Assembly: GCF_025960875.1 (NCBI RefSeq)
Contig: NZ_JAODLR010000009.1
Location: 62,001-126,000, forward strand
Direction: 5' to 3'
DNA length: 64,000 nucleotides
From: Crystallibacter permensis
GTDB taxonomy: Bacteria; Actinomycetota; Actinomycetes; Actinomycetales; Micrococcaceae
Positions 1 to 64,000 of this stretch are shown piece after piece (within the stretch, counting starts at the first letter, position 1; the number at the start of each line of letters is the position of its first letter). The position numbers and the translations under genes were made by a program. The notes under the pieces were generated by a model that worked only from the letters and a program-made list of their open reading frames with translations, searched no databases and was not told the origin of the DNA.

Positions 1-127
1 TGCCGTAGACGGGGATACCGTGCTGATGGCTCCGGCGGCTGCCTCCATGGACCAGTTCACGTCCTACGCCCATCGCGGCGATGCCTTCATCGAAGCGGTC
101 CATGGCATCCAGGAAGGTCAGGCGTAG
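1..127 (+). CDS. murD: UDP-N-acetylmuramoylalanine--D-glutamate ligase, C-terminal end (partial)
   Basis: Only the last 41 codons are in the window, in the frame starting at base 2 and ending with TAG at 125-127. The translation contains VLMAPAAASMDQFTSYAHRG, which matches the conserved end of MurD. MurD is the cytoplasmic ligase that adds D-glutamate to UDP-MurNAc-L-Ala. Its position directly before ftsW, murG and murC is the standard actinobacterial dcw order and supports the call. The catalytic domains lie upstream of the window. Confidence 0.9.
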   Translation, partial: AVDGDTVLMAPAAASMDQFTSYAHRGDAFIEAVHGIQEGQA

Positions 128-145
128 AGCCCGTAAGGAGCAGTA

Positions 146-1501
146 ATGGTCAACACGCCCAACCGGGAAACATCCCGGAAACCGGCGTCGAAGGCGTCTG
201 CCCGGCCGGCCGGTGCCGCTGCCGGGAAGCTCCGAAATCCGGAGGAAGACCCCGAGGGCAGCAAAACCGGGCTGCGGGTCAAAACCAAGGCACTGCTCGA
301 CAGGATTGAAGGAACCGGTCAGGAACCGACGGGTTTCAGCTACTACCTCATCCTGGGTTCGGCTTTTGCCTTGACCGCCATCGGCCTGCTGATGGTGCTT
401 TCATCCTCCGCGGTGGAGTCAATTGCCGACGGCGAATCCCCGTTCGAATTGTTCGTCAAGCAGGGAATTTTCGCCGTGATCGGCCTGGTGCTGATGCTGC
501 TGCTGTCCAGGTTGAACGTGCCCACATTCAAGAAACTCGGCTGGCCTGCGCTGGCACTGGCGCTGGCGCTGCTGGTACTGGTGTTCACGCCCCTGGGTAT
601 CGACGTCAATGGTAACCGGAACTGGATTCAGCTCGGACCCGGCGTCACGGCACAGCCATCGGAGGCGGCCAAACTCGCACTGGGTCTTTGGATGGCCTGC
701 GTACTGGTCCGCAAGGGCCCGTTGCTCGGCGAATGGAAGCATGCGGTGGTGCCCGTACTGCCGGTTGGCGGCCTGGTGATTCTGCTGGTGCTTCTTGGCA
801 ACGACCTGGGCACGGCCATGATCATCATGCTGATTATTGCCGGCGCGCTTTACTTCGCCGGCGCCCGGATGAAACTCTTCCTCGTGGCCGGCGGCGCTGC
901 CGTGGTGGGCGTGCTGCTGCTGGCAATCACGAGTCCCAACCGCGTCGCGCGCATTACCATGTGGCTGGACCAGAGCTGCGAGGTCACCACAGGACTTAAT
1001 ATGCAGTCATGCAACGGGCTGTTCGCGCTGGCGTCGGGCGGCTGGTGGGGCGTGGGCCTCGGACAGAGCCGGCAGAAGTACAGCTGGATTCCCGAGGCGC
1101 ACAACGACTACATTTTCGCCATCATCGGTGAGGAACTGGGCTTGCTGGGCACCCTCGTTGTGGTGGCCCTCTTCGGCATTCTGTCGGTAGCGATCGTGCG
1201 CACCGTCATGCGCCATGACGATCCCTTCGTCCGCATCTTCGGCGGCTCCATCATGGTCTGGATCATCGGCCAGGCGTTCCTGAACATGGGTGTGGTGACA
1301 GGGCTGCTGCCCGTCGTCGGTGTTCCGCTGCCGTTCATTTCCTACGGTGGCTCGGCACTGACCATCACACTTGCCGCGGTCGGGGTACTGTTATCTTTTG
1401 CCCGGCCTGATGCCCGGGCGGGCAGGAACCGAGCCAGGAAACGAGCCAGAAACCTGGCACAGCGGAAGGCCCCGGAGCCAGCCGGAAACATCAGCAAGTA
1501 A
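146..1501 (+). CDS. ftsW: FtsW, SEDS-family septal peptidoglycan glycosyltransferase
   Basis: A 451-residue polytopic membrane protein of the SEDS family, which polymerises lipid II at the septum with its partner class b PBP. The first 60 or so residues are a basic, low-complexity cytoplasmic tail, followed by about ten hydrophobic segments. The C-terminal signature PFISYGGSA is visible and is diagnostic for FtsW/RodA. AAGGAG at 135-140 sits five bases before the ATG. The gene starts 18 bases after murD, and its TAA overlaps the murG ATG by one base, so the genes are probably co-transcribed and translationally coupled. RodA is less likely given the neighbours. Confidence 0.95.
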
Positions 1502-2637
1502 TGACCGAGGCAGAAGGTACCAGTACTTTTATGAAGACCCATGAACCGTCCGTGGTTCTCGCCGGCGGCGGCACCGCCGGACACATCAGCCCTCTGCTGG
1601 CCATCGCGGGAGCCATCCGGGAGCTCGCACCGGACGCCGGAATTCTGGCCGTCGGCACGGCTGCAGGCATGGAAACCAGGCTGGTTCCCGCAGCCGGCTA
1701 CGAGCTGGCCACGATCGAGCGGGTTCCATTCCCCCGGCGCCCCTCGCTGGACCTGCTGAAGCTGCCGTTCCGGTTCGGCACCGCGGTGAAGCAGGCCCGC
1801 CGCATCATCGAACGCGCGGGAGCCGATGTCGTCGTCGGTGTTGGCGGGTACGTCAGTACGCCCATGTACATCGCAGCCAAGCTGGCCAAGGTGCCGCTGG
1901 TCATCCATGAGGCGAACGCCCGCCCGGGGCTGGCCAACCGGGTCGGGGCCCGGCTAACCGATGACGTGGCGGTGGCGTTCCGGAGTACCAAGCTGCCTGA
2001 CGCCACTTGGGTTGGGATGCCCATGCGCCGGGAGATTTCAAGCCTGGACCGGGCGGCCACGCGTGCCGCGGCGAGGGACCGGCTGGGCCTGGAACAGGAT
2101 AAGCCGACGCTGATCGTCACGGGCGGTTCCTCCGGCGCCGCCAGCATCAACCGCACTATCCGGGCGTCGTTGGAGAAGTTTGCGGCGGCGGGTATCCAGA
2201 CCCTGCATATAACGGGCAAAGGGAAAGAGCTTCGCGAGCCCGACGGCAGCTTGGTCAGCGTTCCCGGTTATCACCAAGTCGAATTCGTGGACGGCATGGA
2301 AAACGTCTACGCCGCAGCGGACCTGCTGCTGGCCCGGGCCGGCGCAGCGACTGTCTGCGAGATCGCCGCCGTCGGCCTGCCGGCCGTTCTTGTCCCGCTG
2401 CCGCATGGCAACGGCGAGCAGGCACTGAACGCCGCGGACCTCGTCGGGGCCGGGGGAGCGGTGATGGCCAAGGACGCCGACTTCACGCCTGACTGGGCAA
2501 CGGCAGAGCTGCCTGCGCTGCTGCAGGACCACAACAAGCTGCAGGCCATGGCAACGGCGGCTGCCGGGCTGGGCATCAGGGACGCAGATACACGGATGGC
2601 GGAAATGGTTTTCCGAGCCACAGGGAGGCAGCAGTGA
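1501..2637 (+). CDS. murG: MurG, lipid II-forming N-acetylglucosaminyltransferase
   Basis: MurG transfers GlcNAc from UDP-GlcNAc to lipid I on the inner face of the membrane, giving lipid II. The glycine-rich motif [10 protein letters not shown] lies near the N-terminus. Later motifs [30 protein letters not shown] and [11 protein letters not shown] match the two-domain GT-B fold of family GT28. Length (378 residues) is normal. The start at 1501 overlaps the ftsW stop. An ATG at 1531 is a plausible shorter start, because homologues usually begin just before [11 protein letters not shown]. The stop overlaps the murC GTG by four bases. Confidence 0.95.
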
Positions 2638-4064
2638 AAGCGGTTGATTTCCATACAACCCGGGAGCTTGCCTTTGAGGACCTGGGCAGCGTCCACTTTG
2701 TCGGACTGGGCGGTGCGGGCATGTCCGCGATCGCCCGTATCCTGTTGGCCCGGGGCGTTAATGTCTCCGGTTCCGACAGCCGCGACTCCAAGGTTCTGGG
2801 CCAGTTGAAGCAGCTGGGGGCGAAGGTCTACATCGGACACGACGCAGCCAATGTAGCGGACGCGGACACCCTGGTCGTCTCAACGGCCATCCGTCCCGAT
2901 AACCCCGAGCTGCAGGCGGCGGTCTCCGCGGGGCTGAACATCATCCATCGTTCAGTCGCGCTGGCCGCTTCGATTGGGTCGCAGGAGCTGATCGCCATTG
3001 CCGGCACACACGGCAAAACAACGACGACGGCGATGGTCACCGTCATGCTGCGGGCCGCGGGCAAAGATCCGTCGTTCGCCATCGGCGGGGACGTGGCCGC
3101 GCTCGGGGTCAATGCCGCCTACGGTGCCGGTGAACTGTTCGTGGCCGAAGCTGATGAATCGGATGGCTCTTTCCTGAACTACCGTCCGAAATTCATTGTG
3201 GTCACGAATGTGGAGGCCGACCACTTGGACCACTACGGTTCTGCGGAATCCGTTTACGAATCCTTCGACACGTTCGCTGCCCTCCTATCGGAGGATGGAA
3301 CACTTATTGTCTGCGTAGACGACCAGGGGGCGCGCAATTTGGCGGACAGGGTCCGGGAATCCGGTGCCCGGCACCGGATCCTCGGCTACGGGTATTCGCC
3401 TGACGCCGACGTGCGGATTGAAGAAAGCGGTTTTTCCGCCGGGACCAGCAGTAGTTGGATTGTCATCGACGGGCAGCGGCACGAACTCCGGCTCCAGGTG
3501 CCCGGCGCACACAATATCCGCAATGCGACGGCCGCCTTCGCCGTCGGGCTTTGCACCGGGGTTGAACCGGTCGCTGCGGCGGACGGACTGGCGGGCTTCA
3601 CCGGAGCCGCACGCCGTTTCGAGGCGAAGGGCGAGGCGGACGGTGTCCGGGTATTTGACGACTATGCCCACCATCCGACGGAAGTGCATGCGGCGTTATC
3701 GGCGGCGAAAAAGGTTGCCGGCGGCCATGGAGTCCATGTGCTTTTCCAACCGCACCTTTTCTCCCGGACGCGGGAATTTGCCGCCGAGTTCGCGGAGGCC
3801 TTGTCGCTGGCGGACTCGGTGACTGTGCTCGATATTTATCCGGCACGTGAGGATCCCATTCCCGGCGTGACCAGTGAGCTGATTACGTCCCGGCTCCAGC
3901 GGCCCGGCGGGTATGAGCAAGACCCGGACCGGGCGCTGAGATCCGTGGTCGACCGGGCTCGGAAGGGCGACATCATCATGACCGTGGGTGCCGGGGACAT
4001 CACTCAATTCGGCCCACAGTTGGTCGACCGCCTCACCCAGCGGACTGCGGACGGCGCGGCTTGA
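2634..4064 (+). CDS. murC: MurC, UDP-N-acetylmuramate--L-alanine ligase
   Basis: MurC adds the first amino acid of the peptidoglycan stem peptide. The sequence shows the N-terminal Rossmann motif [11 protein letters not shown], the ATP-binding P-loop [10 protein letters not shown], the Mur-ligase segment [10 protein letters not shown] and the C-terminal DDYAHHPTE motif. The 476-residue length is typical. The GTG start overlaps the murG TGA (GTGA). It is the second Mur ligase in the cluster after murD. The stop overlaps the ftsQ ATG by one base. Confidence 0.95.
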
Positions 4065-5116
4065 TGGTTAGCAGGAAGCCGCGCAGACCCGTGACTCCTG
4101 CTGGCTCCCGGAAAGAGGCTCCGCTGTCCCATCCGGTCGAGTCCGTCAGACGGGAGGACGAGGCGCTTCAACGCCCGGTTTCCGGTGCTGCCGAACGGCA
4201 CGCGGCTACCCAAATAGCGCGCGGAAACGTGCGGGTCAATTCGGGCAAAGTCGGTGTTCTGCCGGCGGAAACGGGCACGAAGGCAGCCCCAGCGGCAAAA
4301 GCGGCACTACCGAAGGGGCGCAAGAAGAGCCGTGCCACGTCCGGCGCGGCTGGATCCGGGTCCGTTCCGGAACCGAAGGATGGGCCTGCTCGCAGTACAA
4401 CAGTCGTAGCATTTCCGGAACCTCCTGGCAGGAAACTGCGCCGCCGGATCTGGATCGGTGCTGCAGCAGCAGCGGTAATGGTGGTGGCCCTGATCCTGGT
4501 ACTGGTGTTCTCGCCGGTCCTGGCGATCAAAACCATTACGGTCACCGGCACAGATTTGACGTCGAAGAAAACGGTTGACGAGGCACTTGCGCCGCTGAAA
4601 GAGCAACCGTTGCCGCAGGTTGGCGACGACGACGTGCGGCCGCTGCTCGAGGGGCTGCCTGCCGTTTTGGACGTTACTGTCGAAGCTCGGCCGCCGTCGG
4701 AACTTGCCGTGGAAATCACGGAACGAATTCCTGTAGCCGTCCTGGAAACGGGCAAGACTTTCGCTTTGATCGATGCAGAAGGCAAGCGGATCGGCTCGGT
4801 GAAAGAGCGCAAGTCCGCCGAACTGCCCTTGATTGACGAAAGCGCTGCCAGCAAGGACCAGGACATATTCAGGACCATCACGGCTGTTCTCAGTGCGCTT
4901 CCGGCGGATGTTTTGGCCCAGTTGGAACATGCTTCGGCCAAATCAATCGACTCAGTTGAACTGCAGCTGACCAACGGACAAAAGGTGCTGTGGGGCAATG
5001 ACAGCCAGCTTGAGTTGAAGGCCAAGGTTTTCGAAGCGCTACTCAACGCGCCCGAACCAGAGGTCGAGGTAGAGGTTTATGACGTTTCCACACCTACCAT
5101 GCCGGTCACGCATTGA
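4064..5116 (+). CDS. ftsQ: FtsQ/DivIB cell division protein
   Basis: A bitopic divisome scaffold that links early and late division proteins. It has a long basic, Ala/Pro-rich cytoplasmic tail of about 125 residues and one membrane segment (around residues 128-148, starting WIGAAAAAVMVV). A POTRA-like domain follows, with IKTITVTGTDLTSKKTVDEA, then the FtsQ domain. I chose ATG 4064, which overlaps the murC TGA. A TTG at 4061 is one codon upstream. The tail is long even for actinobacteria, and its lysine/arginine-rich stretches have no recognised motif. It is followed by the promoter-containing gap before ftsZ. Confidence 0.9.
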   Translation: MVSRKPRRPVTPAGSRKEAPLSHPVESVRREDEALQRPVSGAAERHAATQIARGNVRVNSGKVGVLPAETGTKAAPAAKAALPKGRKKSRATSGAAGSGSVPEPKDGPARSTTVVAFPEPPGRKLRRRIWIGAAAAAVMVVALILVLVFSPVLAIKTITVTGTDLTSKKTVDEALAPLKEQPLPQVGDDDVRPLLEGLPAVLDVTVEARPPSELAVEITERIPVAVLETGKTFALIDAEGKRIGSVKERKSAELPLIDESAASKDQDIFRTITAVLSALPADVLAQLEHASAKSIDSVELQLTNGQKVLWGNDSQLELKAKVFEALLNAPEPEVEVEVYDVSTPTMPVTH

Positions 5117-5203
5117 GACAACGATCGAGACAGATAAGCGACACGCGGCAACGGTCGTTGCATGAGACCGGGGATGCGCCTAGCGTCTCGGAATAGAAGT
5201 TAC

Positions 5204-5240
5204 TTGACATAACTCTAACCCTCAAGTTGAGGGTTAAGGT
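5204..5240 (+). promoter_or_regulatory. Putative ftsZ promoter and operator with a perfect palindrome
   Basis: In the 206-base gap before ftsZ, a consensus -35 TTGACA (5204-5209) is followed by a perfect inverted repeat at 5216-5236. Its arms are TAACCCTCAA and TTGAGGGTTA around one central G. TAAGGT (5235-5240) overlaps its right edge. The distance from TTGACA to TAAGGT is 25 bases, too long for a normal spacer, so the exact -10 is uncertain. The repeat could bind a repressor or activator, or form an RNA hairpin. The geometry resembles MerR-family sites, but no MerR gene is nearby. Confidence 0.5.
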
Positions 5241-5322
5241 TACCAAGTGAACCATTGGGCCGGTGTCCGATCCGGCCTGGCGGAATTGATCAGTGCACAG
5301 ATTCGAACAAGGGACACAGGAC

Positions 5323-6528
5323 GTGGCAGCACCGCAAAATTACTTGGCCGTCATTAAAGTCGTCGGCATCGGCGGCGGTGGAGTTAACGCCGTCAACCGA
5401 ATGATCGAGGTAGGGCTCCGCGGCGTGGAGTTCATTGCCATTAATACTGATGCGCAGGCTCTGCTCATGAGCGATGCGGACGTCAAGCTTGACGTGGGGC
5501 GTGAACTTACGCGTGGACTGGGCGCAGGCGCTGATCCGGAAGTTGGGCGTAAGGCCGCCGAAGACCACGCTGAGGAAATCGAAGAAGTGCTTCGCGGCGC
5601 CGACATGGTTTTCGTAACTGCCGGTGAGGGCGGTGGCACCGGTACCGGTGGCGCTCCGGTGGTGGCACGTATCGCGCGTTCTTTGGGCGCGCTGACCATC
5701 GGTGTCGTTACCCGTCCGTTCACATTCGAGGGCCGCCGGCGGTCGAACCAGGCCGAGAGCGGTATCGAGACGTTGCGTGATGAAGTGGACACGCTGATCG
5801 TGATTCCTAACGACCGGCTGCTCTCCATCAGTGACCGCAACGTGTCGATGCTCGACGCGTTCCGCTCGGCCGACCAGGTCCTGCTTTCCGGCGTCCAGGG
5901 CATCACCGATCTGATCACGACACCGGGCCTGATCAACCTGGACTTCGCAGACGTGAAGTCCGTCATGCAGGGTGCCGGGTCGGCCCTGATGGGTATCGGT
6001 TCGGCCCGCGGTGAGGACCGTGCGGTCAAAGCCGCCGAACTGGCGATCGCGTCGCCGCTGCTGGAAGCATCCATCGACGGCGCGCACGGCGTGCTGCTGT
6101 CCATCCAGGGCGGCTCGGATCTTGGCCTGTTCGAAATCAACGAGGCCGCCCGCCTCGTACAGGAAGTGGCCCACCCGGAGGCGAACATCATCTTCGGTGC
6201 GGTCATCGACGACGCCCTCGGCGACGAGGCCCGCGTGACTGTGATCGCCGCCGGTTTTGACCAGGTGGATGTCACGTCCGCAGCGCAGCCTGCGCAGAAG
6301 CCCGCGAACGCCCCGGCAGCGCCGGCAGTCCCGCCGTCGCAGCCAGCAGAACACGCGCAGGTCCCGGCAGCCGCACCTGCGGCTTCCAGCGGCACCTGGG
6401 GGCAGATGCCGCAGCGTTACGACGTCCCGGCGGATGCAGGCTTCGACGTAGACCTCCCAGCCGTCGTCGAGCCGGACCTGACTGCCGGCCGCACGGATGA
6501 CCTGGACGTTCCGGATTTCCTCAAATAG
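5323..6528 (+). CDS. ftsZ: FtsZ, tubulin-like division GTPase
   Basis: FtsZ polymerises into the Z ring. The GTP-binding G-box GGGTGTG lies at residues 104-110, the T7 synergy loop [11 protein letters not shown] follows, and a Pro/Ala-rich linker leads to the conserved tail [10 protein letters not shown], the actinobacterial docking site for SepF. I place the start at GTG 5323 ([10 protein letters not shown]). An in-frame GTG at 5293 would add ten unconserved residues. This gives 401 residues, normal for the order. FtsA and ZipA are absent from actinobacteria and are replaced by sepF, encoded downstream. Confidence 0.97.
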
Positions 6529-6563
6529 AACCGACAACGCGACAACAGACAGGATTGCCGGCA

Positions 6564-7274
6564 GTGTTTTGGTGGCGTGAACAGGTCGGCGACGGCCTGT
6601 GGGTAGCGTTCACTGACAACGCTGCCGGCAATCTTGCTTTGCACGTGGGCGATTCACCTGCGGCTGTCCAGTCCAGACGCAGCTCGATGGAGACTGAACT
6701 GGGTGTGGCACCTGGCTCGCTGCGCTTCATGAACCAGGTCCATTCCGCCAACGTGGGCGTGGTATCGACAGCACAGCCGGCGCCTCCGCCTGAGACGGAA
6801 ATTGATGCCCTCGTATCACCTCAGGCGGACGTGCCGCTTGCGGTGATGGTGGCCGACTGCCTGCCGGTCGTCTTCGCCGGTTCCGCCGCTGGCGGAGGGC
6901 GGGTGTCCGCTGTTGCGCATGCAGGCAGGCGGGGGTTGCTGGATGGGGTTCTGGTGAACACCGTGTCGGCACTGTGGGCCGCAGGAGCTTCGGGCATCCG
7001 GGCGTGGGCAGGGCCCTCGATCTGCGGACGCTGCTACGAGGTCCCCGAGAAAATGAGGACAGCATCCTGTGAGCAACTGCCGCGGTTATACTCTGAAACC
7101 TCTTGGGGAACGCCGGCTTTGGACCTGCCGGCCGGTGCGGAAGCCCAACTGGAAACGCTGGGAGTGGAAACGCGGCGGCTGGGCGGATGCACCCTTGAGG
7201 ATTCCCGGCTGTTCTCGTACCGGCGGAATCCGCAGACAGGCCGCTTCGCCGGCCTCGTATGGAGGGAACAATGA
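6564..7274 (+). CDS. pgeF: Peptidoglycan editing factor PgeF (YfiH, laccase-domain, purine nucleoside phosphorylase-like)
   Basis: A member of the laccase-domain family formerly called polyphenol oxidase. Family knowledge links it to removal of wrongly incorporated L-Ser from peptidoglycan precursors and to zinc-dependent purine nucleoside activity. Visible motifs are MNQVHSANV, MVADCLPVVF, VAHAGRRGLLDGVL and GPSICGRCYEV, which carry the His/Cys metal ligands. GTG 6564 is preferred because AGGA at 6551-6554 is well spaced for it. A TTG at 6555 is too close to that site. The gene follows ftsZ by 35 bases and overlaps the next gene by four, so it is probably part of the ftsZ transcript. Confidence 0.85.
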   Translation: MFWWREQVGDGLWVAFTDNAAGNLALHVGDSPAAVQSRRSSMETELGVAPGSLRFMNQVHSANVGVVSTAQPAPPPETEIDALVSPQADVPLAVMVADCLPVVFAGSAAGGGRVSAVAHAGRRGLLDGVLVNTVSALWAAGASGIRAWAGPSICGRCYEVPEKMRTASCEQLPRLYSETSWGTPALDLPAGAEAQLETLGVETRRLGGCTLEDSRLFSYRRNPQTGRFAGLVWREQ

Positions 7275-8041
7275 CTGATACGGACAGGACTGAGGAGCTT
7301 CGCCGGAACCTGGCGAAGGTGCGGACGAGGATTGGGGACGCTGCTGCCCAACACCCCGGTCCTGCTCCCGAATTGATTGTGGTGACGAAATTCTTTCCCG
7401 CCGCCGATGTGGCCGCGCTAGCGGCACTCGGTGTTACGGACGTGGGGGAGAACCGTGACCAGGAAGCTTCGCAAAAGGCTGCGGAACTGGCGGACACGGC
7501 CGCGGGCGAGTCCCTTCGCTGGCACTTTATCGGGCAGCTGCAGAAAAACAAGGCCAAGTCCGTGGTGCGGTACGCGCACGCCGTACATTCGGTGGACCGT
7601 TCCTCCCTGATCGGCGCGCTGGCTAAAGCGATGGCTGCTGAGCAGGAACGCCGCAAGGGTGCCAATCAGGCTCCGCGGCCGGAACTGCTGTGCTTGATCC
7701 AGGTCGACCTGGATGAGCGCACCGAGGTGCCCGAAGCGGGCGAGGTGGCCGGCCCACGCGGAGGCGCGAAACCCGAGCAGATCGAGGAACTTGCACGAGC
7801 CATTGATGCAGCAAGTGGGTTGCGGCTGGGCGGTTTGATGGCCGTCGCACCGCTCGGAACGGATCCGGTTCCGGCCTTTGATCGGTTAATGGATTATTCG
7901 GCCAAGCTGCGCGGAATTTTTCCGGACGCGTCGATGGTCTCCGCTGGCATGAGCCAGGATCTGGAAGCGGCCATAGCGGCCGGTGCGACACACCTGCGTG
8001 TCGGCTCAGATGTCCTCGGACCGAGACCCCCTTTGAGGTAG
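7271..8041 (+). CDS. YggS/PLPBP-family pyridoxal-phosphate homeostasis protein
   Basis: A single-domain PLP-binding protein with an alanine-racemase-like TIM barrel but no known catalysis. The family keeps free PLP and amino-acid pools balanced. The PLP lysine lies in ELIVVTKFFP, and VGENRDQEASQKAAEL, WHFIGQLQKNKAKSVV and MVSAGMSQDLEAAIAAGATHLRVGSDVLG are conserved. ATG 7271 overlaps the pgeF TGA and is preceded by GGAGGG. Compared with the E. coli protein there is an extra loop around PEAGEVAGPRGGAKPEQ, which looks common in actinobacteria. Its place between ftsZ and sepF is a conserved Gram-positive arrangement. Confidence 0.88.
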   Translation: MTDTDRTEELRRNLAKVRTRIGDAAAQHPGPAPELIVVTKFFPAADVAALAALGVTDVGENRDQEASQKAAELADTAAGESLRWHFIGQLQKNKAKSVVRYAHAVHSVDRSSLIGALAKAMAAEQERRKGANQAPRPELLCLIQVDLDERTEVPEAGEVAGPRGGAKPEQIEELARAIDAASGLRLGGLMAVAPLGTDPVPAFDRLMDYSAKLRGIFPDASMVSAGMSQDLEAAIAAGATHLRVGSDVLGPRPPLR

Positions 8042-8085
8042 CGTTTTTGGCGAGAGCAGTGTTGAAGACACGATAGGAGCTAACC

Positions 8086-8619
8086 ATGGCCGGCGCTTTG
8101 CGCAAGACAATGATCTATCTTGGGCTCGCCGACGGTGACGAGCACTACGAGTCCGAAGAAAACGAGACGCTGAACAGGGAACCCCAGAACCGGGACGAGG
8201 ACCAGCGTGTGGAACAGAGCCGTGAGGAGCGCCGGGTGGAGAGCACGCCGACGCCCGTGAAGCCCGTGGCGGAGGAATACCGTGCTCCCGTCACGCCGAT
8301 CAAGCGTGCCCCGTCGTCCCGTGAGGAGTCATCCGTGCTGCGTCAGATCACCACAGTCCATCCCCGTTCCTATAATGACGCTAAAATCATTGGTGAAAGC
8401 TTTCGCGACGGGATTCCCGTGATCATGAACGTAACCGACATGGGTGAGGCGGACGCCAAACGTCTGGTTGACTTCTCCGCCGGGCTGGTTTTTGGACTGC
8501 ATGGCAGCATTGAACGGGTCACCAACAAGGTGTTCCTGCTCTCGCCGTCGACGATGGAAGTGCTCGGCGAGGATAAGCAGGCCAGCGACCACCAAGCGAC
8601 ATTCTTCAACCAGAGCTAG
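8086..8619 (+). CDS. sepF: SepF cell division protein, FtsZ membrane anchor
   Basis: SepF tethers FtsZ to the membrane in actinobacteria. The N-terminal [16 protein letters not shown] is an amphipathic membrane-binding helix. An acidic/basic linker of roughly 70 residues follows, then the DUF552 fold with [20 protein letters not shown] and [13 protein letters not shown]. At 177 residues it is normal for the family. AGGAG lies eight bases before the ATG. It presumably binds the FtsZ C-terminal tail encoded about 1.6 kb upstream. Confidence 0.93.
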
Positions 8620-8690
8620 CGGAGCATCCTGCCCATACGGCAGTATGCTCATTTAACTGCTCGTCTACCGCTAGGAATCGTGGAACCCGC

Positions 8691-8978
8691 GTGTCCATTA
8701 TTTTCGCTCTGCTGTATTTAGTGCTCATGCTGTTCCAGCTGGCGCTGATTATCCGCATTGTTTTTGATGTTGTCCAGACTTTTGCCCGGCAGTGGCGCCC
8801 GCGCGGCGTCGCTTTGGTGGCTGCATCGGCGATCTATGCTGTCACTGATCCGCCGTTAAGGGCACTGCGTCGGATGATTCCGCCGCTGCGCATCGGCGGC
8901 TTCGCCTTGGACCTGGCGTTCCTGGTCCTCTTCATTCTGACCAGCATTGCGTTGTTTATCGTTGCAGGCCTTGCCTAG
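8691..8978 (+). CDS. YggT/YlmG-family membrane protein
   Basis: A 95-residue membrane protein with two hydrophobic segments, one at the N-terminus (IIFALLYLVLMLFQLALIIRIV) and one at the C-terminus (LDLAFLVLFILTSIALFIVA). They are joined by a conserved loop with TDPPLRALRRMIPPLRIGGF, the YggT signature. The family is associated with division and envelope function in Gram-positives, but its mechanism is unknown. The start is GTG 8691 with only a weak ribosome-binding site. Its position between sepF and divIVA is the conserved order. Confidence 0.88.
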   Translation: MSIIFALLYLVLMLFQLALIIRIVFDVVQTFARQWRPRGVALVAASAIYAVTDPPLRALRRMIPPLRIGGFALDLAFLVLFILTSIALFIVAGLA

Positions 8979-9001
8979 GGACTGACCTGCTCCAGACGCG
9001 G

Positions 9002-9029
9002 TTAGTTTTCAAGATCGAAAAGATATACT
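9002..9029 (+). promoter_or_regulatory. Candidate divIVA promoter
   Basis: In the 164-base gap before divIVA, TATACT (9024-9029) is a good -10 hexamer. TTAGTT (9002-9007) is a plausible -35, sixteen bases away. This suggests divIVA can be transcribed independently of the division cluster upstream. The start site is predicted near 9036, which would give a leader of roughly 105 bases before the ATG at 9143. Confidence 0.45.
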
Positions 9030-9142
9030 CTGATTCAGATATCCCTAGTGAATGTAAATCGTCATGGCGATTATTCGCTACCGTTGTCATGAGTGCATTG
9101 GCACGAATTCATGATCCACAAGAACCAGTATGAGGTGACCAC

Positions 9143-9838
9143 ATGGCTCTGACGCCCGAAGACGTTGTCAACAAGCGGTTCCAACCGACGAAGTTCCGTG
9201 AAGGATACGACCAGGATGAGGTCGATGACTTCCTTGATGAAATCGTCGTAGAACTGCGCAGGCTGAACCAGGAAAACGACGAGCTCCGTAAGAAGCTCGG
9301 CGAAGCCACCTCGGGCCAGTCATCCGCTGGCAACGTCCCGGCCCCTGTTGCAGCCGCTCCGAAGGCCGAGCCGGCCAAGGAAGAGGCCCCGCAGCAGGAG
9401 GTCAAGGAAGAGCCTAAGCGCGAGAAGCCTGCAGCGGCTGTTCCCGCTACCGCCGCCGCTCCGGTGGTCAGTGCTCCGGCTCCCGCCGCTCCAGCAGCAG
9501 GTGGCGGCCACACGGCCACTGCCGAGTCCGCTGCGGGCGTTCTGGCCATGGCGCAGAAGCTTCACGACGAATATGTCAACGCCGGTGTCGAGCAGCGCGA
9601 CAAGATCATCGCCGAAGCTCAGATGGAAGCAAGCACTCTCGTCAACGATGCGCAGGAGAAGAGCCGCAAGACGCTGGGCTCCCTGGAGCAGCAGAAGGCT
9701 GTGCTGGAGCGGAAGCTCGAGCAGCTGCGCGGCTTCGAACGGGACTACCGTTCACGCCTCAAGGCCTACATCGAAGGCCAGCTGCGCGATCTGGAAGCCC
9801 GTGGATCCTTCGCGACTCCGGACGTCAAGGAGAGCTAG
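9143..9838 (+). CDS. divIVA: DivIVA/Wag31 polar growth coiled-coil protein
   Basis: The N-terminal MALTPEDVVNKRFQPTKFREGYDQDEVDDFLDEI is the DivIVA membrane-binding and dimerisation domain. It is followed by a first coiled coil, an Ala/Pro-rich linker of about 70 residues and a second coiled coil beginning near AAGVLAMAQKLHDEYV. In actinobacteria DivIVA (Wag31) marks curved membrane at the poles and directs cell-wall synthesis there. The length of 231 residues fits. The gene has its own candidate promoter and a terminator at 9884-9922. Confidence 0.95.
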   Translation: MALTPEDVVNKRFQPTKFREGYDQDEVDDFLDEIVVELRRLNQENDELRKKLGEATSGQSSAGNVPAPVAAAPKAEPAKEEAPQQEVKEEPKREKPAAAVPATAAAPVVSAPAPAAPAAGGGHTATAESAAGVLAMAQKLHDEYVNAGVEQRDKIIAEAQMEASTLVNDAQEKSRKTLGSLEQQKAVLERKLEQLRGFERDYRSRLKAYIEGQLRDLEARGSFATPDVKES

Positions 9839-9883
9839 AGTCCTCAGCTTGACCCAGTTTTGAGCCCTTGTTCAAGGGTAAGG

Positions 9884-9922
9884 ATGGCCGGTGCCGGGAA
9901 TTCCCTGACACCGGCCATTTCT
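9884..9922 (+). terminator. Rho-independent terminator after divIVA
   Basis: Arms ATGGCCGGTG (9884-9893) and CACCGGCCAT (9909-9918) form a perfect ten-base stem, followed by TTCTCT. A smaller self-complementary GGGAATTCCC sits in the loop. It lies 45 bases after the divIVA stop and closes the division cluster. Confidence 0.75.
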
Positions 9923-9970
9923 CTAGCCGGCTTCCGTGCCGCCATCCGCTATTGCCGTTAGAAAAGAATC

Positions 9971-10579
9971 ATGTCTGAACCATCTTCCGCGGACCAGCCC
10001 GCGGACAGCAGCATTGAAAGCCAGCACACCGGTGTCCGCGGCCGGCGCGCCTCTGGTTTTGTCCTGATCCTGGCGGGCTGCGCCGTATTTGCCTATCTCT
10101 TCGATCAGCTGACCAAATGGTGGGTCGTCAGCACCATGACGGAGGGCGATATCATTCCCGTGCTGCCCCCGCTGCTGCACTGGCATTTCATCCGAAATTC
10201 CGGCGCGGCGTTTTCGATCGGCCAGGACTACACGTGGGTCTTTACGATAGTGATGGTCCTGGTGTCCGGTGCCATTATCTTCTACGCGCGCAAGGTCCGT
10301 TCAGCCTGGTGGTCCGTCGCCCTCGGCCTGCTGCTTGGCGGTGCATTGGGGAACCTGACGGACAGGCTCTTCCGTGAGCCGTCTTTCGGTGTCGGCCATG
10401 TGGTGGATTTCATCGCGTTCCCCAATTTCGCCATCTTCAATATTGCGGACTCTGCTGTGGTCGGCGGTGTGATTCTCTGGTGCGTTTTGACCTTCAGGGG
10501 CATTGGTATTGACGGAGAACGCATACCGTCCGGTAAACAACCGCCGAAAGACGGCAGCCCGGAGCAGCGCGGTGCCTGA
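9971..10579 (+). CDS. lspA: Lipoprotein signal peptidase (signal peptidase II)
   Basis: LspA cleaves signal peptides of lipid-modified prolipoproteins in the membrane. Four hydrophobic segments are visible. The aspartic protease dyad motifs are present: [10 protein letters not shown], then [11 protein letters not shown] and [21 protein letters not shown]. At 202 residues it has a longer hydrophilic tail than E. coli LspA. A TAGAAA hexamer ends seven bases before the ATG, and there is no clear ribosome-binding site, so the message may be leaderless. The stop overlaps the next start by eight bases. Confidence 0.93.
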
Positions 10580-11507
10580 TCAGCTCCACCAGCTCTGGCT
10601 GGACCCGGAGACGGCGGGCAAACGTGCCGACGCTGCCATAGCGGGCCTGCTGGATATTTCGCGCTCGGCGGCTGCGGCGTTGTGCACCGCGGGCCATGTC
10701 ACGCTTAACGGCAAGGTTGTGGGCAAATCAGACCGGCTGCCGGACGCTGGAGAACTTGAAATCCGCAGATCCGAAGAGCGGGATCCGTTGGAGATCGTCG
10801 TCGAAGAGGTGGAAGATTTGAAGGTTCTCGGTGACGATGATGACTTCGTCGTGATTGATAAGCCTGTGGGAGTGGCTGCCCACCCCTCGCCCGGCTGGGT
10901 CGGCCCCACCGTGGTGGGTGCATTGGCCGCACTGGGATACAGGATTTCCACGTCCGGGTCGGCGGAGCGTGCGGGCATTGTGCATCGGCTCGATGTCGGT
11001 ACGTCGGGCGTCATGGTGGTGGCGAAGACGGAGCACGCGTACACGCTGCTCAAACGGGCCTTCAAGGAACGTACGGTCGAGAAGGTCTACCACGCACTGG
11101 TGCAGGGCCTGCCGGATCCGCTCGAAGGAACCATCGACGCTCCCATCGGCAGGCACCCGGGCTACGACTGGCGCTTCGCCGTCGTGGAGGACGGACGGAA
11201 CTCGGTCACCCACTACAAGGTGATTGAAGCGTTCGGAAAGGCCTCGTTGGTCGAAGTTCACCTGGAAACGGGCCGGACGCACCAAATCCGCGTTCATTTC
11301 GCCGCACTTCGGCACCCGTGCGCAGGCGACCTGACTTACGGGGCAGACCCGAAGCTCGCGGCCGAACTGGGCCTGACCAGACAATGGCTCCACGCCAAAA
11401 AACTCGGTTTCGACCATCCGGTCACCGGCAAATGGGTGGAGTACGAAAGCGAATATCCCCAGGATCTGGCCTACGCACTGGAAGCGCTGGCCGAACACCG
11501 GGTCTGA
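10572..11507 (+). CDS. RluA-family 23S rRNA pseudouridine synthase (RluD-like)
   Basis: An N-terminal S4 RNA-binding domain ([20 protein letters not shown] to [15 protein letters not shown]) precedes the pseudouridine synthase domain. The catalytic aspartate lies in [16 protein letters not shown], and the domain continues with [23 protein letters not shown]. The start is GTG 10572, overlapping the lspA stop. A longer in-frame reading from 10503 would cover the end of lspA and is unlikely. The lspA-rluD pair is conserved in many bacteria. The precise uridine target (1911/1915/1917 in E. coli RluD) cannot be read from sequence alone. Confidence 0.88.
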
Positions 11508-11548
11508 TCTGTACGACGGCGGGACCGCGGCATAAGACGCTGCCCGCC

Positions 11549-11554
11549 TAGAAT
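11549..11554 (+). promoter_or_regulatory. -10 element of a leaderless dnaE promoter
   Basis: TAGAAT ends exactly seven positions before the G of GTG 11561. That puts the expected transcription start on the start codon itself. No ribosome-binding site is present between them. Confidence 0.6.
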
Positions 11555-11560
11555 GAAGTG

Positions 11561-14500
11561 GTGGCAACTGTGACTAGCTCGATTTCCGGTACCGATTCGT
11601 TTGTACATCTCCACAACCACACCGAATACTCCATGCTCGACGGCGCAGCACGCCTGACGGACCTCTTCGAACATGCCCATGAACTCGGCATGGACTCCGT
11701 GGCCACCACGGACCACGGTTTTGTCTTTGGCGCCTTCGATTTCTGGAACAAGGCCAATAACGCCGGCATTAAGCCGATCGTCGGGGTGGAAGCCTATTTG
11801 ACGCCCGGCACGGCGAGGTCGGACAAGACCCGTGTCCGCTGGGGCGACGGCGGCCGCGGCGACGTCTCGGGCGCCGGCGCATACACGCATATGACCATGT
11901 GGGCCGAGACGACCGAGGGCATGCACAATCTGTTCCGCATGTCGTCCCTGGCGTCACTGGAGGGGTACCTGTACAAGCCCCGCATGGACCGGGACCTGCT
12001 GCAGACATACGGCAAGGGCCTGATCACCACCACGGGCTGCCCATCGGGCGAGGTGCAGACGAAGCTGCGGCTGGGCCTCTACAAGGAGGCAATGCAGGCC
12101 GCCTCGGATTTCCGGGACATCCTTGGGCCGGAGAACTTTTACTGCGAATTGATGGACCACGGCCTGGACATCGAGCGCAATGTCCAGGCGGATCTGCTCA
12201 AGCTGGCCCGCGAGCTGCAGCTGCCGTTGGTGGCAACCAACGATCTGCACTACACACATGCCGAGGACGCGAAGGCCCACGCGGCCCTGCTGTGCGTCCA
12301 GTCCGGCTCGACGATGGCCGATCCTAAGCGCTTCAAGTTCGACGCCGATGAGTTCTACCTGAAATCTCCGGCCGAGATGCGGGCCATTTTCCGCGACTAC
12401 CCGGAGGCCTGCGACAACACACTGCTGATCGCCGAACGGTGCAACGTCGAGTTCAACACCCAGGCCAACTACATGCCGCGGTACCCCGTTCCGGAAGGCG
12501 AGAACGAGGAGTCCTGGTTCATCAAGGAGGTCGAGAAGGGCCTTCATTACCGCTACCCGGCGGGTATTCCCGACGACGTCCGCAAGCAGGCGGATTACGA
12601 AGTCGGTGTCATCCTCCAGATGGGCTTCCCCGGATACTTCCTGGTCGTGGCCGACTTCATCAACTGGGCTAAGAACAACGGGATCCGGGTCGGGCCCGGC
12701 CGTGGCTCGGGCGCCGGTTCGATGGCGGCTTATGCCATGCGCATTACGGACCTGGATCCGCTCAAGCACGGTCTGATCTTCGAACGGTTCCTCAACCCGG
12801 ACCGCGTGTCCATGCCTGACTTCGACGTCGATTTCGATGATCGGCGCCGATCGGAAGTCATCAAGTACGTCACGGAGAAGTACGGCGACGAGCGGGTGGC
12901 CATGATTGTCACCTACGGCACCATCAAGGGCAAGCAGGCGCTGAAGGACTCCTCGCGGGTCATGGGTTATCCCTTCTCGACGGGAGAGCGGCTGACCAAG
13001 GCGATGCCGCCGGACGTCATGGGCAAGGGCATTTCGCTGCAGGACGTGCACAATCCGGAGGCCAAACGCTATAGCGAGGCCGAAGAGCTGCGGGAACTGC
13101 TCAAGTCGGATCCGGATTCAGCCAAGGTCTTCGAAACGGCGCTCGGACTCGAGGGCCTGAAGCGGCAGTGGGGTGTCCACGCAGCCGGTGTGATCATGTC
13201 CTCGGATCCGCTGATCGACATCATTCCGATCATGCGCCGTGAACAGGACGGCCAGGTCATCACGCAGTTCGACTATCCGACTTGTGAGGGCCTCGGCCTG
13301 ATCAAGATGGACTTCCTCGGTCTGCGGAACCTGACGATCATCACGGATGCCCTGGAAAACATCCAGATGAACCGGGACTTCGAGTTGGTGCTCGAGGATC
13401 TGACTCTGGATGATCCGGACTCGTACGCCCTGCTGGCCCGCGGCGACACTCTGGGTGTTTTCCAGCTCGACGGCGGTCCGATGCGGTCCCTGCTGAAGCT
13501 GATGCGGCCGGATAACTTCGAAGATATTTCCGCGGTCCTTGCGCTGTACCGTCCCGGGCCGATGGGCGCTAACGCGCACAATAACTACGCGCTGCGCAAG
13601 AACGGGCTGCAGGAGATCACCCCGATCCACCCGGAGCTTGAAGAGCCGCTGGCCGAAATCCTCGGCGGCACCTACGGCCTGATCGTCTACCAGGAGCAGG
13701 TTATGGCGATCGCGCAGAAACTGGCCGGGTATTCGCTCGGCCAGGCAGACATTCTTCGTCGTGCCATGGGCAAGAAGAAGAAGTCGGAGCTGGACAAGCA
13801 GTACGCCGGCTTCGAAAAGGGCATGCAGGACAACGGCTATTCTGCCGCAGCCATCAAGACGCTGTGGGACATCCTGCTGCCGTTCTCTGACTACGCGTTC
13901 AACAAGGCCCACTCGGCCGCGTACGGCGTCGTGTCCTATTGGACGGCGTACCTCAAGGCGCATTATCCGGGCGAATACATGGCTGCGCTGCTGACCTCCG
14001 TCGGTGACGACAAGGACAAGCTGGCGATGTATCTGAACGAGTGCCGCCACATGGGCATTACGGTGCTTCCGCCGGACGTCAACGAATCCAGCCTGAACTT
14101 CACACCCGTGGGCAAGGACATCCGGTTCGGCATGGGTGCCATCCGCAATGTCGGCGCCAACGTGGTCCACGCCATGGTCGCCGCCCGCGAGGAGAAGGCG
14201 CACTTCAGCTCGTTCAGCGATTTCCTGCAGAAAGTTCCCGCGGTCGTCTGCAACAAGCGGACCATCGAATCATTGATCAAGGCCGGCGCGTTCGACTCGC
14301 TCGGCGATCCGCGCCGTGCCTTGGCCATGATCCATGAAGAAGCGGTCGACTCCGTCATTGTGCTCAAGCGCAACGAGGCAGCCAATCAGTTCGACCTCTT
14401 CAGTGCCTTTGACGACGGCGGTGAAACCTCCGGCGGACTGGCGGTGGAAGTTCCGGATCTGCCGGAATGGGACAAGAAGGACAAACTGGCGTTCGAGCGA

Positions 14501-15112
14501 GACATGCTCGGCCTGTATGTCTCGGACCATCCGCTTCAGGGCTTGGAAGGCCTGCTGAGCCAGCATGCTGACCTGACCATTACCTCCGTCATCGGCGAAG
14601 ACGGTCCGGCGGACGGTGCCATCGTCACCATTGCCGGAATGATCACCTCCTTGCAGCGCCGGATCGCCAAGAACAGCGGAAACGCGTATGCCCGTGCCGA
14701 AGTGGAAGACCTGGGCGGCTCCATGGAAGTGATGTTCTTCGGCCAGGTTTACGGACCGATCTCGACAATCCTGGCCGAAGACCTGATCGTCGTGGTTCGC
14801 GGCCGGCTGCAGCGCCGTGATGACGGCGCGGTAACGCTGAATGCCCAGGAGCTGACGGTTCCCGACCTCAGCGATGGCCATTCCGGGCCGGTGGTGATTT
14901 CCATGGCCAGTTTCAAGGCGACCGAGACCGTGGTGTCGTCCCTTGGAGACGTGTTGCGGACACACCCGGGAACCACCGAAGTCCAGGTGCGGCTGAACAG
15001 CTCACGGAAAATTGAAGTGATGAAGCTTGGCGTCGATCTCCGGGTCAACCCCACGCCGTCGCTCTTTGGTGATCTTAAGGTGCTGCTGGGCCCGGCCTGC
15101 CTCGACGTCTAA
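11561..15112 (+). CDS. dnaE: DNA polymerase III alpha subunit, replicative (DnaE1 type)
   Basis: The chromosomal replicative polymerase. It starts with a PHP domain (HLHNHTEYSMLDGAARLTDL and later TTDHG), which in actinobacteria is a proofreading exonuclease. The Pol III catalytic palm follows, with PDFDVDFDDRRRSEVI carrying catalytic aspartates and GPGRGSGAGS before it. Next come helix-hairpin-helix motifs, FNKAHSAAYGVVSYWTAYLK and a C-terminal OB fold. The 1183-residue length is typical and there is no intein. I prefer GTG 11561 over GTG 11558 because it fits a leaderless start after TAGAAT. It ends 12 bases from the convergent flavin reductase. Confidence 0.96.
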   Translation: MATVTSSISGTDSFVHLHNHTEYSMLDGAARLTDLFEHAHELGMDSVATTDHGFVFGAFDFWNKANNAGIKPIVGVEAYLTPGTARSDKTRVRWGDGGRGDVSGAGAYTHMTMWAETTEGMHNLFRMSSLASLEGYLYKPRMDRDLLQTYGKGLITTTGCPSGEVQTKLRLGLYKEAMQAASDFRDILGPENFYCELMDHGLDIERNVQADLLKLARELQLPLVATNDLHYTHAEDAKAHAALLCVQSGSTMADPKRFKFDADEFYLKSPAEMRAIFRDYPEACDNTLLIAERCNVEFNTQANYMPRYPVPEGENEESWFIKEVEKGLHYRYPAGIPDDVRKQADYEVGVILQMGFPGYFLVVADFINWAKNNGIRVGPGRGSGAGSMAAYAMRITDLDPLKHGLIFERFLNPDRVSMPDFDVDFDDRRRSEVIKYVTEKYGDERVAMIVTYGTIKGKQALKDSSRVMGYPFSTGERLTKAMPPDVMGKGISLQDVHNPEAKRYSEAEELRELLKSDPDSAKVFETALGLEGLKRQWGVHAAGVIMSSDPLIDIIPIMRREQDGQVITQFDYPTCEGLGLIKMDFLGLRNLTIITDALENIQMNRDFELVLEDLTLDDPDSYALLARGDTLGVFQLDGGPMRSLLKLMRPDNFEDISAVLALYRPGPMGANAHNNYALRKNGLQEITPIHPELEEPLAEILGGTYGLIVYQEQVMAIAQKLAGYSLGQADILRRAMGKKKKSELDKQYAGFEKGMQDNGYSAAAIKTLWDILLPFSDYAFNKAHSAAYGVVSYWTAYLKAHYPGEYMAALLTSVGDDKDKLAMYLNECRHMGITVLPPDVNESSLNFTPVGKDIRFGMGAIRNVGANVVHAMVAAREEKAHFSSFSDFLQKVPAVVCNKRTIESLIKAGAFDSLGDPRRALAMIHEEAVDSVIVLKRNEAANQFDLFSAFDDGGETSGGLAVEVPDLPEWDKKDKLAFERDMLGLYVSDHPLQGLEGLLSQHADLTITSVIGEDGPADGAIVTIAGMITSLQRRIAKNSGNAYARAEVEDLGGSMEVMFFGQVYGPISTILAEDLIVVVRGRLQRRDDGAVTLNAQELTVPDLSDGHSGPVVISMASFKATETVVSSLGDVLRTHPGTTEVQVRLNSSRKIEVMKLGVDLRVNPTPSLFGDLKVLLGPACLDV

Positions 15113-15124
15113 CGCCTCCGGGGA

Positions 15125-15655
15125 TTAGATCTGGTATTCGAGCGGGCTCGGGCGGACGTAGGATCCGCTGTGGTACAGCAGCTGCGTCGCTTCGTCACCG
15201 AGCGAGCCTTCCACTACCTCGACGATCACCACAGCGTTGTTTTCGAAGGACACGCGCATCTGGATCTTGCCGACCAGATAGGCATGTACGTCCTTCAGAA
15301 GAGGCACCCCGTAGGGACCTGCTTCCCAATGGTCTCCGCTGAAGCGGTCCTTCGTGCGGGCGAAACGGTCGGCGAGCCCCCGGTTGTCCTGGCCGAGGAT
15401 GTGGACGCCAATGTAGTTCGAGTTTGCGACGGCGGGCCAGGAAGAGCTGGAGCGGGCCATGTTGAAGGTGAAGCGCGGTGGCTCCGCCGACAGGGACGCC
15501 ACCGAGGTAGCCGTGAAGCCAAAAGGCTTGCCCTCGTGTTCAACGGTGAGAATCGCCACTCCGGCAGCGTGCCGCCGGAAGACCTCCCGGAAGGTGGTTC
15601 CCAGCAGCTGCTCGGCAGGCGTGACAGATTGTGCTGCTACGGATTCGGCACTCAC
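15125..15655 (-). CDS. Flavin reductase-like, FMN-binding domain protein
   Basis: A 176-residue protein of the flavin reductase (HpaC/ActVB-like) family, which typically supplies reduced FMN to a partner monooxygenase. Family features seen are FREVFRRHAAGVAILTVEHEGKPFGFTATSVASLSAEPP at the N-terminus, SNYIGVHILGQDN in the middle, and DVHAYLVGKIQMRVSFENNAVVIVEVVE near the end. The GTG start has a good GGAGA site. No monooxygenase gene is next to it, so its partner is unknown. It is convergent with dnaE and divergent from hisD. Confidence 0.8.
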   Translation of the reverse strand: MSAESVAAQSVTPAEQLLGTTFREVFRRHAAGVAILTVEHEGKPFGFTATSVASLSAEPPRFTFNMARSSSSWPAVANSNYIGVHILGQDNRGLADRFARTKDRFSGDHWEAGPYGVPLLKDVHAYLVGKIQMRVSFENNAVVIVEVVEGSLGDEATQLLYHSGSYVRPSPLEYQI

Positions 15656-15822
15656 AACAATGTTTCTCCAGAACTACTCGGTGTGGCAGAAGACAGTCTG
15701 ACCCATTCATGTTCAGCGTATTCCGGCACCTGGCGGCGCGGGGCATTGTGTTAAGTTGTGCTAAATTTCCCGCCTGCCCAGCCATCGCCGTCGTCAACGG
15801 GAAACGACGGGGCCGGGCTCAG

Positions 15823-15828
15823 TAGAAT
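15823..15828 (+). promoter_or_regulatory. -10 element of a leaderless hisD promoter
   Basis: TAGAAT is followed by six bases (GGAAAC) and then the GTG start of hisD at 15835, the same geometry as dnaE. The six bases hold no usable ribosome-binding site. Confidence 0.6.
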
Positions 15829-15834
15829 GGAAAC

Positions 15835-17187
15835 GTGAATCCTGCTTCGAACCTCGAATCCTTTTCCCAGTTTCCCCTCCTGGACCTGCGCGGGCGCCAT
15901 TTGGATACTGCCGAACTGAAGGCCGCCATGCCCAGGGCAGAGACGACTTTTGACGTTGCCTCGCATGCGGTGGAGGAAATTATCAGCAAGGTGCGAAGCG
16001 ACGGGTTCACCGCTCTGGCAGAACTGGCTTCGCGGTTTGACGGCGTACAGCAGCAGCACCCCCTCGTGCCGCAGGAAGAACTGGTACGCGCGCTGGAGGC
16101 ACTCGATCCGGCGGTCCGTGCCGCTCTGGAAGAATCCATCGCAAGGGCGCGGGTCTTTACCGACGCGCAGAAGCCGGCCGATGCCACGGTGCAGATTGCC
16201 GCAGGCGCCACGGTCACCCACAAGTGGGTACCGGTTTCGCGGGTGGGCCTGTATGTTCCCGGCGGGCTGGCGGTCTATCCTTCGTCTGTGGTGATGAACG
16301 TCGTTCCGGCGATGGCCGCCGGCGTTGGATCGATAGCCTTGGCCTCGCCGCCGCAGAAAGATTTCGGAGGCCTGCCGCACCCCACCATTCTGGCCGCGGC
16401 CCGTCTGCTCGGTATCGACGAGGTCTATGCCATCGGCGGCGCGCAGGCAGTGGCGGCATTTGCCTATGGTGTTCCCGCCAACGACTTCGGCCCCGCGCTT
16501 GCCCCGGTCGATGTAGTCACCGGTCCCGGTAATGTTTTTGTTGCCACGGCCAAGCGCCTGGTCAAGAGTGTGGTGGGTATTGACGCGGAGGCAGGCACCA
16601 CCGAAATCGCGATCCTTGCGGACAACAGCGCAGAGCCGGCTTTCGTCGCGGCGGATCTGATCAGCCAGGCGGAGCACGATCCCCACGCCGCGTCCGTGCT
16701 GGTGACGCCCTCGGCCGAACTGGCGGAGGCCGTCCGTCGGGAACTTGCTGTCCAAATTGGCAGCACCAAGCACGCGGAGAGGGTTCGCGAGGCTCTTTCC
16801 GGACCGCAGTCCGGGGTGATTATGGTCGACGACGTCGAACACGGCATTGCGGTTTGTGACGCCTATGCGGCGGAGCACCTCGAGATCCACACCGAGAATG
16901 CCTCCGCTATTGCCGCGCGCATCCGTAACGCCGGCGCAGTGTTCGTCGGCAACTATTCACCGGTGAGCCTGGGGGATTACTGTGCCGGCTCCAACCATGT
17001 CCTGCCGACCAGTGGAACCGCCACATTCGCATCCGGCCTCAATGTCACCACGTTCCTGAAAGCAGTCCAGATTATCGACTACGACGAGCGCGCGCTGCGC
17101 GAAGTAGGCGGGCACATCGTTTCGCTCGCAACGGCGGAAGACCTGCCCGCTCATGGAGATGCCGTCACGGTCCGGTTCCCGTCGTAA
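15835..17187 (+). CDS. hisD: Histidinol dehydrogenase
   Basis: Catalyses the last two steps of histidine synthesis, L-histidinol to L-histidine, using NAD and zinc. Conserved segments include [54 protein letters not shown], the zinc-binding SQAEHDPHA and [17 protein letters not shown]. Length is 450 residues, normal. No other his genes follow; nrdR is next, so hisD is separated from the rest of its pathway or the window ends before a second his cluster. Confidence 0.95.
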
Positions 17188-17215
17188 CCTTCCCGCCGCT
17201 GCAGCCGCGGTACAG

Positions 17216-17268
17216 ACACAAGATGTAGTAATCACATGCTTGTAATTCGCAAGATGTAGTTTTATGAT
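17216..17268 (+). promoter_or_regulatory. nrdR promoter with two NrdR boxes
   Basis: Two copies of CAAGATGTAGT lie at 17219-17229 and 17250-17260, 31 bases apart, about three helical turns, which is the classic NrdR tandem-box geometry. A promoter fits around them: TTGTAA (17240-17245), 17-base spacer, TATGAT (17263-17268). The second box fills the spacer. The predicted start leaves a leader of about 30 bases with GAAGGGA before the nrdR ATG. This predicts autorepression by ATP/dATP-bound NrdR. Confidence 0.72.
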
Positions 17269-17304
17269 TGACCAGTTGATGTCTGGACAACGAAGGGATC
17301 CGGT

Positions 17305-17805
17305 ATGTACTGTCCGTTCTGCCGTAATCCTGATTCCAGAGTCGTGGACAGCCGCCTGACCGATGACGGCTCAGCGATCCGCAGGCGGCGGCTGTGTCCT
17401 GAATGCGGCCGTCGCTTCACCACCCTCGAAACCACCAGCCTGAGCGTCCTGAAGCGTTCGGGGGTGGCGGAGCCGTTCTCCCGGGCCAAGGTCATCAACG
17501 GCGTCCGCAAAGCCTGTCAAGGCCGGCCCGTGACGGAGGACGACCTGGCCATGCTGGCGCAGGAGGTGGAGGAATCCATCCGGTCCAGCGGGGCAGCGGA
17601 AATTGATGCCCACGAGGTCGGTCTTGCCATTCTGCGGCCGCTGAAGAATCTGGATGTGGTGGCGTACCTGAGATTCGCCAGTGTCTACCGGGCCTTCGAC
17701 ACCCTTGAGGATTTCGAGGCAGAGATAGACCGGCTGCGGCTTGAAGGGGAGGCCGCCAAGAAACAGGGCCCGTCAGGTACCCAGCGGCCGTTGACCGCAC
17801 AGTAA
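17305..17805 (+). CDS. nrdR: NrdR, transcriptional repressor of ribonucleotide reductase genes
   Basis: A 166-residue regulator with an N-terminal zinc ribbon (Cys3, Cys6, Cys31, Cys34; MYCPFC and CPECGRRF) and an ATP-cone domain that senses ATP/dATP ([22 protein letters not shown]). NrdR represses nrd operons when dATP is high. Here no ribonucleotide reductase gene follows; ppgK is convergent. The upstream boxes suggest it controls itself, while its nrd targets lie elsewhere. GAAGGGA precedes the ATG. Confidence 0.95.
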
Positions 17806-17819
17806 CAACACCACAGTTT

Positions 17820-17859
17820 CCGGTGGTGGCCACGGAGGGGAAGCCGAGGCTGCCACCGG
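17820..17859. terminator. Possible bidirectional terminator between nrdR and ppgK
   Basis: CCGGTGG (17820-17826) pairs with CCACCGG (17853-17859) across a 26-base loop, in the short gap between two convergent stops. CTCTTTA follows on the plus strand. The stem is short and the loop long, so this is only a candidate. Confidence 0.4.
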
Positions 17860-17863
17860 CTCT

Positions 17864-18676
17864 TTACTTGAAGTACTTGAAACTGAGCGCTGCCTGCAGG
17901 GCTCCGCCCACAATGCCGGCGTTGTTCTTCAACTCGGCGGGAATGATCTTGGTCTTGAGGTCGAGTTTGGGCAGGAAGTCCTGGCTGCGCTTGGAAATGC
18001 CGCCGCCGACAATGAACAGTTCGGGCGAGAACAGGAACTCAACATGGGAGAAATAGCGTTGCAGACGCACCGCATAGGCGTCCCAGTCCAATCCATCGCG
18101 TTCGCGCGCGGTAGCTGATGCCTTGGACTCGGCATCGAAACCGTCGATCTCCAGATGCCCGAGTTCTGCATTGGGCACGAGTTTGCCATCGTGGATGAAC
18201 GCCGAACCGATGCCGGTCCCCAGGGTAATGACCAGTACGGTCCCGTCAACCCCTTCACCAGCTCCGTAACGTGCTTCCGCCAGCCCGGCGGCGTCGGCAT
18301 CGTTAATGACCTGGACTTCCCGTCCCAGCTTTCGCGTGAGCAGCGCATCGACGTCTGTGTCCACCCAGCTGGGATCCACGTTCGCGGCGGATTTGGCAAC
18401 CCCATGGCGGATGATGGCGGGGAACGTGACACCCACCGGGCTGCCCGCCGCCGGAGCTTCCTCGCGGGAGGAGAGTTCTTCCACGATCTTCGCCACGACG
18501 TCGGCCACTGCTTCAGGGGTGGAGGGACGGGGTGTGTCAATGCGGAAACGTTCGCCCAGCAATTTGCCCTTTTTCAGGTCGACGATGCCGCCTTTGATGC
18601 CGGTTCCGCCGATGTCAATGCCGATGACGGACCGGGCAGCCTTTTTGGCGACCTTCTCGTCGGCGCTGCTGGGCAT
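17864..18676 (-). CDS. ppgK: Polyphosphate/ATP glucokinase, ROK family
   Basis: Phosphorylates glucose to glucose-6-phosphate using polyphosphate, often also ATP. The N-terminal phosphate-binding motif [16 protein letters not shown], then [30 protein letters not shown] and [28 protein letters not shown] are typical of actinobacterial PpgK. This family lacks the cysteine-rich zinc motif of repressor-type ROK proteins, and none is seen. Length is 270 residues. GGAG precedes the ATG. TAGGCT at 18715-18720 (minus strand) is a likely -10, giving a leader of roughly 30 bases. Confidence 0.9.
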
Positions 18677-18728
18677 GGGATCTCCGCACTGTCGTTCGAA
18701 TACATCTGTCCAACAGCCTACTGGCGTC

Positions 18729-19607
18729 TTAGGGCAAAGTCAGGACTTCCGCTCCGGAGTCGGTGACCACGAGTGTGTGTTCGAACTGCGCGGTCCGCTT
18801 ACGGTCCTTGGTCACGACGGTCCAGTCGTCGTTCCACATGTCCCACTCGACGGTTCCCAGCGTCAGCATGGGCTCGATGGTGAACACCATGCCAGGCTCC
18901 ATGGCCGTGCTGTAGGCGGGGGCGGCGTCATAGTGCGGGATAATCAGGCCGGAGTGGAAGGCTTCGCCGACGCCGTGGCCGGTAAAGTCCCGGACCACGC
19001 CGTAGCCGAAGCGCTTGGCATAGGACTGGATGGTCCGGCCGATGACGTTGATCTGCCGGCCCGGGGCCACTGCTTTGATGGCTCGGTTCAGCGATTCCTG
19101 GGTGCGTTCAACCAGGAGCCGGGACTCCTCGTCAACGTCACCGACGAGGAAGGTGTAGTTGGTATCCCCGTGGACGCCGTTGATGTAAGCGGTGATGTCG
19201 ATATTAATGATGTCCCCGTCCTGCAGCACCGTGGTATCCGGTATGCCGTGGCAGATGACTTCATTCAGGGAAGAACATAGGGACTTAGGGAACCCGCGGT
19301 AGCCAAGGCAAGATGGGTAGGCCTTGTGGTCAAGCAGGAATTCGTGACCCACTTTGTCCAGTTCGTCGGTGGTGACGCCGGGACGAATATGCTTGCCCAC
19401 TTCGACAATCGCCTGCGCGGCAATCTTGCTCGCCACCCGGATTCGCTCGATCGTCTCGGCGTCCTTGATTTCCGAGCCGGTGAACTTGGCCGGGGCGGGT
19501 TTCCAAACGTACTCGGGCCGGGGAATCGACGTCGGAACGGGCCGGACTGGACTGACGGTTCCCTGGACAAGGGTGCCCAGGGGTGCTGTTGCTACGTTGT
19601 GGGGCAT
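18729..19607 (-). CDS. map: Type I methionine aminopeptidase
   Basis: Removes the initiator methionine from nascent proteins. The metal ligands are in place: [20 protein letters not shown] (two Asp), [17 protein letters not shown] (His) and [12 protein letters not shown] (Glu). The N-terminal extension with PRPEYVWKP is typical of the longer actinobacterial form. I start at ATG 19607 ([11 protein letters not shown]), giving 292 residues. TAAGAT lies seven bases upstream with no ribosome-binding site, so the message may be leaderless or nearly so. A longer reading from 19670 would add 21 unconserved residues. Confidence 0.94.
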
Positions 19608-19687
19608 ACCATCGATCTTATAACCCGGTCCGCTATCGGGCGCTAATCCGAACGGGCCGAGCAACCGCAACGTAAGGGAGTAGCCAA

Positions 19688-19852
19688 ATGCCGGAGTTCT
19701 GGTACAACGTCGTCACCCATGAAGTCGAAGTGGGGGCACAGTCCGACTGGACGCAGCTCATCGGCCCCTATGAAACCCGCGAGGAAGCGGAAAAGGCGCT
19801 CGAAAAAGTGCAGCGGCGCAACGAGGCCTGGGACGCGGACGACGACGAATAG
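19688..19852 (+). CDS. Small conserved acidic protein, SPOR-like annotation in relatives
   Basis: A 54-residue protein, [18 protein letters not shown]... ending in an acidic tail, DADDDE. AAGGGAG lies seven bases before the ATG. The middle, [17 protein letters not shown], resembles the start of a SPOR-type fold (a GPYxTxEEA helix), and similar proteins in Arthrobacter carry that label as far as I recall. There is no signal peptide or membrane segment, so a periplasmic glycan-binding role is doubtful. It is divergent from map and convergent with panB. Function is unknown. Confidence 0.7.
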
Positions 19853-19885
19853 CGCCTGCCAGCGCGTGGAACCGCTGGTGTGCGT

Positions 19886-20764
19886 CTAGAAGGAGTGCTC
19901 CGGGCCGGGAAAGGAACCGCTGCGGACGTCGTCCGCGTAGGCCTTGGCGGCATCCGAAAGCGTTGCCCGTATGTCGGCGTACTGCTTGACGAACTTCGCG
20001 AGTTTGCCGCCCCGCAGCCCGGCCATGTCCTGCCACACCAGCACCTGGCCCGTCGTGGAAGCGCCGGCGCCGATGCCGATGGTGGGAACGCGTAGCGCCT
20101 TGTCCACCTCCGCGGCCGCCGGGGCCGGGACCATTTCCATCAGTACCGCAAACGCGCCGGCGGCTTCGAGTGCCAACGCGTCGTCAACGACCCGCTGCGC
20201 GTCCTCGCCCCGGCCCTGAACCCGGTAGCCGCCCAGCGAATGTTCGCTTTGCGGGGTGAAGCCGACGTGAGCCATGACGGGGATGCCGGCCTGGACCATG
20301 GCGCGGACGTAGTCCGCGTAGAAGGCGCCGCCTTCCATCTTGACGGCGTGGGCGCCGGCTTCCTTCATGAACCGTACGGAAGTCTCGATCGCCTGGGCAG
20401 GGGAGACTTCGTAGCTGCCGAACGGCAGGTCCACCACAACGAGGGCACGTTTGGCAGAACGGCTGACTGCGCGGCAGAGCGGAATCAGCTCATCGACGGT
20501 CACCGGCAAGGACGTCTCGTTGCCGTACACGTTATTTGAGGCGGAGTCGCCGACAAGCAGGACTTCGATACCTGCTTCATCGAAGATTTCGGCGGTGTAC
20601 TGTTCGTACGCGGTGAGCATGGCAAAGCGCTGGCCGTTGTCCTTGGCCTGCTGCAGGTGATGGGTGCGGACACGGGACACCGGTTTGGAGCCGGACTGCC
20701 GATTAGCGCCGGCACCAGCTCCGTACGGGGCAGGCTGTTCGGCACCAGAAGTCTGTGAGGTCAT
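19886..20764 (-). CDS. panB: Ketopantoate hydroxymethyltransferase (3-methyl-2-oxobutanoate hydroxymethyltransferase)
   Basis: First committed step of pantothenate (coenzyme A) synthesis, adding a hydroxymethyl group from methylene-tetrahydrofolate to ketoisovalerate. Conserved motifs include [59 protein letters not shown] and [19 protein letters not shown]. The first 35 residues are low complexity. TAGGCT lies six bases upstream of the ATG, so the message is probably leaderless. It is divergent from glnA2, an arrangement close to the M. tuberculosis glnA1-glnE-glnA2-panB neighbourhood. Confidence 0.94.
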
Positions 20765-20770
20765 GGGTAG

Positions 20771-20776
20771 AGCCTA
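20771..20776 (-). promoter_or_regulatory. -10 element of a leaderless panB promoter
   Basis: On the minus strand TAGGCT is followed by six bases and then the panB ATG (20764). It lies inside a ten-base inverted repeat, AGCCTAATGC (20771-20780) and GCATTAGGCT (20840-20849), whose other arm is the glnA2 -10. Confidence 0.6.
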
Positions 20777-20843
20777 ATGCCGTAGCCTTTGTTCACTCCA
20801 GCCGCACCCGTCACTGTTGCACTTCACAAGAGCCCGGGCGCAT

Positions 20844-20849
20844 TAGGCT
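20844..20849 (+). promoter_or_regulatory. -10 element for glnA2-glnE
   Basis: TAGGCT in the context GCATTAGGCTAAG is a typical actinobacterial -10. The start site is expected near 20856, giving a leader of about 55 bases with GAAGGA ahead of ATG 20912. It mirrors the panB -10 across the intergenic region. Confidence 0.5.
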
Positions 20850-20911
20850 AAGTACAGTAGTAAGCAGGCAGGCCGGAGGCTTTGCCGTGGCCAGGGCGCG
20901 GAAGGATATCC

Positions 20912-22252
20912 ATGGACCGTCAGCAGGAATTTGTCCTGAGAACCATCGAAGAGCGGGACGTGCGCTTCGTCCGTCTCTGGTTCACCGACGTCGTCGGTTC
21001 GCTCAAATCCGTGGCGCTGGCTCCCGCGGAAGTCGAGGGCGCCTTCGAGGAGGGACTTGGCTTCGACGGCTCGTCCATCGAGGGGCTGGCCCGGGTCTTC
21101 GAGTCCGACATGCTGGTCCAGCCGGACCCTTCGACTTTCCAGATCCTGCCCTGGCGCGGGGAGGAGGAACAGACATCGCGAATGTTCTGCGACGTTCTCA
21201 CGCCCGACGGCGAACCGTCCGTCGCGGATCCTCGTAACGTGCTCAAGCGGGCCCTGCGCAAGGCCGGCGACATGGGCTTCACCTGCTACACCCATCCGGA
21301 AATCGAGTTTTATCTGCTCAAGTCGCAGGAACTCGGGCCTGACGGTGTGCCGGTTCCGGTAGACCGCGCAGGATATTTCGACCATGTGCCCGGCGGCGTG
21401 GCGCAGGATTTCCGCCGCACCGCGGTGACCATGCTGGAGAACGTCGGCATCTCTGTGGAGTTCAGCCATCATGAAGACGGTCCCGGGCAGAATGAGATCG
21501 ATCTTAGGTACGCGGATGCCCTGCAGACCGCCGACAACATCATGACGTTCCGAACCGTGGTCAAAGAAGTAGCGCTGATGGAGGGCATCTACGCAACATT
21601 CATGCCCAAGCCCTTCTCCGACCACCCCGGTTCGGGGATGCATACGCACTTTTCCCTCTTCGAAGGTGATTCCAACGCCTTCTTTGAGGCCGGCGCCGAA
21701 TACCAGCTCTCCAAGACCGGACGCCAGTTCATGGCGGGCATCCTGAAGCATGCACCCGAATTCACCGCGGTGACGAACCAGTTCGTGAATTCCTACAAGC
21801 GCCTCTGGGGCGGCGGCGAAGCTCCCAGTTACATCTCCTGGGGGCACAACAACCGCTCCGCACTGGTCCGCATCCCGCTGTACAAGCCGAACAAGGGCCA
21901 GTCCGCCCGGATGGAATACCGCGGGATCGATTCGGCGGCGAACCCCTACCTGGCCTATGCGGTCTTGCTGGGCGCCGGCTTGAAGGGCATTGAGGAAGGC
22001 TACGAGCTGCCGCCTGCCGCGGAGGAAGACATCTGGAGCCTCAGCTCCGCCGAGCGCCGGGCGCTGGGCCACGACCCGCTTCCCTCGAGCCTGCACGACG
22101 CCATCCGCGCGATGGAAGAGTCGGAGCTGGTCGCCGAAATCCTCGGTGAGCAGGTCTATGAGATCTTCCTGCGCAACAAGCGTGCCGAATGGCACGACTA
22201 CCGCATCCAGGTGACGCCGCACGAGCTCAAGCGGAACATCGACATCCTCTAA
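20912..22252 (+). CDS. glnA2: Glutamine synthetase type I, GlnA2-like
   Basis: ATP-dependent amidation of glutamate to glutamine. Motifs seen are GLGFDGSSIEG, the metal-binding HPEIEFYLL and NEIDLRYADAL, PKPFSDHPGSGMHTHFSLFEG and RMEYRGIDSAANPYLAYA. At 446 residues it matches M. tuberculosis GlnA2 and lacks the roughly 25-residue insert of the beta class. A tyrosine (Tyr364, in GYELPP) aligns by eye with the adenylylation tyrosine of the other synthetase. ATG 20912 has GAAGGA upstream; an in-frame TTG at 20882 is less likely. glnE follows nine bases later. Confidence 0.92.
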   Translation: MDRQQEFVLRTIEERDVRFVRLWFTDVVGSLKSVALAPAEVEGAFEEGLGFDGSSIEGLARVFESDMLVQPDPSTFQILPWRGEEEQTSRMFCDVLTPDGEPSVADPRNVLKRALRKAGDMGFTCYTHPEIEFYLLKSQELGPDGVPVPVDRAGYFDHVPGGVAQDFRRTAVTMLENVGISVEFSHHEDGPGQNEIDLRYADALQTADNIMTFRTVVKEVALMEGIYATFMPKPFSDHPGSGMHTHFSLFEGDSNAFFEAGAEYQLSKTGRQFMAGILKHAPEFTAVTNQFVNSYKRLWGGGEAPSYISWGHNNRSALVRIPLYKPNKGQSARMEYRGIDSAANPYLAYAVLLGAGLKGIEEGYELPPAAEEDIWSLSSAERRALGHDPLPSSLHDAIRAMEESELVAEILGEQVYEIFLRNKRAEWHDYRIQVTPHELKRNIDIL

Positions 22253-22261
22253 GGTGAGGCC

Positions 22262-25200
22262 ATGAGTCTGAACCGGCGGCTGATCTCCAACGGCTTCAAC
22301 GATTTGGAGAAGAGCACACGCTTTCTCGAATCGTCCGAACTCGATGGGGTGGACCAGCACCGGCTTTTTGCCGGGTTTGCTTACGCCGCCGATCCGGACC
22401 TGGCCCTCGTATCCTTGGTCCGGCTGCTGGAGCGACATCCTCAGCTGGCCGAACTGGTCAACGCCGGGGAGGACGAGAGCGAGGCGCTGTTCCGGCTGCT
22501 CGGTTCCTCGGAGGCATTGGCCGAATTTCTGCTGCGCCGGCCGGAGCATCTGGACGTTCTTTCGGCCAAGGTCAGCCCTGAACCGGGAGCGGTGCCGGCA
22601 GACAAGCTGCGCGCCTCACTGCTGAAGTCCGTCGGAGCCGATCCGTCCGCCGAACAGCCGCTGGCCGCCCTGAGCGGCAAGGAGGCCTACAGCCTGCTGC
22701 GGTCCACCTACCGGCGGCACTTGGCCGAACTGGCCATCCGGGATCTCGGCGCGGCCTCTCCGGTGGACTATATGCCCTCCGTGGGACGCGAACTGGCGGA
22801 CCTGGCCGCTGCGGCGATTGAAGCCGGGTTGGCTGTCTCCCGCGCTGAACTGGCCGCGCGGTTCGACCCTGAGGAGATCGCGGCCGTGCGCCTGGCCGTG
22901 ATCGGCATGGGCAAATGTGGCGCCCGCGAACTCAACTACATTTCCGACGTCGACGTGGTCTACGTGATCGAAGCCGACGGGATGGACGAGGCCCACGCCT
23001 CCACCATCGGCACGGCCTTGGCCGCCGGGATGAGCAGGGCCGTCTTTTCCGCCGGACCGGAGCCCGGCCTGTGGGAAGTGGACGCCAATCTCCGTCCTGA
23101 GGGCAAGGAAGGCCGGCTTGTCCGCACGCTCGAATCCCACCTGACTTACTACAAGCGGTGGGCCCAGAGCTGGGAGTTCCAGGCGCTGCTGAAGGCGCGC
23201 GCCATCGCCGGGGATTCAGACTTGGGCCGCCGGTACGAGGAGGCCGTAGCACCGTTGATCTGGAACTCATCGGAACGGGATGGCTTCGTCGAGTCCGTGC
23301 AGGCAATGCGCGGACGGGTGACGGAGAACATTCCGGTGCATGAGCGCGGCCGCCAGCTCAAACTCGGCCGCGGTGGGCTGCGTGACGTGGAATTTACCGT
23401 TCAGTTGCTCCAGCTCGTTCATGCCCGGGTGGACGAAACCCTCCGGGTCCGGGATACCACTACGGCCATCGCGGCCTTGAGCGCGGCTGGCTACATTGGC
23501 CGCTCCGATGCCCGGGAGTTCGACGAAGCGTACCGCTATTTGCGGGTGCTGGAACACCGCATCCAGCTGGTCCAGCTGCGCCGGACGCATTTGATGCCCC
23601 AGGCCGACAATGCCTTGCGTGCGCTGGCCAAATCCTCGCTCGGCTCGCTGGAAACGCAGCGGCCCGGCCCCGAAGCCCTGCTCCAGAGGTGGCAGCGGAC
23701 CAAGCGCCGGGTACGCGAACTTCACGAACGGATTTTCTACCGTCCGCTGCTGGTCTCCGCCGCCAACCTGAGCGCGGACGAAGTCCGGCTGACGCCCGAA
23801 GCCGCCCAGGCCCGGCTCGCCGCATTGGGATACGTAGATCCCCGCGGAGCGATGCGCCATATCGAGGCATTGACCGGCGGAATCAGCCGGCGGTCCCAGC
23901 TGCAGCGCCAGTTGCTCCCCGTCCTGCTGGAATGGATCGCCGACGGTGTCGACCCGGACTCCGGCCTGCTCGGATTCCGGCGGCTGAGCGAGGCGCTGGG
24001 GGAGTCGCACTGGTATCTGGGCATGCTCCGTGACTCCAGTTCGGCAGCGGAACGGCTTTGCCACGTCCTTTCCAGCAGCCGCTTCATTACTGACCTGCTG
24101 GAAGTCTCGCCCGAGTCTGCGGCCTGGCTGGGCTCCGACAAGGACCTCGTTCCGTGGTCGTTCGACGCGCAGTGGTACGAGATCCGGCACAAACTGGCCC
24201 GCCATCAGGACCCCAAGGCGGCCATGCGCCTGATCCGGCTGATCCGCCGTCGCGAAACGCTGCGGATAGCCATCGCGGACAGCTCAGGCCTGCTGGATCA
24301 GCGGCAGGTCGGCATTGCGCTCTCCGACACGGACCGGGCGGCCGTTCTCGGTGCCCTGCACGTTGCCGAGGCAGCTGTCTTCGCCGAGGAGGACCAATTG
24401 ACCAACCTCCTCGTCGTCGCCATGGGACGACAAGGCGGCAGGGAGATCGGTTACGGCTCGGACGCCGATGTCATGTACGTGCACAAGCCGCTGCCCGGCG
24501 GCGACAACGATGCGGCCCAGCAGCAAGCTATGAAGATTGTTTCGCAGATTTCGGCCCTGCTCCAGCAGCCGTGCAGTCCGCCCGTGCTCGCCGAGCGCAC
24601 CCTCGAGCTTGATGTGTCGCTGCGTCCGGAGGGGAAGAACGGCCCGATCGTGCGTTCGCTGGACTCGTACCGGGAGTACTACCAGCGGTGGTCGCTGATC
24701 TGGGAGGCGCAGGCCCTGTTGCGTGCCCGGCCCATCGCCGGCGACGACGACCTCGCGGCCGAGTACATCGCACTGATCGATCCCATCCGTTACCCGGCAA
24801 ACGCCGGCCCGGACGACGTCCGCGAGATCCGCCGGATCAAAGCCAGAGTGGAATCGGAGCGCCTGCCCCGCGGCGCGGATCCATCCCGGCACCTCAAGCT
24901 GGGCCGCGGCGCGCTGAGCGATGTGGAGTGGCTGGTGCAACTGCTCCAGCTGGAACACGCGCACCGGATACCTGAGCTACGGACAACCGGCACCTTGGAG
25001 GCGCTGGAAGCGATCAGCGAGGCAGACCTGCTCCCGGATGCCGATGTGCTCACGCTGCGCCAGAGCTGGTCCCTGGCGAGCCGGATCCGTTCGGCAAACA
25101 TGATCTGGAGTGGAAAGAACGCGGACCTGCTGCCATTTTCGCGGCGCGATCTGGAAGCCGTTGCCCGCTGGTGCGGCTACAGTCCGGGACACGCCGGTGC

Positions 25201-25279
25201 CATCGAGGAAGACTATCTGCGGATTACCCGGCGCACCCGCGGCATCTTCGAACGCTACTTCTACGGCTACGGGACCTAA
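22262..25279 (+). CDS. glnE: Bifunctional glutamine synthetase adenylyltransferase/adenylyl-removing enzyme
   Basis: GlnE adds and removes AMP on glutamine synthetase according to nitrogen status. It shows two nucleotidyltransferase domains with paired metal-binding motifs: GMGKCGARELNYISDVDVVYV in the N-terminal half and AMGRQGGREIGYGSDADVMYVH in the C-terminal half. Each is followed by RPEGKEGRLVRTLESHLTYY- or RPEGKNGPIVRSLDSYREYY-type segments and a regulatory helical region. Length (1005 residues) is full. GGTGAGG lies before the ATG. It forms an operon with glnA2, but its established target class is the adenylylated GlnA encoded at 26033-27457. Confidence 0.95.
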   Translation: MSLNRRLISNGFNDLEKSTRFLESSELDGVDQHRLFAGFAYAADPDLALVSLVRLLERHPQLAELVNAGEDESEALFRLLGSSEALAEFLLRRPEHLDVLSAKVSPEPGAVPADKLRASLLKSVGADPSAEQPLAALSGKEAYSLLRSTYRRHLAELAIRDLGAASPVDYMPSVGRELADLAAAAIEAGLAVSRAELAARFDPEEIAAVRLAVIGMGKCGARELNYISDVDVVYVIEADGMDEAHASTIGTALAAGMSRAVFSAGPEPGLWEVDANLRPEGKEGRLVRTLESHLTYYKRWAQSWEFQALLKARAIAGDSDLGRRYEEAVAPLIWNSSERDGFVESVQAMRGRVTENIPVHERGRQLKLGRGGLRDVEFTVQLLQLVHARVDETLRVRDTTTAIAALSAAGYIGRSDAREFDEAYRYLRVLEHRIQLVQLRRTHLMPQADNALRALAKSSLGSLETQRPGPEALLQRWQRTKRRVRELHERIFYRPLLVSAANLSADEVRLTPEAAQARLAALGYVDPRGAMRHIEALTGGISRRSQLQRQLLPVLLEWIADGVDPDSGLLGFRRLSEALGESHWYLGMLRDSSSAAERLCHVLSSSRFITDLLEVSPESAAWLGSDKDLVPWSFDAQWYEIRHKLARHQDPKAAMRLIRLIRRRETLRIAIADSSGLLDQRQVGIALSDTDRAAVLGALHVAEAAVFAEEDQLTNLLVVAMGRQGGREIGYGSDADVMYVHKPLPGGDNDAAQQQAMKIVSQISALLQQPCSPPVLAERTLELDVSLRPEGKNGPIVRSLDSYREYYQRWSLIWEAQALLRARPIAGDDDLAAEYIALIDPIRYPANAGPDDVREIRRIKARVESERLPRGADPSRHLKLGRGALSDVEWLVQLLQLEHAHRIPELRTTGTLEALEAISEADLLPDADVLTLRQSWSLASRIRSANMIWSGKNADLLPFSRRDLEAVARWCGYSPGHAGAIEEDYLRITRRTRGIFERYFYGYGT

Positions 25280-25305
25280 CTTGCAGAGTTTCCGGTTCGA
25301 GGGAC

Positions 25306-25311
25306 TAGGCT
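25306..25311 (+). promoter_or_regulatory. Candidate -10 element for the cupin gene
   Basis: TAGGCT sits just after the glnE stop. A start near 25318 would leave a 24-base leader carrying AGGAG before ATG 25342, so this gene uses a normal leader. Confidence 0.45.
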
Positions 25312-25341
25312 GGTGCACAACTGCGACAACAGGAGTATTCG

Positions 25342-25689
25342 ATGACCGAAATTGACGTCCTTGCCAAGGAACACCTTGCCGCAGCGATGGAAGCTACGCA
25401 CGGCCGCAGCGCCGCGATGGTGGCCCAGGACGGTCCGCTGCGCCAAACGGTGCTGGCCCTGCGGGCGGGAGCGGCCCTGGGCGAGCACAATGCGCCGCTG
25501 GCCGCCAGCATCTATGTCCTGGAGGGCTCGGTCACCGTAGTCTCGGCCGGCGGGCGGCTCGTCGTTAATGAGAACCAGCTCGAAATCATCCCGCAGGAAC
25601 GCCACTCGGTCGAAGCCAACGAGGACTCCGTTTTCCTGCTCACCGCTGTTACCGAAACCCACGTGGACTCCGGCGCCGGTAAAGGATAA
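25342..25689 (+). CDS. Small cupin-domain protein
   Basis: A 115-residue single-domain cupin. The double-stranded beta-helix motifs are visible as LGEHNAPLAASIYVLEGSVTV and IPQERHSVEANEDSVFLLTAV. The first cupin motif normally reads GxxxxHxH; here it has HNAP, so one usual metal-binding histidine is missing and activity is uncertain. No substrate can be assigned. AGGAG precedes the ATG. The gene ends directly against the stop codon of the convergent DUF7455 gene, with no spacing and no terminator. Confidence 0.75.
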   Translation: MTEIDVLAKEHLAAAMEATHGRSAAMVAQDGPLRQTVLALRAGAALGEHNAPLAASIYVLEGSVTVVSAGGRLVVNENQLEIIPQERHSVEANEDSVFLLTAVTETHVDSGAGKG

Positions 25690-25851
25690 CTACTTCGCCT
25701 CAAGTAGGTGCCGTTCGTCTTGAACGCTGATGGCGTAGGCAAAGAGCGCTTCTTGGTGTTCGCGGTAGTGGTGGGCACACCAGGAGAGCATGCCGCCGGT
25801 GTCGAGCATGACCTGGACGTAGGCGGGGGCCCCGCATCGATCACACAACAT
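25690..25851 (-). CDS. DUF7455-type small zinc-finger-like protein, copy 1
   Basis: A 53-residue protein beginning MLCDRCGAPAYVQVMLDTGG and containing SWCAHHYREH. The CxxC and CxHH-x3-H residues are arranged like a small zinc-binding domain. AGGAGGG lies before ATG 25851, a strong ribosome-binding site; an upstream reading from 25956 adds unconserved residues. A paralogue lies at 48893-49114 beside the sigma factor gene. The family is common in actinobacteria and has no assigned function. Downstream it abuts the cupin gene. Confidence 0.75.
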   Translation of the reverse strand: MLCDRCGAPAYVQVMLDTGGMLSWCAHHYREHQEALFAYAISVQDERHLLEAK

Positions 25852-25945
25852 TTCGCCCTCCTGGCAGTGATGCAACTGGCGTGTATCTCCAGTGTGCCCC
25901 TCTGTGCTTGGGGTGGGCTTGGGATGAATGTTCGGTGAACAAAGC

Positions 25946-25997
25946 AGAGTCCGCACGCGCTGCCGCCACCGAAGTGTTGGCCGCTCGTGCGGACTCT
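25946..25997 (-). terminator. Terminator downstream of glnA
   Basis: AGAGTCCGCACG (25946-25957) and CGTGCGGACTCT (25986-25997) form a perfect twelve-base stem, 36 bases past the glnA stop. On the minus strand it is followed by GCTTTGTT. Confidence 0.7.
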
Positions 25998-26032
25998 CTG
26001 CAGACTAACCGCAGTTCTGCCGCGGGATCTGG

Positions 26033-27457
26033 CTAGCAGCCGTAGTAGAGCTCGAACTCGTAGGGGTTCGGGCGCAAGGCCAGCGGCGCAATTTCGTATT
26101 CGCGCTTGTAAGCGATCCAGGTGTCGATCAGGTCCTGGGTGAACACACCGCCGGCCTGCAGGAACTCGTTGTCGGCCTCCAGTGCCTCCAGCGCTTCCTC
26201 CAGGGAACCCGGAGCCTTCTGGATGTCCTTGGCCTCTTCGGCAGGCAGCTCGTAGAGGTCCTTGTCGATCGGGTCGGCCGGCTCAATCCGGTTCCGGATG
26301 CCGTCAAGGCCTGCCATCAGCTGGGCGGCGAAGGCCAGGTAGGGGTTAGAGCTGGGGTCCGGGGCGCGGAATTCGAGGCGCTTGGCTTTCGGGTTGGAAC
26401 CGGTGATCGGGATGCGGATTCCGGCGGAGCGGTTGCCCTGCGAGTAGACCATGTTTACCGGCGCTTCGAAGCCCTTGACCAGGCGGCGGTAGGAGTTCAC
26501 CGTCGGGTTGGTGAAGGCCAGCACGGCCGAAGCGTGCTTGAGCAGGCCGCCGATGTACCAGCGGGCGGTGTCGGACAGTCCGGCGTAGCCCTTTTCGTCG
26601 TAGAAGAGCGGCTCGGAGCCGTTCCAGAGCGACTGGTGGCAGTGCATGCCCGAGCCGTTGTCGCCAAAGACGGGCTTGGGCATGAAGGTCGCGGACTTGC
26701 CCCAGGCATCCGCCACGTTCTTGACGATGTACTTGAACTTCAGCAGATCATCGGCGGCATGGGTCAGCGTGGTGAACTTGTAGTTGATTTCCGCCTGGCC
26801 GGCGGCGCCGACCTCGTGGTGGGAGCGCTCAACTTCGATGCCTACCTCGTCCAGCTCGACACAGATGGCGTCGCGCAGGTCGGCCTGCTTATCGGTCGGG
26901 GCAACGGGGAAGTAGCCGCCCTTGACGGGGGTCTTGTAGCCCTGGTTGCCGCCATCTTCCTTGCGGCCGCTGTTCCAGTAGGCCTCGACGGAGTCCACCT
27001 TGTAGAAGGAGTGCTCCGGGCTGGACTGGTAGCGTACGTCGTCGAAAATGAAGAATTCGGCTTCGGACGCAAAGTAAGCGGTGTCCGCGATACCGGTCGA
27101 TGCCAGGTATGCTTCGGCGCGCTCGGCAACGCCGCGGGGGTCGCGGTGGTACGGATCCCCGGTACGCGGGTTCACGATCGAGAAGTTCAGCGCAAGGGTC
27201 TTCTCCACGCGGAAAGGATCGATGAACGCGGTGGTGACGTCGGGAATGAGCTGCATGTCGGACTCGGCGATGCCCTGGAACCCCCGGATGGAGGAACCGT
27301 CGAACAGCTGGCCGTTGACAAAGAATTCCGCGTCAACGGTCTTGGCCGGCACGTTGAAGTGCTGCTGGACGCCTGGCAGGTCTGTGAATCGGATGTCGAC
27401 GAACTTTACTTCTTCGTCGGCGATGTACTTGAGGACCTCGTCCGCATTCTTGAACAT
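26033..27457 (-). CDS. glnA: Glutamine synthetase type I, adenylylated form
   Basis: The main ammonia-assimilating enzyme. It begins [15 protein letters not shown] 27457 has AAGGAG upstream. It carries [16 protein letters not shown], the latch and active-site segments [14 protein letters not shown] and [26 protein letters not shown], and the beta-class insert. The adenylylation tyrosine is Tyr402 in DLYELPAEE, matching the role of GlnE encoded nearby. It has 474 residues. A complete GlnR box lies about 85 bases upstream, so transcription is probably activated under nitrogen limitation. Confidence 0.97.
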
Positions 27458-27526
27458 CGGGTCATGCTCCTTACGCATTCATGGGGGTACCTGCCGGCCG
27501 CAACACAGGCGCCAGCAACAGTTACT

Positions 27527-27532
27527 AATGTA
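27527..27532 (-). promoter_or_regulatory. Candidate glnA -10 element
   Basis: On the minus strand TACATT lies 11 bases downstream of the GlnR box and about 70 bases before the glnA ATG. This places the GlnR box over and upstream of the -35 position, as expected for an activator. Confidence 0.45.
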
Positions 27533-27542
27533 GAAGCAGGGA

Positions 27543-27580
27543 ATTTCCCTTTGGTGTCGCGATTGTTTCCGGCAGGTTAC
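27543..27580 (-). promoter_or_regulatory. GlnR-type nitrogen operator upstream of glnA
   Basis: Read on the minus strand, four pentamers at exact six-base intervals are present: GTAAC, GAAAC, GACAC and GAAAT, each separated by n6. This matches the published actinobacterial GlnR box (gTnAC-n6-GaAAC repeated twice) with one or two deviations in the second half. GlnR is the OmpR-type global nitrogen regulator; its gene is not in the window. Confidence 0.8.
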
Positions 27581-27688
27581 TTAATCGATGTGCCCCTAAG
27601 CCTAGCGCGGTGATAGCGTGCGCACCCAGACGACGTTACACAGGTCACTTCCGGCGGCCGTCACGACCAGGTCCCGCGCGGAGGTCGG

Positions 27689-27694
27689 TAGGCT
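27689..27694 (+). promoter_or_regulatory. -10 element of a probably leaderless RDD-gene promoter
   Basis: TAGGCT is followed by six bases (AGAGGA) and GTG 27701. AGAGGA looks like a ribosome-binding site but touches the start codon, which is too close to work, so the leaderless reading is favoured. Confidence 0.55.
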
Positions 27695-27700
27695 AGAGGA

Positions 27701-28138
27701 GTGGTAAGCAGAAAAGACCTTGGTTCCTGGCTCGAGGGGCCGCCTCCCTCCAAAGAGCAGCAGTGGCCCGGCCAGCGGTTGGGGCTGCCCCAGCGCGGCC
27801 CTGGCTCGATCGCCCGCCTCGGCCGGCGTGTCATTGCCCTGATGATCGACTGGATCCTGTGCTATCTCATCGCCGCCTGGCTGTTCGACGGCAACGAGCT
27901 GAGCATTCTGCTGATCTTCGCCATTGAACAACTGCTGCTGGTCAGTACGCTCGGCTACAGCATTGGCCACCGCGCAGTTGGCATCCAGGTGCGCAAGCTG
28001 GACGGGTCTGCCGCCGGACCGCTCGTGGCCGTTGTCCGTACCGTGCTGCTCTGTCTGGTTGTTCCCGCCGTAGTCTTCGACGCCGATCAGCGCGGCCTGC
28101 ACGACCGCGCGATGGGCACCGTCCTGATCCGCATGTAG
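27701..28138 (+). CDS. RDD-family small membrane protein
   Basis: A 145-residue membrane protein with the RDD signature: PGSIARLGRRVIALMIDWILCYL (Arg, then Asp in helix one), a second hydrophobic helix at ELSILLIFAIEQLLLVSTLG, and FDADQRGLHDRAMGTVLI at the end. RDD proteins are of poorly defined transport function. Divergent from glnA and convergent with the DUF4191 gene, the layout seen around M. tuberculosis Rv2219A-glnA1. The GTG start follows TAGGCT by six bases. Confidence 0.85.
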   Translation: MVSRKDLGSWLEGPPPSKEQQWPGQRLGLPQRGPGSIARLGRRVIALMIDWILCYLIAAWLFDGNELSILLIFAIEQLLLVSTLGYSIGHRAVGIQVRKLDGSAAGPLVAVVRTVLLCLVVPAVVFDADQRGLHDRAMGTVLIRM

Positions 28139-28154
28139 TCCGAAAACCTTGACA

Positions 28155-28201
28155 AACGACGCCGGCGCCCCACCTTGGAAAGGTGAGGCGCCGGCGTCGT
28201 T
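28155..28201. terminator. Strong bidirectional terminator
   Basis: AACGACGCCGGCGCC (28155-28169) pairs with GGCGCCGGCGTCGTT (28187-28201), a 15-base perfect stem with an inner CACCTT/AAGGTG extension. It lies between the convergent RDD and DUF4191 genes and can serve both. Confidence 0.8.
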
Positions 28202-28216
28202 ATTGGCTTGAAAGGG

Positions 28217-28975
28217 TCAGCGGCCGCGCATTGCCTTGCGGTCCGGGCGGGCCTTGAACGGGTCGACGCCCTTCGGGATGGGAAGTTTGTTACTGCCGAG
28301 GGCCTGCAGTCGCTTGTCCACCGCATGCACTTCCTGCTTGGTCAGTTCCTTCTTGAGCTTCTGGACCTTCTTGGCTACCTTGCTCAGTTCAACCTGGCCC
28401 TCGCCGCGGCCGGTTTCGATGACGTGGACCTTCACGTTGGGCAGGATGCGGTTCAGCTTCCGGCGCTCGGAGTCCACCAGGGTCTTGACCCGGTTTGAAG
28501 GGCCTTCGGTCACGAGGATGACGCCGGGGCGGCCGATCGCACGGAAGACGGCATCCTGGGTCCGCGGGTTGACTGCTACAGGCTGTTCCTGCAGGATCCA
28601 GCCGCGGCGAAGCACGCTCAGGGCCGCTCCGGAAGCACCCGGCTGGCCCTCGATCTGGGCAAAGGCGGCGCGTTCGGCACGGCGGGAGAGGATGAAGGTC
28701 GCCGCCAGCAGGCCCAGCGGGACGGAGATGATCAACAGGGTGACCCAGTTGTTGATCAGGAACCCGATGAGCAGGCCAATGGCTACGATGCCCAGGAAGG
28801 CCAGCAGCATGAGCCAGACTACGTTGGGATCGTTGCGCCGGGTCATCTGGAAGACCTGGCCGATCTGCTTCAGGCGCCCGGGGCCTTTTTTCGCCTTGGC
28901 AGGCTTCTCGGCTTTGGGCTTGCGTGAGAAGAGACCACGCTTGGTATTTGCGTCGGAATCGGTGCTATTGGCCAT
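28217..28975 (-). CDS. DUF4191 membrane protein
   Basis: A 252-residue protein. A basic N-terminal region (KPKAEKPAKAKKGPGRLKQIGQVFQMTRRNDP) is followed by two adjacent membrane segments (VWLMLLAFLGIVAIGLLIGFLI and VTLLIISVPLGLLAATFIL), then a soluble C-terminal domain with RRGWILQEQPVAVNPRTQDAVFRAIGRPGVILVTEG. This matches DUF4191, represented by M. tuberculosis Rv2219, and its place beside lipA is conserved. Function is unknown. TAGAAT lies nine bases before the ATG, so the leader is at most two or three bases. Confidence 0.85.
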   Translation of the reverse strand: MANSTDSDANTKRGLFSRKPKAEKPAKAKKGPGRLKQIGQVFQMTRRNDPNVVWLMLLAFLGIVAIGLLIGFLINNWVTLLIISVPLGLLAATFILSRRAERAAFAQIEGQPGASGAALSVLRRGWILQEQPVAVNPRTQDAVFRAIGRPGVILVTEGPSNRVKTLVDSERRKLNRILPNVKVHVIETGRGEGQVELSKVAKKVQKLKKELTKQEVHAVDKRLQALGSNKLPIPKGVDPFKARPDRKAMRGR

Positions 28976-29093
28976 AATGACTCAATTCTATCGTGAAGCC
29001 GGCCGGAATTTTGGCCGTGGCGCGGGCACAGCGAGAGGGCCCGGCGCTGCGGCGTCCGGACCCCCTCGGGTGAAAAGTTGCAGCCGGGCGGCG

Positions 29094-30107
29094 CTACCGG
29101 GAAATAAGGCTGGCGGCTTCCTGCCGGGTGGCGCCGGAATCTTCGATGCCTTCGGCGATGTGGGCGAGTTCCGGGGGCAGCTCCCGTCCCTTCTTGCGCA
29201 TCGCGGTGGCCCAGAGCCGGCCGGCCCGGTAGGACGAACGCACAAGCGGGCCGCTCATGACACCGAGGAAGCCGAGTTCGAGGGCTTCTTCCTGCAGTTC
29301 CACGAACTCCTGGGGCTTGACCCAGCGTTCCACCGGGTGGTGGCGTTCGGTGGGCCGCAGGTACTGGGTGATGGTGATCAGGTCGCAGCCGGCCTGGTGC
29401 AGGTCGCGCAGCGCTTCGGAGATTTCTTCGCGGGTTTCGCCCATGCCCAGGATCAGGTTGGACTTGGTGACCATGCCGTGCTGCTGGCCCTGCGTGATGA
29501 CGTCCAGGGAGCGTTCGTAGCGGAAGGCTGGGCGGATGCGCTTGAAGATGCGCGGCACCGTCTCCACGTTGTGGGCGAACACCTCGGGTTTGGTCTCGCA
29601 GATGGCGCTGATGTGCTCGGGCTTGCCGGAGAAGTCCGGGATCAGGATTTCGACGCCGGTGCCTGGGTTCAGCTCGTGGATCTTGCGGATGGTTTCCGCG
29701 TAGAGCCAGACGCCTTCGTCGGCCAGGTCGTCGCGGGCCACGCCGGTGACGGTGGCGTAGCGCAGGTTCATCTGCTGGACCGACTGGGCCACCTTGGTGG
29801 GCTCCAGGATGTCGATGGGGGAGGGTTTGCCGGTGTCGATCTGGCAGAAGTCGCAGCGGCGGGTGCATTCGGAGCCGCCGATGAGGAAGGTGGCTTCGCG
29901 GTCTTCCCAGCACTCGAAGATGTTGGGGCAGCCGGCTTCCTCGCAGACCGTGTGCAGCCCTTCCTTCTTGACCAGGTTCTTCATGCTCACGTATTCGGGG
30001 CCGATGTTGACCTTGGCCTTGATCCAGTCCGGCTTGCGCTCGACCGGGGTAGCCGCGTTCCGGGCTTCGACGCGCAGCAGACGCCGTCCTTCGGGGGCGA
30101 GAGTCAC
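29094..30107 (-). CDS. lipA: Lipoyl synthase
   Basis: A radical SAM enzyme that inserts two sulfurs into octanoyl-protein to make lipoyl groups. Both iron-sulfur sites are present: the auxiliary cluster Cys55, Cys60, Cys66 and the radical-SAM CxxxCxxC Cys81, Cys85, Cys88. The C-terminal serine ligand region [10 protein letters not shown] is also visible. Length 337 residues. The GTG start overlaps the lipB stop (GTGA), so lipB-lipA is an operon. Its substrates include the SucB E2 protein encoded at 38260-40014. Confidence 0.96.
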
Positions 30108-30817
30108 TTCAGGGCTCCTTCGGGCTGGCTGATGCCAGCTGTGTTGGCGGTGTTCTCGGGCAGCCCGGCCGGTTTGACCAGCGATGCCTCGTACTTGTTC
30201 AGTTCCTCTTCGACCCGGCCGGCAACATCGGCGGGGGAGATGTTGCGTCCCGCTTCCACACTCATGCTGGTGGTTCCGGCGTCGGTGATGCCGCAGGCGA
30301 TGATCTGCGCATAGGGGGCCAAGTCATTATTGCAGTTCAAGGCGAAGCCGTGCATGGTCACGCGGTGGTTGACCCGGATGCCGATGGCGGCAATCTTGCG
30401 GTCCTGCCGGTCGCCGTCGCCCTTGATCCAGACACCGGAACGGCCTTCGATCCGGGACCCGTCGATGCCGAAACCGGCGAGCACGTTGATCAGGACCTGC
30501 TCCAGAATATCCACGTAGTCGGCAACCTTGGTGGGGTCCGGCAGGGCGAGGATCGGATAACCGACCAGCTGCCCGGGGCCGTGCCAGGTCAGCTTGCCGC
30601 CGCGGTCCACATTGATGATGGGCGTGCCATCGAACGGCTTCTCATGTTCTTCGGTCCGCTTGCCAGCCGTGTAAACAGGGCTGTGTTCCAGCAGGAGGAC
30701 TTTGCCCTCAGCGGTGCCGGCAACCACATCACTGTGGATTCGACGCTGCAGGTCCCACCCTTCCTGGTAGTCGACGAAGTCGGGGGCAAACCCTATTCGG
30801 GAAAACTCAAGGCTCAT
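30104..30817 (-). CDS. lipB: Octanoyl-[acyl carrier protein]:protein octanoyltransferase
   Basis: Transfers octanoate from ACP to lipoyl domains, the step before LipA. Motifs include [19 protein letters not shown], the lysine in [22 protein letters not shown] and the nucleophilic cysteine in [10 protein letters not shown]. At 237 residues it is full length. TAGGCT ends seven bases before the ATG (minus strand, 30824-30829), so the message is probably leaderless. It is divergent from the kinase gene. Confidence 0.95.
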
Positions 30818-30823
30818 GGCGAC

Positions 30824-30829
30824 AGCCTA
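30824..30829 (-). promoter_or_regulatory. -10 element of a leaderless lipB promoter
   Basis: On the minus strand TAGGCT, six bases (GTCGCC), then ATG 30817. No ribosome-binding site lies between. Confidence 0.6.
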
Positions 30830-30921
30830 CGCCTTGTGCCCGTGGTGGCTCCATTTGTGTGAAGGGCCCCTGGCTGTGGATAACTTCTGCAGCGGAACGG
30901 CGGCTGTAGTAAATCTGGACC

Positions 30922-32532
30922 ATGATGCTTCAGCACCCGTCACATGTCGGCGACAGCAGCCCTGCAGATGAGCCGGCCCGGCCGCAGGTACCCGGATTCC
31001 GGGTGCAACGCTGGCTCGGCAGGGGTTCTTCGGCCGCCGTGTGGTTGGTGGCGGAAGAATCCGGCGGCCACGAATACGCGCTGAAGGTCTTTAATCCCGA
31101 CGCCGATGCCCGTCCGGAAGCGGATCGGGAGCGCCTGCTGACCGACGGACTGCGGCATGACCATCTGCTGCAGGTCTTCCGAAACGTGGAGACGGACGCC
31201 GGACCGGGATTGCTGCTCGAATACGCCGCGGGTGGATCGGTGTCGTCGGTCATTGCCGCCCGGGGCCCCTTGTCCGTGGCCGAAACAGTTACGGTGCTGA
31301 CGCCGATCGCGCAGGCCCTGGCGTTTCTACATGCGGGCGGCCGGACCCATGGCGATGTTTCGCCCGGCAATGTCCTCTTCACCTCCATGGGCAAACCGCT
31401 GCTGGCGGACTTCGGCATTGGCCGTGCCCTGGGCAGCCATCGGGCCGACGACGGCGGGACGCCGGGATTCCGTCCATCGTCGCCGAGGCGGGGCGATGCC
31501 GGGCAACGGCTGGAGCCGGAAGCGGACATCTACGCCCTGGCCGCGTTGGGCTGGTTTATGCTCACCGGACGGGTTCCGGCCGCCACTGCCCAGCGCCCGC
31601 CGCTGAATGTCATGGTGCCGGAAGTGCCGCTGCCGTTGGTGGAGTTGCTCGAAGCGGCACTGGCGGATGCTGCCGCACAGCGGCCGGAGGCGGAAGAGTT
31701 TGCCCGCCGGGTTTACCGGACCGCGGACCCGGCACCGGTGGACCTGTCTGCCGCGGTACACCCGTCGGTGGCCCCGCAGTTGCTGACCCGGCGGATTGCC
31801 CGGGACAGCAAGAAACGGAAGGCTTTCGGAGCCAAGCTGCGCAAGCCGCTGGCGGTAATAAAGCCGGGCAGCCTCCGGAAGCCGCAGGTAGTCGGTGCCG
31901 CTGCCGTGTCGGCCCGCGGGGGCAAAGCTCCCCTTGGCCGCGTCCTTGTAGCTGTTGCTTCCTTGGCGATCGCCCTGGCGCTGGCCGTTTTTGCGGGAAA
32001 CCTGCTCGTCGGGCCCGGGGCAACTGACATTCCCGGAGATCCGGCTGCGCAGGCCGCAGCAGCGGCGGCCCCGGGCGGGGCCACAGCCAACGCAACGGAG
32101 CCGCCGGCCGCTCGGCCGCTGCCCGAAGAGCTGGTGCAGGCAGCTACAGCGGAAGATCCAGCCGTTGCCGTTGCTGCCTTGGCCTGGTTGCGGACGGAAG
32201 CACTGCGGAGCAGGGATGTGTCCCTGCTGGACGACGTCAACGTCGCCGGGTCCGCTCCTATGGCGGCGGACACGGAGATCATTTCCACGCTGGCCTCGCT
32301 GGAGCATTGGTTCAGCGGGCTCGCAACCAAAGCGGAGGACGTCCGGACGGTGTCCCATACGGGAACTTCAGCGATGGTCGAAGCCACGATCAGCACCTCT
32401 CCCTTTGAGCAGCGCGATGCCGGCGGTGGTCACGTCCGGTCCGTGACGGAGGCGAAGAGGCAGCCGCTGGTGCTGGTGCTGGAACGCCAGGACGGCAGGT
32501 GGCTGATTAATGAAGTCCGCGACGGCGACTGA
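30922..32532 (+). CDS. Membrane Ser/Thr protein kinase with an extracytoplasmic C-terminal domain
   Basis: The kinase domain spans roughly residues 26-270: glycine loop LGRGSSAAVW, ATP-binding Lys55 (YALKVF), catalytic loop HGDVSPGN and metal-binding ADFGIG. The usual HRD arginine is glycine (HGD), so it is a non-RD kinase. A long basic juxtamembrane region leads to one membrane helix (VLVAVASLAIALALAVFAGNLLVG, near residue 355). An Ala/Pro linker and an exported domain of about 130 residues follow, with no PASTA repeats. There are two consecutive ATG codons, and I use the first. No phosphatase gene is adjacent. Substrate unknown. Confidence 0.8.
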   Translation: MMLQHPSHVGDSSPADEPARPQVPGFRVQRWLGRGSSAAVWLVAEESGGHEYALKVFNPDADARPEADRERLLTDGLRHDHLLQVFRNVETDAGPGLLLEYAAGGSVSSVIAARGPLSVAETVTVLTPIAQALAFLHAGGRTHGDVSPGNVLFTSMGKPLLADFGIGRALGSHRADDGGTPGFRPSSPRRGDAGQRLEPEADIYALAALGWFMLTGRVPAATAQRPPLNVMVPEVPLPLVELLEAALADAAAQRPEAEEFARRVYRTADPAPVDLSAAVHPSVAPQLLTRRIARDSKKRKAFGAKLRKPLAVIKPGSLRKPQVVGAAAVSARGGKAPLGRVLVAVASLAIALALAVFAGNLLVGPGATDIPGDPAAQAAAAAAPGGATANATEPPAARPLPEELVQAATAEDPAVAVAALAWLRTEALRSRDVSLLDDVNVAGSAPMAADTEIISTLASLEHWFSGLATKAEDVRTVSHTGTSAMVEATISTSPFEQRDAGGGHVRSVTEAKRQPLVLVLERQDGRWLINEVRDGD

Positions 32533-32552
32533 CACGGCGGGGTCCAGCCGAC

Positions 32553-33455
32553 TCAGCCGCGGCGGCCCAACTCGTCGTGGATCCAGCGGACGGCGTCCTG
32601 CAGGTTTGCCTGGCCGAACTCGAACCCTGCTGCATCAAGACGTTCCGGGAGCATGCGTTGGCTCGCCAGGATAATGTTCTCAGCCAGGCCGGGCAGAACC
32701 GTGGTCAACACCTGCTGCGGGACGCGGATCATCGAGGGACGGTGCAGTTCGGCCGCCAGGACGGACACCAGCTGGTCCACCTGGGCCGGAGCCGGCGCGC
32801 ACACATTGACGGGGCCGGTCAGCCCCGATTCGAGCAGGAAAGCCAAGGCGCGTACTTCATCGGCAAGCGTGATCCACGGCCACCATTGCCGTCCGGAACC
32901 GAGCGGGCCGCCCAGGCCCAATCTGAGCGGCAGCAGCAACCGCGGGAGGGCTCCACCGTGGGGTGTCAGCACCACGCCGGTACGGGTCACGATGGTGCGA
33001 CACGAGGCCTGCAGTGCGGCCTCTTCCCAGCGCCGGCAAACATCCGCCATCACGGGCGAACTGCCGGCAGCGGATTCTTCCGTGAGGACCTCATCGCCGC
33101 GTTCCCCATAGATTCCGGAACCGGATTGGCTGATAAAGACCTTTGGTGGGTTCTCCAGTTGGTTAATGGCTCCGGCGAGGGTGCGAGTGCTGGCAATACG
33201 GGAGGAATACAGCTGCTCTCGCGATGACCTGGTCCAGGGTCGTGCCCGCAACGGTGAACCGGACAAGTTGACCACGGCGTCGTGGCCGGCGACGACCCTC
33301 GGATCAAGACGGCCGCCCGCCGGATTCCATTCGAACTCGCCCTCACCGCGCGGCGGGCGACGGACCAGCCGGCCAACTCGGTGTCCGGAGGAAACCAGGT
33401 GCCTGGCAAGCGCCTTGCCGATCAGTCCGGACGCGCCGGAAATGAGGATCTTCAT
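32553..33455 (-). CDS. TIGR01777-family NAD(P)-dependent epimerase
   Basis: A 300-residue short-chain dehydrogenase-like protein. The Rossmann motif ISGASGLIGKALARHLVSSGH lies at the N-terminus, then VVNLSGSPL, FISQSGSGIYGERGDEVLTEES and a C-terminal DUF1731-like region around VLTTVLPGLAENIILASQRMLPERL. This is the TIGR01777 (YfcH/SulA-type) family; substrate unknown. Its homologue Rv2216 lies between dlaT and lipB in M. tuberculosis, so it belongs to the same conserved neighbourhood here. Convergent with the kinase, divergent from tricorn. Confidence 0.87.
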   Translation of the reverse strand: MKILISGASGLIGKALARHLVSSGHRVGRLVRRPPRGEGEFEWNPAGGRLDPRVVAGHDAVVNLSGSPLRARPWTRSSREQLYSSRIASTRTLAGAINQLENPPKVFISQSGSGIYGERGDEVLTEESAAGSSPVMADVCRRWEEAALQASCRTIVTRTGVVLTPHGGALPRLLLPLRLGLGGPLGSGRQWWPWITLADEVRALAFLLESGLTGPVNVCAPAPAQVDQLVSVLAAELHRPSMIRVPQQVLTTVLPGLAENIILASQRMLPERLDAAGFEFGQANLQDAVRWIHDELGRRG

Positions 33456-33534
33456 CTGCCCATCACATCATCGAATAACCAGTTGGGGAACGGCCTGCGG
33501 CAAGTCACCGACCGGACTGCCGCAGCGGGATGGT

Positions 33535-33540
33535 TAAGAT
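33535..33540 (+). promoter_or_regulatory. -10 element of a leaderless tricorn-protease promoter
   Basis: TAAGAT, six bases (CGAAGC), then ATG 33547. There is no ribosome-binding site upstream of the ATG. Confidence 0.55.
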
Positions 33541-33546
33541 CGAAGC

Positions 33547-36500
33547 ATGACTTCATCGAGTTACTTCCGCTATCCGCACGTCCACGCCGAGCTGGTCACC
33601 TTCGTGGCCGAGGACGATGTGTGGGTGGCACCGCTTCAGGGCGGCCGGGCCTGGCGGATCTCGTCGCTGGGGCTTCCTGCCCGGAACCCGCGTTTCTCAC
33701 CCAATGGCGGGCATATTGCGTGGAGCGTGGTGCAGGGCAGCGCGCCCGAGGCTGTCGTAGCGGCCGTGGACGGCGGCGGCTTCCAGCAGTTGACGTACTG
33801 GGGCCACGCCTCCACCCGGGTCAAGGGCTTTACCGCAACCGGCGACGTCATTGTCACCAGTGCCCACCAGCGTGAAGAATCCCGCCATACCTGGGCGCAC
33901 GCGGTGCCGTTGGACGGCTCCGTCGCCGAGGTGCTGAAGTTTGGTCCGGTCGATTCGATTGCCTTTGGGCCCGTCGTCGGTGACGAGCGTCCCGTGGTGA
34001 TCGGCAGCGTGCTCTCCCGCGAGCCTGCGTGGTGGAAGCGCTACCGCGGCGGCACCGCCGGCAAACTCTGGATCGACCGGGACGGATCGGACGAATTCCA
34101 GCGTCTGGCGGCGGAATTGGACGGCAGCCTGACGGACCCCCTGTGGATCGGCGGCCGCATTGCTTTCCTCAGCGACCATGAAGGCTACGGCAACCTCTAC
34201 TCCGTCGCGCCGGATGGTTCCGGTCTGCGCCGGCATACCGATCACGAGGAGTTCTACGTCCGGCACGCTTCCACCGACGGACAACGGATTGTGTATGAAT
34301 CCGCCGGCGAACTCTGGCTGGTGGAGTCGCTCGGTGATGAACCCAAGAAGCTGGACATCAGCCTCGGTTCGGCATCGACCTCGCGCCGTCCGCGGCCGCT
34401 GGACGTTGCTCGGCACCTTGCCGCCGCCGTTCCCAACCAGGACGGTACGGCCTCGGTTGTGGAAAGCCATGGAACCATCCACTGGCTCACCCACCGCGAC
34501 GGACCCTCGCGCGTAGTCGAAGCTACCCCCGGCGTCCGCGCCAGGCTGGCTCGCCCGCTCGGTGCGGACACGGTGATTTACGCCGCAGACCACGACGGCG
34601 TCGAGGCGCTCTACCTCCGCCGCGTATTCGAGGATCTCCCTGTCGCCACTCCGGGGGAGTCCGCGAAGCCCAAAGCGCCCGAACCGGAAGCGGACGCAGC
34701 CCTGCCCCGGCCGGTCTCCGCCTCAGCCGTGGTGGCGGACCCCCAGACGGCATCGCCGTCGTCGTCCATTTCTACGGATGAAACAGCGAACGACGGCGGA
34801 ACGCCGGCTAAGCAGGCAGCCAGCCGCCTCAGCGGAACTCGGCGCATCGACTTTGCCGCCCCCACACGCGTGAGCACCATTTCCGCCAGCCCCGATGGCA
34901 AGCTGGCGGCCGTGGCGACCGAATTCGGCCAGCTCCTGGTGCTTGAGGCAGAATCCGGCGAGCTGCGCGAAGTAGCTTCGACGGGCCATGGCGCGATCAA
35001 CGAGGTGGTTTTTTCACCCGATTCGCGGTGGCTCATGTGGACCGAACCGGTGTCGTCCGAGGGCAGCCGGACCAAACTCAGGCTGGCGGAGGTCACCACG
35101 TCCGGTGGCGACGGCGTCCTGGACATCACCGACGGCCGCTTCCGGGACCACGGACCGGCCTTCAGCCCGGACGGCAAGTTTGCGGCGTTCCTCTCGGAGC
35201 GCAGCTTCGACCCGGTTTACGACACGCACAGCTTCGACTTGAGCTTTCCGCAGTCCACCAAACCTTTCCTGGTGGCGCTGGACTCCGCGACCCCGTCGCC
35301 GTTCGGCCCGGCGGTCCACGGCACCGTACCCGAGCCGGCGCCGGAGGTCGGCGCAGAGCCTGACGGGCCGGCCGGCATTCCGCCGGTTGTTGTCGACCCG
35401 CTGCAGCTGCCGGCGAGGATCGTTCCCATCCCGGTGCCGCAAGGCCGCTACAGCAGCCTGAGCGCGGTTGACGGTGCACTGCTCTGGCTGGCCACGGACG
35501 CGGCGGGGGTCACCGGTGAAGGCCGGGCATCCGCGGAAGATCCCGACCAGCCGAACAGGCTGGAGCGGTTCGACATCTCACGCCGGGAGGTAAGCGTTTT
35601 AGTACCGGCGCTGGAATCCTACGCCGTGTCCGGGGACCGCAAGCACCTGGTGTATCTGAACAAACAGCAGGTCCGGGCCGTGCCGGTAGCCGCCAAGGTC
35701 GAGGACGACGCGCCGGACAGCGTCCAGGTGGACCTGAGCCGCATCCGACTGCTGCTGGATCCGCTGAAGGTGTGGGGCCAGGCCTTCGACGAGGCCTGGC
35801 GGCTGCAGCGGGACTTTTTCTGGGCCGAGGACATGGCGGGCCTCGACTGGGACGGGATCCACCAGCAGTACCGTCCGCTGGTGGAACGCCTCGGCTCGCA
35901 CGATGACCTGGTGGACCTGCTGTGGGAGCTCCACGGCGAGCTGGGTACGTCGCACGCCTACGTCACTCCCGCACCCGTGACCGAGCCCGGGGCCGGCAAG
36001 CAGGGGCTCCTCGGCGCAGATATCGTCAGCACGGACGCCGGGTGGAGCGTGCAGAACATCCTGGCAGGTGAGTCATCGGACCCGCTGGCACGTTCCCCGC
36101 TGAATGCACCCGGTGCCGGGGTCAGGAACGGCGACATTATCGCCGCCGTGGACGGCATTGCGGTGGACCGGCGCAGCGGTCCGGGGCCGCTGCTGGTGGG
36201 AGCCGCGGGCAAGACGGTGGAGCTGACCATCATCAACGGACCCGAGACGCAGGAACGTGGCAAACAACGCCGGATCGCCGTGGTGCCCGTAGCGGATGAA
36301 GAACGGTTGCGGTACCAGAACTGGGTGGCCGGAAACCGGCGGACCGTGCGTGAGGCTTCCAGCGGGGGCTTCGGCTACCTGCACATCCCCGACATGGTGG
36401 CCCGCGGCTGGTCGCAGCTGCACCGGGACCTGGATGTGGAGACCACCAGGGACGCGCTGATCATCGATGTACGCAGCAACCGGGGCGGACATACTTCCCA

Positions 36501-37008
36501 GCTCGTGGCGGAGCTGATCGGACGCAAGGTCACCGCCTGGAACCTTGCCCGGGGTGAGCAGCCGGGAACGTATCCGGCCCACGCCCCGCGAGGCCCCGTC
36601 GTCGTACTTACGGATGAATATGCCGGTTCGGACGGGGACATCATTACGCAGGTCGCCAAGCTGCGTGGCATCGGCCCGGTGGTCGGCACACGGACGTGGG
36701 GCGGCGTAGTGGGAATCGACGGCCGGTTCTCGCTAGCCGACGGCACCGGCGTCACCCAGCCGCGGTATGCCTTCTGGTTCACGCAGGATGTGGGCTGGAG
36801 CGTGGAGAATTACGGAGTGGAACCGGACATCGAGGTGCCGTATCCGCCGCACGCCTACGCCGCGGGGGAGGACCCGCAGCTGGAGCACGGCGTGGGTATC
36901 CTCAAGGAGATGCTGAAAGAACTGCCGACCGACCGGCCGCCGGCGCTGTCCGGGTACCGTTCGCTCCGGCCCGGCAAGCTGCCGCGGCGCCCGCAGGACG
37001 TCGGCTGA
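33547..37008 (+). CDS. Tricorn-type S41 serine protease
   Basis: A 1153-residue cytoplasmic protease that in other organisms cuts proteasome products into short peptides. WD/beta-propeller repeats cover the N-terminal 650 or so residues (for example SSYFRYPHVHAELVTFVAED and FSPDGKFAAFLSER). A PDZ domain follows at about residues 810-900 (GVRNGDIIAAVDGIAV). The S41 domain contains VRSNRGGH and the nucleophile Ser1028 in EYAGSDGDI, then VGTRTWGGVVGIDGR. There is no signal peptide. An acidic Ala/Pro insert near residues 370-420 splits the propeller region. A terminator follows. Proteasome genes are not in the window. Confidence 0.9.
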   Translation: MTSSSYFRYPHVHAELVTFVAEDDVWVAPLQGGRAWRISSLGLPARNPRFSPNGGHIAWSVVQGSAPEAVVAAVDGGGFQQLTYWGHASTRVKGFTATGDVIVTSAHQREESRHTWAHAVPLDGSVAEVLKFGPVDSIAFGPVVGDERPVVIGSVLSREPAWWKRYRGGTAGKLWIDRDGSDEFQRLAAELDGSLTDPLWIGGRIAFLSDHEGYGNLYSVAPDGSGLRRHTDHEEFYVRHASTDGQRIVYESAGELWLVESLGDEPKKLDISLGSASTSRRPRPLDVARHLAAAVPNQDGTASVVESHGTIHWLTHRDGPSRVVEATPGVRARLARPLGADTVIYAADHDGVEALYLRRVFEDLPVATPGESAKPKAPEPEADAALPRPVSASAVVADPQTASPSSSISTDETANDGGTPAKQAASRLSGTRRIDFAAPTRVSTISASPDGKLAAVATEFGQLLVLEAESGELREVASTGHGAINEVVFSPDSRWLMWTEPVSSEGSRTKLRLAEVTTSGGDGVLDITDGRFRDHGPAFSPDGKFAAFLSERSFDPVYDTHSFDLSFPQSTKPFLVALDSATPSPFGPAVHGTVPEPAPEVGAEPDGPAGIPPVVVDPLQLPARIVPIPVPQGRYSSLSAVDGALLWLATDAAGVTGEGRASAEDPDQPNRLERFDISRREVSVLVPALESYAVSGDRKHLVYLNKQQVRAVPVAAKVEDDAPDSVQVDLSRIRLLLDPLKVWGQAFDEAWRLQRDFFWAEDMAGLDWDGIHQQYRPLVERLGSHDDLVDLLWELHGELGTSHAYVTPAPVTEPGAGKQGLLGADIVSTDAGWSVQNILAGESSDPLARSPLNAPGAGVRNGDIIAAVDGIAVDRRSGPGPLLVGAAGKTVELTIINGPETQERGKQRRIAVVPVADEERLRYQNWVAGNRRTVREASSGGFGYLHIPDMVARGWSQLHRDLDVETTRDALIIDVRSNRGGHTSQLVAELIGRKVTAWNLARGEQPGTYPAHAPRGPVVVLTDEYAGSDGDIITQVAKLRGIGPVVGTRTWGGVVGIDGRFSLADGTGVTQPRYAFWFTQDVGWSVENYGVEPDIEVPYPPHAYAAGEDPQLEHGVGILKEMLKELPTDRPPALSGYRSLRPGKLPRRPQDVG

Positions 37009-37026
37009 AAGCCGCTCTGAACAGTG

Positions 37027-37061
37027 AAGGACCCCGGTGCAGATTGCGCACCGGGGTCCTT
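37027..37061. terminator. Bidirectional terminator between tricorn and osmC
   Basis: AAGGACCCCGGTGC (37027-37040) pairs with GCACCGGGGTCCTT (37048-37061), a perfect 14-base stem with a 7-base loop. It starts 19 bases after the tricorn stop and lies just past the convergent OsmC stop. Confidence 0.85.
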
Positions 37062-37085
37062 CAGTTAATGCGCTAAAGCAGCAAG

Positions 37086-37517
37086 CTAGCTGGCCAGCGT
37101 TGCTTCGACGGTGATGCTCGGAACCGAAGCCAGCGCACCCGATACCGGGCAGGTGTCCTTGGCGCCGGTGGCCAGGCGCTGGAAATCGTCGTTGCTGATG
37201 CCCGGGACGGTTGCGTCCACGGTCAGGCGGATTTCGGTAATCCCGGTGCCCGGCAGGAAATCCACGGCAGCCGAGGTCTTGATGCTCTCGGCGGTGGTGC
37301 CGTTTTCCTTGAGCATGTTGCTGAACTGCATCGAGTAGCAGGTGGCGTGGGCAGCGGCCAGGAGTTCCTCAGGGCTGGTCTTGCCTTCCGCCTTTTCCGC
37401 GCGGGCGTCCCAGGTCACGTCGTAAGTGCCGAGGCCGGAGGTGTCCAGGGACGTCTGGCCGGATCCGGTGAAAAGGTCGCCCTTCCATACGGTGTGGGCC
37501 GAGCGGGTTGTAGCCAT
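37086..37517 (-). CDS. OsmC-family peroxiredoxin
   Basis: A 143-residue thiol peroxidase of the OsmC/Ohr family, reducing organic peroxides. The two redox cysteines are Cys60 in HATCYSMQFS and Cys123 in KDTCPVSGAL. The start MATTRSAHTVWKGDL at ATG 37517 has AAGGAG upstream; a longer reading adds 19 residues without support. It resembles the OsmC more than the Ohr subgroup from the N-terminal TVWKGDLFTGSG segment. The lipoyl-based reduction known for this family would fit the nearby sucB-lpd genes, but that is inference. Confidence 0.88.
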   Translation of the reverse strand: MATTRSAHTVWKGDLFTGSGQTSLDTSGLGTYDVTWDARAEKAEGKTSPEELLAAAHATCYSMQFSNMLKENGTTAESIKTSAAVDFLPGTGITEIRLTVDATVPGISNDDFQRLATGAKDTCPVSGALASVPSITVEATLAS

Positions 37518-37683
37518 GTGCACTCCTTGGGTCGGAACTGATTCGGATGATCCTACTGTGCGGGCAGCGGCCACTGGCCGGTGCCTTCGTCTTCATCCTA
37601 GGGTGCGGCAGAATCGTTTGCCACCACGTTGCGTCCCGGCGTGGAACGCAGCGACGGACAACGGAAAAGTTACGGCCGGCATG

Positions 37684-37721
37684 CCAACGGCCGGCATCCC
37701 CAGAGGGAGGCCGGCCGTTGG
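37684..37721 (-). terminator. Terminator after the small membrane protein gene
   Basis: CCAACGGCCGGC (37684-37695) and GCCGGCCGTTGG (37710-37721) form a perfect 12-base stem, 14 bases past the stop of the gene at 37736-38086. The minus strand then reads CATGCCGG without a T run, so termination strength is uncertain. Confidence 0.55.
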
Positions 37722-37735
37722 ATAAAGCCCTTGGA

Positions 37736-38086
37736 TCAGTTCCAGAGGGTGGCGAGGGCTATGTTGAGCAGGGCCAGACCGCCTACTGCATGTGCCAGGC
37801 CGGTTGAGATGGGTTCATTGGCCTTGTACTTGCGGCGGCCAATGAAGGCCAGCACACCGACAACGAGGGCGATGACGAGCTTGATGCCGAGCTTGACGTA
37901 GTTGGCATCCATGTCCAGAGCCGGGATAAGTCCCATCATGATGACGCCGGTGATCAGTTGGAGCATGGCGCCGTCGAACTGGCGCGGGTGGACGGTCGGC
38001 TTCTTCATGTTGCCGATCCAAATGCCCACGATCATGGCCGCACCTACGATGTGCAGAAAGACAAAAATGCTGTAAAGGATCTCCAT
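37736..38086 (-). CDS. Small four-helix membrane protein, unknown function
   Basis: A 116-residue integral membrane protein with about four helices: ILYSIFVFLHIVGAAMIVGIWI, MLQLITGVIMMGLIPALDM, LGIKLVIALVVGVLAFIG and AHAVGGLALLNIALATLW. The HIVGAAMIVGIW helix has a histidine that in similar families can bind haem, but I cannot assign it. On the minus strand TAGGCT (38094-38099) lies seven bases upstream of the ATG. It is flanked by terminators on both sides, so it is probably transcribed alone. Confidence 0.7.
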   Translation of the reverse strand: MEILYSIFVFLHIVGAAMIVGIWIGNMKKPTVHPRQFDGAMLQLITGVIMMGLIPALDMDANYVKLGIKLVIALVVGVLAFIGRRKYKANEPISTGLAHAVGGLALLNIALATLWN

Positions 38087-38093
38087 GGCATTT

Positions 38094-38099
38094 AGCCTA
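38094..38099 (-). promoter_or_regulatory. -10 element for the small membrane protein gene
   Basis: On the minus strand TAGGCT, seven bases, then ATG 38086. The predicted transcript starts at, or one base before, the start codon. Confidence 0.5.
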
Positions 38100-38201
38100 T
38101 CGGCTCTGAGCAGGGATTACGTCGCGCCACGGAGCAGCAGCAGTCAAATTTTCTACGAACTGTAGTAAGAACCCATCAGAACCACGGCCGTTAAGCCGAC
38201 T

Positions 38202-38243
38202 ACGGCGGCGGGTGACGTTCGTTGGAACGCCACCCGCCGCCGT
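38202..38243 (-). terminator. Terminator downstream of sucB
   Basis: ACGGCGGCGGGTG (38202-38214) pairs with CACCCGCCGCCGT (38231-38243), a perfect 13-base stem 17 bases past the sucB stop. Confidence 0.75.
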
Positions 38244-38259
38244 CGTTGTCCGGACCTTG

Positions 38260-40014
38260 CTAGAGACCCAGGTCAGCCTCGAAGGCTCCCTCTTCCAGAC
38301 GGGTGCGCAGCGTCTGCAGGAAGCGTCCTGCGTCGGCGCCGTCGACCAGGCGGTGATCGTAGGTCAGCGACAGGTACATCATGGAGCGGATGGCGATCGA
38401 GTCGTCGCCGTTCGCGTCGGAGACCACCACCGGGCGCTTGACGATCGCACCGGTGCCGAGGATACCTACCTGCGGCTGGTTGATGATCGGGGTGTCGAAC
38501 AGGGCACCCACGCTACCGATGTTGGTGATGCTGAACGTACCGCCGGACAGCTCGTCCGGGCCGATCTTGTTGGTCCGCGTGCGGTCCGCAACATCGGCGA
38601 TCTTGCCGGCAAGACCTGCCAGGTTCAGGTTTCCGGCGTCGCTGATGACCGGCACGAGCAGGCCCTTGTCCGTGTCCACTGCAATCGCCAGATGCTCGGC
38701 GTTGTGGTAGGTGATTTCCTGCTTCTCTTCGTCGTACGAAGCGTTCAGCTTGGGGTGCTGCTTGAGCGCTTCCGCGACTGCCTTGGCGATGAACGGCAGG
38801 AAGGTCAGCTTGGCGCCGTTCTGCTCCTGGAAGGAGTTCTTGGCCTTGGCACGAAGCTTGGCAACCTTGGTCATGTCCACTTCGTGGACCTGCGTGAGCT
38901 GCGTGGAAACGTCCAGCGACTCGCGCATGCGGCGGGCAATGACCTGGCGGATGCGCGGGGCCTTCTCCACCGTGCCGCGCTTGCCGGCACCGGCAGCAGC
39001 CGGAGCGGACGCCGCGGCCTTGCCTGCCGACGGGGCGGCCTGGGCTGCAGGTGCCTTGGACGACTCGGCAGCGGAGAGCACGTCCTGCTTGCGGATACGC
39101 CCGCCGACACCGGTGCCCTTCACGGAGGACAGGTCGATGCTGTGCTGGTTGGCCAGCTTGCGCACCAGCGGAGTCACATACCCGGCGTCGGATCCGCCGG
39201 CAGCTTCGGCAGGCTCGGCCTGGGCGGGGGCTGCCGGTGCCTTCTCAGGAGCGGGGGGCGCTGCCTGCTTGGCGGGAGCTTCTTCCTTGGCCGGAGCGGG
39301 CTGCTCGACCGGCTCTTCGCGCTGCTGCGCAGGTGCGGCGGCAACGGGCTCGGCCTCTGCCGGAGCGGCCTGGGCGGGGGCGCCTGCGCCGGAGCCGATG
39401 ACGGCGAGGACGGAGCCGACCTCGGCGGTCTCGTCCTCGTTCACCCGGATCTCCTGCAGCGTACCGGCTACCGGGGAGGGAATTTCGGTATCAACCTTGT
39501 CCGTGGAGACCTCAAGCAGCGGCTCGTCGACGGCTACCTCATCGCCGACCTGCTTCAGCCAACGGGTGACGGTGCCTTCAGTGACGCTTTCCCCCAGCGC
39601 GGGGAGCGTGACCTCGGTGCCCTCGCCCGAACCGGACGTGCCCTTGGCGCCGGACTCGGCGGCCGGAGCAGCCTCCTGCTTCGGAGCCTCTTCGGCGGGA
39701 GCTTCCTGGGCCGGTGCCTCCTGAGCCGGAGCTTCCTGAGCCGGAGCGGACTCGGCCGGGGCAGCGCCGGAACCTGAACCGTCGCCGATGCGGACCAGTG
39801 CGGCGCCGACGTCGGCAGTTTCGTCTTCGGCGACGAGGATTTCCTCGATGACACCCGCAACCGGGGACGGGATCTCGGTATCGACCTTGTCGGTGGAAAC
39901 TTCGAGCAGGGGCTCGTCTACTTCTACCCGGTCACCGACCTGCTTCAGCCAGCGGGTAACGGTACCTTCGGTGACACTTTCACCGAGGGCGGGCAAGTTC
40001 ACGGTTTCAGACAT
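38260..40014 (-). CDS. sucB: Dihydrolipoamide acyltransferase E2, two lipoyl domains (SucB type)
   Basis: The acyl-transferring core of a 2-oxoacid dehydrogenase complex. Two lipoyl domains carry the lipoylated lysines Lys43 and Lys173, each in [14 protein letters not shown]. Ala/Pro/Glu linkers connect them to a peripheral-subunit-binding domain ([20 protein letters not shown]) and the catalytic domain ending in [18 protein letters not shown]. In actinobacteria this E2 (DlaT-like) can serve the pyruvate complex and, through the Kgd/OdhA system, the oxoglutarate complex, so the substrate is not certain. lpd lies 118 bases upstream in the same direction. Confidence 0.92.
39685..39746 (-). repeat. 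Short tandem repeat encoding the first lipoyl linker of SucB
   Basis: Roughly four copies of a 15-base unit encode repeated [10 protein letters not shown] pentapeptides (residues about 90-110). Such Ala/Pro/Glu linkers give mobility to lipoyl domains. Unit number could vary between strains by slippage. Confidence 0.6.
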
Positions 40015-40132
40015 TTCGTCCCCGTTCTCCTTAAATCTGTTTTCTCCGGTCCAGCTCTGGTCGGGCTGGGGAATCTTGTTTTGAGCTTAGTGCACCCCGC
40101 CTCAGGACGGAGCGCACTAAGCAGGGGACTGG

Positions 40133-41515
40133 CTAACCGTGAAGCGGCCGGCCGGCGAGGGCCATGGCGGCCTCGCCGAGGGCCTCGTTCTGGGTCGGGT
40201 GTGCGTGGATCAGGGCCGCGACGTCCTCGGGGTAGGCTTCCCAGCTCACGATCAGCTGCGCTTCACCGATCTGCTCGCCGATGCGGCCGCCGATCATGTG
40301 CATGCCGACGATGGGGCCATCCTTCTGGCGGACCATCTTGATGATGCCGCTGGTGCCGAGGATGGAACTCTTGCCGTTGCCGGCCAGGTTGTACTCGGCA
40401 GTTTCGACGTTCTCCTTGCCGAACTTCTCTTCAGCCTGCGGCTGGTTGAGCCCAACGGAGGCGATCTCGGGTTCGCAGAAAGTGACCTTCGGGATATTGA
40501 TGTCTTCAACGATGGCCGGGTTGTTGCCGGCGATTTCCTCGGCCACGAAGATGCCCTGCTGGAACCCGCGGTGGGCCAGCTGGACACCGGGAACGATGTC
40601 GCCGACGGCGTAGATATTGCCGACGCCGGTGTGGCAGCGCTCATCGGTGATGACGAATCCGCGGTCCACGGTCAGACCGGCTTCCTCGAAGCCCAGGCCG
40701 GACGTGCTCGCCCCGCGGCCAACGGCCACGAGCAGCAGGTCGCCGTCGAAAGTCTTGCCGTCGGCGAGGGTGACGACAACGCCGTCGTCGTTCTGCTCTA
40801 CCTTTTCGAAGAAGACGCCGGTGTTGGACTTGATGCCGCGCTTCTTGAAGGAACGCTCCAGGACCTTGATGATCGACGGGTCCTCGTTCGGAACGAGGGA
40901 AGGCAGGCCTTCGACGATGGTGACATCCACACCGAACGACTTCCAGACCGATGCGAACTCGACGCCGATGACGCCGCCGCCGAGGATGACTGCCTTCTTC
41001 GGCAGTTCCGTCATGTCCAGGGCCTGCTCCGAGGTGATGACCTTGCCACCAATTTCCAGGCCGGGCAGGGTCTTCGAGTAGGAGCCGGTGGCGAGGATGA
41101 TGTTCTTGCCGGTGTAGGTGGTGCCGTTGACCTCAACGGTGTCCTTGCCGGTGAGCTTTCCCTCACCCTCGATGACGGTGATGCCCTTCATCTTGATGAG
41201 TCCGCTCAGGCCCTTGTATTTGCCGGCAACGACGCCGTCCTTGTAGGCCTTAACCGCACCCAAATCAATCGAATCCAAGGTCACGTTCACGCCGTACTTG
41301 GCGGAATCGCGGGCATGGTCGGCCAGTTCAGCCGCGTGCAGCATCGCCTTCGTCGGGATGCAACCCCAGTGCAGACAGGTACCACCCAGCTTGCCCTTTT
41401 CAACCAGGCCTACCGTGAAACCCAGTTGTACGGCACGCAAAGCGGCGGCATATCCACCGCTGCCGCCGCCGAGTACCAGGATGTCGAATTCTTGCGCAGT
41501 TGCCGAATCGGCCAC
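40133..41515 (-). CDS. lpdA: Dihydrolipoyl dehydrogenase E3
   Basis: Reoxidises lipoyl groups using FAD and NAD. FAD-binding GGGSGGYAAALRA lies at the N-terminus. The redox-active disulfide is Cys47 and Cys52 in GGTCLHWGCIPTK, the NAD-binding segment is VILGGGVIGVEFAS, and the catalytic C-terminal His-Glu pair lies in HAHPTQNEALGEA. The start is GTG 41515 with GAGGGAG upstream, giving 460 residues; an upstream reading from 41554 is less likely. It probably forms an operon with sucB. Confidence 0.94.
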   Translation of the reverse strand: MADSATAQEFDILVLGGGSGGYAAALRAVQLGFTVGLVEKGKLGGTCLHWGCIPTKAMLHAAELADHARDSAKYGVNVTLDSIDLGAVKAYKDGVVAGKYKGLSGLIKMKGITVIEGEGKLTGKDTVEVNGTTYTGKNIILATGSYSKTLPGLEIGGKVITSEQALDMTELPKKAVILGGGVIGVEFASVWKSFGVDVTIVEGLPSLVPNEDPSIIKVLERSFKKRGIKSNTGVFFEKVEQNDDGVVVTLADGKTFDGDLLLVAVGRGASTSGLGFEEAGLTVDRGFVITDERCHTGVGNIYAVGDIVPGVQLAHRGFQQGIFVAEEIAGNNPAIVEDINIPKVTFCEPEIASVGLNQPQAEEKFGKENVETAEYNLAGNGKSSILGTSGIIKMVRQKDGPIVGMHMIGGRIGEQIGEAQLIVSWEAYPEDVAALIHAHPTQNEALGEAAMALAGRPLHG

Positions 41516-41639
41516 GTGAACGCTCCCTCGGGGTGTCAGGACGTGCGTCCGCACGTCGACTTTGATTGGGTGAAGTGAATTTCTAGGTGTTTTCTGATCA
41601 CCTTAGCGTCACTCAGCTACCATCATCTACTCGGTGAAG

Positions 41640-41671
41640 GTGAATCCGGACCGCAATGTGCGCGGATTCAC
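41640..41671 (-). terminator. Possible terminator downstream of pepA
   Basis: GTGAATCCG (41640-41648) pairs with CGGATTCAC (41663-41671), a perfect nine-base stem located about 60 bases past the pepA stop. No T run follows on the minus strand. It also lies ahead of lpdA, so an attenuator is possible. Confidence 0.4.
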
Positions 41672-41728
41672 TCCACTGTGTGATTGACGAATAGCGGCAG
41701 GGTGACGCCTGTCAAAAAGGTGACCCGT

Positions 41729-43258
41729 TTAGCGGGCTCTTGCCACCACGTCTTCCGCATAAGCTACCAGCGTCCGGACTGCGACGCCGGTACCTTCCTT
41801 CGGCGTGTAGCCGTACGCCGCGCCCTCGTTGAATGCGGGGCCGGCGATGTCCAGGTGCGCCCACGGAATCTTTTCCCCGTTGACTTCGCCGACGAATTCG
41901 CGCAGGAAGATGGCCGCCGTGAGCATGCCGCCGAATTTTTCGCCCATATTGGCCAGATCGGCCACCGGCGAATCCAGGCTGGAGCGCAATTCCTCGGGCA
42001 GGGGCATCGGCCAAAACAGCTCGCCCGCCCGGTCCGCCGCAGCCTTGACTGCGTCCCGCACACCGTCCTCGCCCATCACGGCGGAAACCCGGCTGCCGAG
42101 CGCAACCATCTGTGCACCGGTCAGCGTGGCAACGTCGATCAGCGCATCCGGCGCCTCCTCGCTCGCCGCAGCGAGTCCGTCGGCCATCACGAGCCGCCCT
42201 TCGGCGTCGGTATTGAGGATTTCGACCGTCTTGCCGCCGTACACAGTCATGACGTCCGAAGGCCGCTGGGCATGCCCGGACGGCATATTCTCGGCCAGGC
42301 ACAGCCAGGCGGTAACCTTGACCGGCAGGCCCAGTTCGGCAATGGCCAGCAATGCGTTAAGTACGACGGCGGCACCCGCCATATCGCACTTCATCGTCAC
42401 CATGCCGTTGGCTGGCTTGAGCGACAGACCGCCGGAGTCGAAGGTGATGCCTTTGCCGACAAAGGCGAGTTTGATCTTCGCCCGGGCAGGGGAGTACTCC
42501 ACCTTGACCATGCGTGGCGGACGGGCAGAGCCCTTGCCGACGCCCACGAGTCCGCCGAAGCCCTCGCTTTCCAGCTTTTTCTCATCCATCACGGTCACCT
42601 TTACCGGCAGATCCTTCGCCAGCGCCGTGGCGGCATCGGCGAACGTTTCCGGGTAGAGGTGGCTCGGCGGCTGGTTGACCAGGGTGCGGGTGGCATTGAC
42701 TGCACGGCCGATGATCTGCGCACGTTTGACGGCTGCAGTCACGCTCTTTTCGCCGGCCGCAGGGCTCAGCACGGTGACCGTTTCGACATGTTCGGGCCGT
42801 TTCCCGGACGCGGAGCCGCTGCGGTGTTCGTTGTATGAGTAGGCGCCCAGCGCCGCGCCTTCTGCCACGGCAGCCGCGGCGGCCGGTGTCTCGGCAGGCA
42901 GGGCCAGGGCCACACTGGAGATCCCGCCGAGCTGGCGCACCGCCGATCCGGCGGCCCGGCGAAGAGTCTCCTCGGACAGGGGGAGACCATCTTCCATCTT
43001 CCCCAGACCGGTCAAGACCAGGATTTCGGCATTGAGCTCCGGCAGGCCAGGCAGCCTGCGGACTTCATCGGTGGCGCCCGTGATGCCCAGTACCGCCAAG
43101 GAGTCGTTCAGTGCCTGGGCTGCTTTGCCATGGAGCGGACTGCCCACCAGGACCGGCCCGGATGAATCTTGGGCCACCCCCACCACCAGTGCATCGCACT
43201 GGATCTTTCGGACGTCCTTGGCCGTGGCATTGATCCTGGGCTCGGTGGTTCTGATCAC
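41729..43258 (-). CDS. pepA: Leucyl aminopeptidase, M17 family
   Basis: A cytosolic dimetal aminopeptidase that trims peptides. The metal-binding motifs are present: VGKGITFDSGGLSLKPANGM, MKCDMAGAAVVL and the family signature NTDAEGRLVMADGLA. At 509 residues it has the usual N-terminal macro-like domain. The GTG start at 43258 has only a distant GAGG; the exact start is uncertain by a few residues. Divergent from the PAC2 gene. M. tuberculosis pepB lies at the same end of the dlaT-lipB neighbourhood. Confidence 0.93.
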   Translation of the reverse strand: MIRTTEPRINATAKDVRKIQCDALVVGVAQDSSGPVLVGSPLHGKAAQALNDSLAVLGITGATDEVRRLPGLPELNAEILVLTGLGKMEDGLPLSEETLRRAAGSAVRQLGGISSVALALPAETPAAAAAVAEGAALGAYSYNEHRSGSASGKRPEHVETVTVLSPAAGEKSVTAAVKRAQIIGRAVNATRTLVNQPPSHLYPETFADAATALAKDLPVKVTVMDEKKLESEGFGGLVGVGKGSARPPRMVKVEYSPARAKIKLAFVGKGITFDSGGLSLKPANGMVTMKCDMAGAAVVLNALLAIAELGLPVKVTAWLCLAENMPSGHAQRPSDVMTVYGGKTVEILNTDAEGRLVMADGLAAASEEAPDALIDVATLTGAQMVALGSRVSAVMGEDGVRDAVKAAADRAGELFWPMPLPEELRSSLDSPVADLANMGEKFGGMLTAAIFLREFVGEVNGEKIPWAHLDIAGPAFNEGAAYGYTPKEGTGVAVRTLVAYAEDVVARAR

Positions 43259-43521
43259 GAAGTGCTGACCTCACTTGTCTTGAGTAGGAGTCCGGCGGGC
43301 CAACCCCGGCCGATGCGTCCATTCGTAGCGTTGTGTCTACAGTAGTCCGTAGAGGCTTTGATGCGCCGGAACTTGACGGAACGGCGCTGATTCCGATGCG
43401 GGCAGCTCCGGTTCCGGCCGCTTCGGCAGAGCCACGGAATTATTTCGCCAGCGGCTGCGCTGATACAAAAGATAGTTGCGCCACTGCGCGCCCAATCCGA
43501 CCAATCAGAACGGAGGACAGG

Positions 43522-44469
43522 ATGCTCGATGCTAATTCATTGTTCAGCACAAATGCCGAACTGATTGGTTCGCCGGAATTGCGTGGTCTCAACCTGGTCA
43601 TGGGGTTTACCGGAATTGCCGAAGCCGGCCATGTCGTGTCCCAACTCGCGGAAGAACTGCTGGAGCAGTTGGATTCCGAACTCATCGCGTCCTTCGATGC
43701 GGACCAGCTCATCGACTACCGGAGCCAGCGGCCGCAGATTTCCTTTGTGGGCGACCATTTCACAGACTACGAGCGGCCGAAGATCGAGCTGTACCGGTTG
43801 CACGACGGGATGGGCCAGCCGTTTCTCCTCCTGACTGGTGCCGAGCCGGATTTGCAGTGGGAACGCTTCACGCGCGCCGTGATCGCCCTGGTCGAAAGGC
43901 TTGAAGTCCGGCTGGTGACATGGGTTCAGGCGCTCCCCATGCCCGTGCCCCACACCCGTCCGCTCGGTGTGACGGTCCACGGAAACCGGCCGGAGCTCAT
44001 AGACGGTATTACGGCTTGGAAGCCAACCGCCCAGCTGCAGGCAGCCATCGGCCCCCTGCTGGAGGTGCGCTTGATTGAAGCCGGGCATGATGTCACGGGT
44101 TATTCCGTCCACGTCCCGCACTACCTGGCCGAGGCGGAGTATCCGCAGGCTGCCGTGACGGCGATGGAGTATCTGGGCGCAGCTGCTTCGCTGGTCCTGC
44201 CCACCGACCGGTTGCGCGAGACCGGCCGCGAGGTGGAGGCGCAAATAGCGCGGCAGGTTGATGAATCTGTCGAAGTCCAGCACGTGGTTAGCAAACTGGA
44301 AAAGCGCTACGACAAGTACGCCGAACACGAGACGCGTCGGTCACTGCTGACCAAGGATAATGACGAGCTTCCGGATGCCGAAGAGCTCGGTGCCGAAGTA
44401 GAAGCCTTCCTCGCCGGCCTTTCCGATACCTACCGCGGCCCTGAACCGGGCGCTGACTCCGCCGACTGA
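43522..44469 (+). CDS. PAC2-family protein (proteasome-assembly-chaperone-like fold)
   Basis: A 315-residue protein with the PAC2 pattern: NLVMGFTGIAEAGHVVSQLAEELL at the N-terminus, FVGDHFTDYERPKIELYRL, LLTGAEPDLQWERFTRAVI and YSVHVPHYLAEAEYPQAAVTAMEYLGA. The C-terminal part is an acidic, helical extension. Archaeal and eukaryotic PAC2 proteins help assemble proteasomes, but the bacterial role is not established. GGAGG precedes ATG 43522; a reading extended to 43333 adds 63 low-similarity residues. Its place beside pepA suggests peptide or protein turnover. Confidence 0.82.
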   Translation: MLDANSLFSTNAELIGSPELRGLNLVMGFTGIAEAGHVVSQLAEELLEQLDSELIASFDADQLIDYRSQRPQISFVGDHFTDYERPKIELYRLHDGMGQPFLLLTGAEPDLQWERFTRAVIALVERLEVRLVTWVQALPMPVPHTRPLGVTVHGNRPELIDGITAWKPTAQLQAAIGPLLEVRLIEAGHDVTGYSVHVPHYLAEAEYPQAAVTAMEYLGAAASLVLPTDRLRETGREVEAQIARQVDESVEVQHVVSKLEKRYDKYAEHETRRSLLTKDNDELPDAEELGAEVEAFLAGLSDTYRGPEPGADSAD

Positions 44470-44520
44470 GGCTCGTTCGGTAATTAGTCTTCTGCCCGGA
44501 GCGCATCAATAATAAGAGGC

Positions 44521-45873
44521 ATGGATACGCGGCGCGCCTGGTGGATATGGGGAACAGGCGTCTTCGCCTACCTCGTCGCCATCACCCAGCGCACCTCCTT
44601 CGGGGTCGCCGGCTTGCACGCCACTGAACGTTTTGATGCCACCGCCGCGGCGCTGTCCACGTTCACCGTGGTGCAGCTCCTGGTCTACGCAAGCCTGCAG
44701 ATCCCCGTGGGTCTTATGGTAGACAGGTTCGGACCTCGGTTCATGATTACCGGGGGTGCTGTTCTGATGTGCGCTGGCCAGGTTCAGCTCGCATTTGCTT
44801 CCTCCGTTCCGGAAGGGCTGGCGGGCCGGCTGCTGGTGGGCGCCGGTGACGCGATGACCTTTGTCTCGGTGCTGCGGCTGCTGCCGATCTGGTTCAGCGG
44901 AAAACGTATCCCTTTGCTGACCCAGCTCACCGGGCAGCTGGGGCAGCTGGGCCAGCTGCTCAGCGTTATTCCATTCGTGGCCCTGCTGAATCTGCAAGGC
45001 TGGCAGACAGCGTTCCTCTCCGTGGCCGCTCTGTCGGTTTTGTCCGTCGTCCTGGCGGCTACTGTCATCCGCAATTTCCCCTCCGGGGTGGAGCAGGACC
45101 TGCCGCCCACGCTTCGGCAGACCGGTGTCTCTCTGGCGCAGGCGTGGAAACAACCGGGAACGCAGCTGGGGCTTTGGTCGCATTTCACGGTGCAGTTTGC
45201 CGGGAACGTCTTTATTTTGACCTGGGGATTTCCCTTCCTGGTTTCCGGTCAGGGGTTGGAACCGGCTGCAGCTTCGGCACTGATGACTGTTTTTGTGGCG
45301 GTGGCACTGTGCAGCGGCCCGTTTTTTGGACGGTGGGTTGCCCGCCATCCGCTCCGCCGTTCCTCGCTCGTATTGCTGATCATTGCCGCGACGGCAGCCG
45401 TCTGGCTAGCCGTGTTGCTGTATCCCGGGAGAGCGCCTTTCTGGCTGCTGGTCGCGCTGGTTCTTATTCTGGCGGTAGGCGGCCCGGGGTCGATGATCGC
45501 CTTCGACTTCGCCCGGACGTTCAATCCGGTCAGCCGGGCCGGTACCGCAACCGGAATTGTCAACGTCGGCGGTTTTGTCTCCGCGCTGCTCGTGATGTTC
45601 TGTGTTGGAGTGGTGCTGGATGCGCTGTATGCCAGCGGTTACTCGCAGGGGGAGCTCTACGCCCTGGACTCGTTCCGTATTGCCTTGAGCGTTCAGTTCC
45701 TGTTCCTGGCGGGCGGCACGGCGGCCATCCTGTTCATCCGCAGGAGGGTCAGAGCCAAAATGGCTGCCGAGGGCCAGGATGTGCCGCCGCTGCGGGTGGC
45801 ACTGGCCCGACAACGCCAGTTGCGCAAACGACGCCGGGACCGCCGCCGCGATGCCGGCACCGGCCGGCGCTAA
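44521..45873 (+). CDS. Major facilitator superfamily transporter
   Basis: A 450-residue transporter with about twelve hydrophobic segments. Between segments two and three the MFS motif is partly preserved as GLMVDRFGPRFMI. The basic C-terminal tail (RQRQLRKRRRDRRRDAGTGRR) is cytoplasmic. The N-terminus, WWIWGTGVFAYLVAITQRTSFGVAGL, resembles NNP/OFA-like MFS proteins. The substrate cannot be assigned. AGAGG lies very close to the ATG, and AATAAT lies seven bases before it, so a leaderless start is possible. Confidence 0.85.
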   Translation: MDTRRAWWIWGTGVFAYLVAITQRTSFGVAGLHATERFDATAAALSTFTVVQLLVYASLQIPVGLMVDRFGPRFMITGGAVLMCAGQVQLAFASSVPEGLAGRLLVGAGDAMTFVSVLRLLPIWFSGKRIPLLTQLTGQLGQLGQLLSVIPFVALLNLQGWQTAFLSVAALSVLSVVLAATVIRNFPSGVEQDLPPTLRQTGVSLAQAWKQPGTQLGLWSHFTVQFAGNVFILTWGFPFLVSGQGLEPAAASALMTVFVAVALCSGPFFGRWVARHPLRRSSLVLLIIAATAAVWLAVLLYPGRAPFWLLVALVLILAVGGPGSMIAFDFARTFNPVSRAGTATGIVNVGGFVSALLVMFCVGVVLDALYASGYSQGELYALDSFRIALSVQFLFLAGGTAAILFIRRRVRAKMAAEGQDVPPLRVALARQRQLRKRRRDRRRDAGTGRR

Positions 45874-46029
45874 AGCACAAACGCACCGCCGGATGTGATC
45901 CGACGGCTCCTGTACGGCATGCGTACGGTCCGCATGGCCCTTCCTCCACAAGCGGAGCACGATGCCGGCTGCTCCACATCGCGCCGTGGATCTCTGGCTG
46001 ACGGCATCGGGCCCGGCCAGATTGGGGGA

Positions 46030-47235
46030 ATGAACAAACAAACAATTCATGTGTCCCGGCCAGAAGACATCCTTGGCTACATACCCCACGCACTGGAGTT
46101 CCAGCCACGGCAAAGTCTGGTGCTGCTGTCCCTGAACGGCAAACGGCTAGGGGCTACCCTTCGCCTGGATCTCCCGACGGACAGCGGCGAGGAGGAACTG
46201 GCGCGTTTTGCCGACGCTGCCAGCGCTTACCTGCGCAAGGACAGCCGGGCGGACAGCTCGCTGCTGGTGTTGTACACCGATGCCTTGGAAAGGTCGGTGC
46301 AGTTTCCCCCATATGAAACCCTCTTGGACTTGCTCCTGACCTCACTCGATGGTGCCGGCCTGCCCGTCCGGGACGGGTGGGTTGTGGGTCCGGAACATTT
46401 CCGCTGCCTCCACTGCAAGGGGCCTGGCTGCTGCCCGGCCGGCGGCCACCCGGTGGAGCGCATCGCTGAAAGCACCATCAACGCGGAGATGATTTTCCGG
46501 GGGAGCAGCGTCGCCCCGTCCGTGAGCCAGGCCGTCGCTCTCCGGCGTTCGGGAGCGGTCGTCGCGGAGTCTGCAACTGCAATGTGCAACGAGAGCAGCG
46601 AAATCCTCCGGATGCTTGAGGGAAGCTGGCATGCACCTGAAGTGTTCCGGCGGACCCTGCTCTGCTGGGACGCGGCCATCCGCTCCGGGCCCGGACCGGA
46701 GCGGATTCCCTTCCTGCTGGCGAGCCTGACTTCGTTTCATGTCCGCGATGCGGTGATCGTGCTGATCTGCCGCGGGCTGGACGCTGCTTACGGAGGCGCA
46801 GTGAGCAGCGGCGTGCTGACCGGTACCGAACCGCCCGGCATGGATGTACCTCTGACGGGCCCGTTTCCTTGTGCGACGTGGAAACCGGGCAAGACTCTGG
46901 ATGCCTACAGGCGCATCTTCGATGCTGTGCTGCTCGGGAATTCCTCCCAGGCGCCGCAATGGACCAGAGTGGACCGGGCAGCGGATCTCCTGGTACGTCT
47001 TTATTGCGGGTCGGAGGGACCGTCCAAGGCCGCAGCCGGAACTCTGCTGGCCTGGATTGAATGGGCTCGCGGCCGCGGATCTATGGCGCACGAGGCATTG
47101 GAAATGGTTCTGCAGGAGTTTCCGGACTACAGCCTGGCCCGGCTGCTCAATGACTTCGTCGAGACCGGCATCTTGCCTGTTTGGGCTATGGACCGCGATT
47201 CATCGTGGTCCGGGTCAGGGGAACGAGCGGCCTGA
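46030..47235 (+). CDS. DUF4192 protein
   Basis: A 401-residue protein of the actinobacterial DUF4192 family. The N-terminal HVSRPEDILGYIPHALEFQPRQSLVLLSL is diagnostic. A compact cysteine cluster follows near residue 125, with CLHC, a further CC pair and a histidine, conserved in this family as a CCPxxG segment and possibly metal-binding. The C-terminal half is helical. Function is unknown. ATG 46030 has GGGGGA upstream; a reading from 45895 adds 45 residues with no similarity. Same strand as MFS but 156 bases apart. Confidence 0.8.
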   Translation: MNKQTIHVSRPEDILGYIPHALEFQPRQSLVLLSLNGKRLGATLRLDLPTDSGEEELARFADAASAYLRKDSRADSSLLVLYTDALERSVQFPPYETLLDLLLTSLDGAGLPVRDGWVVGPEHFRCLHCKGPGCCPAGGHPVERIAESTINAEMIFRGSSVAPSVSQAVALRRSGAVVAESATAMCNESSEILRMLEGSWHAPEVFRRTLLCWDAAIRSGPGPERIPFLLASLTSFHVRDAVIVLICRGLDAAYGGAVSSGVLTGTEPPGMDVPLTGPFPCATWKPGKTLDAYRRIFDAVLLGNSSQAPQWTRVDRAADLLVRLYCGSEGPSKAAAGTLLAWIEWARGRGSMAHEALEMVLQEFPDYSLARLLNDFVETGILPVWAMDRDSSWSGSGERAA

Positions 47236-47553
47236 CCGAGGGTCGCGGGCACGGTGAAAGCCAGCACAGCACGGCCTCCCGCCATCTCCTTATGGTCGCA
47301 GCAACATAGGGCGAGGAAGGCAAATGTTCGTTCACGAGCGGGGTGAAAACGTGAGACAATGGGAACCGAGACCCGGTCGGGTTCGTGTTGCAAGTGGGTA
47401 TGCCCAGTATGGGAATACCTGCGGCGCAGAGCAGGTTATGTATCGCAGACCCTGCATCTGTGGCTTTTGCTTGAAATCAAACACGGACTTGACAGGGTCA
47501 TAGTGGTGTTACCCACAGGTATCATCACAGACCGCCCGTATGAAAGGTTCTCT
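47236..47553 (+). other. Gene-free 318-base leader region of sigA
   Basis: The space between the DUF4192 gene and the sigma factor holds no convincing gene. It contains a consensus TTGACA at 47489-47494 but no matching -10 at 16-19 bases; TATCAT at 47520-47525 is 25 bases away. An in-frame extension of sigA covers 47359-47553, but its translation, with [11 protein letters not shown], has no sigma-factor character. Confidence 0.5.
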
Positions 47554-48792
47554 GTGTCACCTGAGAAGAAGACTGCTGCAGTTCCCGTGGAGGAGACTGC
47601 TACCGCCACGACGACTTCTGCCTCTCCCGCCGCGCCCAAGCGCCGCGGTCGCAAGCCAGGTGCAGCCGCAGCCAAGAAGGGCCCCGCAGCCAAGAAGACC
47701 ACAAAAGCCGCCGAGGACCAGACTGACGCAGACGTCGAGGATGAGGACGCCGAGCCGGACGCTATTGACGAAGCCGACGAAGCTGACGAAACCGCAAAGC
47801 CTGCCGGTAAAGAAGGCGGCTTCGTCTACTCCGACGCGGACGATGATGATGCCCCCGCCCAGCAGGTAGTTTCGGCCGGAGCCACTGCGGATCCGGTTAA
47901 GGACTATCTGAAGCAGATCGGTAAAGTCGCGCTGCTGAACGCAGAGCAGGAAGTCGATCTCGCGCTGCGCATTGAGGCCGGTCTTTTCGCCGAAGAGAAG
48001 CTGGCCAAGGACGACGGCAGCATGGAAACCCGCCTGCGCCGTGACCTGGAGCAGGTTGTCCACGACGGCAAGCGTGCGAAGAACCACCTGCTCGAGGCCA
48101 ACCTTCGTCTGGTCGTTTCGCTGGCCAAGCGTTATACGGGCCGCGGCATGCTTTTCCTGGACCTGATCCAGGAAGGCAACCTGGGCCTGATCCGTGCTGT
48201 GGAGAAGTTCGACTACACCAAGGGCTTCAAGTTCTCGACCTACGCCACCTGGTGGATCCGTCAGGCTATTACCCGAGCCATGGCCGACCAGGCCCGTACC
48301 ATCCGTATCCCCGTTCACATGGTCGAGGTCATCAACAAGCTTGCCCGCGTACAGCGGCAGATGTTGCAGGACTTGGGCCGCGAGCCTACGCCGGAAGAAC
48401 TGGCACTGGAACTGGACATGACGCCTGAAAAGGTTGTCGAGGTCCAGAAGTACGGCCGCGAGCCGATTTCCCTTCACACGCCCCTTGGCGAGGACGGCGA
48501 CTCCGAGTTCGGTGACCTGATCGAGGACTCCGAGGCCGTTGTCCCGGCGGACGCGGTCAGCTTCACTCTGCTGCAGGAGCAGCTGCACTCCGTCCTGGAC
48601 ACTCTGTCCGAGCGTGAGGCCGGTGTCGTTGCCATGCGTTTCGGCCTGACCGATGGCCAGCCTAAGACTTTAGACGAAATCGGCAAGGTCTACGGCGTGA
48701 CACGGGAACGGATCCGCCAGATCGAATCCAAGACGATGTCCAAGCTGCGCCACCCGTCGCGTTCCCAGGTGCTGCGCGACTACCTGGACTAA
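47554..48792 (+). CDS. sigA: Principal RNA polymerase sigma factor (SigA/HrdB type)
   Basis: The essential housekeeping sigma factor. After an acidic and Lys/Ala-rich N-terminal region of about 115 residues, region 1.2 ([21 protein letters not shown]) precedes region 2 ([38 protein letters not shown]). Region 3 follows ([21 protein letters not shown]), then region 4 with the helix-turn-helix [23 protein letters not shown] use GTG 47554 ([10 protein letters not shown]), giving 412 residues. It is followed by a strong terminator and then the DUF7455 gene and parE, a common actinobacterial order. Confidence 0.95.
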
Positions 48793-48803
48793 TCTCCACG
48801 GCC

Positions 48804-48852
48804 AATAACAATGGCGCCGGTCCCCCGAAAGGAGGACGGCGCCATTGTTATT
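48804..48852. terminator. Bidirectional terminator after sigA
   Basis: AATAACAATGGCGCCG (48804-48819) pairs with CGGCGCCATTGTTATT (48837-48852), a perfect 16-base stem, with T-rich sequence on both ends. It lies 12 bases past the sigA stop and about 40 bases from the convergent DUF7455 stop. Confidence 0.88.
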
Positions 48853-48892
48853 TATGCAGTTATCGGCTGTGCGACAGACGAACTGCTGAAGC

Positions 48893-49114
48893 CTATTCCG
48901 CTGCCATGGCAGGCGTCTCGCGAAGCCGGCCGGTTTCGTCCTGCCATTCGGCAGCCTTCGAACGCAACTGCGGTTCGTGCTGGCGGGCGTGGTGTCCGCA
49001 GAAAAGCAATTCTCCCCCGGAGGACTCCAACACAACTCGGACGTAGGCCTGGGCCCCGCAGCGATCACAACGATCCATTGCGGTCAGTTCTCGGGTAGCT
49101 ACTGCTGTTGTCAT
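48893..49114 (-). CDS. DUF7455-type small zinc-finger-like protein, copy 2
   Basis: A 73-residue protein whose core, DRCDRCGAQAYVRVVLESSG followed by LFCGHHARQHE, matches the copy at 25690-25851. The CxxC and CxHH-x3-H spacing again suggests zinc binding. AAGGAGG precedes ATG 49114. Its longer N-terminus (MTTAVATRELTAM) and C-terminal tail differ from copy 1. A small palindrome lies in the leader (49134-49147). Convergent with sigA and divergent from parE; the sigA-DUF7455-parE order is conserved in related genomes as far as I recall. Confidence 0.8.
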   Translation of the reverse strand: MTTAVATRELTAMDRCDRCGAQAYVRVVLESSGGELLFCGHHARQHEPQLRSKAAEWQDETGRLRETPAMAAE

Positions 49115-49133
49115 GACGACCTCCTTACAAATG

Positions 49134-49147
49134 TGTATGTCCATACA
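49134..49147 (-). promoter_or_regulatory. Operator-like palindrome in the DUF7455 copy 2 leader
   Basis: TGTATG and CATACA are separated by two bases (49134-49147), about 20 bases upstream of the ATG on the minus strand, overlapping the likely transcription start region. No matching regulator is known here. Confidence 0.35.
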
Positions 49148-49285
49148 ACCACTGCATTGGGTGTTTTCTTCGCACCTTTCGATCACTTTCGCTGACCGCG
49201 TATCACATGTACGTAACGGGCAGGATCTGCTGTGATCCCCGACGCGCTGGTCGACGAGGTGCACATCCGTGCTGCTAAAGGGGAC

Positions 49286-49291
49286 TAGCCT
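49286..49291 (+). promoter_or_regulatory. Candidate -10 element for parE
   Basis: TAGCCT in the context GGGGACTAGCCTAGTAAC resembles the actinobacterial -10. A start near 49298 leaves a leader of about 80 bases carrying AAGGAG before GTG 49381. Confidence 0.4.
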
Positions 49292-49380
49292 AGTAACGGT
49301 CCTTCATTTTGCAAGCGGCCGCCGGGGAACCCCGGGATGTTTGAGTTCACTTTTCGTATGGCCAAGGAGTTCCTAGTTCA

Positions 49381-51492
49381 GTGGCGCCACCGAGTTCCGA
49401 TTACACAGCCCGCCATCTTTCCGTCCTCGAGGGACTGGAAGCTGTCCGCAAGCGCCCAGGCATGTACATCGGGTCCACGGATTCGCGTGGGCTCATGCAC
49501 TGCCTCTGGGAAATCATCGACAACTCAGTGGATGAGGCCTTGGCCGGGTTCGGCCAGAGCATCACTGTCATCTTGCATCCGGACGGGTCAGTGGAAATCC
49601 ACGATGACGGCCGCGGCGTTCCTGTTGACGTTGAACCGCGGACCGGCCTGACGGGCGTCGAAGTAGTTTTCACCAAACTGCACGCCGGCGGAAAGTTCGG
49701 CGGAGGTTCTTACACAGCATCCGGCGGTCTGCATGGGGTCGGCGCCAGTGTAGTCAACGCCCTCTCAGCGCGCTTGGATGTCCAGGTGGACCGCGGCGGC
49801 AAGACGTACCAGATGTCCTTCCGCCGGGGTGAGCCCGGGCATTTCGCCGACACGGGCAAGCACCTCAGCCCCGATTCGAAGTTCGAGCCTTTCCTGCAGA
49901 GCTCCACGCTCGAAGTGGTGGGCAAAGCCAAGCGGGGCGTCACAGGTACACGGATCCGTTACTGGGCGGACCGCCAAATATTCACAGCTGATGCCAAGTT
50001 CTCCTATGAGGAACTGCAGGCCCGTGTGCGGCAGACGTCCTTCCTGGTTCCCGGACTTCGAGTCACTCTGCGCGACGAACGCCAGTTGCCCGGTACGCCG
50101 GGAGAAAACGGGCCGATCGAAGAGGTCTTCCAGCACGACGGCGGGATCGCCGAGTTCGTCGATTATCTCTCCAACGACAGCGCGGTCACCGATATTTGGC
50201 GGGTCCACGGCTCCGGCAAATTCAAGGAAAACGTGCCGGTGCTGGACGAAAAGGGCCACAGCCGGATGGCGGAGGTTGAACGGGACTGCGAGGTGGACAT
50301 CGCCCTTCGCTGGGGCATTGGCTATGACACAAGCGTCCGCAGCTTCGTCAACATCATTGCCACGCCGAAGGGCGGCACGCACCAGGCCGGTTTCGAACAG
50401 GCCCTGCTGAAAACCTTCCGCAAGGTCATTGAAGCCAATTCGCGCAAGCTTAAGGCCGGCAATGACAAGATCGAAAAGGATGACGTCTTCGCAGGCCTGA
50501 CTGCCGTGCTGACCGTTCGGCTGGCCGAACCGCAGTTCGAAGGGCAGACCAAGGAAATCCTCGGTACCTCAGCTGTCCGCAATATCGTCTCGCGTGTGGT
50601 GGAAAAGGAAATCCAGGCGAAGCTCACCTCCACGGCGAGGGGAGACAAGGCCCAGTCTGCGCTGCTGCTGGAAAAGGTTGTCAGCGAGATGAAGTCACGC
50701 ATCTCCGCGCGCGTGCACAAGGAAACGCAGCGGCGCAAGAACGCCTTGGAAACGTCCTCGATGCCGGCGAAACTGTTGGATTGCCGTACGGATGATGTGG
50801 CACGCTCCGAGCTGTTCATTGTCGAAGGAGATAGCGCCCTGGGGACCGCGCGGCTGGCCCGTTCCTCGGACCATCAGGCGCTGTTGCCGATCCGCGGCAA
50901 GATCCTTAACGTCCAGAAAGCCTCGGTGGGTGACATGCTTGCCAACGCCGAGTGCGCCGCGTTGATCCAGGTGGTGGGCGCCGGTTCGGGCCGCAGTTTC
51001 CAGCTTGACGCCGCCCGCTACGGCAAGGTCATTCTGATGACCGACGCCGATGTCGACGGCGCGCATATCCGTACGCTGCTGCTGACGCTTTTCTTCCGCT
51101 ACATGCGTCCGCTGGTTGAAGCCGGCCGGGTGTACGCCGCGGTACCACCGTTGCACCGGGTGGAAGTAATCAATCACGGGTCAAAGGCCAACGAGCTCGT
51201 CTATACCTACTCGGAGAACGAACTAGTGCGCCTGCTGGCCGAATTGGAGAAGAGCGGCCGGAACTACAAGGAGCCAATCCAGCGGTACAAGGGCCTTGGC
51301 GAAATGGACGCCGACCAGTTGGCCGAAACGACCATGGACCCGCGGCACCGGACCCTGCGGCGTGTCGGCATCGAGCATGCCGAGGCTGCCGAGCGTGCTT
51401 TTGACCTGCTGATGGGTTCGGACGTGGCGCCGCGCAAGGAGTTCATTGTTGCCGGTGCGGCCATGCTGGATCGCGAGCGGATCGACGCCTAA
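49381..51492 (+). CDS. parE: DNA topoisomerase IV subunit B (type IIA, GyrB-like)
   Basis: The ATPase and TOPRIM subunit of a type IIA topoisomerase, probably the decatenating topoisomerase IV because a partner A subunit lies 11 kb downstream. The GHKL motifs are EIIDNSVDEALAG, DDGRGVPVD and GGLHGVGASVVNALS. The TOPRIM residues lie in EGDSALGTARLA and DADVDGAHIRTLLL. Length 703 residues. AAGGAG precedes the GTG start by 11 bases. True gyrB normally sits near dnaA and recF, which are absent here, supporting parE. Confidence 0.88.
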   Translation: MAPPSSDYTARHLSVLEGLEAVRKRPGMYIGSTDSRGLMHCLWEIIDNSVDEALAGFGQSITVILHPDGSVEIHDDGRGVPVDVEPRTGLTGVEVVFTKLHAGGKFGGGSYTASGGLHGVGASVVNALSARLDVQVDRGGKTYQMSFRRGEPGHFADTGKHLSPDSKFEPFLQSSTLEVVGKAKRGVTGTRIRYWADRQIFTADAKFSYEELQARVRQTSFLVPGLRVTLRDERQLPGTPGENGPIEEVFQHDGGIAEFVDYLSNDSAVTDIWRVHGSGKFKENVPVLDEKGHSRMAEVERDCEVDIALRWGIGYDTSVRSFVNIIATPKGGTHQAGFEQALLKTFRKVIEANSRKLKAGNDKIEKDDVFAGLTAVLTVRLAEPQFEGQTKEILGTSAVRNIVSRVVEKEIQAKLTSTARGDKAQSALLLEKVVSEMKSRISARVHKETQRRKNALETSSMPAKLLDCRTDDVARSELFIVEGDSALGTARLARSSDHQALLPIRGKILNVQKASVGDMLANAECAALIQVVGAGSGRSFQLDAARYGKVILMTDADVDGAHIRTLLLTLFFRYMRPLVEAGRVYAAVPPLHRVEVINHGSKANELVYTYSENELVRLLAELEKSGRNYKEPIQRYKGLGEMDADQLAETTMDPRHRTLRRVGIEHAEAAERAFDLLMGSDVAPRKEFIVAGAAMLDRERIDA

Positions 51493-51558
51493 CGAAGGTA
51501 AGGCCTGCAGCGGGGAAGCCTCCTGCGGGCAACCTGGAGCGGAGCCAGCGTTCTGCTG

Positions 51559-52515
51559 CTATCCCGCGGCCAGCCCCGGGGCCAGGAGCAGGACGGTCGG
51601 CACGGCCAGCAGCAAGGCCGAGCAGCCCAGCACCAGTGCTTGCGCTGGCTTGCCCAGGGGCGGCGACGGCGACAGCAGCCGGTGCAGCCGGTGGGCAGTA
51701 CTCAGGGCCTCAGACTCTTCCGGGGTCAGCAACTCTTTGGCCGGAGCGCCGACGCCGGATGGCCGTTCGCCGCTAGCCACCACGGCCACGGCGCGGATCA
51801 AGGTTTCCCTGTTCGCGGTTCTCAGTGCCCCGTCATCCGCAAGCATCTCGATCAGTTCGTTGACGGCCCGCTGCGCGAGCTGCGATGTCGGCAGCCAGGG
51901 AAGCGCGGAGCGCCAGGCAGCAAAGGCCCACAGCAGTAGGTCGTGGCGCTGGTTCAGATGGGCGCGCTCATGGTTTAGAACCGCCTCGAGTTCTTCGGGC
52001 CGAAGCAGCTCCAGCAGACCTTCCGAGAGCACTGTAACGGAGCCAGCTCCACCGGGGAGGCAATACGCCACCGGTGCGGGATGGCTGATCACCAGGGTCT
52101 TGGGAGAGTTTTTGACCGGCGAACTGAGCAGGTTCAGCAGGTCACGGTGCTTGTTGCGTTGCTTGCGGATCCGGTAATACGTCAGCAGCAGCGTAAAGAC
52201 CAGATGTACGCCCAGCAGCAGGGCAGCGCTGAGCGCGAAGACATGGATCAGGTCCAGGCCCGGTGCCGGCGCGTAACTGACCAGCAGCCCTGCCAGCCCT
52301 TGAAGCCCCGCCAGGAGGTTCTCGCCCAGCGGTTCCAGCCCCCACGTCAGCATGGCGCCGATCATGGAGAGCCCGCCGGCCAGCGCGATGGCTTGCCACA
52401 GCACCAAGGCCGTGACGGGTGCTCGTGCGGTCCACTTTGCCCGGGCGAGCAAAACCGGCACCGGCCACGCCAAAATGACCGCCATGGCGGCCAGGAGGTA
52501 CGAGGCCCAGAACAC
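51559..52515 (-). CDS. M56-family (BlaR1-like) membrane metallopeptidase
   Basis: A 318-residue membrane protease with N-terminal helices, a cytosolic zinc-protease domain with HExxH at His182-Glu183-His186 (LNHERAHLNQRH) and a final membrane helix (ALVLGCSALLLAVPTVLLL). Unlike BlaR1 it has no C-terminal penicillin-binding sensor domain, so its trigger is unknown. By analogy it would cleave the BlaI repressor encoded six bases upstream in the same operon. M. tuberculosis has a similar pair, Rv1845c-Rv1846c. Confidence 0.85.
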   Translation of the reverse strand: MFWASYLLAAMAVILAWPVPVLLARAKWTARAPVTALVLWQAIALAGGLSMIGAMLTWGLEPLGENLLAGLQGLAGLLVSYAPAPGLDLIHVFALSAALLLGVHLVFTLLLTYYRIRKQRNKHRDLLNLLSSPVKNSPKTLVISHPAPVAYCLPGGAGSVTVLSEGLLELLRPEELEAVLNHERAHLNQRHDLLLWAFAAWRSALPWLPTSQLAQRAVNELIEMLADDGALRTANRETLIRAVAVVASGERPSGVGAPAKELLTPEESEALSTAHRLHRLLSPSPPLGKPAQALVLGCSALLLAVPTVLLLAPGLAAG

Positions 52516-52521
52516 TAAGGG

Positions 52522-52908
52522 CTACGCAGTCAGCAGCTTACGCAGGGTTTCGGCTTCCTGTTCGGAAACGCTGCCGATGAATTTAGCGAGAACGGCCTCG
52601 CGGTCCGGCGCCGATCCAAGCACCTCGTTCATCAACTCCACCGTGTGTTCCTCACGGCTGGTCACTGCCCGGTAGCGGTGCGGACGGATGTCCCGTTCGC
52701 GCTGTACCAGGCCCTTCTTTTCCAACCGGGACAACACTGTGAGCACAGTCGTTACTGCCAGTTCCTTGCCATCCGGGCTTGAGGCCGTTTTCCGTGCCAG
52801 ACGGTCGCGCAGGGCGTTTGCGGTAAGAGCGATCTCCGCTGGATCTTCCGAGTCGGACTGCCACAGCAGGTCCATAACCGCGCGTTCCAGCTCCCCAAGA
52901 GTTGCCAT
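52522..52908 (-). CDS. blaI: BlaI/MecI-family transcriptional repressor
   Basis: A 128-residue winged-helix repressor. It begins MATLGELERAVMDLLWQSD, followed by recognition-helix and wing segments (LAVTTVLTVLSRLEKKGLVQRERDIRPHRYRAV) and a C-terminal dimerisation region ending VSEQEAETLRKLLTA. ATG 52908 has GAAGGA upstream; a reading from 52929 is less supported. Transcribed with the M56 gene and divergent from cydA. Palindromic GTAGAA/TTCTAC sites fill the shared promoter region, so it probably represses itself and cydABDC. Confidence 0.9.
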   Translation of the reverse strand: MATLGELERAVMDLLWQSDSEDPAEIALTANALRDRLARKTASSPDGKELAVTTVLTVLSRLEKKGLVQRERDIRPHRYRAVTSREEHTVELMNEVLGSAPDREAVLAKFIGSVSEQEAETLRKLLTA

Positions 52909-52994
52909 GTATTTCCTTCGTCCTACCAAACTAGCTGCTCGACCCGGCGGCGCACGCTGCCGGGATGTGGTCTCACTCTCTAATTTACCGCGTT

Positions 52995-53047
52995 TGTAGA
53001 AATTGTTCTACACTACGTAGAAACTTGTACTTCTACGGCTTGTAGAA
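52995..53047. promoter_or_regulatory. BlaI-type operator array between blaI and cydA
   Basis: Five alternating half-sites occur in 52 bases: GTAGAA at 52996, TTCTAC at 53006, GTAGAA at 53017, TTCTAC at 53031 and GTAGAA at 53042. The first pair is a perfect dyad, TGTAGAA-n4-TTCTACA (52995-53012). The last half-site overlaps the -35 region of the candidate cydA promoter, whose -10 is TAGCCT (53067-53072). The first dyad lies near the -35 region of blaI. Confidence 0.7.
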
Positions 53048-53102
53048 ATGTGTCCCGCCGACGCTTTAGCCTGTGCCGGCTCGTCCCGAAGGGGTATTTA
53101 TC

Positions 53103-54689
53103 GTGGAAGCCCTGGAAATCGCCCGCTGGCAATTCGGCGTCACCACCGTCTACCACTTCCTGATGGTGCCGTTGACCATCGGTCTCGGCCTGACGGTGGC
53201 CGTAATGCAGACGGCCTGGTACCGGACCGGCAAGGACCAGTACCTGCGGATGACCAAGTTCTGGGGCAAACTTTTCCTGATCAACTTTATTATGGGCGTG
53301 GCCACCGGCCTGGTGCAGGAATTCCAGTTCGGCATGGCGTGGAGTGAATACAGCCGCTTTGTCGGAGATGTCTTCGGTGCGCCGCTGGCGCTGGAATCGC
53401 TGCTGGCCTTCTTCGTCGAGTCGATCTTCCTGGGCCTGTGGATCTTCGGCTGGGGCCGGCTCCCTAAGGCCATTCACCTGCTGAGCATCTGGGCTGCATC
53501 GCTGGCTACCATGGGCTCGGCCTACTTCATCCTCGCGGCCAACTCCTGGATGCAGCACCCGGTCGGCGTCGAAATGATCGATGGCCGCCCGGTCATGGTC
53601 GATATCTGGGCCGTACTCACTAACAACACGCTGCTGGTGGCTTACCCGCACACCCTTTTCGGAGCGTTCTCCGTGGCCGGCGGCTTCCTGCTCGGCATCA
53701 GCTGGTACCACCTGTGGAAGCGCCGCCGTGACGAGATCGATACCGTGGGCCCCGACGGCAAGGTTATTGTTGGCTCCAAGCCTGCCATCGGCCGCGACGC
53801 CGCGGACCATAAAGTATGGCTGCGCTCCCTGCGGATCGGCGCCGTCGTCGCTATGGTTTCGTTTGGCGGGGTCGCCCTGACCGGTGATCTGCAGTCCAAG
53901 CTCATGTTCGAACAGCAGCCAATGAAGATGGCTGCGGCCGAGGCGGCGTGCCATGACGGGACGGGATTTTCGATCCTCTCCGTCGGTGATCTTGGTTCCA
54001 ATGACTGTGATGATCTGGTTGCGGTTGTCGAACTGCCGGGGTTGCTGTCCTTCCTGGCCAACGGCGATTTCACCACCGAAATCCGCGGGATCAATTCGCT
54101 CCTGCCCGAGTACCAGGAGAAATTCGGCACACACCTGCCGGACAACCCGATCTACGGCGAGCGCGCCGGAACTGAAATCGATTATGTCCCTGTCATGGAG
54201 GTTACCTACTGGGGTTTCCGGATGATGATTACCTTCGGCATGCTGGCCGCTGGCGCCGCCCTGATTGCGCTGTGGATTGTCCGCAAGGGGACCGTGCCGC
54301 AGTCCAAGTGGCTGATGCGCCTGGCTGTGTTCGGGATCCTGGCCCCGTTCGGCGCCAACTCGGCCGGCTGGATCTTCACCGAAATGGGCCGCCAGCCCTT
54401 CGTCGTTGCACCCAACCCTGATCCGAACGGGATCGACAACGTCTTCATGTTCACGGCTGCCGCTGTCTCGCCGGGCGTCTCACTGGCCGAGCTGATCTTT
54501 TCGCTGGCGGCTTTCGCCTTGGTGTACGGCGTGCTGCTCGTGGTGGAAGTGAAATTGCTCTTCGCCTACTGCCGCGGCGGGGTGCCATCTGCCATGCCCG
54601 AACTGCTGCACGAGGACAAAGATGACGACGGCGACGAGGGCCCCGGCAGGCGGAAGGACGACGACGATGTGCTCGCCTTTGCTTACTGA
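53103..54689 (+). CDS. cydA: Cytochrome bd ubiquinol/menaquinol oxidase subunit I
   Basis: Quinol-oxidising subunit of the high-affinity bd oxidase. The haem b595 ligand region RWQFGVTTVYHFL has His18, and GAPLALESLLAFFVESIFLGLWIFGW follows. WIFTEMGRQPFVV carries the haem b558 methionine segment. I start at GTG 53103 with AAGGGG upstream; an in-frame reading from 53073 is less likely. It has 528 residues with a charged C-terminal tail (EDKDDDGDEGPGRRKDDDD). First gene of cydA-cydB-cydDC, divergent from blaI. Confidence 0.95.
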   Translation: MEALEIARWQFGVTTVYHFLMVPLTIGLGLTVAVMQTAWYRTGKDQYLRMTKFWGKLFLINFIMGVATGLVQEFQFGMAWSEYSRFVGDVFGAPLALESLLAFFVESIFLGLWIFGWGRLPKAIHLLSIWAASLATMGSAYFILAANSWMQHPVGVEMIDGRPVMVDIWAVLTNNTLLVAYPHTLFGAFSVAGGFLLGISWYHLWKRRRDEIDTVGPDGKVIVGSKPAIGRDAADHKVWLRSLRIGAVVAMVSFGGVALTGDLQSKLMFEQQPMKMAAAEAACHDGTGFSILSVGDLGSNDCDDLVAVVELPGLLSFLANGDFTTEIRGINSLLPEYQEKFGTHLPDNPIYGERAGTEIDYVPVMEVTYWGFRMMITFGMLAAGAALIALWIVRKGTVPQSKWLMRLAVFGILAPFGANSAGWIFTEMGRQPFVVAPNPDPNGIDNVFMFTAAAVSPGVSLAELIFSLAAFALVYGVLLVVEVKLLFAYCRGGVPSAMPELLHEDKDDDGDEGPGRRKDDDDVLAFAY

Positions 54690-54736
54690 GGACAACAGCC
54701 CGGCCGTATCCGATCCGGACAGTCTGGAGAACTGAA

Positions 54737-55756
54737 ATGGAAACCCTGCCTACTCTCTGGTTCATCATCATTGCCTTCTTCTGGACCGGCTACCTGTTCC
54801 TGGAGGGCTTTGATCTGGGCGTCGGCATGCTCATGCGCGGTTTTGCCCGCAACAACACCGAGCGCCGGGTGCTGCTGAATACCGTGGGACCGGTCTGGGA
54901 CGGTAACGAGGTCTGGCTGGTCACGGCAGGTGCCGCCACCTTCGCCGCTTTCCCGCACTGGTACGCTTCCCTGTTCTCGGCCCTGTATCTGCCGCTGGTC
55001 TTCGTGTTGCTCGCCTTGATCTTCCGTGCGGTTGCCTTCGAGTACCGCGGCAAGATGGACTCCGACCGCTGGCGCAACGCCTGGGACTGGGCGATTGTCC
55101 TTGGCTCCCTCGTGGCCGCCTTCGGCGTCGGAGCCATGCTGGCGCTGACCACCACAGGGCTGCCCCTGAACGAAAACGGGGACCGGGTGGGCGGCCCCTT
55201 TGCCTGGTTCAACGGCTATGCGGTCCTCGGCGGTCTGGCAGTTGTCTTCTTCTGCATTGTGCACGCGGCAGCGTTCCTGGCGCTGAAGACCGACGGCGAC
55301 ATCCGGACCCGTGCCCGCAAGCTGTTGCTTCGCTGGCTGCCTGTCGCCCTGCTGCCGCTGGCGCTGTGGGCCGTCGCGGTAGTGGTGGCCGGCGGCAAAT
55401 CCGTCACCTATGTGACCCTGCTGCTGGCCGTCCTCGGCGCCGCCTTCGCGTGGATGATGGCCCGGCGGGAACGGGACGGCTGGAGTTTCGGGGGCCTGGG
55501 TGTCTTCCTGCTGGCGGGCACCGCGACCATTTTCACCGCGGTGTTCCCGAACGTGCTGCCGTCCACCATCGACTCCGCCTACAACCTGACCGTCACCTCT
55601 GCATCCTCGTCGGATTACACGTTGGGAGTGATGAGCGTTATTGCCGCCTTCGGGATTCCGGCAGTACTGGTGTACCAGGGCTACACCTACTGGGTGTTCC
55701 GCAAGCGCGTCAGTGCCTCGTCGATCCCGGCTGCCCACGCCGTCGTCCCGCAGTGA
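54737..55756 (+). CDS. cydB: Cytochrome bd oxidase subunit II
   Basis: The second membrane subunit of the bd oxidase, 339 residues, about eight or nine hydrophobic segments. The N-terminal LWFIIIAFFWTGYLFLEGFDLGVGML and GPVWDGNEVWLVTAGAATFAAFP are family signatures. It starts 47 bases after cydA, and its TGA overlaps the cydDC GTG by four bases (GTGA), so the downstream exporter is coupled to it. Confidence 0.95.
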   Translation: METLPTLWFIIIAFFWTGYLFLEGFDLGVGMLMRGFARNNTERRVLLNTVGPVWDGNEVWLVTAGAATFAAFPHWYASLFSALYLPLVFVLLALIFRAVAFEYRGKMDSDRWRNAWDWAIVLGSLVAAFGVGAMLALTTTGLPLNENGDRVGGPFAWFNGYAVLGGLAVVFFCIVHAAAFLALKTDGDIRTRARKLLLRWLPVALLPLALWAVAVVVAGGKSVTYVTLLLAVLGAAFAWMMARRERDGWSFGGLGVFLLAGTATIFTAVFPNVLPSTIDSAYNLTVTSASSSDYTLGVMSVIAAFGIPAVLVYQGYTYWVFRKRVSASSIPAAHAVVPQ

Positions 55757-58700
55757 AGCCTCTGCTTCCAGTCAGCGCCACGAGCAGGCGGGCGCTCTAT
55801 CTGCTGGGCCTGCTGGCCGCGTGCAAGGCGCTCGGTCTCATTTTGCTGGCCGACGCCGTTGCCAGCGGAATTGCCGGATTGGCCGCCGGCAGCCTCGACT
55901 GGCAGCACATTATGGTGCTGGGAGCGGCCGGCGCTGTGCTGCGTTCGCTGGCCGTCTGGGCTCAGGAAACGGTGGCCCAACGCGCCGCTGCCGGCGTCAA
56001 GCAGGAGCTGCGCGCGGACCTGACCCGGCGGATTATCGACGACGGCGGGGCAAGCGCTGCGGCCGGCGCTGGGAACAGTACTGAAGCCGGCGCCGCAGAC
56101 AGTAGCGCGGGCGTTGGCGCCGGGAGCGGCGCCCTGACCGTCCTGGTGACGCGCGGCCTGGATTCGCTGGATAACTACTACAGCAAGTACCTTCCCGCTT
56201 TGGTGACCTGCGCCGTCGTGCCTTTGCTGGTTGCTCTGCGCATTCTTGGTGCGGACTGGGTCAGTGCGCTGGTTGTAGTGCTGACCATCCCGCTGGTGCC
56301 GATTTTCATGATTCTGATCGGCCAGCACACCGAGGACAAGGCCCAGGAAGCCGCCGCGGCGTTGGACCGGCTCTCGGACCACCTGCTGGAACTGGCCCGC
56401 GGGCTGCCGGTACTCGTTGGGCTCGGCCGTGCCGCTGCCCAGACGCGCGCGCTGAGCGACGTTGCCGCCGAGTACCGCAGCCGCACCCTGGCCACCCTGC
56501 GCGTCGCGTTCCTGTCTTCGCTGGCGCTGGAACTGATTGCCACCATTTCGGTGGCCGTCGTCGCGGTGTTCATCGGCGTGCGGTTGGTACACGGCGAGAT
56601 GCCGCTCGAAGCCGGCCTGCTCGCCCTGATTCTGGCTCCCGAGTGCTACCAGCCGCTGCGCGATCTGGGCAGTGCGCACCATTCCAGCGAGGACGGACTC
56701 GAAGCGCTCAAACGCAGCAATGCGGTGCTCGGCTCGCCTGCGGGCCGGCCGCTGGTGTCCGCCGATGCGCAAGCGGGTTCGGGGGACATTTCCGTGTCGA
56801 ACTTGAGCGTCCGCTACCCGGGGCGTGCGGAGGCGGTGGTCGATGGGCTGGACTTCGCCGTTCCTGCCGGCGGAATCGCGGCCCTGGCCGGCCCCAGCGG
56901 CTGCGGCAAAACCTCTGTCCTGGAGGTGCTGGCCGGTGTGCGGCGGGACGGGGCGGGTGCGGCGGTTGCCGGCTCCGTGGCAGGAGTCGGCGGGGACCAG
57001 ATTGCCTGGATTCCGCAGCACCCGGTGCCGGCGGAGCTGACTGTGGCGGACGAGATCGCACTGTATGCCGGCCTGCCTGCCTCTCCCGCGGGGCGACAGG
57101 CTGCCGAGCGTGCGCTGTCACAGGTCAACGGGACCGCTCTGATCGACGCGGCCACCGGTGACCTCAGCCCGGGCGAACTGCGGCGGGTCGCCGTGGCCCG
57201 CGCCCTGGCCCGGGTAGACAACGTGCCCGGAGTGCGGTTGCTGCTGGCAGACGAACCGACCGCCCACGTCGACGCGACCAGTGCCCGTGCCATCGAAGAC
57301 GCCCTGAAGCGGCTGCGCGGACGCATCACCATCGTGCTGGTGGCACACGATCCCGCCACCGCAAGACTTGCGGATCAGTTGATCGAGATCGGTGCCGGCG
57401 CCAGTCATGCCTGGGGAGCCACACATCCGGCTCCGGCTTCGGCAGCCGGAGCGGAAGCCGAAGCAACTGTCGCCGTCCGGGGCGCCGTCGATGAGGGCGA
57501 GCCTGCACAGCGGCCGTCCCTGTGGCGGAACCTGGCAATGCTGCGCCCCTGGAGTAGGCCCTTTGTTGCCGCGCTGCTCTTCGGGCTGGGCGCTACGCTG
57601 TTCGCGGTCTCGCTGAGCGGCCTGTCCGGCTGGCTCATCGTCTACGCCAGCGAGCAGCCGCCGATCCTGTATCTGATGACCTCCATAGTCGGGGTGCGGT
57701 TCTTCGGCCTGGGCCGTTCCGTGCTGCGCTATCACGAACGCCTGCGCCTGCATGATGCCGTCTTCCAAAGTACGGACCGGCTACGGACCCGCCTGTGGAA
57801 CGGGCTGCTGCAGCGTCCGGCCGGCTGGCGGAAACTTGCCCGGGGCGGGGGAGCTCTGGAGCGGCTGATCGGCGACGTCGATGAATTGCGCGACATCGCC
57901 CCGCGCGCAGTGTTCGCGCCGCTGGTGGGAGTCTTGACCGCCGTGGCGTCGTGCGTGGCTACCGCGCTGCTGCTGCCGTCCGGCCTGGTGTGGCAGATAC
58001 TGCTCGCCGTAGTCGGGATTCTTGTGGCGCCAACCCTGACCCGACTGGCCGACCGTTCTGCGCAGGCCGCGACGGTAGGCCTCAAGGGGGAGTCGCTGAA
58101 CGCTTTTGCACGCCTGCTTGGTGCGGCCGCGGATCTGCGGGCCAACGCCGCGGAGGCATCGTTGCTGAAGCGGACCCAGGACCTGGATTCCAGAACGACG
58201 GCGGCGCTGCAGCATAGCGCGTGGGCGCAGGGACTCGGCCAGTGCCTGACGGTCCTGGCTTGTTCGCTCACCGCCCTGATGATGATCACCCAGTCTGCTG
58301 GAGCAGTGCCCGGAGCTGCCGCCGTCGTGATCTTGATGCAGTTGGCGCTGGTCGAGCCCTACACGGCAGTCAATACCGCCGTCCAGCAATGGGGCGCCTG
58401 GCGCGGGCTGGGGGAGCGGGTGCTGCCGGAACTGGGCACCGAGGACCTACCGGCCGGCAGCACCGAGGATTCCCAGGTGCGCGGGGAGTTCGCCTCGCTA
58501 AGCCTTGAGCAGATTGCGTACGCCTATCCCGGGCAGTCCCGTCCCGTTTTCAGCGGACTGGACCTCGAGCTGCGGCCGGGGCAGTGGCTGGCGGTGACCG
58601 GCCCATCCGGCAGCGGGAAGTCGACCCTGCTGGGCGTTCTGCTCGGGTTCCTTCAGCCGGAGCAGGGCCGGTATCTGGTGAACGGCCAGCCGGTGGAGTC

Positions 58701-59163
58701 CGCTACACCGGGCGCCGGCAGAGGCATTGCCTGGACGCCGCAGGAGGCCCATTTGTTCAACTCGACCTTGCGCGCGAACCTGATGCTGGCGCGCAGCAAA
58801 GCCGATCCTCCATCGGAAGCCGAGCTGCTCAAGGCGATTGACGACGTCGGCCTTGGTAGCTTCGTGGCAGACCTGCCGGACGGACTTGATACCCGTATTG
58901 GGCCGAACGGGCATTTCCTCTCCGGTGGTCAGCGCCAACGCGTCGCGGTGGCCCGTGCGGTGCTGACCCACGCGGAGGTGCTGCTGCTGGACGAGCCGAC
59001 GGCGCATCTGGACCGTGAATCTGCGGTAGCGCTGCTGGCCGACCTCCGCACGGCGCTTGCGGGCAAGGCGGTAGTCATGGTCACCCACCGGCCTTCTGAG
59101 GCGGAGTTATGCGAGCTGCGGCTGGAACTGGGTTCCCCGGCGCCGCTGCCTGCTTTAGCCTAA
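55753..59163 (+). CDS. cydDC: Fused CydD-CydC ABC transporter
   Basis: A single 1136-residue polypeptide combining CydD and CydC, the ABC exporter of reduced thiols and haem-related cargo needed for bd oxidase assembly. The first half has its membrane domain, then Walker A GPSGCGKTS near residue 382 and the signature LSPGELRRVAVARAL. The second half repeats this with GPSGSGKST near residue 952 and LSGGQRQRVAVARAV, with Walker B LLLDEPTAHLD. A low-complexity Ala/Gly insert (around residues 98-122) interrupts the CydD membrane domain. Its last codons contain the -10 of the next gene. Confidence 0.93.
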   Translation: MKPLLPVSATSRRALYLLGLLAACKALGLILLADAVASGIAGLAAGSLDWQHIMVLGAAGAVLRSLAVWAQETVAQRAAAGVKQELRADLTRRIIDDGGASAAAGAGNSTEAGAADSSAGVGAGSGALTVLVTRGLDSLDNYYSKYLPALVTCAVVPLLVALRILGADWVSALVVVLTIPLVPIFMILIGQHTEDKAQEAAAALDRLSDHLLELARGLPVLVGLGRAAAQTRALSDVAAEYRSRTLATLRVAFLSSLALELIATISVAVVAVFIGVRLVHGEMPLEAGLLALILAPECYQPLRDLGSAHHSSEDGLEALKRSNAVLGSPAGRPLVSADAQAGSGDISVSNLSVRYPGRAEAVVDGLDFAVPAGGIAALAGPSGCGKTSVLEVLAGVRRDGAGAAVAGSVAGVGGDQIAWIPQHPVPAELTVADEIALYAGLPASPAGRQAAERALSQVNGTALIDAATGDLSPGELRRVAVARALARVDNVPGVRLLLADEPTAHVDATSARAIEDALKRLRGRITIVLVAHDPATARLADQLIEIGAGASHAWGATHPAPASAAGAEAEATVAVRGAVDEGEPAQRPSLWRNLAMLRPWSRPFVAALLFGLGATLFAVSLSGLSGWLIVYASEQPPILYLMTSIVGVRFFGLGRSVLRYHERLRLHDAVFQSTDRLRTRLWNGLLQRPAGWRKLARGGGALERLIGDVDELRDIAPRAVFAPLVGVLTAVASCVATALLLPSGLVWQILLAVVGILVAPTLTRLADRSAQAATVGLKGESLNAFARLLGAAADLRANAAEASLLKRTQDLDSRTTAALQHSAWAQGLGQCLTVLACSLTALMMITQSAGAVPGAAAVVILMQLALVEPYTAVNTAVQQWGAWRGLGERVLPELGTEDLPAGSTEDSQVRGEFASLSLEQIAYAYPGQSRPVFSGLDLELRPGQWLAVTGPSGSGKSTLLGVLLGFLQPEQGRYLVNGQPVESATPGAGRGIAWTPQEAHLFNSTLRANLMLARSKADPPSEAELLKAIDDVGLGSFVADLPDGLDTRIGPNGHFLSGGQRQRVAVARAVLTHAEVLLLDEPTAHLDRESAVALLADLRTALAGKAVVMVTHRPSEAELCELRLELGSPAPLPALA
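59156..59161 (+). promoter_or_regulatory. -10 element of a leaderless GNAT-gene promoter
   Basis: TAGCCT, six bases (AATGGC), then ATG 59168. The hexamer lies in the final codons of cydDC, so the GNAT gene may be transcribed separately despite the four-base gap. Confidence 0.55.
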
Positions 59164-59167
59164 TGGC

Positions 59168-60154
59168 ATGAGCAGCTCGGCGCTTCCTGACTACCTCGAC
59201 GCACGCCTGGACTGGCGACCCATGACACCCGCCGACATCGACAACTGGCACGCTTTGATCCGGCGTATGGCCGAAGTGGACAAACCCGTATGGGTGGAAA
59301 CGCGCGTGGACCTTGCAGAGGCCTTTGAATCGCCGGCGAACGATCCGGCCGTGACCACCCTGATAGGGACCGATGCCGACGGGACTGCCCGCGCCGTGGG
59401 CACGGTCAAGGCCAACGCCGGTTCGGCCACCGGGCACACGTGGGGCGGTGTGGACCCGCAGTGGCGACAGCGCGGGATCGGGCGGGCGGTCTACCGATGG
59501 CAGGAAGAATGCCAGCGCCGTCGGTTCCTGGATGCCGGCATAAGCGGCGGAGTCCTGCGCACGTATACGGAGGAGCGGGATTTGGCGCACAACGCGCTGA
59601 TGGGGACCGTTGGCGCGAAGGTTGTCCGCTATTTCACGGAGATGACCCGTTCGCTTGCTGATCCGATACCGGAGCTGGCGCTGCCGGATGGATTTGTGTT
59701 CGCCACGCTCAATCCTGACCAGAGCGAAGCGGTACGGCTCGCCCACAATGAGGCCTTTGCCGACCATTGGGGCAGCGAGCCAAAGGACGAGCAGAAATGG
59801 AAGTTTGTGGTGAGCCACCCGCAGCTCAAGCCTGAATGGAGCATGTCCATCATCGAGACTGCTACCGGGGAAACTGTGGCGTACCAGTTAGCCAGTTTTG
59901 ATCCTGACTACAGCCTCCAAGCCGGGCATGACGAAGGGTTCACTGACCTGCTCGGTGTTCGGCGGGCCTGGCGCGGCCGGAAATTTGCGCCTGCCCTCTT
60001 AGCCGAAGCCATGCGTCGATTCAAGGCCGGGGGCATGGAGAACGCCGGGCTGGGCGTAGACACCGAAAATCCGAGCGGCGCCCTGGGCCTTTACAGCCGG
60101 ATGGGCTACTCGCCAACCAAGAGAGATCTGGCGTACGAGAAGCAGCTCACCTGA
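59168..60154 (+). CDS. GNAT-family N-acetyltransferase, two-domain form
   Basis: A 328-residue protein with two tandem acetyltransferase-like domains. The first contains VDPQWRQRGIGRAVYRWQEE, the acetyl-CoA-binding loop with the RGIG motif. The second contains DLLGVRRAWRGRKFAPALLAEAMRRFKAGG and ENAGLGVDTENPSGALGLYSRMGY. Substrate unknown; similar proteins are often annotated as mycothiol-synthase-like or generic GNAT. It follows cydDC by four bases but appears to have its own promoter. Confidence 0.82.
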   Translation: MSSSALPDYLDARLDWRPMTPADIDNWHALIRRMAEVDKPVWVETRVDLAEAFESPANDPAVTTLIGTDADGTARAVGTVKANAGSATGHTWGGVDPQWRQRGIGRAVYRWQEECQRRRFLDAGISGGVLRTYTEERDLAHNALMGTVGAKVVRYFTEMTRSLADPIPELALPDGFVFATLNPDQSEAVRLAHNEAFADHWGSEPKDEQKWKFVVSHPQLKPEWSMSIIETATGETVAYQLASFDPDYSLQAGHDEGFTDLLGVRRAWRGRKFAPALLAEAMRRFKAGGMENAGLGVDTENPSGALGLYSRMGYSPTKRDLAYEKQLT

Positions 60155-60222
60155 CATGGTTGAACTGGATTGATGTGATTTGCCTTCGTATAAGTTGCCT
60201 GATGGAAGCGTCGGTTCCTGAG

Positions 60223-60741
60223 TCAGCCGTTGACGTCGTTCAAGTGGTGGAGTACATCATGGAGGAAGTATGCTCCCAGGCTGGTTACCGTGAATACGGA
60301 GCCGTTACTGCGCAGGCCCTGGCGCTCCCACTGATCGACTGCGACGGCGTCGAAGGCTGCTGCAACGGACCGCGCAGCGCCTTCAAGCTCTTGTGAGACC
60401 TCACGCGGATCCTGCCGGGCATAGTCGTTCTCAATCGCGGCAGCATCCTGGTCCCAATCAGCGAAGCTTGGATTGTCGAGCGACAGCATTAGGGCTAAGC
60501 GATCTTCGAAGACTCTGCAGACATCGCGGACATGGGCTCCGTACTCGAGACCCGACCACACCGACTCGTTGCCGCGCTCAGCAACCTGCGGACGGGCAAG
60601 CACAGATTGCCAACGCGGGATGCTTTCCCGGACAGCAGGACCTACTTGATCCGGCGTGAAGCCCGTGGGGTCAAAGCCACAGTCCGGGCATGGCCGCTCG
60701 GTAACCCAGGTCCAGTCTTTTGTGTCAGGAATGATCGCCAT
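60223..60741 (-). CDS. DinB-like helical protein
   Basis: A 172-residue helical-bundle protein. It starts with DWTWVTERPCPDCGFDPTGF (a CxxC pair), then YGAHVRDVCRVFEDRLALML and ends with YFLHDVLHHLNDV. The spaced histidines on the long helices match the DinB/YfiT-like metal-binding bundle. These proteins are thiol-dependent transferases or of unknown function; bacillithiol and mycothiol relatives are known. Substrate cannot be read here. Nothing in the next 235 bases upstream is convincing as a gene. Confidence 0.72.
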   Translation of the reverse strand: MAIIPDTKDWTWVTERPCPDCGFDPTGFTPDQVGPAVRESIPRWQSVLARPQVAERGNESVWSGLEYGAHVRDVCRVFEDRLALMLSLDNPSFADWDQDAAAIENDYARQDPREVSQELEGAARSVAAAFDAVAVDQWERQGLRSNGSVFTVTSLGAYFLHDVLHHLNDVNG

Positions 60742-60976
60742 GCGGCCAGTCTATCCAGCTGGCCCTGGTGCGGCGCCGTCTGGTAGGGACAAGGTGGCGA
60801 TGACCTGTACCAAGCCCTACTTCTGCATCCCACTGAAGTCGAGTTGGCCAAGAGAGCCGGACGGGATCGGCCTGCTGGACGCTGCTGACATGGCGGGCTA
60901 CGCGGGTGCCAACATCCTATGAACAGGTCCTGAATAAGCATTGTGTGCTCCATCACCTCACGATAGGATCGAATGT

Positions 60977-62734
60977 ATGTTCGAGTCAATCGTTCCAGCA
61001 GAGATGGGACCGGTGAACCCGGTTCCCGGTGATCCGGGTGCTGGGCTGGTCCGCGCCGTGATTCTGGAACTGGCGGACATGGACCAGGACGTCTCCGAAG
61101 GCGTGCGGATTGACCGGATCACCGCACTGGAGGAACTTAAGGCCGCCGCGGCTGCCGCGCAGGCACGCGAGACGGAGGCGTTTGTTGCCTCCCGCCGGGA
61201 AACCCGCGCTGCGGCCGGGGTCGCGGCGGAGAAGCGGGGCCGGGGCCTGGCGAAGGAGATCGGCCTGGCACGCCAGGACTCGCCCAACCGGGGCGGCAAG
61301 CACCTGGGTTTGGCTACGACGCTGATCAGGGAAATGCCGCACACGTATGCGGCGTTGGCGGAGGGCCGGTTGAACGAGTGGCGGGCGACCATCCTGGTCC
61401 GCGAAACCGCGTGCCTGAGCGTGGAAGACCGCGCCCGCATCGATAAGGAATTGTGTGCGGATCCGAAGACGTTGCGCGGCTGCGGGGACAAACGGATCGG
61501 GGCGATGGCGAAGCAGGCCGCGCTGCGGCTGGATCCGCACTCGGTGGTCCGGCGGGCCGCGAAAGCCGAAACCGAACGCCATGTGTCCTGCCGTCCGGCG
61601 CCGGACACTATGGCCCAGGTGAGCTGCCTTGTGCCGGTCGTGCAGGGTGTGGCCGTCCTCGCGGCCCTGGTGAAGGAGGCCGACCGGTTGAAGGCGCAGG
61701 GCGATGAACGTGGCCGGGGCCAGCTGATGGCCGATATCCTCGTCGAACGCGTCACCGGCCAGCCGGCGGAGAATCCCGCAAAAATTGAAGTCCAGCTGGT
61801 TATGACCGACCGCACTCTGTTCCAGGGCGATTCCGAGCCGGCTCATCTGGCCGGGTACGGCATCGTCCCCGCGCAATGGGCCCGCGACCTCCTCCGCACC
61901 GACAACACCAACAACGGGGACGGGAGCGGTGACAACGACGCCTCCGTCGTCGGTAATCCGATACATGGTGCGGTCGGGGAAGATGAAGTCGTCGCCGGCG
62001 CAGCGGATGCCGGCAACGGGGACGGCGCTACGGGTTCCGGTCCGCCGGGCACAGTCGAACCGGTACCGGTCACCGATGCAGGTTCCGACACCGGAAACAC
62101 TGAAACCGGTACGGCAACCGGGCCGCCGGGTTCGGAGCGAAGAGCTTCCGGCGATTCGGAAGATGTGGAAGTGTGGGTGCGCCGGCTTTACACCGCGCCG
62201 GGCACCGGGCAGTTGCTGGGAATGGATTCGCGGGCGCGGTTGATGCCGGCCGGGATGCAGCGCATGCTCCAGGCACGGGACCAGCTTTGCCGCACTCCGT
62301 GGTGCGACGCGCCGATCCGCCACCACGACCACGTCGTGCCCTGGCGTGACGCCGGGGCGACCAGCGAGGTCAATGGGCAAGGGCTTTGTGAAGCGTGTAA
62401 CCTGGCGAAGGAATCTGAAGGCTGGCACGCCCAAAGGATCCCCGGACCGCGGCACACCGTCGAAACGACCACCCCGACCGGACACACCTACCAATCCACC
62501 GCACCACCACTGCCCGGCACACCATCGGAGATCAATGCCGGCGAGAAGCGGAGGCCGACGCTGAATCCACAGTTGGAAGGGCTGCCGCCTGAAGTGGAAT
62601 CGATGCCTGTTCCCCAGGAAGCCCCACTTCTGGAGGCAGTGGAAGAGCTAGCCGCCGAGGAACCGCGCCCAACGCCCGTACGATATCCCGCTATCACCGG
62701 ACGGATTGATTTCATCTATTACCGCGCGGCGTGA
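60977..62734 (+). CDS. DUF222/HNH endonuclease domain protein (13E12-type)
   Basis: A 585-residue protein. The N-terminal DUF222 domain covers about residues 40-300, a low-complexity Gly/Asp/Thr-rich spacer about 310-390, and a C-terminal HNH domain with CRTPWCDAPIRHHDHVVPW then LCEACNLAKE near residues 437-478. The cysteines and His-His pair are those expected for the zinc/metal site. Such proteins occur in multiple copies in actinobacterial genomes and resemble the REP13E12 family; function is unproven. TAGGAT lies seven bases before the ATG, suggesting a leaderless message. It fills an accessory-looking gap before parC. Confidence 0.82.
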   Translation: MFESIVPAEMGPVNPVPGDPGAGLVRAVILELADMDQDVSEGVRIDRITALEELKAAAAAAQARETEAFVASRRETRAAAGVAAEKRGRGLAKEIGLARQDSPNRGGKHLGLATTLIREMPHTYAALAEGRLNEWRATILVRETACLSVEDRARIDKELCADPKTLRGCGDKRIGAMAKQAALRLDPHSVVRRAAKAETERHVSCRPAPDTMAQVSCLVPVVQGVAVLAALVKEADRLKAQGDERGRGQLMADILVERVTGQPAENPAKIEVQLVMTDRTLFQGDSEPAHLAGYGIVPAQWARDLLRTDNTNNGDGSGDNDASVVGNPIHGAVGEDEVVAGAADAGNGDGATGSGPPGTVEPVPVTDAGSDTGNTETGTATGPPGSERRASGDSEDVEVWVRRLYTAPGTGQLLGMDSRARLMPAGMQRMLQARDQLCRTPWCDAPIRHHDHVVPWRDAGATSEVNGQGLCEACNLAKESEGWHAQRIPGPRHTVETTTPTGHTYQSTAPPLPGTPSEINAGEKRRPTLNPQLEGLPPEVESMPVPQEAPLLEAVEELAAEEPRPTPVRYPAITGRIDFIYYRAA

Positions 62735-62757
62735 CCGGCAAAGGGCCGAAGGGCGCG

Positions 62758-64000
62758 TCAGGACAGGCTCGGACCGACTGCGTCCACCGTCTGCGACAAC
62801 GGAATGCCGGAGCCGTCCCGGCGCCCATGTTCAGTGGGCAGTGAACGAGTTACGCCGCTTGTCGCGGAGGCTTTAGCTGGACCATGCCCGGCCCAGCCCA
62901 GGCTGAGCTGGTCTTCGCCCTTAAGGAAGCGATGCGCTCTCACCCCGGCCGTGGCCCTGCCCTTAGCCGGGAACTCCTCGAGTGCGGTGACCTTCACGGA
63001 TCCCGGAGACGTGCCGGGCAATGCTTGGGCCGTTGTAGCAATAGTGACGACGACGGCGGCGGCGTCGTCAGGATCCACAGCGCCGAAGAACACCACATCG
63101 TCGTCTTCAGTCAGCTTGATGCCTGCCATGCCGCCGGCCGTCCGGCCTTGAGGTCGGACTGTGGCTGCCGGGAAGCGCAAGAATCTGGCCTGCCTGGTCA
63201 TGAAGACCAGATCATCGCCCTCGGCAGCTGCCGTTACACCCACGATGTAGTCCTTGGGCTTGAGCGAAATGATGTCCCAGTCCTCACGATTGAGCGGATA
63301 GTCCGGGCTGACTCGTTTGACGATTCCCCGGGCCGTGCCAATGGCGAGAACAGCGTTCAGCGGCGCCAAGGCCACCAAGGTTTCACCCTTGGCCAGCGTG
63401 ATGAATTCCCGAGCAGGGACACCGCCGGTCAAATTCGGAACTCCCGCAGACGGAGCGAGGGCCGGCATGTCCACCACCTGTAGCCGGAGCATGCGTCCCA
63501 GGGACGTGACGGCTGCGATCTCGGCCCGCGCCGAGGTTTTGACCACTGAGGTGAACACATCGTGCTTGACGCGTTGGCCGCCGTCGAGCAATTCATCCTG
63601 ATTGGCTGTCCGCGCCAATTGCCCTGAGGCCGAGAGGATCACCCAGCAGGGATCGTCGGCGATCTCCAGCTGGACGGGCGCTTTGGCTCCATTCTTGCTC
63701 GCAGGTGCCGCGGTGGCACCGGTAAGCGCTCCTGTGGCTTCCGATTCGAGCAAGATCGTCCGCCGGGGAGTGGCGTATTTAGCTGCGACTTCGCCGAGTT
63801 CATCCGAAACCAGCTGGCGCAGTTTCGGCTCGGAGTTCAGGATTTCTTCCAGCGCCGCAATGTCCTGGCGCAGCTGCTCCTGTTCCTTCTCCAGCTCAAT
63901 CCGGGAGAACTTGGTCAGCTGCCGCAGCCTCAGCTCGAGGATGTGGTTGGCTTGGATCTCGGTGAGGTCGAAGACCGCGATGAGGCGCTGCCGGGCTTCG
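62758..64000 (-). CDS. parC: DNA topoisomerase IV subunit A, C-terminal part (partial)
   Basis: The strand-breaking subunit of the topoisomerase whose B subunit is parE. The reading frame continues to the window edge. The visible N-terminal end, with FDLTEIQANHILELRLRQL and a long coiled coil (EKEQEQLRQDIAALEEIL), is the core tower region. It is followed by the beta-pinwheel C-terminal domain (for example FITLAKGETLVALAPLNAVL and SLKPKDYIVGVTAAAEGDDLVFMT). The catalytic tyrosine lies outside the window. GyrA is excluded mainly by the parE context. Confidence 0.85.
   Translation of the reverse strand, partial: EARQRLIAVFDLTEIQANHILELRLRQLTKFSRIELEKEQEQLRQDIAALEEILNSEPKLRQLVSDELGEVAAKYATPRRTILLESEATGALTGATAAPASKNGAKAPVQLEIADDPCWVILSASGQLARTANQDELLDGGQRVKHDVFTSVVKTSARAEIAAVTSLGRMLRLQVVDMPALAPSAGVPNLTGGVPAREFITLAKGETLVALAPLNAVLAIGTARGIVKRVSPDYPLNREDWDIISLKPKDYIVGVTAAAEGDDLVFMTRQARFLRFPAATVRPQGRTAGGMAGIKLTEDDDVVFFGAVDPDDAAAVVVTIATTAQALPGTSPGSVKVTALEEFPAKGRATAGVRAHRFLKGEDQLSLGWAGHGPAKASATSGVTRSLPTEHGRRDGSGIPLSQTVDAVGPSLS

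Follow-up and report, generated by a model that had tools for sequence, protein, structure and literature searches.

A BlaI-M56 gene pair as the probable switch of a respiratory-chain and heme regulon in Arthrobacter-like actinobacteria, through the operator TTCTAC-N5-GTAGAA

Genome comparison indicates that the BlaI-type repressor and the adjoining M56-type membrane protease of an Arthrobacter-like organism most probably form a switch of a respiratory-chain and heme regulon, operating through the dyad TTCTAC-N5-GTAGAA. The 64-kb stretch of DNA that was analysed (the window) corresponds to G000:C9:62001-126000 of a 4.9-Mb draft genome in 66 contigs. Within it, the blaI and M56/M48-type protease genes lie on the minus strand, flanked by a gyrB/parE-type gene and by the cyd operon, with the protease gene beginning six bases past the end of blaI, and on the plus strand the order is cydA, cydB and a fused cydDC (Table 1). 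The gap of 194 bp between blaI (ATG at 52908) and cydA (GTG at 53103) holds a whole array of operator half-sites. From the comparisons described below, binding of BlaI to these sites and control of respiration by BlaI appear strongly supported.

In the proposed mechanism, a BlaI dimer would occupy TTCTAC-N5-GTAGAA dyads and block transcription, thereby holding down the blaI-M56 operon, cydABDC and a scattered regulon. The latter would comprise a heme part (hemQ, with hemA/hemE in relatives), a cytochrome c maturation part (resA-ccdA-resB), genes for heme A and aa3/bc1 biogenesis (ctaA, ctaG and ctaE, and in relatives ctaB, ctaC, qcrC and SURF1), genes for copper delivery (DUF1775, and in relatives CopC and PCuAC), and flavohemoglobin. 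Impaired respiration, or missing heme or copper, would give rise to a signal at the membrane that activates M56, which would then cut BlaI and release the whole gene set together. Such a switch fits a regulon that unites the two oxidase branches with their cofactors and with Hmp. Repression as the sign of control is suggested by the position of the dyads and by the protein family, and proteolysis by M56, together with the nature of the signal, by homology.

Table 1. Features of the blaI-cyd locus and of a second operator site in the window (positions count from the first letter of the window).
Feature	Position	Strand	Basis
blaI, BlaI/MecI-type winged-helix repressor, 128 aa	52522..52908	-	PF03965; closest solved chain 2g9w
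M56/M48-type membrane zinc metalloprotease, 318 aa, BlaR1-like without sensor domain	51559..52515	-	motifs, fold match
putative blaI -10, TAAATT on minus strand	52982..52987	-	inferred from conserved distance to first dyad
lone GTAGAA half-site, lineage-specific, probably outside conserved operator	52996..53001	+	2/51 loci
operator dyad A, TTCTAC-ACTAC-GTAGAA, 17 bp	53006..53022	.	at least one exact dyad at 51/51 blaI loci
operator dyad B, TTCTAC-GGCTT-GTAGAA, 17 bp	53031..53047	.	two or three exact dyads at 45/46 cydA loci
cydA, cytochrome bd oxidase subunit I	53103..54689	+	PF01654, E 4.6e-148
cydB, cytochrome bd oxidase subunit II	54737..55756	+	TIGR00203 above cut-off
cydDC, CydD-CydC exporter fused in one frame, start codon provisional	55783..59163	+	TIGR02857 and TIGR02868 above cut-off
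second BlaI-type operator, TTCTAC-GAACT-GTAGTA, one half of TACTAC form	38151..38167	.	G000:C9:100151-100167
small membrane protein gene, 116 aa, cluster c20	37736..38086	-	recurring BlaI-site target; no Pfam family above cut-off

GTAGAA and TTCTAC half-sites alternate in orientation at 52996, 53006, 53017, 53031 and 53042, just as a preliminary description of the sequence had it. That description recognized one perfect dyad among them; there are in fact two, at 53006-53022 and 53031-53047, arranged in tandem 25 bp apart, and the cydA start follows the centre of dyad B by about 64 bp. On both strands of the window GTAGAA occurs 21 times, against 7.7 +/- 2.3 in 100 shuffles (0 of 100 reached 21), and 5 of the 21 are packed into 52 bp. 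As for the proposal of five half-operators, four of them do form the tandem dyads, but the fifth, at 52996, is found at the same distance in only 2 of 51 blaI loci (the window's own and L009, with GCAGAA in L008). An array of five half-operators was rejected on this account, and with the tandem dyad as the operator unit the fifth half-site drops out.

Of the 51 blaI loci compared, 30, the window's among them, came from a genome search, 17 belong to named genomes and four to family f6; five of the 17 (L086-L089 and L091) are duplicates, being contigs of L008, L010, L012, L011 and L018. M56 accompanies blaI in all 51, and in 46, the five duplicates among them, cydA adjoins blaI divergently. An exact dyad lies between blaI-M56 and cydA in every one of these 46 loci, with two dyads in 32, three in 13 and one in a single locus (L017). 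Whether relatives sharing the gene order also keep the half-sites had been set beforehand as a check on the preliminary description, which thus came through: 46 of 46 loci have one exact dyad or more, and 45 of 46 have two or three. Where cydA is not next to blaI (five loci), blaI is still preceded by at least one exact dyad. Measured between the two dyads nearest cydA, the step comes to 23-26 bp in 38 of 45 loci and to 17 bp in the four loci of f6, whose dyads abut. In 29 of the 51 loci an AATTTA/AATCTA element is found exactly 24 bp from the first dyad, towards blaI, and one more locus has it at 40 bp, when 4% of shuffles had one anywhere in 60 bp. The element looks like the -10 of blaI, and at this distance the blaI promoter and the first dyad probably overlap. 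A sigma-70 consensus scan found no promoter; that the array spans the divergent promoters of blaI and cydA, as had been suggested, is likely, with the -10-like element near blaI in its favour and the blank scan against it. A separate observation concerns L017, in which the second dyad, opposite cydA, looks interrupted, with intact TTCTAC and GTAGAA halves 20 bp apart and not 5.

Both proteins of the pair were then compared with characterized families and structures. BlaI of the window passes PF03965 (71.5 bits, cut-off 22.6), its nearest named relative is BlaI of Arthrobacter sp. SF27 (98% identical), and its closest solved chains are 2g9w, which we take to be the Mycobacterium BlaI Rv1846c, and then MecI. 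MecI has an Asn-Phe pair, presumably its cleavage site, and Phe110 of the window BlaI aligns with the Phe of that pair and is invariant in 32 of 32 aligned BlaI proteins; in these 32 it is preceded by Arg, Lys or Ala, never by the staphylococcal Asn. A cut at Asn101-Phe102 has been reported for staphylococcal BlaI (PMC9834060). The invariant Phe110 could also be structural.

For the protease, the HExxH and E-x3-D motifs named for BlaR1 (PMC9834060) are invariant in 34 of 34 aligned M56 proteins. The protein misses the cut-off of Pfam Peptidase_M56 (27.4 bits, cut-off 31) and clears the one for the sister family M48 (PF01435; 41.5 bits, cut-off 20.3); by phmmer it found no relative among solved structures on its own, and as a profile weak M48-type matches only. 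Its AlphaFold2 model (pLDDT 87) ends in a C-terminal helix, and has its best fold match in BlaR1 residues 3-293, with an rmsd of 5.9 A over 218 residues and a Z of 10.8, a size that can be unspecific for helical models. ZMPSTE24 (Z 9.8) and BepA (Z 9.6) follow close behind, so that the match is to the membrane gluzincin group and not to BlaR1 alone, and the best Foldseek E-value, to BlaR1, was 1.9e-3, with none below 0.001. A penicillin-binding sensor domain is absent from the 318-aa protein, and the match to BlaR1 stops at residue 293 of 585; model and match limits together bear out the earlier statement that this M56 protein lacks a beta-lactam sensor domain. Its presence with blaI in 51 of 51 loci and the invariant active site favour a protease function.

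The same two facts weigh on an unlikely but still credible alternative, in which a signal such as heme, redox state or a metabolite acts on BlaI directly and M56 only tunes BlaI turnover; a protease so constantly kept, with its active site intact, argues against so minor a part. In favour of direct sensing, many of the targets are heme enzymes, and relatives of the CopY type sense metal directly (PMC7253601). CopY/TcrY proteins belong to the same superfamily, and their operators, too, usually number two, mostly 24-39 bp apart (PMC7253601). Unlike them, the window BlaI falls far under the cut-off of TIGR02698 (CopY/TcrY; 26 bits, cut-off 121.95), and it has no Cys-X-Cys tail, since its sequence contains no cysteine, which speaks against a direct metal sensor of that kind. 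A gene set much like that of BlaI-M56 is served in Corynebacterium glutamicum by HrrSA, which to our knowledge is not homologous to BlaI-M56. HrrSA answers heme, in keeping with direct sensing, and its targets include heme synthesis, ctaE-qcrCAB, ctaA, ctaB, ctaC, ctaD and cydAB (PMC7337898); it differs from BlaI-M56 in being a heme-driven two-component system and an activator of oxidase genes (PMC7337898). Corynebacterium sigma C serves a similar set as well, and the stimulus proposed for it is defective electron transfer in the aa3 oxidase (PMC7337898).

The targets of the BlaI-M56 switch were sought from the operator. In the window's own genome, six exact dyads were found, against none for the control, which was the pattern read backwards: two at cyd, and the others before hemQ, a flavohemoglobin gene that adjoins an Rrf2 regulator, a pyridoxamine-oxidase-like gene and a VTT/DUF456 pair. 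Sites with one mismatch number 14. Among them are those at the cytochrome c maturation genes resA-ccdA-resB, at an ABC pair with ctaA after it, at a CopD-CtaG protein, in the trpD/ctaE gap, at a DUF1775/DUF4232 operon led by a membrane protein, and at the gene at 37736-38086; others precede unrelated or unassigned genes (LysR, UbiB, sucC and others), one is located within a gene and one lacks a nearby gene start. A search allowing two mismatches was dropped as too noisy, as the reversed control (187) exceeded the pattern (91) in this genome. Exact matches were used throughout thereafter, with one-mismatch sites counted in the own genome only. No atp gene was among the scanned neighbours of the own-genome sites.

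For a wider sample, the exact dyads not at blaI were taken from ten relatives, which represent ten other genera, minus G012:C53 (near a contig end); together with four sites of the own genome they gave 66 exact dyads at 64 places in 11 genomes. The dyads lie mostly 10-200 bp upstream of start codons, and 2 of the 66 fall inside a called gene. At 41 of the 64 places a terminal-oxidase, heme, cytochrome c, copper-delivery, NO-detoxification or sdh-like gene comes next, one respiratory-type gene of the two being sufficient where a site lies between divergent genes. By gene, these are hemQ (9), resA (5, and 2 via a neighbouring PGM gene), hmp (6), the ctaA operon (4), CopC-type genes (4), ctaG (2), ctaC (2), cydA (2), and qcrC, ctaB, SURF1 and hemA/hemE (1 each); for L122, L127 and L146 the ctaA label denotes the ABC pair c14-c13 only, which in L045 and L153 is followed by a ctaA-type gene (c33). 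The 41st place is L157 (G012), with genes about 311 bp downstream of an exact dyad that by eye are presumably sdhC, sdhD and sdhA. The remaining places are those of a small membrane protein, c6 (7), of the pyridoxamine-oxidase-like gene (5) and of c20 (3), plus isolated cases, of which one falls within a gene; with 23 of 64 places before other or unassigned genes, the regulon is not purely respiratory. Control of bd oxidase had been predicted from the array, and dyads do stand at cydA; they are not specific to it, however, and span a respiratory and heme regulon. In one genome (G145), two cydA copies stand away from blaI with tandem dyads at each, and blaI retains one dyad. As an observation apart, the dyad at L157 suggests that complex II may join the regulon in some species.

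These targets bear on the classical role of such pairs, by which BlaI-M56 would answer cell-wall damage or beta-lactams, with cyd caught up by its position. The homology to BlaI/BlaR1 invites this explanation, as does the report that overexpression of mycobacterial BlaI lowers ftsQ and raises beta-lactam sensitivity (PMC12565901). It is nevertheless improbable: no beta-lactamase or penicillin-binding protein was called among the scanned proteins beside the own-genome sites, dyads accompany cydA also when it is away from blaI (in G145 and in family f35), and the M56 protein is without the sensor domain. The pair does resemble BlaI-BlaR1 and MecI-MecR1 of Staphylococcus and Bacillus in that repressor and membrane gluzincin genes lie side by side, but it differs from them in the missing penicillin sensor, in respiratory targets as opposed to beta-lactamase, and in the absence of the scissile Asn. 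The operator differs also, TTCTAC-N5-GTAGAA here as against the TACA/TGTA of BlaI/MecI (PMC7253601).

Association of the dyad with BlaI was evaluated in 149 genomes of the home family, in which a match of at least 75 bits counted as BlaI-positive. In all, 688 exact dyads were found against 62 for the reversed control. The 127 BlaI-positive genomes hold 682 (control 58), with one genome having none; the 18 BlaI-negative genomes hold 2 (control 3), with 16 having none; and four genomes with a weak BlaI match only have one exact dyad each. The p value of this co-occurrence, 4e-12, overstates independence, because the BlaI-negative genomes fall in three genera; the co-occurrence therefore amounts to few independent events. 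In two further families the dyad is likewise found with BlaI, in 17 of 19 genomes with the protein and 0 of 4 without it (f6), and in 12 of 13 and 0 of 9, respectively (f19). A spacing of N5 occurs in 132 of the 149 home-family genomes and N6-N10, pooled, in 34, and several of the N6-N10 matches contain TACTAC-N5-GTAGAA, in which the spacer is again N5 and one half deviates. The N5 spacing is specific. The spacer ends favour a purine and a pyrimidine, giving TTCTAC-R-NNN-Y-GTAGAA.

Beyond the home family, the exact TTCTAC form was found in 56 of 297 genomes of the order, nearly all of families f1, f6 and f19, with a few matches in f15 and single ones in f8 and f20, so that the operator is not universal. 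In a class-level scan with TWCTAC-N5-GTAGWA, family f36 exceeds its reversed control, and f22, f37, f35 and f45, each taken family-wide, were not above theirs. Genomes of f6, f19, f36, f35 and f45 were chosen for having pattern matches, and among their sites the pairing recurs with cyd, hemE, CopC-CtaG, hmp or resA, in part in a TWCTAC/GTAGWA form. Four f6 genomes have 20 places: four at parE-M56-blaI opposite cydAB, three at a flavohemoglobin-like gene, four at a membrane protein near a PCuAC gene and four at a universal stress protein (Pfam assignments having been made on one each of the last two), four at genes of no assigned function and one without a called gene. The five f19 places away from blaI are at cydDC (2), hmp, resA-ccdA-resB and a c20 homologue, the last site lying at the end of the upstream gene. 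Family f36, which is outside the order, has 12 places (7 of G457, 3 of G505 and 2 of G635): one at blaI-M56 opposite a distant cydA (PF01654), two at hemE, three at CopC-CtaG, one at an Rrf2 gene and five others. In f45, blaI opposite cydA has TACTAC-N5-GTAGTA in four genomes, and two more places are at genes of no assigned function. The 16 places in six f35 genomes, from which two G525 sites were left out, put TWCTAC-N5-GTAGWA before cydA in four genomes, before the c20 homologue in four, before a Rieske-type protein in three (Pfam on one) and before resA in one, with four others; in a sixth locus, L239, it lies between blaI-M56 and a distant cydA. Comparison of this kind, in the home family and outside it, demonstrates at the level of sequence that the operator is conserved, that it is tied to BlaI, and which genes are its targets.

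The genome also carries a second BlaI-type gene (G000:C16:20865-21197; L055, 2551-3962), 40% identical and with an M48-type protease gene of its own. It adjoins a gene for a CopC-CopD protein, and is possibly a separate copper-linked switch. A search for TTCTAC-N5-GTAGAA at L055 found none with up to two mismatches.

A second protein of the same type could in principle account for the dyads, as could some other regulator that co-varies with BlaI; Rrf2-type regulators adjoin two of the scanned sites, and the dyad-BlaI link itself comes from comparison. Such a substitution is very improbable, given that the dyad remains at blaI even where cydA is elsewhere (5 of 5), that it is nearly always gone where blaI is gone, and that L055 is without it. 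Chance palindromes in a GC-rich genome, a thought prompted by the two-mismatch search in which the control outnumbered the pattern, can be practically dismissed in view of the exact counts in the own genome and in the 149 family genomes, the recurrence at the same genes, and the conservation of sites and targets across families.

BlaI as a kind of repressor is already known, including mycobacterial BlaI on a gene of the atp operon. Mycobacterium BlaI (Rv1846c) presumably has an M56 partner, and its full regulon in M. tuberculosis was reportedly described by Sala in 2009. M. tuberculosis BlaI binds the promoter of Rv1303, which is co-transcribed with atp genes, and when overexpressed in M. smegmatis it lowers the Rv1303 homologue (PMC12565901); a review names BlaI as a regulator of the atp operon (PMC5874750). 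The present system differs from Mycobacterium BlaI as treated in PMC12565901, in the passages of which neither a cyd/heme/cta/hmp regulon nor this operator appears. A link between BlaI and Rv1456c was not found in the reviews searched, and the open-access literature matches listed (titles and abstract starts) included neither a BlaI respiratory regulon in Micrococcaceae nor this operator.

A broader reading, on which the balance is even, is that the ancestral role of actinobacterial BlaI-M56 concerned the integrity of the respiratory chain and not resistance, with the sensorless protease reading a defect in electron transport or in heme or copper insertion. If so, oxidases, heme synthesis, cytochrome c maturation, copper delivery and NO detoxification would be released jointly, and beta-lactamase control would be a later branch that added a sensor or a target. 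The switch proposed here would make a family annotated as "penicillinase repressor" a candidate for the master control of aerobic respiration across several actinobacterial families, with an operator simple enough to predict targets genome by genome. The BlaI-M56 switch would provide a candidate regulator for cytochrome bd in Arthrobacter-like bacteria, a functional setting for the uncharacterised membrane proteins c6 and c20, and a setting in which to place the reported connection of mycobacterial BlaI with an ATP synthase operon, and it suggests a possible purpose for sensorless M56 proteases beside BlaI.

Several recurring genes and one odd operator array deserve separate mention. The c20 membrane protein (111-117 aa), whose gene in the window lies at the second operator site, recurs as a target in three families (L108, L123, L141, L234, L286, L291, L294 and L296); an exact dyad precedes its homologues in three further genera (L108, L123, L141), and a TACTAC-type dyad does so in four f35 genomes. 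The small membrane protein c6, with no Pfam family above cut-off, has a dyad upstream in eight genera, with one mismatch in the own genome (L050, L103, L109, L117, L120, L134, L143 and L151), and at the c6 loci looked at a gene near by looks MATE-like by eye. A pyridoxamine-5-phosphate-oxidase-like protein recurs as a target as well (L040, with PF12900, and L107, L132, L138 and L158). Finally, upstream of blaI in L246 of family f45 (1322-1411), seven GTAGTA in the same orientation follow one another at exact 14-bp steps, beside one full dyad.
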